Below, piece by piece: positions 1-64,000 of a DNA stretch of 64,000 nt. The notes beneath the pieces are model-generated. The model saw only the letters and a list, made by a program, of their open reading frames with translations, was not told the DNA's origin and ran no database searches. The position numbers and the translations under genes are program-made. Position 1 is the first letter of the stretch. Each line of letters opens with the position of its first letter. The stretch is taken from the NCBI GenBank assembly GCA_036925085.1, contig JAUPFP010000004.1, positions 6,398,329 to 6,462,328 on the forward strand, given 5' to 3'. Source of the stretch: Brachycybe producta. Lineage: Eukaryota > Arthropoda > Diplopoda > Playtdesmida > Andrognathidae.

Positions 1-609
1 TACTTGCTCGCGTTGTTCTGTTTGCTGTGGCCAGTGTCCAAACTTTTAACAGAACACGTTTGCAAACATGTGTGCAACGTGTTCTCAGAACCACCAATGC
101 GTTGTGTATTAAAATACATTCATTGAGGTGCTTAGAGCTAATTTTATGTGAACTGAAAAACTGAGTTGTTTTGTTGCAGCTGAAGATGGCTAAACACAAT
201 AGGTGAAACACATATTCATTTTCAGCTTACTGCTTCAATACAAGAATTTCATCTTCAGCTCACTAGTAAATGCACCTTAAGAAAACAAGCTTTAAACAGA
301 CTTCAGGACTGCCAAGTATTGCCGTGTGTCTGTCTAGTGCTTGCCACGTTCTTATAACACCATTTAGTATCTTGTGACAAATTGCTTACATTAATTATCT
401 AAAGTGTCAAACGAACTGACAAGAATCTTTTTCTAAGAATTTCGAATTGGAACTGAAAAAAGGTGATTCTTCGAATACATTAATAGAGATTGGTTTTAAT
501 CACTAACATGAAGGTTTCTATTATACAGACTTGAATCTGGATTTTTTACATAAGCTAAATAAAACACAATGCAAGAGGTGCCTCAATACTTGACAAAAAT
601 CCTATTCAT
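1..609. other. AT-rich non-coding stretch, nothing recognised
   Basis: No exon-like reading frame, RNA gene or clear repeat was recognised. It lies upstream of the Dpr exons and may be intron or 5' flank. Confidence 0.4.
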
Positions 610-960
610 TTAAGGTGACTGTAGAGATATTTATTTTGTTTTTGTCCCCCTTCCCCTTCCCCCTCCCCCCCCCCTCTATGATGGCACGCCGACTGAAGAG
701 ATATTTATTATAAAAAATAAAATTGTCTTCACGAAAAACGCTTCAATATTTCTCGACAGCTTTTCCTCCCATTCTCGGATGGCGCGCCTGCATGGCTAAT
801 ATTCCTCCACTGGCGCTTTTGAGGAAATTTATGTTTTTCAAGCGAACGTTTTTCAGGAGAAAAAACGCAAATTATTTTAGATACTAAAATAATTGGTTAT
901 AATGCTAATTGTTTTTTCGTGATGACGTCTTTAAAAATAAACTTTATGACATTAAATCCA
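610..960 (+). repeat. Dispersed TTAA-flanked repeat, family copy 1
   Basis: It begins TTAA followed by GGTGACTGTAGAGATATTTA and a T-rich, C-rich run ending near a GGCACGCC motif. The second half (about 830-950) has TTTCAAGCGAACGTTTTTCA and then a stretch ending in AAATAAACTTTA. The same order of motifs occurs, reverse-complemented, at 13100-13320, and parts recur at 17480-17760 and 31138-32884. One end has the TTAA that flanks the 31138-32884 copy; the other end is not defined. Confidence 0.6.
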
Positions 961-999
961 TAGTACTTTGAATCTTCTGACCAATTTTGTACTCATAAG

Positions 1000-1790
1000 G
1001 TGCCGTATGTCGTTTGTCGTAGTACTTTTTGCGTCTTTCGTGCGTTTCTTTCAGGTTTCTTCTGGCTTTTCTAATTCTGCTTCTTGGTGTTCCTCTGCTT
1101 GCTGTCGACGAGGTTTCCGGCCTCTGCCTCTACGAATCTTGGTTGTTCTGGAACTAGGTTCTCGACTTTTTTTTGAAGTTCCCGTCCAAACATGAGTCTG
1201 TGTGGTGTAAACTTCGTAGATGAGTGTACCAACGAATTATATGCCTCTAGCACACTATAGAGTTTACTAGCCCAATCGGTTTGCTTCTTTCCTGGGGTTA
1301 GATAACTCTTCATCGTCTGTATGATGTTCTTGTTTGTTTGTTTGGCAAGACCATTACTTTGTGGATGGTACGCTGCCATTGTTTCATGCTCGATACCATA
1401 CTTTTTGAAAAATGTCTGGGTATTTCCTGCAACGAACGGTGTTCCTTGATCCGAAATGATCTTCGTTGGTCTTCCGAAGGTTTTCCTCACTTTTTTTTAA
1501 GGAAGTTGATGACGATTTGTGCTGTCGTATTCTTGACTGCTGTTGTGACACAGCAGTAGAATGTGCTTGGTTCCTCTAACCGATGACACTAATAGTCCAA
1601 CAGAGTCCATTCCCCAGCATTCACAAGTTTCACCAATGGGCATCTCCTGGAGGAACCATTCAGGTTTCTCTACGCAACTTGTGAAGCTAACAAATCTCGC
1701 AAGAATTGGCATATTCAAAGATGTCATGTTTCATATTGTTCCAATAAAGAGGAGATGCCTGTCTATTAAGTTACATTAATTATACACGGT
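1000..1790 (-). pseudogene. Ty3/Gypsy-type integrase remnant
   Basis: Decayed integrase core of an LTR retrotransposon; in a live element it would insert element DNA into the chromosome. Seen on the minus strand: a frame at about 1727-1560 with a CECWGMDSVG block (first catalytic Asp in MDSVG), then a frame at 1490-1071 with the second Asp in ISDQGTPF, a YHPQSNGLAKQTN block and a TPHRLMFGRE block typical of the core's C-terminal side. The frame shifts at least twice (near 1560 and 1497). In the third catalytic block the usual Glu of the G-L-x-E-R motif reads Lys and the next Arg reads Gln. Both fit C-to-T type decay, so the enzyme would be dead even if in frame. No protease or reverse transcriptase is recognisable beside it. 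Confidence 0.85.
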
Positions 1791-1799
1791 GAGAATAAA

Positions 1800-2900
1800 T
1801 GCAATTCGTCACAATAAGGAATTTTATTTTTCAAATGTTGGTGTAACAATTGGAGAAAAAGGTAAAATTGAAAAATTCCGAGGAGTACTGAGCAGTGAGT
1901 AGTACCCCTTAGAAAGTTTCAATGGGTGCTTGAGTTAAAGTGCACCCGCTCATTCGGTGCTTTTATAGCCACTCATTTGGGTGTTTTCTAAGTGTTTCCT
2001 GCATACACTAACACTATTTGAAAACGACAACATTCTTTGAAAATGGCTTCAAATACACCCAGGTTCGGATATGTAGCTGCTTTGAAATGCTCTGAAAAGG
2101 TCTCAGAAGGGCTCATCTGGTCCTAGACCTCTCAAAAACTTTCAAAAATTACAAAGATTCAAGAACTTTTTAAATTAAAAAATGTGAACTGTCATCGGTT
2201 GTTTCTCTTGTGTGGATGGTTGCAATTAAAGTCTTATAATTCCTGTTGACACTTGTCTCTTGATTATATTTCTTCAATAGTATTGTTACCCCTATGTGGA
2301 CATTACATTTGAGAGAGACTTTGTGTCAGTAACATGTTTCACTATTACAGACACAATGTTTTTTCTTCTTGCTACATGTTTCGTGGTTATGGAAACATCT
2401 GGCGACATTGGCGAACATAAGTGTTTGAAACGATTTGCCTCTTTGTAGTACAGGCTTAAGGATTTACTTTGAAGAATCTCCCTCATAGTGTTTTTGTGGA
2501 TTTATTCAGTTAGCAAAATAGAGTATTTATATTAGAAGCTGGTGGTAGCCTTCAATAAATGTGTTGAAAGAGTTTAGAACTTCGTACGGTACATAGTACA
2601 ATTCGTATTCGTACATAGTGGCTATTAATCGACAGAATTTCCTAAGAAAAAAAAATGATATCTCCGAATGTAGGGCGAGTCAGAATAAACGGTATGGCTT
2701 CTTACAGGGCAACGACCACGGCCGACTAAATAGATGAACCGACAAAGAAGATGGGACATGTTCCATTTTTTTCCACAGATCCGATTGTCGGCTGTGTAAT
2801 GGAACCAGTACACGGCCGAGGACACGCGCACGAAGTACTTGTCCGGTGGTTTATAGTGTTTATATAGGTTCTAGACAGTACGCGTGCATGATGGCAGGCA
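1800..2900. other. Non-coding stretch, nothing recognised
   Basis: No supported gene. Short minus-strand frames at 2292-2486 and 2625-2920 have no recognisable domain. Confidence 0.35.
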
Positions 2901-2904
2901 TCCA

Positions 2905-3010
2905 CACACAAGCACAACAACAGACAAACTGACGGTCGTGTGCGCTGACCTGACTACAATCTAGTCTGTCACCGACTGTTTGTCGTCTGCGCTCGCCCTT
3001 ATACAAATGA
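2905..3010 (+). repeat. Diverged dispersed repeat, copy 1 of pair
   Basis: It shares the segment AAACTGACGGTCGTGTGC and, further on, a TGTCGTCTGC-type block ending in CTCGCCCT with 3604-3722. A third trace of the end (CGCCCTTATACAA) is at about 3890. Unit identity unknown. Confidence 0.55.
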
Positions 3011-3599
3011 AACCTGGCAAGGTTTTTTTTTTTACTATCTAGGCATAAAGAAGATATTTTTTTTTCGTTTCGAATTATTAGATAAGTGACATGAAAAAAT
3101 TATTTTAAGATGCCGCTTTTTACATAAAACAATTTGCAAATATTTTCTAAATTTGCATATGTATATGTCTTCCACAACAGTACAGAAAACATTGATTGTG
3201 GGTTTCTTTGATGTATTCTGCATAGATGATACAGCATTCTTGTAACACTCTTGGTAGTTGTGATATGTCACTTGTGTGCAACCAGTGAAGTATTTTAACA
3301 GGGCTGTCATTGTCACTGATTTGCATTTGCAGTGATGATACAGAATACAATTGCTGACAACAATACACTTTTTTGTGTGTATTTTTGCAAATGCCACAAG
3401 AGGATACTGTGTGGGCTCTGTGACACTGTTCAGAAGACATGCACTAGGTTATTGTCAACAGTAGCTGGATAAGGATTTAAGTGATAGGGTGTGTAATTGG
3501 ATTCATTGTTAAACAATGGAAAACAAAGAGGTGTTATTGATGGTGCTGTATTAGATTGGGCAATGGTTACATTAGGGGTTCCTCAGGATAGTGATCTTG

Positions 3600-3725
3600 T
3601 TTCACGCACAACCACAAACAAACTGACGGTCGTGTGCACTTGCGTTTTGTCGACCTTAGACATCTGACAGACTGTTACAACCTGGTCCGTTACCAACTGT
3701 CTGTTGTCTGCACTCGCCCTAAAAC
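3600..3725 (+). repeat. Diverged dispersed repeat, copy 2 of pair
   Basis: Homologous to 2905-3010 with the same order of blocks: CAAACTGACGGTCGTGTGC, then CTGTCTGTTGTCTGCACTCG. Between the copies is about 590 bp of unrelated AT-rich sequence. Confidence 0.55.
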
Positions 3726-3729
3726 TCAA

Positions 3730-5006
3730 TGACTCACAACGTTGTACTCTAATATGGTGATGAGCTAGCTACCAGTAATTATCTTGTTCGGTAGCCGATG
3801 CTCGACTAGGTTTGCACTGATGCGACTTCAGGTGAGACACTCGAGTCACTCCTTAAGTCAGGGTAGGAATCAATGCTCCACACTGTTTTCGCCCTTATAC
3901 AATTTGAAAACTCTTTCATAAATTGCTTCAAAAAGGCATTTTACCTGTTTTACTGCACCATAAACTAAAGCCTTTCTCAAAAGGGTGTTTTAAGGCTTTG
4001 TGTTTCATATAAAAACTATTTTTGACCTAATCTTTCATGTCTAACTTTTCTTGTAATGAGTCCTTTTGCTTTAATTTTATTAACTAGAGTGACAGTAACG
4101 TGGAGAGAATTATGTTTTTCATTAATTTGTTGTAGACCTAATTGTTTTGTTTATAATTAATAACAAACAGTGTGAGTTTTTTTAGAACGCTTACACTGTT
4201 TAATTTGAAGATGTTTTAAGCTCCTTGTACTCTTTTTACATATATTTTTTAATAATATTTGAGAGCCTCTTATTCTTTTCTAGTTAGGTTAATCCTTTTA
4301 ATTCTTTAATTTTAGTACAACAGATGTTATGCTTTTTTTTTTGCTTCATCGTTTCTTTAGTATTTTGATACTTTTTCTTGTTTTTAAGTGTTTAAGTGTT
4401 GCAGTTCATGCTTTGAATTAAAAAAAAAAAGATTAACATGAGAGAAAATCAATTTTAATTTCAAAATAACTATATGAATAATTGAATAGAAAATCATTAT
4501 TAATTAATTTGCGCAAGTATTTTTTTTACTTTATTTTCTATAGTACATGTAAATATGTTGCCATCAAATTGAAACATTAGTAATGTTGTGAAATCTTTAG
4601 TTAATTATAAAACTATTAATTCGTTAGTAAATCTGCGCATTAACTACAAATTGTCGGCAGATTGCAGAATACCTTTATCAACATGCCAGTCTAAATAATA
4701 GATTGGCAACATTTTGTATTTTTTTATTATTATTAATTTACTCATTTTAAACATGTTTTTTTTTCATATGAATAAAAATGAGCAAAACCTTTTTTACTCC
4801 AGAATTTTTTAGTATTAGTGACAAGTTTGATGAATAAAACAAATTCTAATTGCATTATGCATGCTAGTGCTCTGAGATAGAACTTACTTATAAAAAAATT
4901 AAGTGTAATTTTTAAGGTGTTTTGAAAGTAATGGTGTCGTGACAAGTTACATTTAATAGTAAGTATAGTTACTTTTGAAAGCAATTGTTCTAACACTGTC
5001 TTGTCT
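3730..5006. other. AT-rich non-coding stretch, nothing recognised
   Basis: Homopolymer-rich DNA without a supported gene. The minus frame at 4742-5041 runs into the tandem repeat that follows and has no recognisable domain. Confidence 0.35.
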
Positions 5007-5460
5007 AGGGCGCATGAAATCCTTTGCAACGGCCTAGTCATTGTCTAGAATTTTAACCTATCTGCAGCAGTGTTTTGAAGTTGATGATTTTACAAATTGA
5101 CTTGTATGACTTTGCAGAATGCCTGATTATTTCATTTTGCCAGTGCGACCAATACAAGAGGGCACGTGAAACCCTTGCTACGGCCTAGTCATTGTCTGGA
5201 ATTTTAACCATTGTGCAGCAGTGTTTTACGGTTGATGATTTTTCAAATTGACTGGTCTTGCTTTGCGAAATGCCTGATTTTTTTTCATTTTGCCAGTGCG
5301 ACCAATACAACAGGGCACATGAAACCCTTGCTACGGCCTAGTCATTGTCTAGAATTTTAACCAATGTGCAGCAGTGTTTTGAAGTTGATGATTGTACAAA
5401 TTGACTGGTCTGACTTTGCAGAATGCCTGATTTTTTAATTTTGCCAGTGCGACCAATATA
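5007..5460 (+). repeat. Three tandem copies of a ~152-bp unit
   Basis: Each unit starts AGGGC(A/G)C(A/G)TGAAA, contains ACGGCCTAGTCATTGTCT and GCAGCAGTGTTTT, and ends TTTTGCCAGTGCGACCAATA. Starts are at about 5007, 5159 and 5312, giving periods of 152 and 153 bp. Copies differ by scattered substitutions. No reading frame is conserved. Confidence 0.85.
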
Positions 5461-6780
5461 TATATGCTTGAATTATTTTGAATGTTAAGATATTTTTGCA
5501 TCACTTGCATAAAGCATTTAGATTATATGTAATACTCAAACAAAAACTAAATTGCTTTTAAATAACTTTAGTCACATACGTGTAATCTTCCTTTTTTAAA
5601 AAAAAAAAACAAGAAAAAAAAAACAAAATTGCTACCTATGCCTAGCATAGAATTTACAAAGGATTTTACTCATGACTCAAGAGAATATTTTTAGGATCTT
5701 CTGTGGGATTCCATTTTTTCTGGTATATAAACGCTTATTTATTACTGATGACCAACTTAATACTCAAACGAGCCGCATTCCAGCAACGACAAAGATTACT
5801 GAGAACGTTTTTGATATTTTTTGTTGTTGTTGTTTGCTGTATTTTTTACTGAGCTCTTAAACTTTTTTTTTACAGTGTCAAGTTTCATTTGACTTCTGTT
5901 GCTTTTTTTACATAATTTTTTTTTTTTGAAAAAAAAAAAAGAGCCGCGTTTAGGAAACTTATACTGTGTAATATGACTTATCAATGCGCAATGCTAAAAA
6001 TACAAATAACATTTGTGGTATTTGATCCACTAAATTTCAGCTTTATCGAGTTCTATGAATTTGTGCATTACGGTAGAGTTATTTATCATATAAAAACATA
6101 CACATGGTGATACACTTTATATAGCCTGTTATATTTATACCTACAGAGTGAACACAAAAAATATTTTAAGCCAAGTTCTCACATGCATAAAAAAAGCTAA
6201 CTTAAAATGAAATTTGTTGTATCTCAATAATTTTATTCTATTTTTTTTGTCAGAAAGTAGACAGAAAAGAAAGCTGAACTGGTTTCAACTTTTTTTTACT
6301 TTGCCGAGCCGAATTACATTTTGTCATCTAATACTAAGGTATCCTGCAGATGCACAATAGGTTATGTGACATGACTGGACTTCTGCCAGCCATTTCTGCT
6401 GATTTTGCTCGGCACCGCCACTCGCAACTCCAGTCTTTTGTGGCATGCCTGGACCTTCGTTTGGAGAGATCCAGGCAGTTCCTTTGTCTTGACTTTTCAC
6501 TCCTCGTGGTCGAAATTCGTATTTAAAGAGAAAGTGAGAATCACTTGATCCTCCGAAAGTAGAAATAACTGAGACAACACCAGTTATGATACAGTAAATG
6601 TAACACTTGGTACATAAACCGACTTTACAAACTGTGATCAAATCTGAATGATCATAATATTTAAGTAACTTTGAAACTTAAAGATATTTCTCTCTGCAGA
6701 AATATTTTTTAAGTTCAAAAAGAACTTAAATATATACTTTTCCAACATACTGTAGTAACTGTACTTAAAACTTCCAGATT
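5461..6780. other. AT-rich non-coding stretch, nothing recognised
   Basis: Poly(A)/poly(T) runs dominate (for example around 5600 and 5925). The minus frame 6324-6641 is open for 105 codons but shows no known domain. Confidence 0.35.
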
Positions 6781-6789
6781 TTCCAACTG

Positions 6790-6905
6790 CCGGAGGTTAC
6801 CTTGCATGCCAGTTTTATTCTTTTGGCCCTTGGGAGGGACCACTGTCAACCACAGGTTAAACTGACCAATACTTTTTGGGACAATATTCTTGAAAATCAT
6901 TTTGG
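6790..6905 (-). repeat. LTR-like fragment
   Basis: It contains TTTTGGCCCTTGGGAGGGAC, then a CACTGTCAACC block and a CTGACCAATAC block. The same order is at 30490-30570, and a looser version occurs in the LTR family at 58953-59846 (GGGAGGGGCAACTGTCACC, later GACCAACTGG). Probably a decayed LTR piece. Confidence 0.4.
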
Positions 6906-6984
6906 GATATTTCTTGCGCACTGGTTTTTCTGATTTTTTGTTATTTCGATTTTTATTTTCTGATTTCTTTTTTTTTTCAAGCAT

Positions 6985-8029
6985 GTGGGACCTAATCCTT
7001 ACACTTGTAAAATTTTATAGAAAATTAACGAACTGTAGCGTGAAATTCGCGTTTACATCGGGTCAATGAATAAATTCTCAAAACTCTCAATCGTAATATT
7101 GTAATTCACATGAGACTAGAATTGGTTCAAACTATAAAGTAATGCAGTAGCAATATACTCGTAAGGTGGCTTTCTACATGTGCATGTGCTTTGTGCAGAC
7201 TTAACTACATTCTGCGCGTGTGCAATGGAGAGCCACCTAGCATTGATGTTGCATTGCGTAAAGGTCTCTGAACCAGCTCTTATGCAGTGGATTTGTTGAC
7301 ATCGTGGCTGCTATGGCTGCTATGTCAAAGAGTGTGGCAGAGTCTGGATAAACGCTTTGGCCGGGTTCAGTTCCGTAGGATGTACATGTTGTATTTTGCG
7401 AGCTTGGAAATGAACTCAATGCAGTCAATGAGATCGATGCTGACAAATTGATATTTTGTAGTTCGATAATCGGATTATTCCAAAAGTCTATATAGGCCTG
7501 ACTCAATGTTCTTTGATCGAAATTGTGATATTTTTTTGTACACGATACATCGGCATTTAGCATAAGGCCTACTATTTTTTTTACCAAAATTACTGTTTAG
7601 GGTGCAATTTTAATTATACTTTTATGTCATGTATGGCGGTTTTAAAGGCGATAGGCCTATATCGCCTGTGTATATCACGCGATTTATTACGTTTTTTTTA
7701 AATGTTAATTTTATTATTGTATACTTGATAAAACCGGGGCAGACTGGCCTATAAAAAAATCGAACATTTTCTCGGTGGGCCGGTTTTTTTCTTTCTCATT
7801 GAGTGCAGATTTTATAACGAAACTCGATTAAAGTTTCATAAAAGAAAAATAGCGGAAAGTTGATTTTTTTTTAATGAAATAAAAAAAAAATTTGCTCGCT
7901 ACGCTCGCTGTACGTTAGTGAAAAACAATCAAAGAAATTGACACGTTTCTTGTTAGTAAAAATTTCTTTTGGTTCTATTATCAGAACCAAATGAAATTTT
8001 TGATGGAATTCTAGTAATTTCTGTGCTTC
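6985..8029. other. Non-coding stretch with a short inverted repeat
   Basis: Arms AAGGTGGCT (7163) and AGCCACCT (7210) face each other about 40 bp apart. The minus frame 7237-7587 (116 codons) was inspected and carries no family signature I recognise. Confidence 0.3.
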
Positions 8030-8230
8030 CTTTAATCCTTGCCTTGTTTCCATTGGGGTGAAATTTGAACTTTTTTTAAAAATTCCAACTAGTGGAAAAT
8101 ATAACAAACGTGGCCTTCGCCTATGACAGTGACTGGGCGGGGCCAACGAGTGTGACGAGTGTTCACCAGTTGAATTTTTTTAAAAAAAGTTTAAATTTTC
8201 ACCCCATTGGAAAGAAGGCCTTACGGCCAG
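8030..8230. repeat. Foldback (inverted repeat) element
   Basis: The left arm near 8040-8090 (CCATTGGGGTGAAATTTGAA, T-run, then TTCCAACTAGTGG) is the reverse complement of the right arm near 8161-8220 (CCAGTTGAAT, A-run, AAATTTTCACCCCATTGG). Arms are about 50 bp with some mismatches and the spacer is about 70 bp. It lies about 500 bp before the first Dpr exon seen here. Confidence 0.7.
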
Positions 8231-8739
8231 TAAATCATTTTTTTCGGGCCGTTTCTTTTTTCTTCTCGCAAATTCGCGCTAAAGTTCTACCACTAGCTCA
8301 TCTGATTTAACTTTTTATATAATTTTGAATTCGTTTGTATTCATCCTGTATTCGTGGTGCAAATGCCAAGGTGTGTGTGTGAATAAATTTACAAATTTCA
8401 ACTGTATAAGATACATATAAAAATATATCTCTAAAAAAAGGACCTATTGAGAAATATCAGAAAAAAAAAACTAAGTCTAACTTCTTCATTTCTTCTGCTC
8501 TAATGCAGTTGAATGTTGTTTAAAAACGTTCACGACAATGTAAGCTTTTAGCATACATAGCCTGTGACTGAAATCATTTTTGTTCAAATAATGTATTTTG
8601 AACCAAAAAAAATGCTTCTATTTTTTTTTTCTGGCAAAAAAAAAAGAACAATTTTTTATATTTTATCTAGACATAGGCGGTTGAAAAATAAATTGAACTC
8701 ATTTTTTTTCTCTTCTTTCTATCTTGTTTATATATATAG

Positions 8740-8953
8740 GTATCATGGATTCGTCGCAAAGATTATCATATCCTCACGAATGCACAATACACATACACGA
8801 CTGATCAACGCTTCCAAGCCATACATCAGGATCGTACTGATGACTGGACCTTGCAAATCAAATATGTTCAAAAGAGAGATGCTGGAATCTATGAATGTCA
8901 AGTGACGTGGGAAAAGGGTGTTACAAGCTGGTTTGTAACACTCAACGTTGTAG
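8740..8953 (+). CDS. dpr: Dpr-family protein, exon for second half of Ig domain 1
   Basis: Internal exon of a Dpr (defective proboscis extension response) cell-surface Ig protein. In Drosophila, Dprs pair with DIP proteins in neuronal recognition (established for the family). The 71 codons open VSWIRRKDYHIL, continue YTYTTDQRFQAIH and DDWTLQIKYVQKRDAG, and hold the second Ig cysteine in DAGIYECQV (Cys53 of the exon), then strand G ending LNVV. This order of motifs is characteristic of Dpr Ig1. The acceptor is a pyrimidine-rich tract ending TATATAG at 8739; the donor is G|GTAAAGT after 8953 (phase 1). The first Ig cysteine must be on an upstream exon, which I could not find in 1-8739. DIP or lachesin is less likely because the terminal exon follows directly after Ig2. 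Confidence 0.92.
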
Positions 8954-9255
8954 GTAAAGTCCTATATATGTTTTTTATTTTTTTTTTTTTTACCAGTAGC
9001 ACTAAAAACAGTATCAGTGGAACCTTACCAAATAGTGAAATATCAAATATATTAGACTTTATGCTGTGGTCAACTAATACCCCTTTTTACTGTCTAAAAA
9101 GTGGTGACGGTCCAAAGTCTGTTGATGAACGGCATCGGGTGTCGGCATCTCGTGCCTAGATCAGGCCCACGTGGTTTTTTATGGACGTAACCGGATCAAA
9201 CTCGGGCACTCGTCTTCCATAGACACTATTGGTGACCGTAAAAGGTTTATGCTCC

Positions 9256-10317
9256 CAGGGCCCTATAACACAACCTCTACAAGTCTACAACTTGTAGATG
9301 TGTAGCTTGTAGCTACAAGTCCCATAACACAAACTGAGTAAATGAGACTTGTAAAAATGGATGTAAATTCTACAATTGTAAATTAATTTTACTAGACTTG
9401 TTATTACTATTGTGAGCAAACAGTGATTTTCATAGTATTTTGGTAGCTCGTTTCTTCCTTGATCGCATTGTAACCACACGAGGAATATTGGAGGTGCATT
9501 AATAGCAATGGATGGAAGACGTCCTCCTGAGTAGGGTTGAAATCTCTCAGAAGGATGGTGACCATCTATTTCTGATCGACCCCACTGTCACGACCCACTG
9601 GGTGTTACACTATTGTAAAAAAAAAATTAATTGGTTAAGATGGGAAAATTACTTGTTTTTTCTAGTTTATGTTTAAATTTTAATTTTATAGTGGTTTTCT
9701 ACAAGACAGTGTAACTAAATCTGCAATTTTTGTTCAGCTGACAAACTGTAAATTCTATTAAGTTTATTTTGAAAAGTTCCGCCAATTTTGGGCCAAAATA
9801 TTTTCAAATTCTAACTTAATCTTAATTTTTTTTAAATTGAAAGACATTTGCATAGTCGGAGCACTTGTAAAATCATTCTACCCAGGGTCTGAGGCTTGTA
9901 GATAAATGATAACACTTGTTGACTTTTCTGTAATACAAAATACAAGTTAATAAGTCATCGATGCTCCAAGAGTTTACGCCCCGAGGGAGTAAATCTTTTT
10001 ACCCGTTCTCAACCTATTACGGCGCTGGTCAGTTTCAGGCCGCATAAACCCAGAAATGACCACAGTTGGCCGTTTCAGGGCCCGGCTTGCCGACTCACTT
10101 TGCCGTATTCCAACCGACCAGAGATGGTCAGTGCTTTTCGACAGCAAAGAAGTGTGTGTTACAGAATCAGTCTACAAGAGTGGAATTTCCTTTGTAGCTA
10201 GCTACAAGTCAAACTCTTGTAGAGCACAAGTGTGCTTATGTCATAGGAAATATACAAATGTTTATTATGTCTAACAACTTGTAGGACTTCTAGAGTTTGT
10301 GTTATTATAGGCTCCAA
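9256..10317. mobile_element. Non-autonomous hAT-like element with subterminal CTTGTAG motifs
   Basis: It begins CAGGGCCCTATAACACAACC and ends with a segment whose reverse complement reads TTGGAGCCTATAATAACACA. The inverted similarity continues through CTCTACAAGT / CTCTAGAAGT, about 30 bp in all. CTTGTAG or CTACAAG occurs many times, in both orientations, near both ends (9275-9355, 9860-9955, 10170-10290); such repeats are where transposases of this class often bind. No transposase frame remains. A clean 8-bp target duplication is not visible. It lies in the 12.6-kb Dpr intron. Confidence 0.7.
9520..9600 (+). repeat. Dispersed repeat shared with 22280-22330
   Basis: AGAAGGATGGTGACC followed by ATTTCTGATCG matches AGAAAGGTGGTTACC followed by ATTTCTGATCG at about 22293-22320. 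It lies inside the hAT-like element at 9256-10317. Short and diverged. Confidence 0.45.
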
Positions 10318-10634
10318 GGAGTAAACTCTCGAAGTAATTTGACTAATTTACCATTTATAAGAAAAACGTTACATAAAAGGAGTGATGTGGTAAGAAGAGA
10401 TCATTGCTGTGGTAGATAATGTAGATTGAGGCCATTTGACGTTACTAATTAATTTTCAAGAAGCCGTTTGAGTTGTACACATAGCGAGATCCATGGATGA
10501 CGGCTTTTCAAAAACTTAAGGGGTACTCATGCAGCGGTTCAAATGTTTTTTTTTTTGTGTGGGTAGTCCCAATCAAGGGCGTCCAAGTTTAATTTACTGC
10601 TCCTCTTTCATTCATGTGGTTTTTTTTCCCTTGT

Positions 10635-10775
10635 GCTTAATTTTTGGTGTGAGCAATTTTCTCTGTGGGCAGTTTTTCGTGTGAATATTTTTCGGTGTGA
10701 GTAATTTTCCACGTGGGCAATTTTTTGTGTGGGCATTTTTTTTTGGTGTCAGCAATTTTCCATGTGCGCAATTAT
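10635..10775 (+). repeat. Imperfect tandem repeat of GTG(A/G)GCAATTTTC-like units
   Basis: About seven degenerate units of 17-22 bp, for example GTGTGAGCAATTTTCT, GTGGGCAGTTTTTC and GTGGGCAATTTTTTGT. Within the Dpr intron; the read-through frame on the minus strand is repeat-derived. Confidence 0.7.
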
Positions 10776-11122
10776 GACAGTGGGGTTTTATTTTCTCTGC
10801 GTGAATTTCGTGTGAGCTTTTCCCCATATGCATAGCAAAAAATGCTAGAAAATAAGAACTTTTATCAACTTAAAGCTAAGAAACTAAAAACTTGTAAAGC
10901 ATATACTTTATATAGTGTATTTTTTATGTTCATCATGCATATTTTATTAGTGTGTTTTGTTGATTTTGCCTCTTTTCCTCTTGAGTCACAAAATTCATGT
11001 GTAGACCTTGGAGCTGTACTAGAGGGCATGCATGCATATTGCATTACATTTTCAGTTCTATAGGGTTGTGGAAAGGAGGTAGAAGGGCAAATGGGCGTCA
11101 TTCATTCATTCATTCGTTATTT

Positions 11123-11150
11123 TGCAATGCTATATATATATAGCATTGCA
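11123..11150. repeat. Perfect 28-bp palindrome
   Basis: Arms TGCAATGCTA and TAGCATTGCA flank an alternating TA core. It could extrude a cruciform. No known function. Confidence 0.85.
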
Positions 11151-11560
11151 CATATGCTTATATATATGTTTTCACTATATATTAATGCATCATTTTTATG
11201 ACAACTTCTCACATGATGGTTTCTCACTTAAAGGCATACATGTATATACTTTTTATCATCATCATCATGTGACTTTTTTTAACATTTGTTGCTCCTCAGA
11301 ACAATAACGATCTTATAGGTTTGGTAAAAAAATAACATAAATTTGTATGGCATATGGGTATAGATGGATGGATGAATGGATTGATGTTATATTTTTTTTA
11401 GAGTGGGATAAAAAATCTGATCTAAACATTTTGCATGTTGTTCAATGACTCAGTGAGATGCAACTGTTTAAACCCGAAAACATTACATCAACTATATAAT
11501 AATTATTGTTTGCAAATCTTGAATTATCTCAGAATTTATTCCAAGCCATATAATGATCTT

Positions 11561-11671
11561 GTTAAACACCCAAACTGTTAGTGGATCTGCAAAATTCAAA
11601 CACCTAAAATGTATTGAATTTTGCAGATTCACTAGCAGTTTGGAGGTTTTCCAGATTGCCCAGGCAATCTG
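11561..11671. repeat. Inverted repeat followed by a second small hairpin
   Basis: The left arm through AACTGTTAGTGGATCTGCAA (11573) pairs with a right arm ending in TTGCAGATTCACTAGCAGTT (to 11640). Arms are roughly 38 bp around a 12-nt loop with few mismatches. Directly after, CAGATTGCC-CA-GGCAATCTG (11652-11671) is a perfect 9-bp hairpin. Confidence 0.8.
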
Positions 11672-11814
11672 CAGATTGACTGATTCTGCAGGTTGTTAGT
11701 AACATATGCACTGAAAGGTGATTATACTAAAGTATTATAATTCTATATTTGCATAGTGTTTAATTTTCCCCTCAGAAGATGCCACTGTGCCAGTAAGCGA
11801 AAGGTCTTTAAAAA

Positions 11815-11935
11815 TACCCATACATACCGTATATACTCATACATGTACATCTAATATATACCCATATATGCCCATACATATAATATATACCCATACATAA
11901 CCATACAAACAGTATATATGAACTTAATTAATACA
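11815..11935 (+). repeat. Degenerate CATAC/TATAC-rich simple repeat
   Basis: Repeated CCCATACAT and TAATATATACCCATA motifs. Low-complexity intronic sequence. From here to 12660 no other structure was recognised. Confidence 0.5.
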
Positions 11936-12665
11936 AAGTCACTTGCATCAATATTGACTTTTATGATGTAACAAAGGTCTATAGGTTTCCTTGAATACCC
12001 TGTGCCATGTATAATAATATGCTATAAGTATACAATGTATATGCTTATGACTTAAGGCTTTGCAACCCAATGCAACATCAAGAAAGAAAAAAAAGTCTTA
12101 TCATACAAATAATGGAATGCTAGAAGAAGAAAAAAAAACGATTTCTCTTTATATGAAATAATACATGTGAGCTCCCATTCAAAACCACCATTTTGTAAAA
12201 TTTTTATTTTAATCATGATGCTGAAAAACACGGATGGTGTAATGCTTTTTTGACACTGTGAGGGTGGGTAGGGTATTCATAAGATTTTTTTATTCATACC
12301 ACAATTTTTTTTACTCAGTTCTATCTGTTTTTGAACTGTCGTTGCTATGCGTTTTACGCCGGTTCCACACTATGCTTGTACTTGCCACATATTTGCACTT
12401 ATATCTAAATATTTTTGCAAAGAGGGAGAAAAAAAACCTAAAAAAATTGTAATCAATTCAACTCAGTATATACTTTCAATCATCTTGAAAACAATGTGGC
12501 TAAATGGATAATTTCCAATCACAAGTGACAAGTTTAGACATCATTATGTTAAAGTAGTTTAACACAGAACTATCTGCAGGAAGAGAATGCCATAGTCTAT
12601 ATTTGTAAAAAAAAACTATAAATATGCATCAGTTTTCGTTCTAAGGGTTGTATACTTATTGATTA

Positions 12666-13322
12666 TTAAGGTGGCTGAATAGATACTTTTGTGTTTGAAG
12701 TAGAGGGTGGTGCCACAGCTAAGCCACATGCTAAGCTCCATAAATGTTTTTTTAGAAAATTTGAACTAGAGACCTACATTGTGCAAAAATTTGGAGCCCG
12801 GCTCAGCCCAGCCCGTGATACTTTATACTTGGTACAGCCCACAAAGCCCACCAGGCCAACAAAGCCCATTAGACCCATGAAGCCCACTGGCCGATGGGCT
12901 TTATGTAGGTCTCTAATTTGGACCCAAAAACATCAAGAGAACTTTTCTTTTAGAAATAACATTACAAAAATGTTTAAATTGTTTTCAAAACTAGAATGGT
13001 AGAAGATTTTTGTAAAAGTTTTTTCATAGCAATAAAAATAAACATTTTATAGAAGTTTGAATGAATGGACCCGTTTAAAACTATCATAATAAGTTTATTT
13101 AGAAAGATATCATCATGAAAAAAAATGTTTAGCATTATCACCAACTATTCTAGTTTCTAAAACACCTTGAATTTTTTTTGGTAATGTTTCTCCTGAAAAA
13201 ACATTCGCTTGAAAGACATAACGTTTCTCAAAATTGCGGGGATACAAAGACCTCCTATTGAATGTAATACCCGTGCAGGCGTGCCCCGTCCGGAGGGACA
13301 AAAACAAAATAAACACTTGAAT
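12666..13322. mobile_element. TTAA-flanked foldback element, family copy 2
   Basis: The left end is TTAA then GGTGGCTGAATAGATACTTT. The right end, reverse-complemented, reads TCAA then GTGTTTATTTTGTTTTTGTC. Internal arms also face each other: 12980-13055 (AAAACTAGAATGGTAGAAGA ... AATAAACATTTT) and 13080-13165 (reverse complement GAAACTAGAATAGTTGG ... AAATAAACTT). The whole is a palindrome with centre near 13065. The left arm holds an extra GC-rich block of GCCCACYAGGCC-like 9-mers at 12791-12900. The small frame 12691-13002 is repeat sequence. Confidence 0.65.
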
Positions 13323-13329
13323 TTTAGCT

Positions 13330-14390
13330 CATCTTAAGTCAAAAATAGTGCTAAACCTCATGAACGTTTGATAGGACGTTTTTAAAGTAAAAGTTAATGT
13401 GTTTAGTAATACCTTTGTCTCCTTTGTCTTAACATCATGAAGGATAAGACCCTAAATTTTTTTTAATTGACTTTGGATGTCCAATGGTCCATGTCTACTT
13501 ATAAGAGGATTGTTAGTCAAGAATCACTCACTCTTGAGTAGGGTGCTTTTTTTTGTTTTATTTTGTGAACCCATGTAATTCATGGTGAAAATATGCGTCT
13601 AGTGCACGCATTGTGTGAAACCGACCGGATATCCAACTTTTTTTTTAAAAAAGTTATGCATTTACACAGCTATGAACCAACCGAATCTTTTTTTTATATA
13701 TAAAAAAGACAATAAATTTCAGAAAGCTACAATTACTTCAAGGCGACATGTGCAAAAAAATTTTTGCATAAATTCTTCTCTTCTCTTTTCTTTTCTGTGT
13801 TCTTTGAAACGGAACCTACAATCACATTAACTCTAATTATTCTGTTCAAATAATGCATATTAAAGGCAGTGGCAAGAAACCATAACAATATTGCTCGCGT
13901 TTATGAGCTCTAAATTTGTACCTGTGCAGCTTTATCATCATCATCATCATAGGAAAACTTTAAAATAAAATAATGCATCACTTGACTATATAGAGGAAGT
14001 GACTTTGCTTGTAATGAAAGTGGCAACTAACTAAGAAGTAGAAGAATAAACTTGGTTGTTATTACTTACATAAACTAGTGTGAAATTGTAGCCAACTTAT
14101 AAAATGCCACATGTTATTTACGAGTGTGTCTGGAGAAACTATTACAAAAGTCACAGTTAACAAACATTTGACAAAAATAAGAAGAAAACAAAAATAACAC
14201 CATAACAAAATTGCACCAATAATTATCAATAAGAAAAGAAATTATAAATAACACCATTAAAACTTATTTAAAACAATTGAATAACTAAATCAGTAACATT
14301 CTTCAAATAATTACATGTATGTAAAATTAAGAAAATTAAGAATTTAGACCTGCAATTATTCTGTCTTTCTTTGCAAAATAATAAGGTCCA
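13330..14390. other. AT-rich intronic stretch
   Basis: Nothing coding recognised. A short (TCA)n run at 13934-13951 and T/A homopolymers only. Confidence 0.35.
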
Positions 14391-14394
14391 TCCA

Positions 14395-14610
14395 TATTTT
14401 TGGCAAATCATTACGACGGGCTGCCAACCTGGCATCGCACCCTTTCTTTTATACCCGGGCTAGGGACCGGCATCAGCGGGGTTTGGTTTTGGTCTGCCCT
14501 GAGTATTTTACTTCCTCAGTACCCTCCATAACTGGCGAGCATTCCACTTTCCGCCACCTGGGGTAGGCACCCGATGGTAGACCAGCAACCCCAAACAGGA
14601 TGCGAAATAA
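14395..14610. repeat. GC-rich insertion of unknown origin
   Basis: About 215 bp, clearly GC-richer than its flanks (GACGGGCTGCCAACCTGG, later ACCCGGGCTAGGGACCGGCA and GGGGTAGGCACCCGATGG). The abrupt change in composition suggests an inserted retroelement fragment, but no domain is readable. Identity open. Confidence 0.45.
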
Positions 14611-14856
14611 TAAGACAAACTAGAAAAATGTTTTAGAAACTAGAAGGGTAGTTCGATTTGGTTAAAGGTATTAGCATTTTGATTGCTTTCAAAATAAACT
14701 TTTTATAGACAAAAATAAGAAATATTGTCTACTTAAAGTTGGATCATTTTCAAACTCGCATAAAAAGCTTAGTTGGATAGATAACAACATTAAAAATAAC
14801 CTTTAAGTGATTGAGCCTTCTATATATATTTTCTAAATTCAAGTTTCTTTTCATTT

Positions 14857-15680
14857 TGTAACATTCCCGTTTTTTCACGGCTCACAGAGAGATCTCTGGT
14901 GGCCATTTGAAAGTGTCGAATGAACGTTGTTGCTCAAGTCTTTCGGTCTATTGGCACCAGTGTTGTATACTTGAACACCAGGGACACAAGGGTCGGTACC
15001 TCAGGAGTCCAGAGGTAGAAAATAGCACTGTCAAATCGGCTTACACGTGGCTGCTGGAGACTTCTTCTGGCGGTCGAATCATTTGGTCAAGTGGCGGCTG
15101 TAATACAAAGTCCCACGTCCTGAAAATAAATAGAGTTCACACATAGATCTTGATATATAACACAATCTCTTTATTGACAAAGACAGCAACTCGCTGTGGA
15201 TTGAGAAGAGTGTCAGGTAGGCTATTCTACATTCGTTTCACTATCAAGACTTTTCCCAATCCACACGGTCCTGTTTATGTATATTTGAGAACAAATACAA
15301 ACATATGAGTGGTGAACAAAGGCTCCAGGTGTGTCCAAGTCTTGGATAGAACCAGGACCTAAAATAATTACATAAAAATATAACAATAACATCTATAAGA
15401 TATAAAATAAATGAATACAATTAAGGAGGACATTCTTCTATCCTTCTTATAACTTTAAAAGATTCTCACAGACCAAGAGTTCTGCATCGTCGATTTCTCT
15501 AGGATACGTCCTATTAAAATCGCCGATGCAGGTCTCTTGTCTTTTCTTCTCATCTTGGTGGGCAGTAAGGTATTGTCTTTATAACCTCCCAGCCACCCCG
15601 AAGCTTGAGGTGAGAACCTGTCGATACATTCTTTAACTTCTACAGAGTGATTCCAAAATGATAAGATGGAATTCGTTACA
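14857..15680. mobile_element. Solo LTR with ATTT target duplication
   Basis: It starts TGTAACATTCCCG and ends GGAATTCGTTACA, so the ends form an imperfect inverted repeat with TG..CA termini. ATTT is directly repeated on both sides (14853-14856 and 15681-15684). Inside, GGGTCGGTACCTCAGGAGTC and the later CCTCCCAGCCACCCCGAAGC match the shorter LTR at 38708-39073. No internal retrotransposon region, so a recombination product. The 79-codon frame at 14907 is LTR sequence. Confidence 0.75.
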
Positions 15681-17479
15681 ATTTTGTACCTGAAAGACAG
15701 AATAATTAGAGTTTGAATGGTGTTTACACTTTAAAACTACCTTAAACAAAATAAAAGTAAAGAATTTCTCCAATTATCACAATAAATAAAATAATGCCAT
15801 AAGCTAATGGAATCAAACAGATTGTAGGCGGGGGCCGCTTGTTGGTTTGGTTCTTGATATGTTGACTAGCGTTCGTTTCAATAAGTTCACAATATTATTT
15901 ATTAGTAATTTTCTAATTTATTGATTTTATGCGGACATTTCTGCCCTGATTAAAGCCTTTAAGGTGTTTTAAGGACATTTAAGCACTTACTTTTTGGCTA
16001 TTTTGGGAAAATAGCAAAATGTATAAAATAATTTTTTTCTTCTCATTTTTGCGTGCGTTTTCAAGTTTTGTGAGTTTATGAACATATTTTTTTGCACACA
16101 TTGAATTCTGCTGATGCTTTTTCATCCTTTTTCAGTGGCCAACATTCCAGAGAATTTTTATTTATTATTTTTTCTCGTTATAGTGAACTTAGGCAAATCG
16201 TGCGTTTTTAACTTTTTGTCATTGTAAAGTTTTTACGACTTTTATAGGAAATTCCTAACCCCTTTTTGCGCAAAATAATTTTAATGTTTTGTCTAACTCA
16301 GTATGTTTTTTAGTTATGTTTTTCTAATAAGTGAGTTTTGGTGTGATAAAACTAGTGTATAATGACAAAAATATTTTAAAAAAATCAAAGTTAAATAGCG
16401 TAGGACTTGGTGTTCAAATGTTAACAAAAAATATCATCCTACACAATCAGTTTTCTAGTTGCAATTTCGGTTCCTGGTTTGAAATTGGTTAGAAAAAAGT
16501 AAATTAAAAACATCAGTCACCCCCTTGTTTGAAGGCAATCACTGCTAACATTTCTGCTTAGAGGGGGAGTCAATTTTTTTGGGATCCCTTGTTGCCCTGT
16601 TTGTTAATCGTTTATTCGCCACATGTGCTGCAAACTACATTTGTAATTTAACATTTTTGTTAAAAAAATTGGCTTAATGTGCTTTTGTCATTTAATGCAA
16701 TTTAGATAAAACAACTAAACCCATTAATTAAAAAAAATGATAAATGTTTTTTTATTTTTATGCTTTTTATTTTTTTTCATTTCTTAGTTACAATCCTAAT
16801 TATTTAAGAAAATTTCAAATGTTTTTGACGAACACATTTATAAATAAGAAAAGAAGAAAAAACAGAAAGCAAAAAACAAAAAGACATTTAAAGGAAAAGT
16901 TAGAAAGAAGACAAAAGCTTTCTTAAAGAAGTAGTATATCATTGGAATGAATAAAAAAGACCTTGATGCTTGCGTGTGTCTCCAACATAATGGTTCTTAT
17001 CCAATGCCATGCTAACAATTAGTTTGTAAAAAAAAACATCTATTGTGCACATTTTGGCTAAGGGCGGGGAAGTTTTCTAGGCGCCATTATCGGATAACAG
17101 CTTGTCAGCTGTTTAAGTATTAAGAACATTTTACTCTTAAAAGTTGCTTTTTTCTTTTCTTCTGTAACATAAATACCGGTTGGCGCAAGTAAAACAAATC
17201 TTGGCGAAAACTGTGAAAATTACAAATTTGCAATTTTAGCTCATTTTTTAAAAAAATAACATTTCAAAGTTCATTTTTACAAATAAGTGAATTTTTATTG
17301 ATTAACAAAAAAACTATCAAAGTTATTGAATTTTGAAAACAACTTTTTAAAATAAGTCCATAAGTAAGTTCTACTTAATGAGTGGATTGTTTAACCAATG
17401 TCTTTAAATTTGGGTTATGTTTTAACTATTGCCAAAAATCTCACATGCATTAATTATGTGGTTTTGAAGATATTCATGT
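15681..17479. other. AT-rich intronic stretch
   Basis: No supported gene or transposon. The Lys-rich 60-codon frame at 16744 is low-complexity. 16000-17400 is mostly T/A homopolymer-rich. Confidence 0.35.
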
Positions 17480-17770
17480 TTAAGGTGGCTGGATAGTTAA
17501 TTCTTTTTCGCATAGTTCTGACAAGATTCCCATTCTTCAATTGCAAGTTTTTATTTTTCATTGATTGCGAAAAAAAACGTGCAATTGAAGAATGGAAATC
17601 TTTTAAAATAAATTTTTTGTTTCATTAAACGTTGATGTAAAAAACGTTAAAATAGGCCGATTTTTGCCTTAAAAGTATTTTAAAAGATAATATTTAAAAA
17701 AAAACGTTTAGTATATCATCTACTAATCTACTTTCTAAAATAATTTTAATTTCATCTAAAGATATAATCA
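17480..17770. repeat. TTAA-flanked repeat, family copy 3, with a hairpin
   Basis: It begins TTAA-GGTGGCTGGATAG. A later segment at 17700-17755 (ACGTTTAGTATATCATC ... CTACTTTCTAAAAT) matches 13125-13165 of copy 2. A private hairpin has arms GATTCCCATTCTTCAATTGC (17525) and GCAATTGAAGAATGGAAATC (to 17600), a 21-bp stem with one mismatch. Right end undefined. Confidence 0.6.
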
Positions 17771-17959
17771 TACTAAGACATACATGAATGTGATAATTTT
17801 TTTTAATTTTATGATAAGATGTCTTGCAATATTCATAGCAATTTTTTGTATTTTTGTTGTTGTTGCAGCAATTGTATTTTTTTGCTGTAAAAAATATTGC
17901 AAGTGTGATTGTGTTGTTCTTGATGCTATATTGCACAGCCATTGGCAAGAAGGATTTCT

Positions 17960-18686
17960 TTAAATACTTGATCGATTTTTAAATATATATTTTCAAAATT
18001 CAATAACTTTCATAATTGTTGACCGGATGTGTTTCAAAATTTTCTACGAATAAATGTTGCTGCAATGTTTTTAACTATATTAACTGCAATTTCATTTTGT
18101 GTTGCTTTTATATATTTTTTTTTTTGAGAAATTCATATTTTTTTTTATAACTAAAACGCGTTTTACATGTGCCACTTGGTTTTATTGCGTAAATGTCGCA
18201 ACGAATACAATGACTTAAAATAATTTATGCACGCCTCCATCAACTGCATTTATACCAGAAAAGCATGCAAATAAATTTCACTTTACATCTACGCTTATTG
18301 GTGACTGGATGCTCAGTTTAGTTTTATATTGCTATATAAATAAAGAAAGAAAAAAAAACTCTTTACAGTCTTTTCTATGTGTAAAAAAAAGAACTCCTTG
18401 GTGGAATAACACAAAAAGAAATAGAAAACTTATCCTAAAGTTGTCTGCTGTAATAAGAATATCTCATCGTTGCTAAACTAATATATTTAGTCTATCTTGA
18501 TGTTGTCGAAACAAAGGTAAATTCTTCAATTAAGGGTTCTTTTATTTTCAAACAGATTCGAAACATTTGTTTTATAGTTTTTTAATCAAACATGTCTAAT
18601 TCTTAATTTCTAATAAAAATAATATTGGAAGTTTAATGACAAAGTTTAAAAAATAATGAACTTTAACTAGGACATTCAAAAACCGA
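17960..18686. other. AT-rich intronic stretch
   Basis: Nothing recognised. Confidence 0.3.
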
Positions 18687-19270
18687 GGTTTCTATTAGGG
18701 TTTTTATTACCGGTTTTATCGTTACCAGTAAACCGGTATTATCGGTCTATTTTGTTACATCGGTATTACCGGTAAATTGTGACCTTTCAAATACCAATTT
18801 TTCGGTTAAAATGTTTTATGTTGATTTAGATAAAATAAATTGACCAATATTTAAGAACCATCTTAGTTTGAAATTCAAATTTCACATACAAGATACAATA
18901 TATTGTCGCTTATGCTGTGCAGTGTGCATGTGCCTGTGTGTAAATTCACGGAGAGAATTGGATAGAATATAACGCACTGCTCAATGGTAGTAAGCAATTG
19001 ATGGTGTGAAAAAAAAAACACTCAAAAGATTTGCTGTCTGACACACACACACACACAGCCACTGCTAGCATGTAGAAAATAACGGTATATCTACAAAATA
19101 GTGAATAAAATATGAGAACTGATTGTGTGATAAAATGTTTTTTTTTTATTTAAATGGAATATAAATTTTTAGCTTTTATTACCGAAATTTACCGGTATTA
19201 CCGGTTTCGGTAATGCTGCATTAAAGAAAACCCGATAATGCTATAAGGTGACTGGAAATGGAAACCCTAA
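18687..19270. mobile_element. Element with ACCGGT-rich ends
   Basis: The left end has TAGGGTTTTTATTACCGG and several ACCGGT/TACCGGTAA palindromes (18700-18775). The right end has the reverse set (TTACCGAAATTTACCGG, TATTACCGGTTTCGGTAA) and closes with GGAAACCCTAA, the complement of the opening TTAGGGTTT. Inside is AT-rich DNA with a 16-bp CA run (19041). It looks like a non-autonomous DNA transposon; no clear target duplication. Confidence 0.55.
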
Positions 19271-19384
19271 CTTGTTTCAGTCTTTTTTATTTTTATTTTG
19301 AAACCCTGTTGTTAAAAAAAGGTTAAAGTTGAAGTATTAAATGCTGACTTCCAAGTTTATTCACTTTACTTAGCTAACTAATAA

Positions 19385-19495
19385 TTCAATTTGAAACTTG
19401 ACTAGTTTGAAACTTAACAGTTTTAAACTTGCTCAGTTTTTGTTTTTGCAGTTTGAAACTGGTTCAATTTTGAAACTTATTTAGTTTGACTCGTA
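19385..19495 (+). repeat. Degenerate tandem repeat of AGTTTGAAACTTG
   Basis: Five to six units of about 18-22 bp built on (C/A)AGTTTGAAACTTG, e.g. CTAGTTTGAAACTTAACAG. Confidence 0.65.
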
Positions 19496-19499
19496 ATTT

Positions 19500-21200
19500 T
19501 GGTGCCACTAAAGGGTGCGCTGCCACAATCAACTTTTCCAATAACTTGAAGAAAAAATACTAATTGCTGAGTTTGGTTTATCTAGTTAGCTATTTTATAG
19601 CCCACTTTTTTTAAAAAATTGCCCAATTTTTTTCTTCTAAAAAATGATATCAATCTTAGTTTGTGTTTTTTTTTTTGCTCGAAAGAGCAAAATTTAAATT
19701 GTCTTGGCTGAAGAATTTATGAAAAACTAATGAAAAAGTAAATCGTGAAAAAAAAACGCGCCAAAAGAAATCTGCTTTACAAAATCCAAACAAGGATCCA
19801 GGTTGATCAAGTATACATTTGAAGCAATTTTTAATGTGTATTTTAAGAATCTTAAGTATTTGTTCATATTTCAGACAAGCGCGTAGGCGTACAAACTCAT
19901 TAATCTAATGAAAGCAGAAATTTTTTGTGTCACTACAAATTAAAACTTCTCTGAAAAAGAAATCAATAATTTAATTAATTTTATATTAAATTAGTTGTCT
20001 ATTTGTCATTCTACCTCATTGTTTGAACGATTATTATACTAAAAATAGTATATACCTATAATTAAATAAGACAATTATTAGGATAATTATTTTTTTTTAT
20101 TCAAGTTACAATTTAGTTGCTATTTTACGATTGGGATAAAAATATATTTAATATGTCAATGTTGTAAAATTCTACAGCCATCTACGGAATGCTCACAGAG
20201 ATGTCTCCCGTGGTTGGTGGCCTGCTCAAAATACTTATTTTTTTCTCAGCATTTCTGGAGTGCAAACTGTTTGAATAGAAGAAGATGAAAATGTTTGAAA
20301 ATTAGGGAGACTAGTAGAACAAACGAAATGGTTTTTTTTTAAATGTTAAAATCTTTAAAAAAAAATTTAACATTTTGTAGATTACGTAAAATCGTGAGCA
20401 TTGTTGTCCACCAATGCTTGTTTGTTTCAGAAATGCCTGAAAGCCTAGTCAGCTTGATGGTTTGTCTACCTGATATCACCGATATGCACATTGTCTAACA
20501 TTTTAGCGTTGCTGCAGATCGCTTGTTTGTAGAAGAAATTCTGCAAATTTATTCATTTTTCGGATTGACTTTGGTGGCAACATTCAAAATTTAAACAACT
20601 GCTTTATATACTACTGTCAACCTAAGTCAGTCTATTTTGCTATTTTATATTATAAAATATTTTATATTGTGGTTATACGGCAATTTTTTTATTAATTGGT
20701 TTACATTGTCATTTTTTATGGAACAATAATACAAATGGCATGCCCACATGTCCACATTTCCAGTTAACACGTGCTGATTACAAATTTCATTTGGTAAAAA
20801 AAATAACTTAATACATGAATGTCTCAAGCTATAAAGTAAGACCAACAAACATTAGGCTTTTTGAAATTAAAAAGGCTGGTTAGAGGGTAAGTTCTTCTAG
20901 ATTTTTAAGAACAGATGGATTAGGATTCTGAATTAACTCTAGTCTCTAGTAAAACTTTTTTGGTTGCAAAAAGCATAATTCTTTTTCACTTATTCATTAG
21001 CAAGTCTCTTCACCAAAAAAATACTTATAAGTTATCTTCATTTGTATTCAACACAACCCAATAACATAATTGCTGATTGGTCTCAAATGTAAAATTAAAT
21101 TCTTGTAAACTTTTTTTTTTGATTCAATATTTTTTTTTAAATTTCATTAGCCACATTTTATCAAAATTCATTTTTTATTCAAAGTTTTACGTTTTTCACC
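19500..21200. other. AT-rich intronic stretch
   Basis: No supported gene. Around 20175-20225 ATGCTCACAGAGATGTCTCC resembles the beginning of the LTR at 14857 (GGCTCACAGAGAGATCTCT), a possible small fragment. The minus frame 20645-20848 is not recognisable. Confidence 0.35.
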
Positions 21201-21217
21201 ATTATATATATATAATA

Positions 21218-21490
21218 TCCCAGGTGTGTGTGTGTGTGTGTGTGTAGTAACAAAAACCATTGAAGCACGTCGGAATTTATATAAATTTGAATAAATGAAC
21301 CGTTTTTTTTTTCTCAAGGTCAACTATATGTTGAACTCTTCCTTTGGAAAGTGTGGAAGGGGGGGAGAGAGAAAAGTGGGAGGGGGTGACTGAAATTGAA
21401 ATGAAAGGAGTAAAAAAAAGAAAAAACGACGCGCATGCGCACAATTGCCTGGATTTTGCTCCCGTCATTTATGACGGGTTACCCCACTAG
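21218..21490 (+). mobile_element. Helitron-like non-autonomous element, copy 1
   Basis: Starts TCCCAGG after an A, then a TG microsatellite. A middle block AATTGAAATGAAAGGAGT follows, and it ends with a hairpin (CCCGTCA-TTTA-TGACGGG) and TTACCCCACTAG before a T. TC start, terminal hairpin, CTAG end and A/T flanks fit a Helitron. Two more copies share the right end (39909, 61893). The TA-rich run upstream (21202-21217) is also shared with copy 3, so the 5' edge is uncertain. The minus frame 21277-21468 is part of the repeat. It lies 95 bp before the Ig2 exon. Confidence 0.6.
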
Positions 21491-21584
21491 TTTTGTCATA
21501 TTATTTGCCAAATCTCCTCAGTGTGTCATTATTTTTATATCAAAATATGAAATTTAATCTGTTTTCATTTATTTCTATTTACAG

Positions 21585-21881
21585 TTCCAAAAGCAACAGT
21601 GAATGGTGGAGTGCCAGAATATTATATCAAGAGCGGCAGCACCATCACTTTAACATGCATAATTACGGATAGCCCAGATCCTTCGTTTGTTTTCTGGTAC
21701 CATAATGACCGTATGATTAACTATGATACTCTACGAGGTGGCATTCAAGTGAAGACTGAGACTGGCTCCATTACTACTAGTATCCTCTATGTGGGTGATG
21801 CTCAACATGTGGATTCTGGCAACTACACTTGCAGCTCAGCAGATGCTCCACCAACTAGTATCACAGTACACGTACTTAATG
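21585..21881 (+). CDS. dpr: Dpr-family protein, exon for Ig domain 2
   Basis: Complete second Ig domain of the Dpr protein. The acceptor is TTTCTATTTACAG at 21584; the first two bases complete a Val codon split with the 8740-8953 exon. Within 98 whole codons: strand B Cys24 (ITLTCIITD), WYHNDRMINYD with the core Trp37, RGGIQVKTETG, then DSGNYTCSS with Cys82. NYT at 79-81 is a possible N-glycosylation site. The domain ends ITVHVLNG, the usual end of Dpr Ig2. The donor G|GTAATG follows 21881, phase 1, matching the next exon. If the intron is not spliced, the frame stops after 15 extra codons. Spacing C24-W37-C82 is normal for the fold. Confidence 0.95.
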
Positions 21882-22229
21882 GTAATGGTATAACGTTCAT
21901 TATGGGGGATACATTTGAGAACGCCTAGGTTTGTTTGCATTCATGAGAGCACTGTAGAAACTGCTAGCGTAGAATACCAGCAGCACTTAATGAATATATG
22001 CGGTTATCTATAAGTCAGTTAGCTGTACCTCACGGTAGTATACACTACGTCTAGCCTTTCAGTGTGGTGTTACCTAAGCATGTTGTTGTTAGGCTTCATT
22101 TGGAATGGACTAGGTTTCGTCAAAAAAAATAGCTAGAAATTCACCCAGGTGTGAGCGTGATGGTCTTCTTCTACTTTTGACCCTCTTCTTGTAAACTATC
22201 GAATGGTTACCATTCTAGGTTCACCCAAG

Positions 22230-22345
22230 GGGACAGCAGTATCCGGATGGTGATGAATTGCCGATGCTTCTTGAAGAAAATGACATTTCCCAGAAAGGTG
22301 GTTACCACCATTTCTGATCGCCTTATTCAGATGCTCCGCAGGGTA
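22230..22345 (+). repeat. Dispersed repeat shared with 9520-9600
   Basis: AGAAAGGTGGTTACCACC and TTTCTGATCG correspond to AGAAGGATGGTGACC and TTTCTGATCG. In the second Dpr intron. Confidence 0.4.
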
Positions 22346-22506
22346 CTTTGCCTCCTTGATTCTAAGGTGCCTTTAATCATCTGAAGATTATTTGACACAC
22401 ATACAGACAATGCTACTTTTTATTAAAACACTTTATTCATCTTTGCATAAGACATACAAAACTACAAAAAGGAGTTGTTACTGAATTAATACATCGACGT
22501 AAAACG

Positions 22507-22731
22507 GACGTTCCATGGGCCCATTATTGTATAACGGAATGAAATCTACATAAGACAAGTGTGAACGAATTTGAGAAAGCAAAATGGATGACGAACAAAG
22601 AGGAGTGCGGTGCTTTTATACACTTGGACCTGTGTACACCGACGAGGTGCAACCAGGTTTAAATGACCACATCCCCAGGGATATTCTTTTGGACTCACAA
22701 ATACGTTTATACACCAGGGGAGGGAGGGACA
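22507..22731 (+). repeat. Duplicated LTR-like segment, copy 1
   Basis: GGGCCCATTATTGTATAACG, then AAATCTACATAAGACAAG, GGTGCTTTTATA and GGACCTGTGTACACCGACGA recur in the same order at 23079-23230. It ends near AGGGGAGGGAGGGAC. It looks like a promoter/poly(A) region of a retroelement. The 106-codon frame at 22584 is mostly this repeat. Confidence 0.6.
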
Positions 22732-22809
22732 GTGAGGAGTCATGCATGCACTCCCGGGCTAGCATTATCAGGAGTTGTGGAATACCAGGTCATACACAGG
22801 CTTGTGTTT

Positions 22810-22875
22810 TTTTTAAAGCATTAAAATTACCACAAGAGGTCAAGACAGGTCCCAGAAGTTCCAAAAAGTATTTAA
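22810..22875 (+). repeat. Small shared segment encoding KALKLPQE..TGPRSS
   Basis: AAAGCATTAAAATTACCAC and GACAGGTCCCAGAAGTTCC match the reverse complement of 27165-27225 (AAAGCTCTAAAAATGCCTC, CTGGCCCCAGAAGTTCCC). The conceptual peptides agree as well. Probably a fragment of one repeat family. Confidence 0.5.
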
Positions 22876-23066
22876 AACTACAGACCATGCACCTGTGCAT
22901 CTAAATGTTTTTGGCACTGTGACTACTAATTCGAAATGTGACTATCAAGATATACGTATACATAAAGGTAGGAAAATTTCATTTTAGGCCCATAGTCTAG
23001 AAATACGGTTGGTTGGGACAAACTTTTTTACCCCGCTTACAAGAATGAATTGTTACTTAAAGGTGA

Positions 23067-23261
23067 AGTGTCCACGGGCCCATTGTTGTATTACAGAATA
23101 AAATCTACATAAGACAAGCTGAACTGTTTAGGAGAAAAACGTGGTGCTTTTATAGGCTTTGACCTGTGTACACAAATGAGGTGCAAGCAGGTCCAAGCGA
23201 CCACGCTCCGAGAGGTATTAATCCGCTCCAAACAGGTTCGTACGCACGGGGAGGGAACTAC
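23067..23261 (+). repeat. Duplicated LTR-like segment, copy 2
   Basis: Matches 22507-22731 block by block (GGGCCCATTGTTGTATTACA, AAATCTACATAAGACAAG, TGACCTGTGTACACAAATGA, GGGGAGGGAAC). Offset about 560-570 bp; roughly three-quarters identical by eye. Confidence 0.6.
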
Positions 23262-23573
23262 TCTTGAACTACCGGGTGTTACAAATATTTAAGTAAAAAT
23301 TGAATGTGTATAAGAGGATTTTGGACCATTGTGCACGTCTATGTGAGCAACTATAGAAACAAAAAAACACCCAATTTGTGTGCGTTGTGTCACAAATTTC
23401 TTGTGGGTTTGTCTTGACAGCTAACAGTTGTTTCAGTTTTGTTTTGTTTTCAAAGACTTGCTTTTTCTGACATATTTGTTGCGTTTTTGTCTTGAACTGT
23501 TGTTGCACTTTTGTCGGCTTGATGTGATCCCGGCCTAATATTTTTTACATTTTTGATTCTTTTATTTTTGTAG

Positions 23574-23713
23574 GCGATAAGTCAGCAGCCATGCAACATG
23601 AGCGACAGTCATCTGGCTCAATATCATCATTAACATCAACTGGAACAACATCAATTATTGTCATATGGGCAATAATATGGTTAATGTATTCCACATATGA
23701 TGATATGAGGTGA
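23574..23713 (+). CDS. dpr: Dpr-family protein, terminal coding exon
   Basis: The acceptor is TTATTTTTGTAG at 23573; the first two bases complete the Gly codon begun at 21881. It encodes DKSAAMQHERQSSGSISS, a Ser/Thr-rich linker, and then a hydrophobic run SIIVIWAIIWLMYS before YDDMR and TGA at 23711. A short juxtamembrane stretch with (A)AMQ soon after the Ig2 end VLNG, and a C-terminal hydrophobic segment, is the standard Dpr ending. In the family it serves as a GPI-anchor signal or membrane anchor; the sequence alone does not decide which. The tail is 45 residues and confirms two rather than three Ig domains. Confidence 0.9.
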
Positions 23714-24946
23714 TACATCAACTTAATTTTGAAGCTGACGATCAAATGATTCAAGCCAGCAGGCAGGCCGTATAATGAGCCATTGAGCCAACCAAAAAAA
23801 AACACAAAAAAAAAAAATAAAACACACAAAAAAAACCAACAAAAACAATTGGATAACTTGTGGATAAACATTGCGAGTTGCTGCGTGTTTTTTTTCTTCT
23901 TCTAACATCTGCAACAAAATAACAACAACAAAAAAACAACAAATAAGGATTAAAAAACCTCACAACTTATAGCTTAAAGTGTTTCTTTTTTTTTACAAGT
24001 TGCAATTCAAGTTTAGAAAAAAAATGTTTTTAAAAATTTCTTCACCAATTTTTTTTTTCAGATGTAAAAACTAAAAAAAAAACGAATTCTCTTAACTTGA
24101 ATTGCCAACAAAAAGAAATAATTAATTAATATTAATAAAATAAAAATTTTACTTCATTTTTATGATATAAAAAAAATAATTAATAAATCTTTGAACTTTT
24201 CTTTTCTTCTCTCTTCCTCTCTCTATCCCCTATCTCTGCCAACAATCTAAATTTTGACCTCCCCACAATTCTTCGCAAAACTTTGAATATCAGAAGAGTT
24301 CTTGCTATAAATTAATTGGGGAGTATTTCAATAAGTGATTTCTCGTAAGTTGGATTGTCCTAAAAAAAAGAAATGTACAGCCCCCTTCCCCCCAAAAAAA
24401 TGTGAAACTTAAATTGGAACTTCAACATGTAACTAAAATTACTGTGACTGTGCGTGAGTGTGTTCCGATAACATATTTCTTCGCGTGCGTGCGTGAATGT
24501 GCTTTTGTTTTTTCTCCTCTCCCTCTCTATTTCTAGCTTCTGTGAGTTCTATTTTTTTGTTCTTCACAAGCTGATTTTTCTTCACTTTAATGGCACACAA
24601 GTTGGACTATTTAAAATAAGAGTGGTGTATTTCCTGTGTGTGTGTTATTGTTCTATTAATTTTTCAAAAAAAAGTGTGTATAAAACAGTGTTTATTTCTT
24701 TTCTTTTCTTTTTAAATCCTTTATGCAATAATTCGTATTGACTGCTAACAAGTCCATTCGGAATACATATTGTACTGTAATTGAAAAAAAACAGCAGCAG
24801 CTGCAAGCAAATGCAGCAACAACAACAAATAAGAACCGTGATAAAAAAGTACTATTAACATGGTAAAAAATGGTAACACGATGGCCGTATAACTGAGACT
24901 GGATAAAGGGGTTTTTACGGTTTTACACATTTAAGTGGTCAATAAA
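23714..24946 (+). other. Probable 3' untranslated region and flank of the Dpr gene
   Basis: A- and T-rich sequence follows the stop. AATAAA hexamers occur at 23816 (in an A-run), 24133 and 24941; which one is used cannot be told. Reading frames here are low-complexity Phe/Lys-rich and not credible genes. Confidence 0.4.
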
Positions 24947-26241
24947 ATAAAAATACACTACTTGAAGTGTTTTATGTAAAATTAAAAAAAGAAGGTCAAT
25001 CAACCTCAAACCACTTTTTAAAAATGTGATCCAATGAGCTACGATTTAATATATCTCAATACCAACTCAATTGCCATTTGACTTGTATTCAAAATAAATA
25101 TTCATTCATTGTTCTTAGCAATCTTTGACATTGAATCGCTTTTTTTTCATTTTGGCTTTATTGTCAATTTTATAATAGATATTGTTATACGATGTTAAGT
25201 TTTTAACTTAATCCAAGAGGAAGTCATTGTTTAATGTAAACTATAAAGACAGCATAAAGTCTGGGTATCAAGAGGGGTACTTTTGAAAATGGCAAAACTA
25301 ATGATTTATTTGATGACATTAGGTAGGAGGCATTTGGAATTCACAGTAACTTTGTTCCTTAGTGACGTCCGTAGTTCGACGACAAAAAAACAGACAACCA
25401 AAATGATGTAAAGGAGCAGCAGGTGATTTGTTAGAGCAGCAGACAAGTTAAAACGAGGTGAGAAACAAGATACTGTCTGTCGTGGTGTTATGCTCGTTTT
25501 AGTGCCACTTCACACGGACCACTGTTGAAAACAATGGAATGCTATCAGTGCATTCCACTGTTATTAACTTATTCACATTGCCAAACAGAAGGTGGTAGGG
25601 ATGTTTGACAGTTGTAACTGAACACGAACACTCATGAGTCATCACCACTGTGGACCAAAAAAGGGTGGCATTGTCTAGTGTAAACACCTTTATAGGAATC
25701 AATGCTGTGTGGATATGTGAATCGTGTGGAGATGGACACTAGTTCGTTATTAATTATGCTGTCTTTTTTATCTTCTAGTGTGTTCTGAGAGTGGGCATGT
25801 TGGTAAACGCAACTGTAAAGTAATGCTAATGCAAGGTAGCTTTTTATTGCACGTGTTAATTGTTCCAATGCACCAACCAAAGTTGGTGAAACTTCATTGA
25901 TGGCATTCTTCCACATGTGCAGTAAAGTGAGAAGGGGCAGTACTTCAGAAAGAAACAAGTCTAACGGGTGCCAAGTGATACGTATTCTTGTTTCCATTCA
26001 GTAGTGCATGCATTTGTGACCAGTGGCAAGTGTTGGGCAGAGCAGTCTTGTTTCTAGTAAGTTTGGGTGCACCTGTCACCAGTCATAACCAATGTGACTA
26101 GCTGAATGTCACACTGTTGCAGTTGTAATGGTGAGCCTCACAGTAAATGAAACAGTAAAAGTGACAAATGCCATTTATTGTGAAACAAAATACTTTTCAA
26201 ATATGGCACAACCACTTATTTTTTTACAAGCCACTAGTCAC
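24947..26241. other. Intergenic stretch, one unexplained frame
   Basis: The minus frame 25632-25997 (121 codons, starting METRIRITWHPLDLF) is of more normal composition than its neighbours, but I do not recognise a family and it has no partner gene. It overlaps another minus frame (25499-25702). Otherwise nothing. Confidence 0.3.
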
Positions 26242-26478
26242 ACATCACATGTCGCACCTCGACTGGAAAAGTGGTAAAATAAAAAAACAACAACACTTTT
26301 TTGGGAGGAAAATGAGTTTAAAGTTGCATTTTATTCTATCTCAATCTATTGTAGGAGAGCAAAAAAACAGATATTGTGAATAGTCAAAATGGTTTTTGCG
26401 CTTTTTAAACTCAGTTTCCCAAAAAGTGGTTTTTTTGAGTTGTGCCACTTTTCCAGCCGAGGTGCGATGTGTCAAGTT
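26242..26478. repeat. Foldback element
   Basis: The left arm 26242-26325 (TCGCACCTCGACTGGAAAAG, A-rich, ACACTTTTTTGGGAGGAAAA) is the reverse complement of 26398-26478 (CCACTTTTCCAGCCGAGGTG as right part). Arms are about 75 bp with roughly 80% pairing; spacer about 70 bp. Non-coding. Confidence 0.75.
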
Positions 26479-27017
26479 GTTTGTGAAACAGATACATGTT
26501 ATTTTTCAACTACTGACTAGTTTTTTCACTAGTCAATGTCAGACTTGTTACTTTGAGAAAACGGGCAATGGTGTGAACCATACCTCTAAACCTTAATTTA
26601 AAATTACTTGTACTTTTAAAATGATTATGTTTGGAAGTAATATTTCTAATTTATAACTGTTGTATATTTTTCATAGTATAACTTTTTTGATATTTTTTTT
26701 CTTTTACTTAATTAATTTTTCAGTGCTACTGCTAAACAAAAAAGCGTCAATTTTCCAAAACCAGTGGGATTAATTGGATTCTTGGCATCAGCCTATGTTA
26801 TACACCCAGGATGTATGTCTGTAACTATTGATTCAACTAAATTAATATTCAACTGGAGTCACAGGAGTGTTTGCAAGTCTAGCCAAAAAATTTAATAATT
26901 AATTATTTTTATCAAGGAAATCTAGATAAAATAGTCTGAAATCCAGGTGGCCCTTGTAAAACGTTTGAAAGTCAAAGAAGAATGTCTAACATATGGTGTC
27001 CACACACAGGCATGGCT

Positions 27018-27348
27018 TCACAGCAGTAAAATTTTGTTAGCCCCGCCCAGTGGCGCCCGCAGGATAATTTCATAGGGGCCCCCTATAATTCCCAGTGTCA
27101 CTGTATGGGTATAATGCGCCCAGTTCAAACTCTCATAAATTCGCCCTCTGCATGAAAAAGGGGAACTTCTGGGGCCAGTTGAGTGCTCCTGAGGCATTTT
27201 TAGAGCTTTTAGAGCATTTAAATGTTTTTCGACTCTGTATGAGTTGTCCTTCAAATGAGTTGTTTATGATTATTTTAGTGGTATTTTGAACATTTTTTGT
27301 ATGAGTAAAGCTAGGATCCCAAGGGCGTAAAACGTCAACAAAAATCAA
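27018..27348 (-). repeat. Repeat fragment, shares a segment with 22810
   Basis: CAGTGGCGCCCGCAGG at 27050 looks like a hAT-type terminal repeat without a visible partner. 27165-27225 on the minus strand carries the segment shared with 22810-22875. Short minus frames read KALKMPQEHSTGPRSS there. Best seen as a truncated transposon. Confidence 0.45.
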
Positions 27349-27640
27349 AAGAAATTTGAGATAGTTTCAACGTGTTTTCTTAGTTTATGGTTTCCGTTGA
27401 AAAAGCAACCAATAGGAAGGGTTACCAGAAATGAGGTCATGGCAAGGTTTTTCGTTGTAAAACATTTTCGTTTTCGTTTCTGTTTTCAGCAGTGTTTTTT
27501 ACGCATGTAACACTTTACCTAAACAGTGGGCGTTGCAGCTGAGAAACCTGGTATACCCGGTATATTACTAGTACCATTTAGAAAGATATGTTTCAGTCAC
27601 ATTAATTTTTTTGTTATTTCAGTCAAAAGATGATTGAAAA

Positions 27641-28115
27641 CAGGGGCGTAGCTTGGGACCCACAAGCCAGGCAACTGCGGGGGGGGGGGGGGCGCAGCAG
27701 GAGGTTTTGGGGCACAAAAAACAAAATGAAAGTTGATGTATTTTCAAAAACAATTGAAATTATTGAATAAACCGACTTTATTTAATATTTACTTTTAAAA
27801 ACTACTTAATTGCACCAGTAAATCGTCATAGAGATCAATGTCCACAGCGACGCGGTTACCTCACAAATAAATTCGCGTATCGCCAACTAATGGCAACATT
27901 CGTAATTAATTCTAATAGTTTTAATAATTCTTTAAAAACTGGGGCTCTGTGCCCCCAGACCGCCTGCAGCAAGCTTAACTTTACTAAACCTACACTGTTG
28001 TTCCTACTGTTGTTCCGACCTGTTCAGCAGTTTGTCAAAATAGCACCCCACCCAGTATGAGGGCTAAGTGGAGGAGGAGGTAAAGGGGGCGCAATCAAGC
28101 CTAGCTACGCCACTG
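27641..28115. mobile_element. hAT-type MITE with near-perfect 8-bp target duplication
   Basis: Begins CAGGGGCGTAGCTTGG; the end reverse-complements to CAGTGGCGTAGCTAGG. Flanks are ATTGAAAA (27633-27640) and ATTGGAAA (28116-28123), 7 of 8 identical. CAG..GGCGTAGC termini and 8-bp duplications are typical of hAT transposons. Contains a 14-base G run at 27679. No transposase. Confidence 0.85.
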
Positions 28116-28123
28116 ATTGGAAA

Positions 28124-29930
28124 GACCTGAAATTTCTTGTAAGAATTCTCACATCCTTTATTTTCACGTAGGTTACTGTTTTCCAAAAGTTGTCACTAGC
28201 CTTTTCTACAGTTTTCTGTCACCTGACAATAGAGACCCCATTGTCTTGTTTGTAAAAAACCCTCTGGTGTTCTTTGAGAGTCCACATTTTCGCATCTTTT
28301 TTTATAAACTATTCATTATCTCCAAAATTCATTCTACGATTGTGAGCCATTACAACTTAATCTGTTTGGTTCGATGAAGAATTCCATTTGTCTCTGTATG
28401 TAAAGCTTCGTATACATTTGAGCATGCTGAAAAACATGCTGAAAGTTTTGTAGAATAATAGACACATCTTGAAGAAATGGATAGGCGCCCCATGCTGTGT
28501 TTCTTTCGCTGAATTGAGATTTCACACATTAGGCATTTGTGTGTCCTCGCCCTTCCTTTTTTTTTGCGTACTTGCTCAAATGAAATACGAAGCTTTACAG
28601 GATGAAGAAGAGGCGGTCATCAAGGAGGTGAAGATGTGCCTTAGACAGACATCACAACATTTTTGTTAACGTGGAACGCGTTCTGTTGCTTAAAGGTGGC
28701 AGAAATCTGTGAAAATGAAAGGAAACTGTAGAATAATAATTATGAATAATACATGTGACTATGTTCTTTTTGATCATTTTATTGTTGATATCAACATTTT
28801 TTTGTTCGCTTGTCACCACATTCTTCCTATTTTGATGTTGTTTGTAGCTGACTCCATTCCTTATATACTGCATTACTGTATACGGTAATTACAAATGTCC
28901 ACAATCCACTAGTAGGATAAATGGTTAAAATGTTAGTTTTGTTTCCATTGTTATTTTTGTTGATACGTAGCTATTTATTGTAGCAGAATTTGGTTTAATA
29001 GTGCTCGCAAGCAATGCATTTAAACATTTTACATTTGTATAGTACAGTTATCCCTAAGACAAGCTGAAGTTTTATTTCAATTTGAAATCATTGTTGACTT
29101 TTTCGAAATTGTGTTTTTGGTCTACTGCAGACTATATGAGTTGCTCTTTATATACTTGGCATTTAGAATTACTTTCTGCTCATTTTAATGATAAGTCGAG
29201 GTTTTTGGAGCACTCAAATGCTTTCACAATAGTTTTTTTTTTGTTTTCTGTATAAAAGTAGTGTAGTAAATGGGTCATTAGAAAAAAAAAAGACAGATGT
29301 CCATCTTCTCAACGCCTTATTACGTTTTTCATGTGAAAACAACAGTATTTATATCTTGATGTTCAAGCAAACTGAGCTTGTAATTCTTCGGTTAAATGTT
29401 TGTGTCCATTGCACCATAAGTTTATTCACTGAAGCAAATTAAAAAAAAAACAATTATTGCGTGACTGATATATGGTGTGGTGACTGACATTGGAGACAGT
29501 CAGAAAATAACATTTTGGATAAATTAATATAAGTTCGACGTTAACATCGCCTCGTTTATAGCAAGCTTCTCGAGTCACATTCAAATTAACCTAAGGGTAA
29601 AAATATAATAGAGAGGCGAGGCGAGAACCAAGCTGTGATGCAAGCTGCGAGTTTCAGGATCCTAGATGCTAGCAGCGCTGCAAATGTACATAGTGGCGAG
29701 GCAAGTCAGTGGTAAATAATGATCCCAAATTGGTTCTGCATTAATGTAATAAAACTTTCCACATTCTTTTTTTAGGTTAAAAATATAAAAGTTATATACT
29801 GTGTTTACTAATCTGTAGCAGAACCAACTGGAGGTGTGCTTGAAACGAAATTGTTGGAAAATTCTTCAAGCTGCAACAGGATTCATGAAGCACTGCATGA
29901 AGTGTCACTATGTGTTGATCAATTGAAATT
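28124..29930. other. Non-coding stretch, nothing recognised
   Basis: Frames at 28117, 28469 and on the minus strand at 28652 have no domain signature or splice context that would make them genes. Confidence 0.35.
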
Positions 29931-29934
29931 TTAG

Positions 29935-30250
29935 CATGCACCTTCCATCACAGCTTGGCTCATGACTCGCCTCTCCACTATGTAATATGCCTGGACCCCG
30001 TCCAGGTGATTCTTGATTTTGACTGTCTCTTTGTTGGGTGGCTGGTCCCAGACCAGCCGGTTGAGTTCGGGTGGTGCAACACTCCACACTTTCCAAGATC
30101 GGGCTTTTTGACCTGCCGGGTGATCCAGGTCTATTTGTTGACCTGGATGAACGGCCCTTGGTCGTGCCTCCACTTCTGATTGGATTCGAACTCCCTGGCA
30201 TTGTCAATTCTTTTGGGGTTTCCAAGTAGACGGGACTCTTTCGTTCCCAC
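29935..30250 (-). repeat. GC-richer insertion, possible retroelement coding remnant
   Basis: About 315 bp of markedly higher GC with two overlapping minus frames (29908-30252 and 29931-30173). One contains EVEARPRAVHPGQQIDLDHP. The Pro/Arg-rich, hydrophilic text and the island-like composition suggest a piece of a transposon polyprotein, but I cannot name it. Confidence 0.35.
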
Positions 30251-30479
30251 AATTTAAAGAAACAGTGATGACTCTACACCTCATAGAGGTGTTTTCGCAA
30301 ACAAGAGAAAAAAAAACTCTTTTCTTCAGCGACTTTACTGATTTATTTTATATGATAATGCGATACATTATGGGACTTTGGGACTTTGATTGCACTATGT
30401 ACGGTAAAACATAATCCCGAAAGATTAGTCCAAAACAATCAGCACAACAATGATCAGCCTTGAGCTTGCCTTGTGCAAC

Positions 30480-30600
30480 TTCTTTTATCTTTTTGGCCCT
30501 TGGGAGGGGCCACTATTGACTAAGGTCTACCCAAAGGTCCGACTGACCAATGGTGACCTTTTGTTCAAAAAAATATCTCCTTATTTGGCACTAAATTCTC
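30480..30600 (-). repeat. LTR-like fragment
   Basis: TTTTGGCCCTTGGGAGGGGC, CACTATTGACTAAGG and GACTGACCAATGGTGACC parallel 6790-6905 and, more loosely, the reverse complement of the LTR at 37806-38584. The frame at 30450 is not independent evidence of a gene. Confidence 0.45.
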
Positions 30601-31185
30601 AAAAAAATTTGAATAATTCCAGAGAATCTACTCTGAAATTAATGGCTATTTTTAATTGTGAGACACTTAAAAAGTCTGTTTTCTAAAATTATTTAAACTG
30701 TCAAAATTTGTGGGAATTCTGACTGAATTCTCAACAAATTTGATATCTTTTGAAACTGGTCAGTTTTGGACACCACAAGGTACCATCCGGCAAAAGGAGT
30801 TTTGGTAGTGAGTGGCCTTACTCACACATATGCAGCTGGCACCCTAATGAAGTTTGAAAATACTTCTTACTTTACTATAGGTAATGCAAGATTATGATGC
30901 TTGTTATCTGTGACAATTATTTACTTTTTTCTGTACTTTGGTTTGTCCTATCTCACGCATAGAAAACATAAAGGAATAACATAGTCAAAAGAAGAGACTT
31001 TTTGTGATTGGTGAATTTGAATTTTGATGTTACTTCTTAATATTTTTATTTCTTGCAAGGACCTTATCAATTTTTTTTTTTTTTTCGTTTTTCCATCTGC
31101 AGCATTTCAAAGAAGAAGTCCATAAACTCTCTATTAAGGTGGCTTTGTGGATATTTATTTTGTTTTTGTTCCCCCAGATGGCGCC

Positions 31186-32070
31186 ACTACAGTCTCTATA
31201 TCCTCTAGAAGAGGTCTCTTCTCCCACTTGGGTGGCCCGAATTCTTAGCAATTCGAGGAACCAAGACAAACTGTGAGAAATTGGGAAAAGAGTCCAAAAA
31301 ATGCCTTTCCTTAAAAGGTAATATTCTCAGCCTAGGGCAATCCTTGGCCCAGTTGGCCTGTCATTGAGCCCTTAGGTGACGGTTGCCCCTCCCTTGAGAT
31401 AGAACGAAAGTGTCGTGCCACTTATGTTTGAGGACAGTTCTAAATAGAGATTCGAAGAGGACAGTACAAGTTTTAGAGTTTGAATATTCTGTTCTAGAGT
31501 AAACAAAGTGTGAAGTCTCAGAGAGTAGTTCTGAAACTTAAGAGTGAATGTCATATTCAAATATTTAGTAGAAAATTGTATCATCAATTATCAGTATTCA
31601 CACAACAATGTAACAGTACAAATATTGTTTATAAAGAGAACCTTTTATACCTCATAAAAGTGCCATGTGAGTTTACTATTTTCTAACAGTGAAAATAGCT
31701 GAGGAAGAGACTTTAGCCTACATCTTCAGCACCAACAGAGGCACTCAGAAATCCTTCTGAGTCCCTCTAGTTGGCACCTTCAGACCAGGCTAAAGAGGAC
31801 CAGGATCATCAAAGTTTCTTATGCATCTATACCGAAAATTCCCGAGTCAAGACCGTGTTCCAACTGGAGGAGTGAGGAGGGCCACAGTCGGCCTCGACTA
31901 AAATAGTAAAGTCTTTTTGTGGGCTTTTAAAGATTAACTGTATGTTGAGAGACTGTGTGATTGGTGTAAGTCGCCTAGACTATCGGAATGTAACGTGCGG
32001 TTAAACAAGGGGCTGGTTCTGACCCAGCACCATCATAGGGTGGTGGTGACAAAGGGCCAGCCTCATCACA
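31186..32070 (+). mobile_element. Solo LTR, family TGTGAC, 5' end decayed
   Basis: Shares TTGGGTGGCCCGAATTCTTA, GTGCCACTTATGTTTGAGGA, AACAGAGGCACTC and GTCTTTTTGTGGGC, in order, with the LTR at 37806-38584. It ends GGGCCAGCCTCATCACA at 32070. The first ~80 bp are too diverged to place the start or a target duplication. Nested in the TTAA element. Confidence 0.75.
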
Positions 32071-32416
32071 ATACTTTTTTTCTAAATAAATTTTAATTTT
32101 TAAAAACACTCTTTGTGCATTCATAGTTGCAAACGTGTCAATTGCATCATCAAAATTCAATTTTGTTTTCAACTGAAAGCACAGCAAGTGTGGCCAATCC
32201 TTCCTGTGCTATTACTGAGTTTCAGCTTGCTGAAAGAGCTTTCCGCACTTGTGACACTGATTGGCAATGTCATCAAAAATATTCTAATGGTGATGAGTGA
32301 CTAAGTTAGAATAGACATCGATGAGTCATGACATTGTTATTAGAAAAAAAAAATTGACAATATTTTTAATAATTCCATTATCACTCATAAGTATATTGTG
32401 AAGGAACAGTTTCATG

Positions 32417-32581
32417 CAGGGCCGGACTGGCTAGTGGTTGGCCCCACCGGCTATGAAATTGTGTTGGCCCCAGCCCCAAAATAACCAATGATTTGCCCTT
32501 TATAAACCTTCAGCATTTGGCCCCTATTTTATTTTGGCCCCCAATTGACCGGCGATTGCCGGTCGGGCCAGTCCGGGCCTG
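32417..32581. mobile_element. 165-bp hAT MITE with exact 8-bp target duplication
   Basis: Termini CAGGGCCGGACTGGC and (reverse complement) CAGGCCCGGACTGGC. Flanks GTTTCATG at 32409-32416 and 32582-32589 are identical. Inside is a GGCCCC-rich spacer. The CAGGGCCGG start and 8-bp duplication are standard for hAT. Nested in the TTAA element, so it is the younger insertion. Confidence 0.93.
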
Positions 32582-33156
32582 GTTTCATGCCCCTCCAGAT
32601 TGATGCCCGGTGCAAAGCCCCCATTGGCAACCCCCTATTTTCGATCCTGTTCTTCATGATATCTTTCAAAGTAAACTTTTTATTGTGAGGGACCCTTCCT
32701 CGTTGGGTCACCAAAACACAAGTGGTGCCATGTGACCCAAAAGTTATGCTTACATTAAAATTAAACGTACAAAAAACATTAAGGCTTGGATCGTCTCATT
32801 ACGACAGTTTAAAAAAGGAGAAAATAGTTTTTCGCTGGCGCCATCTGGGGAGACAAAAGCAAAATAAATATCTATAAAGCAACCTTAATAAGGTTTCAAA
32901 ATATATATAATGTCATGCATTCTAGGTTTCTGTACTTTTTTTTTTGCTACTTCTACTCTATTTTTCTGTGCTATTACTTTTCAATTACACACTCAATTAT
33001 GGTTTCAATTACTTTCATATACAGGCATCTATAGCCAAAGAAAATTCTGAAGCTGTCTACAGATGCAGTCTACAGAATGTATATGAAATATACATTTGCA
33101 TTTGCACTTTGCCCGCCTTTCTAGGGCCCACCTTTCTGAGGCTCACATTTCACTTC

Positions 33157-33280
33157 TAAAAAAATTAACATAAAAATCAGAATTGAATTAGAAAATTAAT
33201 AATTTATCTCGGTTATTACCAAAATAAATTATTATTAATTTTCTAATTCAATTCTGATTTTTATGTTATTTTTTTAATTA
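33157..33280. repeat. Long near-perfect hairpin
   Basis: The left arm (AACATAAAAATCAGAATTGA at 33168, then ATTAGAAAATTAATAATTTA) is almost exactly complementary to 33225-33280 (ending TTCAATTCTGATTTTTATGT). Arms are about 50 bp with about a 10-nt loop. Preserved pairing suggests a recent origin. Confidence 0.85.
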
Positions 33281-33589
33281 CTTTCATTAGCTTAACCTGC
33301 TACTCTTTAAGCTATTTAATTTCTTACAGAGGATGACAAATTAATAAAAATCCAATAATATAAAACAATATTTAGAAATATAAAAATGACATGGTATTGT
33401 TTTTTTAAGAAAATACGTTAATTAGTTTTATTTAATTTATTTATTTTTTTTTGTGGGCAAAGTAGAAACGGAATGGAATTTGACTCTTTGTGTCCATTTG
33501 ACCTTTTTTTTTTAGACGTTTATGAAATTCTCGTCAGAAATTTAGATTTGTTATTTTCAACATCTGCACAACAAATACAAAGTATGTGT

Positions 33590-34200
33590 TATTTTTATTT
33601 TCTGCTATTTAAACTGCTGATTTTTATGCCTGAGTTTGCCTCAGATTTTGAAATGACACAAGCTGAATAATGGTAAGTTACAATTTATAAATTATAAAAA
33701 GATTTAAAGTTAAAAACTGCACAAATGATTGAAAATTAATTTAAAAATGGTATGTCTGTTTGGAAAAATTAAACGTCATTTAGATTTTAGACTTTTGACT
33801 TAGGAATTTGATGACGTGTTCTTAAAGGGTTCTTTTTTTCCTAGTTAATGATGACATCTTAAGCATTCTTAATTAACATAATGAGAAGAAGAAAAAAAGG
33901 AATTTCATTTTATTTTGTGGTTCAAAACAGCTAATTTTTATGCTGAAATTTGTTGTAGGATTTTGAAATGACACAAATTAAAATATTATGGCCTTTCACT
34001 TTTGTGTTGTTTATAATAAATTTTAATTACATTTATATGACAAATTATACCTGCTCAAATGATAGAAAATAAAAGGTAAAACAGATGACCATTTGGAAGG
34101 ACGTTATAAGGTCACTTCCATATAGATTTTAGACGTTAAGGAATTTAATGATAATTTGTGAAACATTTTGAAGGAATTTCCAGACATTTTTCTTTTAAAA
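33590..34200 (+). repeat. Diverged tandem duplication, unit ~300 bp
   Basis: 33590-33870 and 33900-34200 share, in order, TTTTATTTTCTG/TTTTATTTTGTG, GATTTTGAAATGACACAA, TGATTGAAAATTAA / TGATAGAAAATAAA, TTTGGAA and TAGATTTTAGAC. A third, weaker trace begins near 34270. Non-coding. Confidence 0.6.
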
Positions 34201-34773
34201 ATTGGTCTCAAACTACTGGCTTCTTGATCACAAATTTATAATTTTCACACTACTAGTTTCTCCTTATTTTATTTTGAGAATAATAAAATTGTTGCTTATC
34301 TTTTGAAATCGTTATTCCTGTTTATAATAAAGGAACGTCAAACAAATGAACTATTTGGATGGGGTGGTGTTGTGAAAGAACGTTGTCATTTTTGTGACAA
34401 AAAATTGAAGTTTATTTCACAAATTTTATTTCTCATTTATTAGATTTGTTGTTATCTTTTTAAAATGTTTTTTTTAACTCAGAAAATGTGCTATTTTTTT
34501 TAACCATTTAATGACTTATTTTGGTTTATGTGTCTTACTATATCCCCGCCGGACTTTTATGTATGTTTTTTACCGTCATTTTTAGAAAAAAAATATTGAA
34601 AACGTAAGAACTTAAAAATATAGGCTTAAATTCAAGAAGAAAACGTAGCCCTTGAATCTTGAGTGCAGGGTTCTAATACAGTGGAAATCAAAATAAAAAT
34701 GTAGATGCGAGGTTATAATTTTTAGGAAAATAACTTAATTTTGTACGAAGATTAAGTTTCACGAAATTTATAT

Positions 34774-34862
34774 ATTTAAATTAAGTGATTTCGTTTTCGT
34801 TTCAATTTCGTAATTGTAGTTAGCGAAGCAACCCGAAAACGTAAACGAAATCATTCAATTTT
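34774..34862. repeat. Inverted repeat
   Basis: GTGATTTCGTTTTCGTTTC (34787) pairs with GAAAACGTAAACGAAATCATT (34833-34853), with a 25-nt spacer. Confidence 0.6.
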
Positions 34863-35033
34863 TACGGCGATTTGTGTGATAATTTTTGACTAATTAATCG
34901 CTGCTAAACGTAGATTTTTTAATTTTTTTTGTTCTTTTCACTTAATACTCTTGGTTTAAGAAAGACGCCGTTTTCCATCGAAGCGGTTGCTTTTATTTTT
35001 CTCTTTTTTCCCGTGATGTCTTGGAGTCTTAAG

Positions 35034-35059
35034 AGTTTACTATCAATTGATAGTAAACT
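35034..35059. repeat. Perfect 26-bp palindrome
   Basis: AGTTTACTATCAA and TTGATAGTAAACT with no spacer. Confidence 0.85.
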
Positions 35060-35417
35060 ATTTAGTTCCATGCATATCGTATATACTTCGGCTTTATTAC
35101 ATTTTTTTTTTCAGTTTCCTTCTAACAAATTACGAATTAAAAAAAAAATGTACACTAATTTTAATTAAAGGCAAAACACAATTACAATCTTAGTTCCAAT
35201 TACCATACACATCTCAACTATAAGAATCAACCTTCAGAGGTATTTGACTTCAAATAAGCCATTTTCTAGACTGGTTGGCTCTTCTTCAGTGGCTGTGGAT
35301 GTCTTCGGAGAGATGTTTTTTTTTAATTTCTGACATTTTATTCTGCTTTATTAAATGTTTATTTTGTTAAAATAGACCATTACCTCCAGAAATTTCTTTT
35401 CAAAATATTGTCAAGAC

Positions 35418-35885
35418 CAGAGGCGTGCTGGGAAAATAATTTGGTCCTGGCATTTTGAAGATAGTACCTCATTTTTAAACAAATCTGCAACAACAATCAC
35501 ATACAAATACATAGCACAGGCAATTGTGTCCAGCATGAGAATTTGTTTTGCCCCAGTCTTTTATCACGTTAGACAAAATAAACCAATTAGAAATTGATGA
35601 CGCTCATAAAAGAGCTGGGCGAAAGAAATTCTAATGCTGGCACAATTGCCTGTATACGTAACTGATTGAAAACAGTTCTTTCACGTATACCCAACTACAC
35701 ACAGTAACTGTGTAGGCGGGTGTTTGTTATTGTTGACAACAAACATTGTCACAGTTGTATGGAGACAAATAACCCACTTTAATTTTATACTGGTTTGAAA
35801 ATACTTTTTGAAAAAAAAAACGGTCCAATTGAATACCGGCTCTTCTGGCATTTGCCAGAGCTGCCGTATGGCCAGCACGCATCTG
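35418..35885. mobile_element. hAT-type element with exact 8-bp target duplication
   Basis: Termini CAGAGGCGTGCTGG and (reverse complement) CAGATGCGTGCTGG. GTCAAGAC is directly repeated at 35410-35417 and 35886-35893. No transposase. It contains the foldback at 35517-35656. The minus frame 35681-35890 is element sequence. Confidence 0.92.
35517..35656. repeat. Foldback segment (AGGCAATTGTGYCCAGCAT family)
   Basis: Ends AGGCAATTGTGTCCAGCAT and ATGCTGGCACAATTGCCT are mutual reverse complements apart from small differences. Next in are GAGAATTTGTTTTG and GAAAGAAATTCTA. The same element is at 62233-62376 and a trimmed one at 55040-55122. Confidence 0.8.
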
Positions 35886-36149
35886 GTCAAGACTTACCTA
35901 ACGATTGCCAAAATGATTTTTTTAATTTAAAATAACTCATTAATATAATTTAAAAAATTAAAAATCAGTTGACTTCATATAAGTGGACTTTATCAGATAG
36001 ATGCACCACAAAAGTATACTCCTATACTTGAATTCTGATGTCAAAGAATTACTTTTAATTCTCTGTTCAAATGCATATATTTTCTATTCATTTCGAAGTA
36101 CTATGGATTTAATATTGGAATTATCCCACCTGCCACGTGTCTCTCGAGG

Positions 36150-36560
36150 GGATAGACACTTGCCGTAAAGGGACATTGCTTTAAAGCGACATTTGCCAGA
36201 AAAGGACATCTGCTGTAAAAGCACTTGCTCTAAGAGGACATTTGCCTTAAAACTACTTTTTTGTTCTCTTTTCATACAGTTTAGTTTTTGGTGGAGTACG
36301 TTAAATAGGTTCCATATGCTGCAGGCACGCAAAAATGCCAAATGACGTAAATTCACACTAACTACTTGCCCTAAGCAGACATTTGCACTAAAACTACTTG
36401 CCCTAAGCAGACATTTGCACTAAAACTACTTGCCCTAAGAGGTATTTGCAGTAAAACTACTTACCCCCTGTTTGCCCATTTAGGGGTAATGGTTTTAGGG
36501 CAAATCTTCCTTTAGGGCAAATGTTTATTTAGGGGAAATGGTTTTTGTGCAAATATGTTT
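36150..36560. repeat. TTGCCCTAA-type tandem array with inverted second half
   Basis: 36150-36475 holds about a dozen units of ACTTGCCCTAAGCAGACATTTGCACTAAAA type; two consecutive 32-bp units near 36365-36430 are identical. 36480-36560 has the motif reversed (TTTAGGGCAAATCTTCC, TTTAGGGCAAATGTTT). The array therefore folds on itself around 36475. Confidence 0.75.
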
Positions 36561-37129
36561 GTCACTAATTTATCTTTAAAAGGAAATTGTTGTCTTGCCA
36601 TTGCTTTGTAAACTAGAAAATTGTAATTTAACTTTTTTATGCTAAATATAAATTTTGTGCTTTCCCATTTTGCTCAAATCTGACTTGGTCTGAGCAGCTT
36701 TGGAGAGAGGGGTGAGGGTGGGGTAATTGCTATCCCACAGCTCATTTGCCTGTTTGTACAGCCTACACTTTCTGTACCAGAAATTGGCTGTGAAACTAAC
36801 TCCAGCAGCAAAAATTGGTAGTGAAAATCGGCATGATGGACTCGGTTAAATCAATCGGCATGCTAAATTTTTTCTGTGATCGGTTCGGTATTGGCCCGGT
36901 AACAAAGTGTGATCGGTACAGCCTTAGTTAAAATATACTAAAGCACAACTGCTAGCCAACTTGGCCAGCAAGAACAACCCGTTATACAAAGCACAAAATA
37001 ACCCAGAACTCAAATGTTGCATTGTTCTTAATTTGTTTGGCCTTATTAAGGCCATCATTAATGGCTTCAAAATTGGCAATTAAAAGCCTCATTAATGGCA
37101 AAGGTGTTATGAAATAACTTGAAGTATTT

Positions 37130-37700
37130 TATTTTGTAGTTTACATTGTCTAAACTTTGTCATTTTTGTTTTCTAGTTGCTGTTATGCTAAAAAAAAGCT
37201 GAAGATATTATAGTGGAAGCCATTTTTATCGCTCAAAATTTCTGAATTCTAATTGCTGGATTTCTTCAATTTCAGTGGATGGAAGTATTTTAACTTCATC
37301 TTAAAAACTATTTGAATGTTTCATTTTTTGAGTTATTAATTATTTGTACAGGTATTTTTAAATTGTTTGCATAATTTGAAGTTGAAACTGGCCTTTTTTA
37401 AATTAAATCATGTAACATTAACTTCGTAATTTATTAATGAATGTCATAAGAGTGGGGGAGCATTTAATCTTTTCCTTCTTCCCTTTCTTTTTTAATTTGG
37501 TTAGGTTTAGAGGTGGTTATTTTTGGGAGCATGTGTAATTACATTATTTACATAAATATATGTCATATTTTCTAACATTTATTATTCTATTTTAATGTAT
37601 TATATGTTGAATGTTTTGTTCTTAAATATAACTACTGTTTAATCACACTGCACTGAAATGCTTGTAGGGTATTTCTTGCAGAGTATTAATTTTAAGTATT
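37130..37700 (+). repeat. Duplicated non-coding segment, copy 1
   Basis: Matches 43000-43550 throughout: TTGTCATTTTTGTTTTCTAG, GAAGCCATTTTTATCGCTCA, TGTTTCATTTTTTGAGTTAT, TAACTTCGTAATTTATTAAT, AATTGCACTG-like and GGGTATTTCTTGCAGAGTAT. About 70% alike by eye. Confidence 0.65.
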
Positions 37701-37805
37701 GTTTTTTTGTGTATTGCTATGAGGGTTTTACTTTGATGGTATTGCTTGGAGGGTATTGTTTGAGATGAAAATAGTTTTTGGTTTTACTTCAAGGGTGTTA
37801 GTTTT

Positions 37806-38584
37806 TGTGACACCCTGTATCTATAAATTTGTGGAACACCCTGTAGAAAGTCTTTTCTGTCAGCATGGCACCCCTTGGTGCACAGATGTCCAGACTTGGG
37901 TGGCCCGAATTCTTGGTGAATTCGAGGAACCAATTGGAACCGTGAGAAATTGGGAAAAGTCCCCAAAATGCCTTCCTTTATAAGGTAATATTCTCAGCCC
38001 AGGGCAATGATTGGTCCAGTTGGCCACTCATTGAGCCCTGAGGTGACAATCGCCCCTCCCTAGAGATCAAATGAAAGTGCCGTGCCACTTATGTTTGAGG
38101 ACAGTTCTGACTAGAAGTTAGGAGAGTTAAGTTCTAGAGTTGTAATCAAAAAGATGATATTATGTATATGCACAAATAAGAGAGATAATGTAAACGAACA
38201 GTAAAGTTTTATCTACCTCAAGAATTGTGTGTGTTGTGTTCAAGTTTTATATCCCAAAACAGTGGGAACACAGAAAAAAGGCTTTAGCCCACCATCCAGT
38301 CGCCAACAGAGGCACTCGGAATCCTTCCGAGTCTCTCCAAGTGACCTCCAGGCAGGGCTGAGGAGAGAACCAGTACCACTGGTATCGTCACGCATCTGTA
38401 AGCAAGATTTCCTAGAAAAGGTCTTTTTGTGGGCCTTTACAAGGCCGGACTGGAACGACTAAAGGAGTGGGTAAAGTGTCCGAAATTTAAGAATGTCTCG
38501 ACCGGCTAAGTCAAACCCAGGGGCTGGTCAAGAGCCGGCACCACCAAGTCAAACTGGTGGCGCCAAAGGGCCAGCCTCGTCACA
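37806..38584 (+). mobile_element. Solo LTR, family TGTGAC
   Basis: Starts TGTGACACCCTGTATC and ends CCAGCCTCGTCACA. TTTT flanks both ends (37802-37805, 38585-38588), a weak duplication in T-rich DNA. Shared blocks with 31186-32070 and 58953-59846 define the family: GCACCCCTTGGTGCACAGAT, GGGTGGCCCGAATTCT, CCCAGGGCAATGATTGG, GTCTTTTTGTGGGC. Small frames at 37756 and 38229 fall in it. Confidence 0.85.
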
Positions 38585-38707
38585 TTTTAATTCATTGGTT
38601 TTGGGGGTAGAGCTACAGTATGTCACATGGATGGTATTACTTTGAAGGTGTTGCTTGGAATGGACTGGGTTTTTGGTTTTACTTTTAGGGTATTTGTTTT
38701 ATGGTAC

Positions 38708-39073
38708 TGTAACAGTCTCTCATCCACATGGCCTTCTGAAAAACTTCACATTGCCATGTGAATGTGTCAGATAGAATCTAGATACTTGAGTCTTTCGCTT
38801 GTAAAGGCTGTGTTGTTACTAAAGTATCAGGGACACTAGAGTTGGTACCTCAGGAGACTGAAAGGTAGAAAGTGAAGCTGGTGTACAAACTTCAGGTGGT
38901 CGTCCTCCTAAATTGTTGGTTGATCTCTCATTGGGTTAGTTAGGGATATGATATAGGTCCCTTTACCAAACTCTTATCTTGGTCTAACGACCTCCCGGCC
39001 ACCCAAAGCATAAGGAAAGACCTGTTTTCACTTAATATATTAATTTTACAGGGTGCATCTAAAAACCGTTATA
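38708..39073. mobile_element. Short LTR related to 14857-15680
   Basis: Starts TGTAACAGTCTC; the probable end is ACCGTTATA, with GTAC/GTAT as an imperfect 4-bp duplication. Shared blocks: GGACACTAGAGTTGGTACCT, CAGGAG and CCTCCCGGCCACCC. It is less than half the length of the other copy, so internally deleted. Confidence 0.6.
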
Positions 39074-39908
39074 GTATTGCTTGAATGTTTTTATGTAAAC
39101 GGTTTGATTTTCTGGGTAATGCTTGGAGGTAAAATAGTTTTGTTATAACATTTTGGGCTGTGTAAAGAAATATAAAAAATTGATAACAGCCTATTCTATC
39201 AATTTTTAAGTGGGAGTTCGAATAAGACTCACCTATGACTGGCTTCAACTTAACTTTTGATAGGGTAGTCTACAACTTATGTTTAAAATTGTTTTCTTTG
39301 TTGAATGACAAGTGTTTGTTTTTTGATTATGATAGTTAATCAGTTCATATTTTCATAAAATAACATGTGAATAAGATTCAAATGTAATTGTGAATAGAGC
39401 TTGTGTGAGACTGAATAAATTAGGTGTGATTAATTATTAACCCTAAAAAGGATGTTGATGGGCTATTGGATTAAAAGCATGACAATGATAAATGACTGAA
39501 TTTTGTGTTGTAAATTTTAAATTGCAAAAGTTGCAAAAGAAATTGGTGTAACCTGTCTAAAAACATTATACAATGTATGTGTAAAATCTAAAACTGTTGC
39601 TATGCATATTAGTGGCCTAAAGAGGTGTTTCTAACTAAAGTGAGTTTTTGTAATGTTTGAGGATGATTGATTCCTTAGTTTTGCAATGACATTGGCATTA
39701 CTTTTGAATTTTAGCTGTGATCCCATTATTTAATTGAGTTGTTGTTCGCTCATTGGGATAATTTGGGATTACTTAGACTAGGTAGGAAGAATTTACATAT
39801 GCCAAATGCAAAAACTGCTTTGATTGATTTTATTTGCTTTGAGATAAGCATGAAGATGGTGGTGGTATGTTGCAATTATTTTGAAATAGGTAGGGTTAAT
39901 ATTGAATA
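39074..39908. other. AT-rich stretch, nothing recognised
   Basis: No gene or repeat identified. Confidence 0.35.
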
Positions 39909-40195
39909 CTAGTGGGGTAACCCGTCATAAATGACGGGAGCAAAATTCACAGGCAATTGTGCGCATGCGCGTCATTTTTTTCTTTTTTTTTTACTCCTTT
40001 CATTTCAATTTCAGTTTCCCCCTTCCACTTTTCCCCCCTCCACGTTTCTCTCTCCCCTACACTTTCCCCTCACCCCTCCCACTTTTCTCTCTCTCTCTCT
40101 CCCCCCCCCCCCCGCCCCTTCTACACTTTCCAAAGGAAGAGTTCAACATACAGTTGACCTTGAGAAAAAAAAACGGTTCATACCTGGTCTTTTGG
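39909..40195 (-). mobile_element. Helitron-like non-autonomous element, copy 2
   Basis: Read on the minus strand it ends with the hairpin CCCGTCA-TTTA-TGACGGG and TTACCCCACTAG followed by T. It carries the GACGCGCATGCGCACAATTG block, the AAATTGAAATGAAAGGAGT block and CTCAAGGTCAACTGTATGTT. The pyrimidine-rich middle (40010-40120) makes the long Pro/Ser/Phe frames on the + strand; they are not genes. The 5' end differs from the other copies. Confidence 0.6.
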
Positions 40196-40199
40196 TATT

Positions 40200-41112
40200 G
40201 CAGTATTCATATACCCTCAAATAGGCTAAAAAATTGAAATTTTGGTGTTTTATTATGTTACACATAAACATTAAAGATACTCATTTAGGCCTATTGATTG
40301 ATCTTTAACATAATTGGGAAGGAATTGAGGCGGTTTTAGTGTGATAGTGATATTGTTAAAATATGCTATATAAGTCAGTCAGTGCTAAACTCATTAATTT
40401 TGTATGTAAACACTTGATGAACTTGGCACTGACTTAAAAAAATCTGTTTTATATATATGCGATTTTAAGCATGTTTTAAACAATCAATACTGAGATTTTC
40501 TATTTCAGTGTGATTTATTATGAAACTATGTTTTATTGGGAGTGTTTATGAGCATGAGGTACTTAACCTCATTTACATGAAACTTCATATTTAAAGGACT
40601 TAACTTATTTTCATTAAGTATTTAAGAATATGATAGTAATACCTAGTACACACCTGATAATTTAAACGTTTTCTACAGAGCCCTGTGAAGGGCAAACAAA
40701 CAATTTATTGAATTTGGTTTATTTAGTTAATAATTATGTAAATATTTAGTATTTCAATTTAAAATCTTAGTAAAATCAATGTTTGTTTCATATGTCCTTA
40801 AGTGGATTCTGTATAATTCACCTAAACACATTTAATTTGAATTCATTTAACTCGTGCGTACAAGGGCATTAGTGTGATATTGCTTAAATTCACGTTTGTT
40901 ATATATTTTCGTTGGTAATGATGAATATGTTCATTGAATTTCATTTGGACGGAATTTTGTAATATTTGTGATTTTAATATGGTTTTATTTTGGTGATTAT
41001 TAGGTATTTTGGAGTTTTTTTTTATTCAGGTGCCATTTGGGTGATCTTCTCAATGGCTTGTTATTTTCGTGATTTGCAAGTGAGGGGGTAATTATTTTCT
41101 TGGTTTTATTCG
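40200..41112. other. AT-rich stretch, nothing recognised
   Basis: No gene or repeat identified. Confidence 0.35.
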
Positions 41113-41298
41113 ATTAAGGAGTCATTTCGGTGGTTTTATGATTTAATTAGGTGTCATTTTGGAGGTTTTTTGATTTAATTGGGTGTCATTTTGGAGGTTT
41201 TTTGATTCAATTGGGTGTCATTTTGGAGGTTTTTTTGATTTAATTGGGTGTCATTTTAGGGGATTTTTGATTTAATTGGGTGTCATTTGGAGGTTTTT
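41113..41298 (+). repeat. Tandem repeat, ~37-bp unit, five copies
   Basis: Units of the form GATTTAATTGGGTGTCATTT followed by TGGAGGTTTTTT, with small length changes. Confidence 0.85.
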
Positions 41299-41299
41299 A

Positions 41300-42437
41300 T
41301 GTGAAGGGGTGGCCTATGATTTTGGCAGTGATGTAAATTTGATGATTAATCTTTGTGGCTGCTGCGATATTAGAATAATATAAGTTTTTTCTTGTCTTAT
41401 ATGTGTATTAATGTATGTCCTCCTCAATCACACAACAATCATGAACAAATTTTTTTCTAGATATCTTTAATTTTCTTTATTTAATAATTTTTTTCTTTTC
41501 TGTTAATTGATATTCGGTTTGAAAGAGTTGATAAATATATAAATTATTCATTATTTATCATGAATTAAAATAAAAAATTAATGTCCGTTTCATTATAAAT
41601 TTTGCAAACGTATTAAAAGCCTATGTAATCGTTCAATTTTAATTTAATACATTTATATGAACTGTCTCGATTGTTTATTTAAAATTGATGTAAAAGTAGG
41701 TTTTATATCAATTGATGAAATTTAGTGAACTTTTTCATGTTGTGTGAAGTTGTGATGCAAATCGTCAGTGATCCAGAAGATCCAATTGTTGGATCATTCC
41801 GTGTTTTGCTAATTTTGGGCGTTTCAATGGTAAACTAACTTCATTTTGCATAATTACACTCAAAAGTTAAAAAGAACTGAAGTTTTCTGTCTTATTTATT
41901 TTCAGCTTCTAAGGTTTCTTTTCTGGAACCTTTGTTGCCATCGACATTTCCAATGTGTTTTTTTTTTGTATTTTCAATTTTATACTAATTTTCTTGACTC
42001 ATTTCAGTGATGCATTCAAGACTACAAAGACTCCAAATAGTATTTTGTACGTTTTCTCCAATGGAACGTGTGCATAACTTATTTAAACCAAAAAATGGAT
42101 TAATTATTTTTTTAAACTTGTTTTTAATTAACTTTACTGAATTGGCCATTAATTAGATGCCATTGGGTATCCCAGGTTTTCAATGTCTGTATTCCATTTT
42201 GAAGGTAGATTTTACCATTTTCTCTTTAATCATCATGTTTTAGATAGTTATGCAGTTGACTTTTTTTGTTCATTAGCTTTCAAAGTTGCTTTCAATTAAA
42301 TATTTGTTGTTTCAAAATAAAGTTGGCCGCCATCCACTTTCGAGAGGTAAGATGACTATATCCGGTTTTATAATAACGTATGATATAACAATGACTTTGG
42401 GGTGTGATGGTCATCATGATCCGTTTTATTTTTTCAG
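41300..42437. other. AT-rich stretch, nothing recognised
   Basis: No gene or repeat identified. Confidence 0.35.
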
Positions 42438-42500
42438 TAATTTTAACTAAATTTTTAACTAAATTTTTAACTAAATTTTTAACTAAATTTTAACTAAAAT
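42438..42500 (+). repeat. Tandem TTTTTAACTAAA repeat
   Basis: About five units of 12-13 bp, nearly identical. Confidence 0.85.
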
Positions 42501-42999
42501 TGGCACAATGTCTTATGGTAAATTATCTTTTAATGAGTTATACTGGACAGTTGTTTGATGTTGTCTATGATGAAACTCGTGTTATTGTTTTGATTTGTTC
42601 TTCGACAACAATTGACAAGTCTGCGGCTGTATGTATCATATCAAATAGTATGTACAATTATGCAAGAAGCTAGAGCTAGGATTTTTATGCGTTATCAATG
42701 AAATATTTCTAAATTTGTAGCCCGAGAGCCAATTGGTGTTTTCTGAATAAAAACGCTGGTTAGAAGCTAGAACAGTTGATAACTGATAGTAAACGGATAT
42801 CGAGCCTCTAATCAACTTTTGAGTAGAAAAATTATAATTGCATTTGTTCTAATGATGATTGATTCTATCCTAATTGGCACTTTGGTCCACAAGTTGAGAA
42901 AGATTTGCTTGATATTGCATTAAAATTCGAGCCCAGTCATTGCATTTGAAGTTTATAATTTGCATTCCTTTTTTATTTTGTTAGTTTTGAACGTTTTAA

Positions 43000-43550
43000 C
43001 GTTTGTCATTTTTGTTTTTTAGGTGCTTTTATGCAGTAAAAACCTGAAGATATGATGGAAGTCATTTTTATCATTCAAAATTTTGGACGTCTATTCGCTA
43101 TTTTTGAGTTCGTTTTTATCTTCAGCTTCAATAGTAGGAACTATTTTAGCTTATGTTAAAACTGTTTCTATGTTTCATTTTTTAAGTTATTAATCATTTG
43201 TAAGATTAGTTTTAAATCATTTGCTTAATTTTAAACTGAAACTGGCATGCTTTATTAAATTAAATTATGGAACTATATTTAAGTAACTTATTAATGAATG
43301 GGATTATAGTCGGGGATCATTTAACTTTTTCCTTCTGTTTTTGCTCGTAACTGGGTTAGGTGTAGAGGTGATCATTTTTTGGGGCACAAGTAATTACAAT
43401 ATTTACATAAATATATACACATTACATTTTCTAACAGTTCTAATTGTATTTTAATGTGTTATGTTGAATATTATATCCATAAATATAATTTTACTGCTTA
43501 ATTGCACTGTACTGAAAAGCTTGGATGGTATTTCTTGTAGAGTATTAAGT
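43000..43550 (+). repeat. Duplicated non-coding segment, copy 2
   Basis: Partner of 37130-37700 (see the blocks listed there). It runs directly into the 191-bp tandem repeat. Confidence 0.65.
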
Positions 43551-43559
43551 TAGGGACAC

Positions 43560-44175
43560 ATGCAGATAATGTGCACTGCATGCTTCAAAAGTTACACGAG
43601 TTCCAAGTGGGCGTCATTGAAGTGGCTATGCTTGCTCATGGATTTGTCACTTGTAAATTTATTGCAAATGAAGTAATGGACGTAGAGTGAAGCTGTTAGA
43701 TGCATTGAATTATTTGGACATTCAGGAATGCAGGGATGTCTTCAATTCCAATGTGCAATGCATGCTTCAAAAGTGACACCAGTTCAAAGTGAACATCATT
43801 GAAGTGTCTATGCTTGACATTGCTTGTGCATGGATTTGTAATTTCGAAAATTAATTGCAAATAAACTAATGGACGTCGAGTGAAGCTGTTAGATGCATTG
43901 CATTCCTTGGACATTCAGGAATGCAGCAATGTCTTCAATTCCAGTGTGTACTGCATGTTTCAAAAGTGACACCAGTTCAAAGTGGACATCATTGAAGTGT
44001 CTATGCTTGACATTGCTTGCGCATGGATTTCTTACTTCGAAAATTCATTGCAAATTAAATAATGGATGTAGAGTGAAGCTGTTTGTTGCATTGCATTCCT
44101 TGGACAGTCAGGAATGCAGCAATGTCTTCAATTCCAGTGTGCACTGCATGCTTCAAAATTTACACCAGTTACTTT
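43560..44175 (+). repeat. Tandem repeat, ~191-bp unit, two full and two partial copies
   Basis: GATGCATTG(A/C)ATTNNTTGGACATTCAGG begins units at 43701, 43892 and 44083. Within each: CAATGTCTTCAATTCCAGTG, ACTGCATGCTTCAAAAGTGA, CATCATTGAAGTGTCTATGC. The part before 43700 is a diverged end of another unit. Frames at 43696 (minus) and 43893 are shadows of the repeat. Confidence 0.88.
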
Positions 44176-44222
44176 CATTTTTGGCTGTTTTTTGAAAAAC
44201 TTCCAAGGGGGTACTCATGGAA

Positions 44223-44458
44223 GAATTTCATTTTTGGACAATTTTTAGTATTCGTCATAGATTGGAGCTGTTAGCTGTTTTCACTACTTCAGTTTTTCAT
44301 CCATTCATCCCCTCAATCTTTCATCCCTTCATTCTTTCATGAATTTCATTTTTGGACAATTTTTAGTATTCTTCATAGATTGGAGCTGTTAGCTGTTTTC
44401 ACTACTTCATTCTTTCATCCATTCATCCCCTCATTCTTTCATCCCTTCATTCTTTCAT
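44223..44458 (+). repeat. 118-bp direct duplication at the edge of the satellite
   Basis: GAATTTCATTTTTGGACAAT starts at 44223 and 44341; both copies continue through GATTGGAGCTGTTAGCTG and end in TTCATCC(C/A)TTCATTC units. The duplication therefore includes the first satellite units. Confidence 0.88.
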
Positions 44459-45460
44459 GCCTTCATTCTCATTCCTTCATTCTCATCCCTTCATTCTTTC
44501 ATCCCTTCATTCTTTCATTTTTTCATTCTTTCATCCCTTCATTCTTTCATCCCTTCATTCGTTCATCCCATCATTCGTTCATCCCTTCATTTGTTCATCC
44601 CTTCATTTGTTCATCCCTTCATTTGTTCATTCTTTCATTTGTTCATCCCTTCATTTTATAATTCCTTCATTTTATAATCCCTTCATTTTATATTTCCTTC
44701 ATTCTTTCATCCTTTCATCCACTCATTTTTTCATCCCTTCATTTTTTATTCCTTCATCTTTTTATCCCTTCATCCTTTCATCCCTTCATTCCTTCATTCC
44801 TTCATTCCTTCAACCCTTCCTCCTTTCATCCTTTCATCCCTTCATTCCTTCAACCCTTCCTCCTTTCATCCTTTCATCCCTTCATTCCTTCATTCCTTCA
44901 TTCTTTCATTCCTTCAACCCTTCCTTCTTTCATCCCTTCCTCCTTTCATCCCTTCATTCATTCATCTCTTCATCCCTTCATCCTTTTACCCCTTTATTCA
45001 TTCATCCACTCATCCCTTCATTCTTTCATCCTTTCATTCCTTCATTCTTTCATTCCTTCATTCCTTCATTTTTTCATCCCTTCATTCCTTCATTTTTCAT
45101 CCCTTCATTCCTTCATCCCTTCATTCCTTCATTTTTTCATCCCTTCATTCCTTCATTTTTTCATCCCTTCATTCCTTCATTCTTTCATCCCTTCATTCCT
45201 TCATTTTTTCATCCCTTCATTCCTTCATCCTTTCATTCTTTCATCCCTTCATTCTTTCATTCCTTCATTTTTTCATTCCTTCATTCTTTCATTATTTCAT
45301 CCCATAATTCTTTCATTCTTTCATTTTTTCATTCCTTCATTCCTTCATCATTCAACCCTTCATCCCTTCATCCTTTCATCCCTTCATTCTTTCATCCCTT
45401 CATTTTTTCATCCATTGATCCATTGATCCATTCATTCTTTTCCATTCATTTCCATTCATT
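44284..45460 (+). repeat. Satellite block 1: diverged TTCAT(C/T)C(C/T) 8-mers
   Basis: Mixed TTCATCCC, TTCATTCC, TTCATTCT and TTCATTTT units with occasional TTATA interruptions. Open in the + frames because the units seldom make a stop codon, not because it encodes protein. Confidence 0.92.
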
Positions 45461-46530
45461 CATTGTTTCCTCCTTTCATCCATCCTCCTTTCCTCCTTTC
45501 TTCCATCCTCCTTTCCTCCTTTCTTCCATCCTCGTTTCCTCCTTTCTTTCATCCTCCTTTCCTCCTTTCATCCATCTTCCTTTCCTCTTTTCATCCATCC
45601 TCCTTTCCTCCTTTCATCCATCCTCCTTTCCTCCTTTCATCCATCCTCCTTTCCTCCTTTCATCCATCCTCCTTTCCTCTTTCATCCATCCTCCTTTCCT
45701 CCTTTCATCCATCCTCCTTTCCTCCTTTCATCCATCCTCCTTTCCTCCTTTCATCCATCCTCTTTTCCTCCTTTCATCCATCCTCCTTTCCTCCTTTCAT
45801 CCATCCTCCTTTCCTCCTTTCATCCATCCTCCTTTCCTCCTTTCATCCATCCTCCTTTCCTCCTTTCATCCATCCTCCTTTCCTCCTTTCATCCATCCTC
45901 CGTTCCTCCTTTCATCCATCCTCCGTTCCTCCTTTCATCCATCCTCCTTTCCTCCTTTCATCCATCCTCCTTTCCTCCTTTCATCCATCCTCCGTTCCTC
46001 CTTTCATCCATCCTCCGTTCCTCCTTTCATCCATCCTCCTTTCCTCCTTTCATCCAGCCTCCTTTCCTCCTTTCATCCATCCTCCTTTCCTCCTTTCATC
46101 CATCCTCCTTTCCTCCTTTCATCCATCCTCCTTTTCTCCTTTCATCCATTCTCCTTTCCTCCTTTCATCCATCCTCCTTTCCTCCTTTCATCCATCCTCC
46201 TTTCCTCCTTTCATCCATCCTCCTTTCCTCCTTTCATCCATCCTCCTTTCCTCCTTTCATCCATCCTCCTTTCCTCCTTTCATCCATCCTCCTTTCCTCC
46301 TTTCATCCATCCTCCTTTCCTCCTTTCATCCATCCTCCTTTCCTCCTTTCATCCATCCTCCTTTCCTCCTTTCATCCATCCTCCTTTCCTCCTTTCATCC
46401 ATCCTCCTTTCCTCCTTTCATCCATCCTCCTTTCCTCCTTTCATCCATCCTCCTTTCCTCCTTTCATCCATCCTCCTTTCCTCCTTTCATCCATCCTCCT
46501 TTCCTCCTTTCATCCATCTTTCTTTCCTCC
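45460..46530 (+). repeat. Satellite block 2: 23-bp unit
   Basis: About 46 units of CTTTCCTCCTTTCATCCATC + CTC, many identical and a few with CCG or TTC variants. 23 is not a multiple of 3, so the conceptual protein repeats every 23 residues. Confidence 0.93.
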
Positions 46531-47140
46531 TTTCATCCTTTCATCCTTTCATCCTTTCATCTTTTCATCTTTTCATCTTTTCATCTTTTCATCTTTTCAT
46601 CTTTTCATCTTTTCATCCTTTCATCCTTTCATCCTTTCATCCTTTCATCCTTTCATCTTTTCATCTTTTCATCTTTTCATCCTTTGATCCTTTCATCCTT
46701 TCATCCTTTTATCCTTTCATCCTTTCATCCTTTCATCCTTTCATTTTTTCATTTTTTCATTTTTTCATTTTTTCATCTTTTCATCTTTTCATCCTTTGAT
46801 CCTTTCATCCATCCTCCTTTCCTCCTTTCATCCATCTTCCTTTCCTACTTTCATCCTTTCATCCTTTCATCCTTTCATCCTTTCATCTTTTCATCTTTTC
46901 ATCTTTTCATCTTTTCATCCTTTCATCCTTTCATCCTTTCATCCTTTCATCTTTTCATCTTTTCATCTTTTCATCTTTTCATCTTTTCATCTTTTCATCC
47001 TTTCATCCTTTCATCCTTTCATCCTTTCATCCTTTCATCCTTTCATCCTTTCATTTTTTCATCCTTTCATCCTTTCATCCTTTCATCTTTTCATCTTTTC
47101 ATCTTTTCATCTTTTCATCCTTTCATCCTTTCATCCTTTC
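46530..47140 (+). repeat. Satellite block 3: CTTTCATC 8-mers
   Basis: Units alternate in runs between CTTTCATC and TTTTCATC, with a short return of the 23-bp unit at about 46805-46850. Confidence 0.92.
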
Positions 47141-47950
47141 ATCCCTTCATCCCTTCATCCCTTCATCCCTTCATCCCTTCATCCCTTCATCCCTTCATCC
47201 CTTCATCCCTTCATCCCTTCATCCCTTCATCCCTTCATCCCTTCATCCCTTCATCCCTTCATCCCTTCATCCCTTCATCCCTTCATCCCTTCATCCCTTC
47301 ATCCCTTCATCCCTTCATCCCTTCATCCCTTCATCCCTTCATCCCTTCATCCCTTCATCCCTTCATCCCTTCATCCCTTCATCCCTTCATCCCTTCATCC
47401 CTTCATCCCTTCATCCCTTCATCCCTTCATCCCTTCATCCCTTCATCCCTTCATCCCTTCATCCCTTCATCCCTTCATCCCTTCATCCCTTCATCCCTTC
47501 ATCCCTTCATCCCTTCATCCCTTCATCCCTTCATCCCTTCATCCCTTCATCCCTTCATCCCTTCATCCCTTCATCCCTTCATCCCTTCATCCCTTCATCC
47601 CTTCATCCCTTCATCCCTTCATCCCTTCATCCCTTCATCCCTTCATCCCTTCATCCCTTCATCCCTTCATCCCTTCATCCCTTCATCCCTTCATCCCTTC
47701 ATCCCTTCATCCCTTCATCCCTTCATCCCTTCATCCCTTCATCCCTTCATCCCTTCATCCCTTCATCCCTTCATCCCTTCATCCCTTCATCCCTTCATCC
47801 CTTCATCCCTTCATCCCTTCATCCCTTCATCCCTTCATCCCTTCATCCCTTCATCCCTTCATCCCTTCATCCCTTCATCCCTTCATCCCTTCATCCCTTC
47901 ATTCCTTCATCCCTTCATCCCTTCATCCCTTCATCCCTTCATCCCTTCAT
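47140..47950 (+). repeat. Satellite block 4: homogeneous CCCTTCAT array
   Basis: About 95 consecutive identical 8-mers up to 47900, one CATTCCTT interruption, then more. The most homogeneous part of the satellite. Confidence 0.95.
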
Positions 47951-48270
47951 TCCTTCATTCCTTCATTCCTTCATTCCTTCATTCCTTCATTCCTTCATTC
48001 CTTCATTCCTTCATTCCTTCATTCCTTCATTCCTTCATTCCTTCATTCCTTCATTCCTTCATTCCTTCATTCCTTCATTCCTTCATTCCTTCATTCCTTC
48101 ATTCCTTCATTCCTTCATTCCTTCATTCCTTCATTCCTTCATTCCTTCATTCCTTCATTCCTTCATTCCTTCATTCCTTCATTCCTTCATTCCTTCATTC
48201 CTTCATTCCTTCATTCCTTCATTCCTTCATTCCTTCATTCCTTCATTCCTTCATTCCTTCATTCCTTCAT
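47950..48270 (+). repeat. Satellite block 5: homogeneous CATTCCTT array
   Basis: About 40 identical 8-mers. Confidence 0.95.
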
Positions 48271-49625
48271 TTTATATTTCCTTCATTCTTTCATTCCTTC
48301 ATTTTATATTTCCTTCATTCTTTCATCCTTTCATCCACTCATTTTTTCATCCCTTCATTTTTTATTCCTTCATCTTTTTATCCCTTCCTCCTTTCATCCC
48401 TTCATTGCTTCATTCCTTCATTCCTTCAACCCTTCCTCCTTTCATCCTTTCATCCTTTCATTCCTTCATTCCTTCATTCTTTCATTCCTTCAACCCTTCA
48501 ACCCTTCCTCCTTTCATCCCTTCCTCCTTTCATCCCTTCATCCTTTCATCTCTTCATCCCTTCATTCATTCATCCACTCATCCCTTCATCCTTTTACCCC
48601 TTCATTCATTCATCCACTCATCCCTTCATTCTTTCATCCTTTCATTCCTTCATTCTTTCATTCCTTCATTCCTTCATTTTTTCATCCCTTCATTCCTTCA
48701 TTTTTTCATCCCTTCATTCCTTTTTTTTCATCCCTTCATTCCTTTTTTTTTCATCCCTTCATTCCTTCATTCCTTCATTTTTTCATCCCTTCATTCCTTC
48801 ATCCTTTCATTCTTTTATCCCTTCATTCTTTCATCCTTCATTCTTTCATTCCTTCATTTTTTCATTCTTTCATTATTTCATCCTATAATTCTTTCATTCT
48901 TTCATTTTTTCATTCCTTCATTCCTTCATCATTCAACCCTTCATCCCTTCATCCTTTCATCCCTTCATCTTTTCATCTCTTTATCCCTTCATTCTTTCAT
49001 CCATTGATCCATTGATCCATTCATTCTTTTCCATTCATTTCCATTCATTCATTCTTTCCTCCTTTCATCCATCCTCCTTTCCTCCTTTCTTCCATCCTTC
49101 TTTCTTCCATCCTCCTTTCCTCCTTTCTTCCATCCTCCTTTCCTCCTTTCATCCATCTTCCTTTCCTCTTTTCATCCATCCTCCTTTCCTCCTTTCATCC
49201 ATCTTCCTTTCCTCTTTTCATCCATCCTCCTTTCCTCCTTTCATCCATCCTCCTTTCCTCCTTTCATCCATCCTCCTTTCCTCCTTTCATCATCCTCCTT
49301 TCCTCCTTTCATCCATCCTCCTTTCATCCATCCTCCTTTCCTCCTTTCATCCATCCTCCTTTCCTCCTTTCATCCATCCTCCTTTTCCTCCTTTCATCCA
49401 TCCTCCTTTAATCCTTTCATCCATCCTCCGTTAATCCTTTCATCCATCCTCCTTTCCTCCTTTCATCCATCCTCCTTTCCTCCTTTCATTCATCCTCCTT
49501 TCCTCCTTTCATTCATCCTCCTTTAATCCTTTCTTTCATCCTCCTTTCCTCCTTTCATCCATCCTCCTTTCCTGCTTTCATCCATCCTCCTTTCCTCCTT
49601 TCATCCATCTTCCTTTCCTCCTTTC
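48270..49625 (+). repeat. Satellite block 6: duplicate of the 44680-45650 section
   Basis: It repeats the irregular section of block 1 (CATTTTATATTTCCTTCATT, CATCCACTCATTTTTTCATC, the double CCATTGATCCATTGATCCAT, TTCCATTCATTTCCATTCAT) and then 23-bp units. The offset is about 3590-3620 bp. Confidence 0.85.
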
Positions 49626-49890
49626 ATTCATCCTCTGTTCCTCCTTTCCTCCTTTCCTCCTTTCCTCCTTTCCTCCTTTCCTCCTTTCCTCCTTTCCTCC
49701 TTTCCTCTTTTCCTCCTTTCCTCTTTTCCTCCTTTCCTCCTTTTTTCCTTCCCCCTCCTTTCCTCCTTTCCTCCTTTCCTCCTTTCCTCCTTTCCTCCTT
49801 TCCTCCTTTCATCCATCCTCCTTTTCTCCTTTCCTCCTTTCCTCCTTTCCTCCTTTCCTCCTTTCCTCCTTTCCTCCTTCCTTTCATCCT
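49625..49890 (+). repeat. Satellite block 7: CCTCCTTT 8-mers
   Basis: About 30 units of CCTCCTTT, purely pyrimidine on the + strand apart from one CATCCATC interruption. Confidence 0.93.
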
Positions 49891-51400
49891 TTCCTTGTTC
49901 CTTTCATCCTTTCCTCCTTCCTTTCATCCTTTCCTCTTTTTCCTCCTTCCTTTCATCCTTTCATCCATCCTTTCGTCCATCCTTTCATCCTTTCATCCTT
50001 TCATCCTTTCATTCATCCTTTCATCCTTTCATCCTTTCATTCATCCTTTCATCCTTTCATTCATCCTTTCATCCTTTCATCCATCCTTAATTTTTTCATC
50101 CATCCTTTCATCCTTTCATCCATCCTTTCATCCTTTCATCCTTTCATCCATCTCCTCCTTCCTCCTTTCATCCTTCCTTTCATTTTTTCATCCGTCCTTT
50201 CATCCTTTCATCCATCCTTTCATCCTTTTATCTTTCCTTTCATCCTTTCATCCTTTCATCCTTTCATCCATCCTTTCATCCTTTCATCCATCCTTTCATC
50301 CTTTCATCCATCCTTTCATCCATCCTTCCATCCTTTCATCCATCCTTTCCTCCTTTCATTCATCCTCCTTTAATCCTTTCATCCATCCTCCTTTTCTCCT
50401 TTCATCCATCCTCCTTTCATCCTTTCATCCATCCTTTCATCCTTTCATCCATCCTTTCATCCATCCTTTCATTCTTTCATCCATCCTTTCCTCCTTTCAT
50501 TCATCCTCCTTTAATCCTTTCATCCATCCTCCCTTTTCTCCTTTCATCCATCCTCCTTTTCTCCTTTCATCCATCCTCCTTTCCTCCTTTCATCCATCCT
50601 CCTTTCCTCCTTTCATCTATCCTCCTTTCCTCCTTTCATCCTTCCTCTCATTTTTTCATCCGTCCTTTCATCCTTTCATCCGTCCTTTCATCCTTTTATC
50701 CTTCTTTTCATCCTTTCATCCATCCTTTCATCCATCCTTTCATCCATCCTTTCATCCATCCTTTCATCCATCCTTTCATCCATCCTTTCATCCATCCTTT
50801 CATCCATCCTTTCATCCATCCTTTCATCCATCCTTTCATCCATCCTTTCATCCATCCTTTCATCCATCCTTTCATCCTTTCATCCTTTCTTCCTTTCATC
50901 CATCCTTTCATCCTTTCATCCTTTCATCCATCCTTTCATCTTTTCATCCTTTCATCATTTCATCCATCCTTTCATCCATCCTTTCATCCATCCTTTCATC
51001 CATCCTTTCATCCATTCTTTCATCCATCCTTTCATCCATCCTTTCATCCATTCTTTCATCCATCCTTCATCCATCCTTTCATTCATCCTTTCATCCTTTC
51101 ATCCATCCTTTCATCCTTTCATCCATCTTTTCATCCTTTCATCCATCCTTTCATCCTTTCATCCTTTCATCCATCCTTTCATCCTTTCATCTTTTCATCC
51201 TTTCATCCTTTCATCCATCCTTTCATTCATACTTTCATCCATCCTTTCATCCATCCTTTCATCCTTTCATCCATCCTTTCATCCATCCTTTCATCCATCC
51301 TTTCATCCTTTCATCCATCCTTTCATCCTTTCATCCTTTCATCCATCCTTTCATCCTTTCATCCATCCTTTCATCCATCCATCTTTTCATCCATTCCTTT
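49890..51400 (+). repeat. Satellite block 8: CTTTCATC 8-mers mixed with 12-mers
   Basis: CATCCTTTCATC 12-mers form a clean run at 50710-50875, elsewhere mixed with 8-mers and 23-bp units. It stops at the assembly gap, so the true length is unknown. Confidence 0.92.
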
Positions 51401-51500
51401 NNNNNNNNNNNNNNNNNNNNNNNNNNNNNNNNNNNNNNNNNNNNNNNNNNNNNNNNNNNNNNNNNNNNNNNNNNNNNNNNNNNNNNNNNNNNNNNNNNNN
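51401..51500. other. Assembly gap (100 N)
   Basis: Exactly 100 Ns, the conventional size for a gap of unknown length. Confidence 0.99.
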
Positions 51501-52560
51501 GGAAGGGGAGAAAAAGGGGGGAAAAGGGGGGAAAAGGGAAAAAGGGGGGAAAGGGGGATAAGGGGGGGAAAAGGGGGGGAAAGGGGGGGAAGGGGAAAAA
51601 AGGGGGAAAAAGGGGGGGAAAGGGGGGGAAAGGGGGAAAAGGGGGAAAAGGGGGAAAAGGGGGAAAAGGGGAGAAAAGGGAGGAAAAGGGGGAAAAGGGG
51701 AGAAAAGGGAAAAAGGGGAAAATGGGGGGAAAGAGGGGGGAAAGAGGGAAATGGGAAAAAAGGGGAAAGGGGGAAAAAGGGAGAAAAGGGGAAAGGGGGG
51801 AAAAGGGGGGAAAAAGGGGGGAAAAGGGGGGAAAAGAGAGGAAAAGGGGGAAAATGAGAAAAAAGGGGGAAAAGGGGGGAAAAGGAGGAAATGAGAAAAA
51901 GGGAAAAAGGGGGAAAAGGGGGGAAAAAGAGGGGGAAAGGGGGGGGGAAAGGGGGGAAAAGGGGGAAAAAGGGGGGAAACGGGGGAAATGGGGGAAAGGG
52001 GGGAAAAGGGGGGGAAATGGGGAAACAGGGGAGAAAAAATGGAAAAGGGGGAAAAAGAGGGGGAAAAGGGAAAAAGGGGGAAAAGGGGGAAAAAGGGGGG
52101 GAAAGGGAAAAAGGGGGAGAAAGGGGGGAGAAAGGGGGAAAAAAAGGGGGAAAAAAGGGAGGGGAAAGGGGGAAAAGGGAGGAAAAGGGAGGAAAAGGAG
52201 AGAAAAGGGGGAAAAGGGGAGAAAAGAGAAAAAAGGGGGAAAAGGGGAAAGGGGAAAAGGGGAAAAGGGGGAAAAGAGGGAAAAGGAGGAAAGGGGGAAA
52301 TGGGGGAAAATGGAGGAAAAGGGGGAAAAGGAGGAAAAGGGGAAAAGGAGGAAAAAGGGGAAAAAGAGGAAATGGGGGAAATGGGGGAAAAGGGGGGAAA
52401 GGGGGGGGAAAGGGGGAAAAGGGGGTAAAAAGGGGGGAAAAGGGGGGAAAAGGGGGGAAAAGGGGGAAAAGGGAGGAAAAGGGGGAAAAGGGAGGAAAAG
52501 GGGGAAAAGGAGAGAAAAAGGGGAAAAGGGGAGAAAAGGGAAAAGGGGGAAAATGGGGGG
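51501..52560 (+). repeat. Polypurine satellite (GGGGGAAAA type)
   Basis: Variable GGGGGAAAA/GGGAGGAAAA 8- to 10-mers with only a few T and C in 1.06 kb. Frames on both strands (Gly/Lys-rich and Pro/Phe-rich) are artefacts; the two longest cross the gap. Confidence 0.93.
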
Positions 52561-53417
52561 AACCCTATAGACCTCCATTGCTTTAATATATGCTTTCATA
52601 TATCAAATAACCAACTTTTTTTCATTGTGCGCATGTGTACGCACATGTACACACTTGTGCGCATGTGTACGCACATGTACACACCGTGTGCGCATGTGTA
52701 CGCACATGTACACGCGTGTGCGCATGTGTACGCACATGTACACACGTGTGCGCATACGTATATAGATAATCACACATGTATGTACTCATGTACATGACAT
52801 AGTTACATGTGATGCGCATGCGTCATTCATTTGTAATAATATGGGTTTAAAATGAAAATACGTCACATGTATTCTAATATACAAAAATAATAGAACATAA
52901 AAAGGAACACCCCTCCTAAATAATAGAAAAGTCCCCCCTTTCGAATGCTACAACTGGAAAGAGGAAGAATCTCGATTTTTTGAAAAAAAAATTACGTTTT
53001 TAAAAAATCGAAATTTTATATATCGAATCGCTCTAAAATTCCAATTTTTTCCAGTTTCATCGTCAGAATGTTTACATCATTTTAAGTCTGATGACATTTT
53101 ATTGTAGGTGGCCCCGTTTTCGAGTTGTTCGACCCACTAAAAATTATGACCAAAAACTCAAAATTTGTTTCTAAAAAATTCATAAAAAAATAACCCCTGG
53201 GTAAAATTTTCTAATTTTTTGTCAGGAGCTTCATATTGACCCACGGAATCAAATAAAAAATACTGCATGTCTTTATCTCATTCCGTTCTTGAGTTGTTCG
53301 AGGAACTAAATCGGGTTCCGGACACACACACACACATACATACACACAGACATCCTTTTTTCCCCTTTTCTTGCATGATCCTATATACCTCCATTGCTCT
53401 TTAGAGCAATGGAGGTC
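52561..53417 (+). mobile_element. Dispersed element with minisatellite core, copy A
   Basis: Opens CCCTATAGACCTCCATTGCT; a short alternating purine/pyrimidine array follows at 52628-52750. Then comes a constant ~650-bp part (ACATAGTTACATGTGATGCG, GAACACCCCTCCTAAATAAT, GAGTTGTTCGAGGAACTAAA, a CA microsatellite). It closes with a hairpin CCTCCATTGCTC-TTTA-GAGCAATGGAGG. The closing arm is also the complement of the opening. Microsatellite core plus 3' hairpin recalls Helentron/DINE-type elements, but I cannot prove the class. No protein. Confidence 0.7.
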
Positions 53418-53420
53418 AAA

Positions 53421-53616
53421 AAGTTACAAAAATGGAGTAGAGAAAAATACAAAAAATGGAGTAGAAGTAGAAAAAAGTACAAAAAAATGGAGTAGAACTA
53501 AAGTAAAGTACAGAAAACTAAAGAGTGAATATAGAAAAATACAGGTAAAAGAAGTGGATGTAGGAAAAATACAGAAACTTAAAGTGTAGCAGAAAAAGTA
53601 ATAAACAAGGGATTCA
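53421..53616 (+). repeat. AAAATGGAGTAGAA-type degenerate repeat between the two elements
   Basis: Three to four units of AAAAAATGGAGTAGAA with AGTACA spacers, then A/G-rich DNA. The 72-codon frame at 53371 is repeat sequence. Confidence 0.5.
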
Positions 53617-53619
53617 AGG

Positions 53620-54925
53620 AACCCTATAGACCTCCATTGCTTTAATATATGCTTTCATATATCAAATAACCAACTTTTTTTCATTGTGCGCATGTGTATG
53701 CACATGTACACACGTGTGCGCATGTGTACGCACATGTGCGCATGTGTACGCACATGTGCGCATGTGTACGCACATGTGCGCATGTGTACGCACATGTACA
53801 CACGTGTGCGCATGTGTACGCACATGTGCACATGTGTACGCACATGTACACACGTGTGCGCATGTGTACGCACATGTACACACGTGTGCGCATGTGTACA
53901 CACGTGTGCGCATGTGTGCGCACGTGTACACACGTGTGCGCATGTGTACGCACGTGTACACACGTGTGCGCATGTGTACGCACATGTACACACGTGTGCG
54001 CATGTGTACGCACATGTACACACGTGTGCGCATGTGTACGCACATGTACACACGTGTGCGCATGTGTACGCACATGTACACACGTGTGCGCATGTGTACG
54101 CACATGTACACACTTGTGCACATGTGTACGCACATGTACACACGTGTGCGCATGTGTACGCACATGTACACACGTGTGCGCATGTGTATGCACATGTACA
54201 CACGTGTGCGCATGTGTACGCACATGTACACACATGTGCGCATGTGTACGCACATGTACACACGTGTGCGCATGTGTATATAGATAATCACACATGTATG
54301 TACTCTTGTACATGACATAGTTACATGTGATGCGCATGCGTCATTCATTTGTAATAATATGGGTTTAAAATGAAAATACGTCACATGTATAATAACAGAA
54401 CATAGAAAGGAACACCCCTCCTAAATAATAGAAAAGTCCCCCCTTTCGAATGCTACAACTGGAAAGAGGAAGAATCTCGATTTTTTGAAAAAAAAATTAC
54501 GTTTTTAAAAAATCGAAATTTTATATATCGAATCGCTCTAAAATTCCAATTTTTTCCAGTTTCATCGTCAGAATGTTTACATCATTTTAAGTCTGATGAC
54601 ATTTTATTGTAGGTGGCCCCGTTTTCGAGTTGTTCGACCCACTAAAAATTATGACCAAAAACTCAAAATTTGTTTCTAAAAAATTCATAAAAAAATAACC
54701 CCTGGGTAAAATTTTCTAATTTTTTGTCAGGAGCTTCATATTGACCCACGGAATCAAATAAAAAATACTGCATGTCTTTATCTCATTCCGTTCTTGAGTT
54801 GTTCGAGGAACTAAATCGGGTTCCGGACACACACACACATACACACAGACACACAGACATCCTTTTTTTCCCCTTTTCTTGCATGATCCTATATACCTCC
54901 ATTGCTCTTTAGAGCAATGGAGGTC
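53620..54925 (+). mobile_element. Dispersed element with minisatellite core, copy B
   Basis: Nearly identical to copy A outside the core, with the same opening and closing hairpin; preceded by AACAAGGGATTCAAGGAA, as in copy C. The core (53688-54276) is about five times longer than in copy A. It is built of 30-bp units GCGCATGTGT+ACGCACATGT+ACACACGTGT, strictly alternating purine and pyrimidine and close to self-complementary. That is why all six frames are open there; none of them is a gene. Confidence 0.75.
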
Positions 54926-55039
54926 AAAAACTGAGTGGAAATAGAAAAAAGTACGGTTGTAAAAAAATCATTTGAAATGATTTGGTTGTTAAACAACCAC
55001 ATTAGTGTAGTGCTCATCCAAACAGATATCTGGAAGCCC

Positions 55040-55122
55040 CTTCAAAATTTCTTTGGCCCTGCTCTTTTATGAGCATCATCAATTTTTAATTGGTTTATTA
55101 CTTGGTCTGATGTCACATGGTC
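55040..55122. repeat. Partial copy of the 35517/62233 foldback
   Basis: GCTCTTTTATGAGCATCATC, AATTTTTAATTGG and TTACTTGGTCTGATGTCA parallel 62263-62325. The ends are lost. Confidence 0.6.
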
Positions 55123-55139
55123 TAACGTCCCGACTGGAC

Positions 55140-55842
55140 CGCTACAATACCCGGTAAATTTGAACGAACCAACTTACTGTCATCGGCTCCACAACGGGGA
55201 CAAAATCGTACCCGTAGCCGCCTCCACACGGTGATCCTTGGGATGTGTCGGCTCCCTGGAGCCACCCTCGATGAATACGGACAAAAACCACGCCGCCACG
55301 CCGAGAAGCCGACATGAGTATCAGCCGAAATAAAACGGTAAAAAGACGGTGCAGATCTTGACTACTGGAAAACCCACCCACCACGGTACTCCCCAAGAAA
55401 AGACACGGACACAAGTATAAATAAAAGACGAACAAAGTGTTTATTTACACTTACGACGGTGAAAGAAAAATAGTGTGGCTGGTCCATTTGACCAGCCAAA
55501 AGCACGTTATCTCGACACAAGGCCAACTGGCCTAAAGGCACAAGGCAGAACGGTGACTGTGGAGGTCTCCCTGACCTCCACCGACGATGTGGTCAGTCTC
55601 GAATCCAACAACCAACTGCCCCGATCCTGTGGCTGACCAGGCCACAGAAAACCTCCAGGCAACTCCACCTGGAGGGGACAGAGGTCACATCTGACCTCTC
55701 ACCCATTGACATCATGGTGAGAGGTCTGCTGGCACCAAAATGGTGTCCGTCCCAACAGCCTACTGCAGCTGTCAGGCAGACCACCATATTGAATTTGTCT
55801 GCTCTATCAAAAATTTGAAAATAGAGCAGACCAGGTTGCCAC
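55140..55842 (-). mobile_element. 3' LTR of the minus-strand Gypsy element
   Basis: Read on the minus strand it starts TGGCAACCTGGTCTGCTC just after a purine-rich tract (GGGAAGTTGAGAGGATTG), the expected polypurine tract. The same blocks in order are at 63339-64000: CATTTTGGTGCCAGCAGACC, CAATGGGTGAGAGGTCAGA, CCCTCCAGGTGGAGTTGCCT, GGGGAGTACCG. AATAAA occurs in the equivalent position. The far end is not sharply defined. Confidence 0.75.
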
Positions 55843-55921
55843 AATCCTCTCAACTTCCCTGTTCCATCTCGGGAACAGGTCAGTCGAGCCAGCCAGGATT
55901 GCTCCCTTGAACCTGACCTTC

Positions 55922-57715
55922 TTAGGGACTGGACGGCTCCTCTGGCGGTGTTGCGAAAGTGGAGCCCATCCACTCTGCAGCCCACCGACGTGCCCACCAC
56001 AGGCACATCTGGGTGTTACGCCACCCAAAACCAGGATCGAAGACCGTCCCCCTAAGACGGCTTTCCTCCAGGACTCGGAATTCCTCGAAAGGAATATCCT
56101 GGAATTGCGGACGCGTGCGAAGCGTCCGATTTGTTAGGAGGTCTACCAGGGCGACCACGGGCTCGGTCTCGCACCCTGGTAATGGCCCAGTAATGAACTG
56201 ACCGAAAGGCATTTTCTGGAACTCAAACAGACCTTGAGAGCAAATGAATGCCGTTTTCTCAATGTCTGGCTCAGCCATCCGGACCTGCCAGTAACCACTA
56301 GCCAGGTCCAAGGTAGCGAAGAACTTTGCACCGGCCAGTGAATCGAGTGCATCATCGATGCAAGGCAATTGATATTGATCCAGCTTCGTCTGGGCATTCA
56401 GTTTCCAGTAGTCCATACAAAAACGGAAGCCACCATCCTTCTTGCGAACAAGTAAGATAGGAGTCGCGTAGGAACTACGCGAAGGTTGGATAACCCCTGC
56501 ATCCAACATCTTTGCCACCTCTTCCCTCTCAATCGCCCTGGCTGCTGGAGCAGTTCGACGCAATCCTTCTCGCACTAGAGGTTGCCCACCGGTATCAATC
56601 GTATGTTCGACAAGAGAGGTTTCACCCAAATCCGTATAGTCGAACGCGAAATGATCCCGGTGTGCCAGCAGGAACTCCTGAAGCTGCCTCGCCTCTTCAG
56701 GCTTCAGATTGGGACCAATCTTAAGACACTCTTCGAGAGTAGGAGCCATCGTCACATTGAACACCTGTCTTCCATCTCCGGACGCCCCTCTCAACTTAGA
56801 CGAGACATTCCCTGGTCGAACCGTTGCCTGAGTGGGGTCTCCCCCTCTCAACTCAGACGGCTCTTCCAGCCCTACCACAAGGGCAGCCTCCATAGCTTGA
56901 GCCGTGGCTACACCCTCTCCTGTTTCCAGGGCAATGGGTGCAATCCCCATGTTCTCAAGCCAGATATCGTACATGCCAAGCCAGTTAGCTGCGGCAATAC
57001 CTGCCAATGCCAACACACCACGTCCACCCAAGGCTTTCCGGTGCGGCTCCACGAGAAGCAGCTGGCCAGGGCCAGCATGTTCTACCAACATCACGGATAC
57101 GACACGTCGTACATGGGCTGGTAGCCAGACATTCTCCCTCAGTCGCAGAGAACAAACTTCTCCATGCCTGATAGAGATTCTGGTCTCGGGCAGCTGCGGT
57201 GAAACAATGTTCACCCACCCGTCAACCTTCTCGAGGGCAGGCGAAACCACTGGGAGTTGCCGTCCCTGAGGCAAAGCCTCTGGTTTCGGCAGTGGAGTTG
57301 CTTCCACCTCTCCAGCGTCCCCAAGCGCTTGATCGGTGAATGCAGCTTGGAGGGCGTCTGGATGTGCAATCCAGACACCCTCCCGGAAGTAGACCTTCCG
57401 GTGCACGATATCTACCATCAAGCCGAAGCATGAGGCGTGATCAATGCCCAACAACACTTCACCCTTTCCTTTAACCAAAAGGAGAGGCACCTTGATGGTT
57501 TTCTTGTGGATGGTCAATTCCACATTTGCGACCCCTACGACCTCGATGGAGTGCCCACCCATTCTAAGAAGGAATGAAGGAACCACCAGTTCCTCTATAG
57601 GCAACTCCATCACTCGTGCCACCGCAATGCTTAAGACCGACATGTCGGCCCCGGTGTCTACGATCATCTCCAAGAGACGATCGCCTATTGACACCCACAC
57701 TCGTGGTGAACCCAC
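55922..57715 (-). pseudogene. Ty3/Gypsy pol fragment: protease and truncated reverse transcriptase
   Basis: 597-codon minus-strand frame. The aspartic protease is at the start (MIVDTGADMSVL, catalytic Asp at residue 20; a later LLGIDHASCFG block). A long linker follows, then the first part of reverse transcriptase from about residue 400: ILLVRKKDGGFRF, a DYWKLN block (usually DYRKLN) and LDLASGYWQ at 469-477 with the first catalytic Asp. It breaks right after FQKMPFG (residue 505, near 56200). The YxDD box, RNase H and integrase are missing, and the remaining ~90 residues are an unrelated or C-terminal tail. A deletion of some kilobases therefore joined early RT to the 3' end. It could not replicate by itself. 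Plus-strand frames at 56512-57269 are shadows. Confidence 0.9.
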
Positions 57716-57724
57716 GTCATAGGC

Positions 57725-58952
57725 TCAGCTCTGAAGTTCAGGAATGGAAACCCATGGGTTCCCACCATCAAACTTCTGCAACCCGTCCACCCTACCATCC
57801 ACACCAGACGGTAATCCCAGACGTGCAGAAGACGGGGACTCTGTCTCAGAAACCAGAGACTTCCCAGGCACAGCAGGAGGTATGAGCGTACCAACTCCTC
57901 TTGCCTGCTCGATGACAGCATGATCCAGTACCACACCACTAGGCATACAGGGTGAGGGGGCAAACCAGCGATCCAGCTGACTGCACATGGCCTCCAATGT
58001 GGAGCATGGCATTGGAAATACCCACTGGGTAACTTCCGGGTCAGCGGACCTCGCCAGAGGCACCCCTGCCTTACACAGGACATCCACATTCTTGGAGACC
58101 GCCCGTAGGTACGTCCCTCATTCAGAACTCTTCCCATGACAGGCACCTGAGTTTTGAAGCATTACCAACCGTGCCAACCGGTCGCCCACCACTCAGTTCG
58201 GTGGCGACCGGTGGTGGTTTAACAAAAATTTGTCTTCGTCATCCACGAGTCGGTAGTAGAACTGGCCCTCATGAATGGTGGCCAGGTACTTACGACCCTC
58301 CAGCCACACCGGCACTAAGCCAGATGGCTGGAGCTTCTGGCTTTTGCCAGGCATCACTCTGGCAACCTGCCCTTTTGCCGAAGCATTCGGGAAGTCCTTT
58401 TTCAGGTGACCCATCTGGTTACACCTGTAACAAGGACCTAGTCGCCGGAGTGAATCTCCTGTATGGTCCGCACTTCGAGGCATTGCCGCCGGCAGACCTC
58501 CACCAGAGCCTGAGTTTTTCTTGCCACCGGTTTTGGCCCCTGCTTTGTCTGACTTGGACGGTGCAGCGGCCTTTGCACCCATTTGGCTTGAAGATGAAAC
58601 CCTGGAAGAGCCCCCAGAGCTAGCTGTAGTTCCAGAGGACTGGGCGCTAGCCTGCGGAACCCCTCTAGTACGTGCAGGTAATCTACCTGTCAGAAGCAAA
58701 TCGGCTTCCACCAGCTGTGCCTTCCTGGCATGCTTCCACCGTACTGGCCTTACAACCGCTCAACAGATCAGTGATGGCCACCAGGAGTTTCTGTTTGAAG
58801 CGAGTGAGCCGACAGCTCTCGTCTTCGCCCGGAGACACTCGGTCTGACAGTTCCAAGAACCGCCAATAGAATGCCTGCACAGACTCGGTAGCCCCCTGTT
58901 TCATCGTTTCGAATTTGGCGAAACAGAGGCGAGCCTGATTGCTCGTGCTCAA
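57725..58952 (-). pseudogene. Gypsy gag, middle and C-terminal part with damaged zinc knuckle
   Basis: Minus-strand frames 58952-58683, 58711-58193 and 58087-57725 carry successive gag pieces in different frames. They show a helical capsid-like piece (KFETMKQGATESVQAF), a Ser/Thr/Ala-rich spacer and a CCHC-type knuckle CYRCNQMGHLKKDF, in which the last Cys of CX2CX4HX4C reads Phe. A stop follows at about 58190. The 58087-57725 frame before protease has no known domain. At least two frame changes make it inactive. Confidence 0.75.
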
Positions 58953-59846
58953 TGTGACACGACTGGCCCACCTCTTGTACCTTTGACTCCATTACCGACG
59001 ATGCATGAGGAACTTCGTCCTCGTTGACGACGTTGTTCCCTCTGCTGAGTCGGTGGTGCCGTGGTCGACTCTGTTGTCGACTGTTGCGGACCAGCCTCTA
59101 TTACTGTTGAACCTCTGGGGGTTGGGTTCACCGGGCGCGACATTTACTTGCCTGGCCTGGCACGGCCCACAAAAAGACCATCTTTCCTAGGGATCTTTGG
59201 TATAGGCGTGACGATGCCGAAGAAACTCTAGTCCTTTTTCGTTGAGTTGCTGGAGGCTCCAGGCAGAGGGACTCAGGCTGTGTCTGAGTACCTTCTGCTG
59301 GATACTCCTCTATTTTAGGAGTACAGAAACTCAATACAATCCAAAATACACAATATGACACTGGTTGATGTATTCTGGACAAAACTCTTTACTTGCTCTG
59401 GATTACATAATTATTATTGCTTTTACATAATAATATTCTCTAAGTCAGATCTTCACTCTTTGAACTCTCCAGAATGACTTTCTAGTCCAGAACTTATCTG
59501 GTTAAACTCTAGATTCGGACCTTCTTACTCCGTGTCTAAGCTCTGACTGTCCTCACACACAAGTCTCAGGCTCACTTGTCCGGTCTCCTGGGAGGGGCAA
59601 CTGTCACCTCAGGGCGTAATGATTGACCAACTGGGCCAATCATTGCCCTGGGCCGGGGATATTAAATCATAATCAGGAATATTCTTGGAACTTATTTCCA
59701 ATTTTCTCACGGTCGGACCTGGTTCCACGAATTCTCTAGAATTCGGGCCACCCATGTCCGAACATCTGTGCACCAAGGGGTGCCTTACTGTCAAAACTGA
59801 ATTTTTGACTTAAGTGTTTCACCTTCTGTTTCTACAGGGTGTCACA
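58953..59846 (-). mobile_element. Solo LTR (TGTGAC family) inserted in gag, TTGA target duplication
   Basis: Termini TGTGACACCCTGTAG and CCAGTCGTGTCACA on the minus strand, giving an 8-bp terminal inverted repeat. TCAA (TTGA on the minus strand) is directly repeated at 58949-58952 and 59847-59850. Blocks shared with 37806-38584: GGCACCCCTTGGTGCACAGA, GGGTGGCCCGAATTCT, CCCAGGGCAATGATTGG, GGTCTTTTTGTGGGCC. The gag frame before it and after it meet exactly at the duplication. About 894 bp. Confidence 0.92.
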
Positions 59847-60830
59847 TCAAGCAGCTACACATAACATCCTTCAGCTCAGTCCAGGTCAGGTCTGGAAGAG
59901 TTTCCACCAAAGTGGCGTAATATTCTTCCGCTTCACCGTCCAGCAGAAATGTAAAGAAACTGCATCGGGACTCGTCCGTCCAGCGCTGGGGCTCGGGTTT
60001 TCACTTCGAACTTGCGGAGAAAAGGCACCAAGTCCTCCCTGCCGTCATAACGAGCAAAAGAGTGGACCGGGTTAAAGAATCCGAACGCCTGAACCTCCGC
60101 CGGAACCGCTGGAGCGGGCGTCCAAGCAGTGGCACTAACCCTGCAAGGTTGCCTGCTCCGGTCACCCAAAGATACCGCCATGCACACCCTCAGCTGCTGT
60201 CCGGGTGTGGGAGGAACTCCCCGGCCCGTCCCCCTAGGAGACGGCCTGGGTGCTTCCCATAGAGGTACCAGCCTGGCTTGCACCGGCGGCACCTCCCTCC
60301 GTGCGCCTTCACGCACGGGCAACAGTGAAAACCGTGAATCCTCCCTCCGTTCAATCACCGACCGGGACAGCCATCCTTCCAACCGAAGGACAACTATCCC
60401 GTAGGCGATCTCCATGAACTCCTGCTCGGAAAGCCTGGCCAAAAAGGCCCGACCCTCCCATGCAGTCTGATGTGGGATTTCCACCATGTCCTGAAGGAGT
60501 TGATCGCCACATCTGACTGGATGTGGCGGCCATGGCCAATCGCCGTCCCCAATGAGATCACCGTCAGATCACCGTCAGATCCACTGTCTTCCAACGGATA
60601 TTTACCGGGGAGAATGTCACTACAGCATTTCTGCACCGTGACCCATTCATCCCGGAAATCTCCATCTATGCTACCGCTTCGTCCTCCTGTCTCCAGGGGA
60701 ACTCCGCCTTCAGCTCCCAAGGGGACAGTCGACTATGCGGCTGCGTAACTCCAAACCCACATCTGCTCCAATTTCCCGACCTTCCATTGGTACTTTTGGG
60801 GTTGGCTCCATTTTTCATCGTGATTTGACG
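59847..60830 (-). pseudogene. Gypsy gag, N-terminal part
   Basis: Minus-strand frames 60720-60394 and 60487-59933, with a likely start near 60820 (ATGAAAAATGGAGCC), are parts of one gag. The readable part has REDSRFSLLPVREG, a Pro/Arg-rich region and the FARYDGREDLVPFLRKFE block (retrotransposon gag type), ending at the LTR insertion. A frame change around 60480 and a direct repeat of GATCACCGTCA at 60558-60580 show decay. Function in a live element: particle formation. Confidence 0.7.
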
Positions 60831-60869
60831 GCAAAATCTGGACAAACCACCAGACAGCAGATTTCCACC

Positions 60870-61240
60870 GTCGAAAATGGTAAGTTCATGGACAAAAGTC
60901 CGTAAAACAAAGTAACGAACAAATGGGACCGTGCAAAACCGCAGTATCACAGACAAAAGTCTCTGTCCCACGGTACTGAACGGTCAGAGTTTAACTACCG
61001 GTTTCTACCACGGTATAACGGACGAAAGTCTGCACCCCACGGTGTACTAGTGGTAAAACACCGTACACCACCACAAACCACGGTACCACAGACCGTACTC
61101 CGCGCCCCATAGTAAATGGACGATAAATTTACCGTTCACCACGGTACAACGGACCAACGTCCCCTCTCCACGGTAAATGACGGTAAAAATACGGTAAAAC
61201 TTTACCGTTAACCGCGATACAACGGACCGAATTCCGCTCC
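60870..61240 (-). repeat. Leader with imperfect ~65-70-bp repeats
   Basis: CCACGGTA followed by (T/A)AACGGAC(C/G) and an AAAGTC/ACGTCC block recurs at about 60967, 61010, 61078, 61149 and 61213, on the 5' side of gag. GACAAAAGTC mini-palindromes occur between. The expected 5' LTR is absent; the leader ends at the Helitron-like fragment. Confidence 0.65.
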
Positions 61241-61242
61241 AT

Positions 61243-61350
61243 GGGTAGGGGAGAGAGAGCGAGAAACGTGGAGGAGAAAAAAGGGGGAGGGAGAAACTGA
61301 AATTGAAATGAAAGGAGTAAAATAGGAACAAACGACTCTTTCAAATATAA
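61243..61350 (+). repeat. Helitron-like fragment
   Basis: GGGGAGAGAGAGCGAGAAAC, the AAATTGAAATGAAAGGAGT block and AACAAACGAC followed by TTTCAAATATAA match 62045-62180. Both ends missing. Confidence 0.65.
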
Positions 61351-61363
61351 CAAGGGATTCAAG

Positions 61364-61892
61364 GAACCCTATAGACCTCCATTGCTTTAATATATGCTTT
61401 CATATATCAAATAACCAACTTTGTTCATTGTTACATGTGTGCGTATGAGTATGCACATGAACACACGTGCACACATGCATATGCACATTTACACACGTGC
61501 ACATGCGTATGCACATTTACACATGTGCATGCATGTGCGCACACATTAATGCATGTGCGCACATGTGTACATACATTAATGCACGTGCGCACATGTGTAT
61601 GCACATTAATGCATGTGTGCACATGTGCACGCACATGTAGACACTTGTGCGCATGTGGACGCACATGTAGACACTTGTGCACATGTGGACGCACATGTAC
61701 ACACATGTACACACTTGTGTGCATGTGTACGCACATGTACACACGTGTGCGCATGTGTATATAGATAAACACACATGTATGTACTCATGTACATGACATA
61801 GTTACATGTGATGCGCATGCGTCATTCATTTGTAATAATATGGGTTTAAAATGAAAATACGTCACATGTATTCTAATATTATATATATAATA
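61364..61892 (+). mobile_element. Dispersed element with minisatellite core, copy C (truncated)
   Basis: It has the same opening as copy B (GGGATTCAAGGAACCC TATAGACC) and a diverged alternating purine/pyrimidine core at 61432-61765, then ACATAGTTACATGTGATGCG up to CACATGTATTCTAATAT. The constant part is cut off where the Helitron-like copy 3 begins. Confidence 0.7.
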
Positions 61893-62411
61893 TCCCAGGT
61901 CTGTGTGTGTGTAACATCGGAATTTGTATAAATTTGAATAAATGAACTGCTTTTTTTTTCTCAAGGTCAACTATATGTTGCACCCTTCCCATCCAAGAAC
62001 CCCATGATATTAAATTGGAAAGGGGAAAAGGTTTATAAAGTGTAGAGGGGGAGAGAAACTTGGATGGGGGGGGGGAAGTGGGAGGGGTGACTGAAATTGA
62101 AATGAAAGGAGTAAAAAAGGAACAAACGACGCGCATTGCCACACCAGAGAAAATGAAAAACTCATTTTCTCTTTCAAATATAAAAAGGAGTGGGTATAAT
62201 AGTAGCAAAATTAAACTAGAATTTATCATAGGCAAATTGTGCCCAGCATTAGAATTTCTTTTGCTCAGCCCTTTTATGAACGTCATCAATTTCTAATTGG
62301 GTTTGTTACTTGGTGTGATGTCATAAAAGGGCGGAGGAAAAGAAATTCTAATGCAGGGCACAATTGCCTGTGAATTTTGCTCCCGTCATTTATGACGGGT
62401 TACCCCACTAG
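61893..62411 (+). mobile_element. Helitron-like element, copy 3 (long form)
   Basis: TCCCAGGTCTGTGTG start, CTCAAGGTCAACTATATGTT, AAATTGAAATGAAAGGAGT, then an extra 240 bp that includes the foldback at 62233-62376. It ends with the same hairpin and CCCCACTAG before a T. Copies 1 and 2 lack the extra part. Confidence 0.6.
62233..62376. repeat. Foldback segment, copy of 35517-35656
   Basis: AGGCAAATTGTGCCCAGCAT opens, ATGCAGGGCACAATTGCCT closes. GAACGTCATCAATTTCTAAT in the middle matches TTAGAAATTGATGACGCTC in reverse. Confidence 0.75.
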
Positions 62412-63130
62412 TGACATTATATTGTCCAACTTCTCCTTAGTAAAACTGTTACTTTTCACCAGATGAAATTTTCGCCAGTGCAGTGAAAACAGGGCCTTAA
62501 AAAGGAAAAGTAATCTGTACATGAAACATAAAAATAAAAGTCAATTCATAATAATTTTTTTTTATTTACCTTATATTTATGTAATAATCTCACATACATT
62601 TAACTCAAAAACCAAACTTGATTCAAACAAAAATCAATAGCAGTAAAAACAAGTGAGAAAAAAAAGAATAACTACAAGAACAATTAATAATAAAATTAAA
62701 ATTCGTTTTTGTTTGTACATTGCTGATTATAAAATAAATCAACATGACTGTCAAAAACAAGAGCATTACGATTTGCATAATACACGTATAATGGACATAT
62801 TAGAAAAAAAAGTTCAGAAATAACAATTGGCCTCAATGTTAAATCTATTCAGAATATGTCAATATGATCTGCAAATCAGTGCTATATTCACTAATCGTTT
62901 TAATAAAGTTTTCAAATCACCTATTAGTCCCATTAAATAGTCCAAATTAATACAATATGGCAGAAGTTAGCAGTTAACAACTTTGGCCACATTCCTAAAT
63001 TCAAACTGTTAGCTAAAGCTAGCATTTCCTAAGGTAGCGGGGGGGGGGGGGGGGGGGTACCGTAAAAAAGTGGCCGTAGTATGACCCGTAAACACCAACG
63101 CTCTCTAGAAAACCACATCCATTTACATCT
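62412..63130. other. AT-rich stretch with a 19-base G run
   Basis: Nothing coding. The G homopolymer is at 63039-63057. Confidence 0.4.
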
Positions 63131-63325
63131 ATGAAAACGGCTTTTTGTGATGTCATTTATCGCCGTATTCATTATTGTTGCTCTCAATGTCATCTACAGC
63201 TGAACTACAGTAAATGCAAAGTTATGCATGTCTCCCGTAAGCATAATCCAAATAAGGCAGATTATGTATTAGTAGATAATCTGTTGGATCATGTGGATAC
63301 CTTTAAATATCTTGCTAGTTCCAGA
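63131..63325 (+). pseudogene. Non-LTR retrotransposon reverse transcriptase fragment
   Basis: The + frame reads QLNYSKCKVMHVSRKHNP, then YVLVDNLLDHVDTFKYL. This is the LNxxKCKVMxxS ... L..V..FKYLG pattern that follows the catalytic box in jockey/CR1/RTE-type reverse transcriptases. Only this ~60-residue part is left. Upstream there is no matching coding sequence; downstream it is cut by the LTR at 63339, after which the frame is LTR sequence. Confidence 0.75.
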
Positions 63326-63338
63326 CAACAGATCATTG

Positions 63339-64000
63339 TGCGGCAACCTGGTCTGCTCAATCAAATTTTTGATTGAGCAGACGAACTCCATATGGTGATC
63401 TGCCCGACAGCATATAGTACGCTGTTAGGTCAGACGCCATTTTGGTGCCAGCAGACCTCTCACCATTGGAGTCAATGGGTGAGAGGTCAGAAGTGACCAT
63501 TGCCCCCTCCAGGTGGAGTTGCCTGGAGGTTTCAATGGCTTGGTCAGCCATTGAATCTGGGCAGTGTGTTGTAGGCAATTGACTGTGTAAGATCTTGATG
63601 CTGGAGGCCAGGGTGGCCTCCATTGTTTCTTTGTTTGGATCTTCTTTTGTTTTGGTTTGCCTTTTGGCCTGATGGCCTTATTAATTCATGGGGGCTTGGC
63701 TGGTTGAATTTAACCAGCCAAGTTGTGTGCATTAAGTAATACCACTGCCTTTAATCATTGTAAGTGAATAAACATACTCTTTTATTTTAACCTACTTTGG
63801 TGTCATGTATTTCTTTGGGAGTACCGCGGGGTGGGAGGGGAATCAACGTGATTTCCATCTTCCGTCTCCATCATATTGTCGGCCGGGGCTTACATCGGCT
63901 CACGGTGATAGGTCTCACCGCGATATTCTCGTTGTGGCGGCAGATCGGCCGTTGTGTCCGGCGAGGGGACTCCTAGAGAGCTGATGTAGACCCACGTCAC
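63339..64000 (+). mobile_element. LTR of the 55140-60830 Gypsy family, runs to the window edge
   Basis: Starts TGCGGCAACCTGGTCTGCTC and follows the 3' LTR at 55842-55140 block by block in opposite orientation. AATAAA is at 63767, then GGGAGTACCGCGGGGTGGG. It is either a solo LTR or the 5' LTR of an element beyond the window. Small minus frames at 63357-63732 are not genes. Confidence 0.75.

Follow-up and report, generated by a model that had tools for sequence, protein, structure and literature searches.

Helentron-type rolling-circle elements that are non-autonomous and non-coding (HINEs) share a recognizable layout, which is described for several animals in the sections of two reports on which we draw throughout (PMC4067079; PMC7492417). 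The DINE-1 and HINE elements of Drosophila, a mite and Culex carry subTIRs of 12-15 bp at both ends, a 5' inverted repeat, a microsatellite, central repeats and a 3' palindrome or stem-loop; they insert into T-runs or other T-rich or TT sites, flanked on both sides by two or more T's, with an unaltered target and no clear TSD, and their copies outnumber their coding partners (PMC4067079). In the mite the 3' subTIR lies 38-60 nt and the palindrome 8-35 nt from the end. According to the same sections, elements of this type were formerly classed as MITEs, and an S in the Rep motif marks Helentrons (PMC4067079). Cg_HINE of the Pacific oyster has a left flank with subTIR, inverted repeat and GTCY-type microsatellite, a right flank of ~60 bp with subTIR and palindrome, and between them an array of variable copy number, built of 140-180 bp monomers and mostly holding no more than 5 copies (PMC7492417). 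Pearl of oyster and ark (~160-bp repeats), MgE of mussel and DTC84 of Donax, compared here by description, are short satellite-like arrays in HINE-like flanks (PMC7492417). The HINE layout with central arrays is known already; what is unusual here is an alternating minisatellite as the core, and no HINE with such a core was found in the portions of the literature on Helentrons and Helitrons, tandem repeats and Z-DNA that were covered.

The locus lies in a window of 64,000 nucleotides (the whole stretch of DNA that was analysed) from the Brachycybe producta assembly GCA_036925085.1, contig JAUPFP010000004.1. Three copies of the element, called A, B and C, occur in this window, and the repeat array of copy B is very probably the central tandem-repeat array of a HINE lying on the minus strand. 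This assignment is based on the layout, on insertion into A/T-runs, on the hundreds of dispersed ends in the genome and on the stepwise change of the array between identical flanks. The features are as follows.

53604..54925, minus strand (sense 5' end at 54925): copy B, a full-length HINE-like element (36 aligned rows and the paralogous empty sites of sister copies)
54926..54930, no strand: target A-run at the insertion site (of 49 copies, 45 have at least 5 A's following the element and 4 have 2)
54913..54925, minus strand: sense 5' subTIR GACCTCCATTGCT, 13 bp (sequence; exact in 46 of the 51 copies having the 5' end)
54895..54924, minus strand: sense 5' hairpin, subTIR plus complementary inverted repeat, stem of 13-14 bp (sequence and fold; intact in 44 of 51)
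54827..54859, minus strand: GT/GTCT-type microsatellite of the sense left flank (TRF and sequence)
54283..54826, minus strand: unique left-flank body (common to the aligned copies)
53685..54282, minus strand: central tandem-repeat core, 598 bp (TRF and alternation scan)
53629..53641, minus strand: sense 3' subTIR AGCAATGGAGGTC, which is exactly the 5' subTIR in reverse complement (present without change in 45 of 51)
53608..53625, minus strand: sense 3' palindrome AGGGTTCcttGAATCCCT, which contains a single bulge and lies 4 nt inside the sense 3' terminus (44 of 51 copies have it unchanged)
52559..53417, minus strand: copy A, with a 139-bp core at 52626-52764 (sequence and alignment)
61349..61879, minus strand: copy C, diverged, with a 331-bp core at 61433-61763 and 28 breaks (sequence and alignment)

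The ends of the element are sharp in 36 aligned rows (a few copies are repeated by overlapping loci), and on the plus strand they read AACAAGGGATTC... at 53604 and ...GGAGGTC at 54925. Along the minus strand, a T-run is followed by the 5' subTIR, its inverted repeat, the GT/GTCT microsatellite, the unique body and the central repeats, after which come a right flank of ~80 bp with the 3' subTIR, then the 3' palindrome and finally TT. The element thus resembles the DINE-1 and HINE elements in its subTIRs (13 bp, as in DINE-1), 5' inverted repeat, microsatellite, central repeats, 3' palindrome, insertion into T-runs and excess of copies over coding partners, and resembles Cg_HINE in the composition of both flanks and the variable central array. 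It differs from the mite elements in that its subTIR (25 nt) and palindrome (4 nt) lie nearer to the sense 3' end. The core sets it apart from both groups, being a 10/30-bp alternating minisatellite of 106-1103 bp instead of an array of 140-180 bp monomers; the likeness considered here is one of layout, and the coding partner is a candidate only. The 5' hairpin folds far more stably than expected (z -5.65; none of 200 shuffles was equally stable), while structural support for the 71-nt sense 3' end is moderate (z -1.91; 8 of 200 shuffles equally stable). Six ORFs of at least 100 aa are listed within 53604-54925, all of which span the core and none of which is confined to the unique flanks, in line with the lack of coding capacity in HINEs. 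Copy A has lost the last bases of its sense 3' terminus, where it adjoins a purine-rich array, and copy C is without the sense 5' half. A canonical Helitron was also considered; the 5' TC, the 3' CTRR and the insertion between A and T of such elements are not found here, and the sense ends, a T-run then GACCTCC... and ...CCCTTGTT, do not fit one.

A search of the genome (295 Mb, 442 contigs) returned 321 matches to a 50-bp pattern of the hairpin end with at most 2 mismatches and 2774 matches to the 30-bp unit with at most 1 mismatch, while reversed-pattern controls for the hairpin end and the unit returned none. These numerous copies bear out the earlier placement of the array inside a mobile-like element. 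All of the 100 hairpin-end matches listed (of 321) are exact, and this exactness among the listed matches suggests that the family is young; the element is common in the genome and probably recently active. Among the first 100 unit matches listed, which form 23 array clusters, an exact terminus is listed within 2 kb of 16 clusters and none is listed for the other 7. The 30-bp unit had no match in viral contigs or in prokaryote genomes, and the 3' end had none in viral contigs. A flank search for allelic copies of one insertion (L007) returned only that locus itself and repeats. At several loci (L008, L011, L013, L021 and L026) copies often stand head-to-tail or face-to-face within 1-2 kb of each other, some of them nested.

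Insertion sites were evaluated in the 49 copies with both ends, which have 2-6 plus-strand A's before the element and 2-7 after it. For 17 of the 49, a paralogous empty site is present at another locus (only sites at another locus were counted, so that two L008 sites, found at their own locus only, are left out). Relative to these empty sites, 8 of the 17 copies display a clear modal gain of two A's, with the aligned flanks otherwise joined unchanged; for one of the copies, 54 of 63 related sites show the two-A gain. In the other 9 copies the gain is inconsistent among related sites or has another value, ranging from -1 to +8, the +8 value (L011) being a doubtful one from a single site. Several copies (L028-, L026- and L026+) are inserted within other family members, at the family's own A-runs. 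Since the insertions lie in A-runs, a 2-bp AA duplication is indistinguishable from A's borne by the element, and the two-A gain is perhaps element-borne; in the other respects the sites agree with the HINE pattern of at least two T's on each side and an unchanged target.

A candidate for the autonomous partner was sought among the 19 genome matches to the Rep domain PF14214. The motif RGLPHAH at L031-L035 is of Helitron type and lacks the Helentron mark, and these loci were rejected as the partner, while RGSPHAH (L042) and RGSCHVH (L040) carry the S. Contig C86 holds a PF14214 Rep and a PIF1 helicase above the cut-offs and an Exo_endo_phos_2 domain below its cut-off, in pieces with frame breaks, and ~6 kb beyond the last codon a weakly RPA-like ORF (PF08646, below cut-off). 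Some 620-670 bp beyond this ORF, 52 bp match the sense 3' end of the element at 98%. That end is present twice on C86, facing, on both sides of the RPA-like segment; the 2.5-kb segment itself (L077 1128-3614) is an observation in its own right, a weakly RPA-like ORF enclosed by facing HINE 3' ends. Its homologue on C3 is oriented opposite to Rep and is without those ends. At C86, the 3 kb examined upstream contained no 5' hairpin end, and no match to the 3' end rose above shuffled scores in the stretches of Helentron loci examined on C3, C1 and C4. The search covered parts of the Helentron-type copies on C4, C3, C1 and C86, reaching some of their 3' limits, and within those parts no complete autonomous partner carrying both ends turned up; the C86 neighbourhood is a candidate link to the element only. 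Two Helentron helicase copies on C9 (C9:9393-10019 and C9:37576-38202) are 28 kb apart with identical scores and perhaps reflect a recent duplication.

The core of copy B is an array of 30-bp units, each made of three 10-bp subunits. The original prediction had described a ~590 bp minisatellite of such units; the array itself is confirmed, and its extent is corrected to 53685-54282 (598 bp), of which TRF reports 53685-54278 as 20.5 copies of TGTGCGCATGTGTACGCACATGTACACACG. Alternation of purine and pyrimidine had been claimed to run without a break, which is not the case: the core consists of alternating runs of 429 and 168 bp interrupted by a single defect, CTT at 54113-54115, and the core of copy C is only 91.5% alternating. 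By comparison, no alternating run exceeded 18 bp when the window was simulated 100 times with a Markov model. The three cores in the window measure 139, 598 and 331 bp with 3, 2 and 28 breaks (A, B and C, respectively; the edges of the copy C core were placed by eye), so that the predicted wide difference in length stands while the predicted values of about 120, 590 and 330 bp are revised. The flanks of copies A and B are near-identical, as had been stated, with 99.77% identity over 440 bp. The 30-bp consensus unit splits into the 10-mers GCGCATGTGT, ACGCACATGT and ACACACGTGT. When each copy was read in a single phase, 1932 10-mers of 126 different kinds were obtained; these three are the most frequent, and by reading they differ from one another by transitions only.

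Core length was compared among copies collected by their flanks, as the original prediction had proposed, and the prediction of rapid length change relative to the flanks was upheld. The 53 distinct copies measured come from 50 loci and the window; the loci are the 30 best matches to the copy B flank and 20 chosen from the exact termini listed for contigs C1 and C2, a choice by which the sample leans to young copies. No counted copy derives from L027, from L069 or from the short-core copy of L011, and L001 and L004 duplicate the window. Cores range from 106 to 1103 bp with a median of 318. Their lengths equal 8 mod 10 in 31 of 53 copies and 18 mod 30 in 22 of 53, which indicates that length moves in steps of 10 or 30 bp. 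One pair of copies with no differences in 561 flank bases has cores of 139 and 378 bp, and another with none in 562 has cores of 318 and 378 bp. Over 26 pairs less than 0.5% apart, which share copies and are non-independent, the median difference in core length is 140 bp and 65% of the differences are multiples of 10. Array-specific blocks of 10-mers were recognized ('aed' repeats in L021- and L017-, 'abt' in L065), and the share of CTTG units is uneven among 38 copies (chi2 249, df 37); both fit block duplication and loss.

Strictness of alternation varies between copies. It reaches at least 97% in 28 of the 53 arrays, with a longest unbroken run of 779 bp (L065), and falls below 97% in 25, which shows that strict alternation is not required for mobility. 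The main break is the CTTG subunit, which accounts for 213 of 329 transversions in the group below 97%. Across the 50 copies used for flank analyses (3 of the 53, with odd body length, were left out), the alternating fraction decreases with flank divergence (Spearman -0.73, n=50, the points being non-independent through common descent). The midpoint-rooted flank tree is poorly resolved (of its 47 inner branches, 29 are open); in it, broken arrays make up the deep rows and a set of 14 rows, and the other 32 rows comprise 27 clean arrays and 5 broken ones (L056, L011, L008, L021- and L017-). Strict alternation may be a recent state, and regularly broken arrays exist among young copies too.

Hairpin potential of the cores was evaluated by folding, and their Z-DNA potential was estimated with energy values reportedly from Ho and co-workers. 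On this estimate the unit has a Z-energy of 1.34 kcal per dinucleotide versus 1.30 for (CA)n, and the three cores are the only islands of the window below 1.8 kcal per dinucleotide. The array resembles (CA)n and other Z-prone microsatellites in its alternation and in its similar estimated B-Z energy, and differs in being a transposon-borne 10/30-bp unit with mixed CG, CA, TG and TA steps. Hairpin energy of the core is large, -43 to -44 kcal/mol per 120 nt, at z ~-0.6 relative to dinucleotide shuffles, while a piece of the flank taken for comparison lies at z -2.68 below its own shuffles. The unit had been called nearly self-complementary, but its 22 of 30 pairing positions at the best rotation are ordinary beside a mean of 22.1 in random alternating 30-mers of the same composition. 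A special cruciform potential was accordingly dropped, the three core pieces equalling dinucleotide shuffles and the self-complementarity equalling that of random alternating 30-mers, and an exceptional Z-propensity was dropped at the (CA)n level given by these energy values. Folding and Z-energy show nothing beyond alternation and composition. Of the proposal that the core favours Z-form and cruciform structures, the part that survives is that the window's only Z-prone islands are these cores; the (CA)n-like Z level, the ordinary hairpin energy and the 25 of 53 broken arrays weaken the rest, leaving the structural idea possible and not special. It appears that the Z-DNA-friendly pattern comes with the repeat unit as a by-product and is not a requirement.

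Other readings of these data were weighed against the HINE assignment. The 13-bp inverted repeats near the ends, both exact in 42 of 51 copies, could be the transposase sites of a MITE-like cut-and-paste transposon with the 2-bp AA as its TSD, and the modal two-A gain in 8 of 17 copies would suit such an origin. The ends are asymmetric, though, with a hairpin at one and a subTIR plus separate palindrome at the other; the insertion into A/T-runs and the feature-by-feature agreement with HINE layout (in the sections of PMC4067079 and PMC7492417 cited above), the presence of Helentron-type genes in the genome, one neighbourhood of which (C86) has the same 3' end, and the former filing of such elements as MITEs (PMC4067079, same sections) all speak for a HINE, and we regard a cut-and-paste origin as very unlikely. 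It is more improbable still that the core lengths are artefacts of assembly. Assembly errors are known to arise in tandem arrays and the lengths are those of the assembly, but their quantization in 10- and 30-bp steps over 53 copies argues against random error, ordered variant blocks are unexpected from random collapse, and 28 of the 30 best flank-match loci lie on contigs of at least 1.7 Mb.

Within the HINE assignment, the alternation itself might be maintained, Z-DNA or hairpins aiding copying, integration or escape from silencing and units that break the pattern being lost. Copies with less diverged flanks do have stricter alternation, the three commonest 10-mers differ by transitions only, the cores are the window's only Z-prone islands, and core variants are richer in transitions (261:133, transitions to transversions) than flank singletons (87:121). 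Mosaic units and the sorting of copies by alternation itself confound the last comparison. For the same reasons, a circular grouping and common transitions that are partly mosaic 10-mers, selection on alternation as read from these counts was set aside; core variants seen only once (9 transitions to 11 transversions) resemble the flank singletons. Moreover, many units in the 14-row group are the alternation-breaking CTTG (20 of 21 in L026+, but 17 of 55 in L018), which has also expanded in copies of the mostly clean star (L056, L011, L021-, L017-), and neither hairpin energy nor Z-energy departs from dinucleotide shuffles and (CA)n, respectively. Maintenance of alternation is therefore very unlikely. 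A stronger form, in which the array is a 'drive' sequence and rolling-circle copying favours its perfectly alternating units, prone to Z-DNA or hairpins, would have arrays evolving from ~90-95% alternation in the deepest lineages of the sample to runs without a break, reaching 779 bp, in young copies; selection would then act on the transposon for a core of non-B DNA, and we consider this form a shade less credible than simple maintenance.

For the HINE-borne array, a mechanism can be proposed from the family to which it is assigned. Helentron proteins (Rep, PIF1 helicase and endonuclease) would insert single-stranded DNA copies of the element at T-rich sites. Slippage or unequal exchange, either while the element is copied or later, may add 10-bp subunits to the array and remove them, and local homogenisation would act on each array. 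Strict alternation would then follow from this homogenisation and from the founder unit, a 10-mer (RCGCAYRTGT-like) whose three most frequent descendants are separated by transitions alone. The 53 measured copies (of 321 end matches) form a natural series in which flanks date the copies and 10-mer 'barcodes' record array changes, making the rate of minisatellite change in a rolling-circle-type transposon measurable against a substitution clock. Hundreds of base pairs of perfectly alternating DNA are able to spread in an animal genome by means of a transposon, and claims about Z-DNA in alternating DNA can be tested against sister copies with regular breaks.

Several further sequences were noted. 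A 7-kb pyrimidine-rich (CTTCATCC)n array at 44405-51396, containing some A's too, has a GC skew near -1, and ~100 bp after it a 1-kb purine-rich (AAGGGGG)n array occupies 51503-52562, adjoining copy A at its cut-off sense 3' terminus. Inverted repeat arms at 55649-55818 and 63361-63532 are 88-94% complementary and ~7.5 kb apart; the GC-richer stretch between them includes copy C and may be a larger mobile element. AGR codons at COX1 positions where Ser is conserved point to the invertebrate mitochondrial code. On long contigs, COX1-like sequences at C1:12697416-12698753 (near full length, with one in-frame TAA) and C17:4027703-4029047 are probably nuclear copies of mitochondrial DNA.
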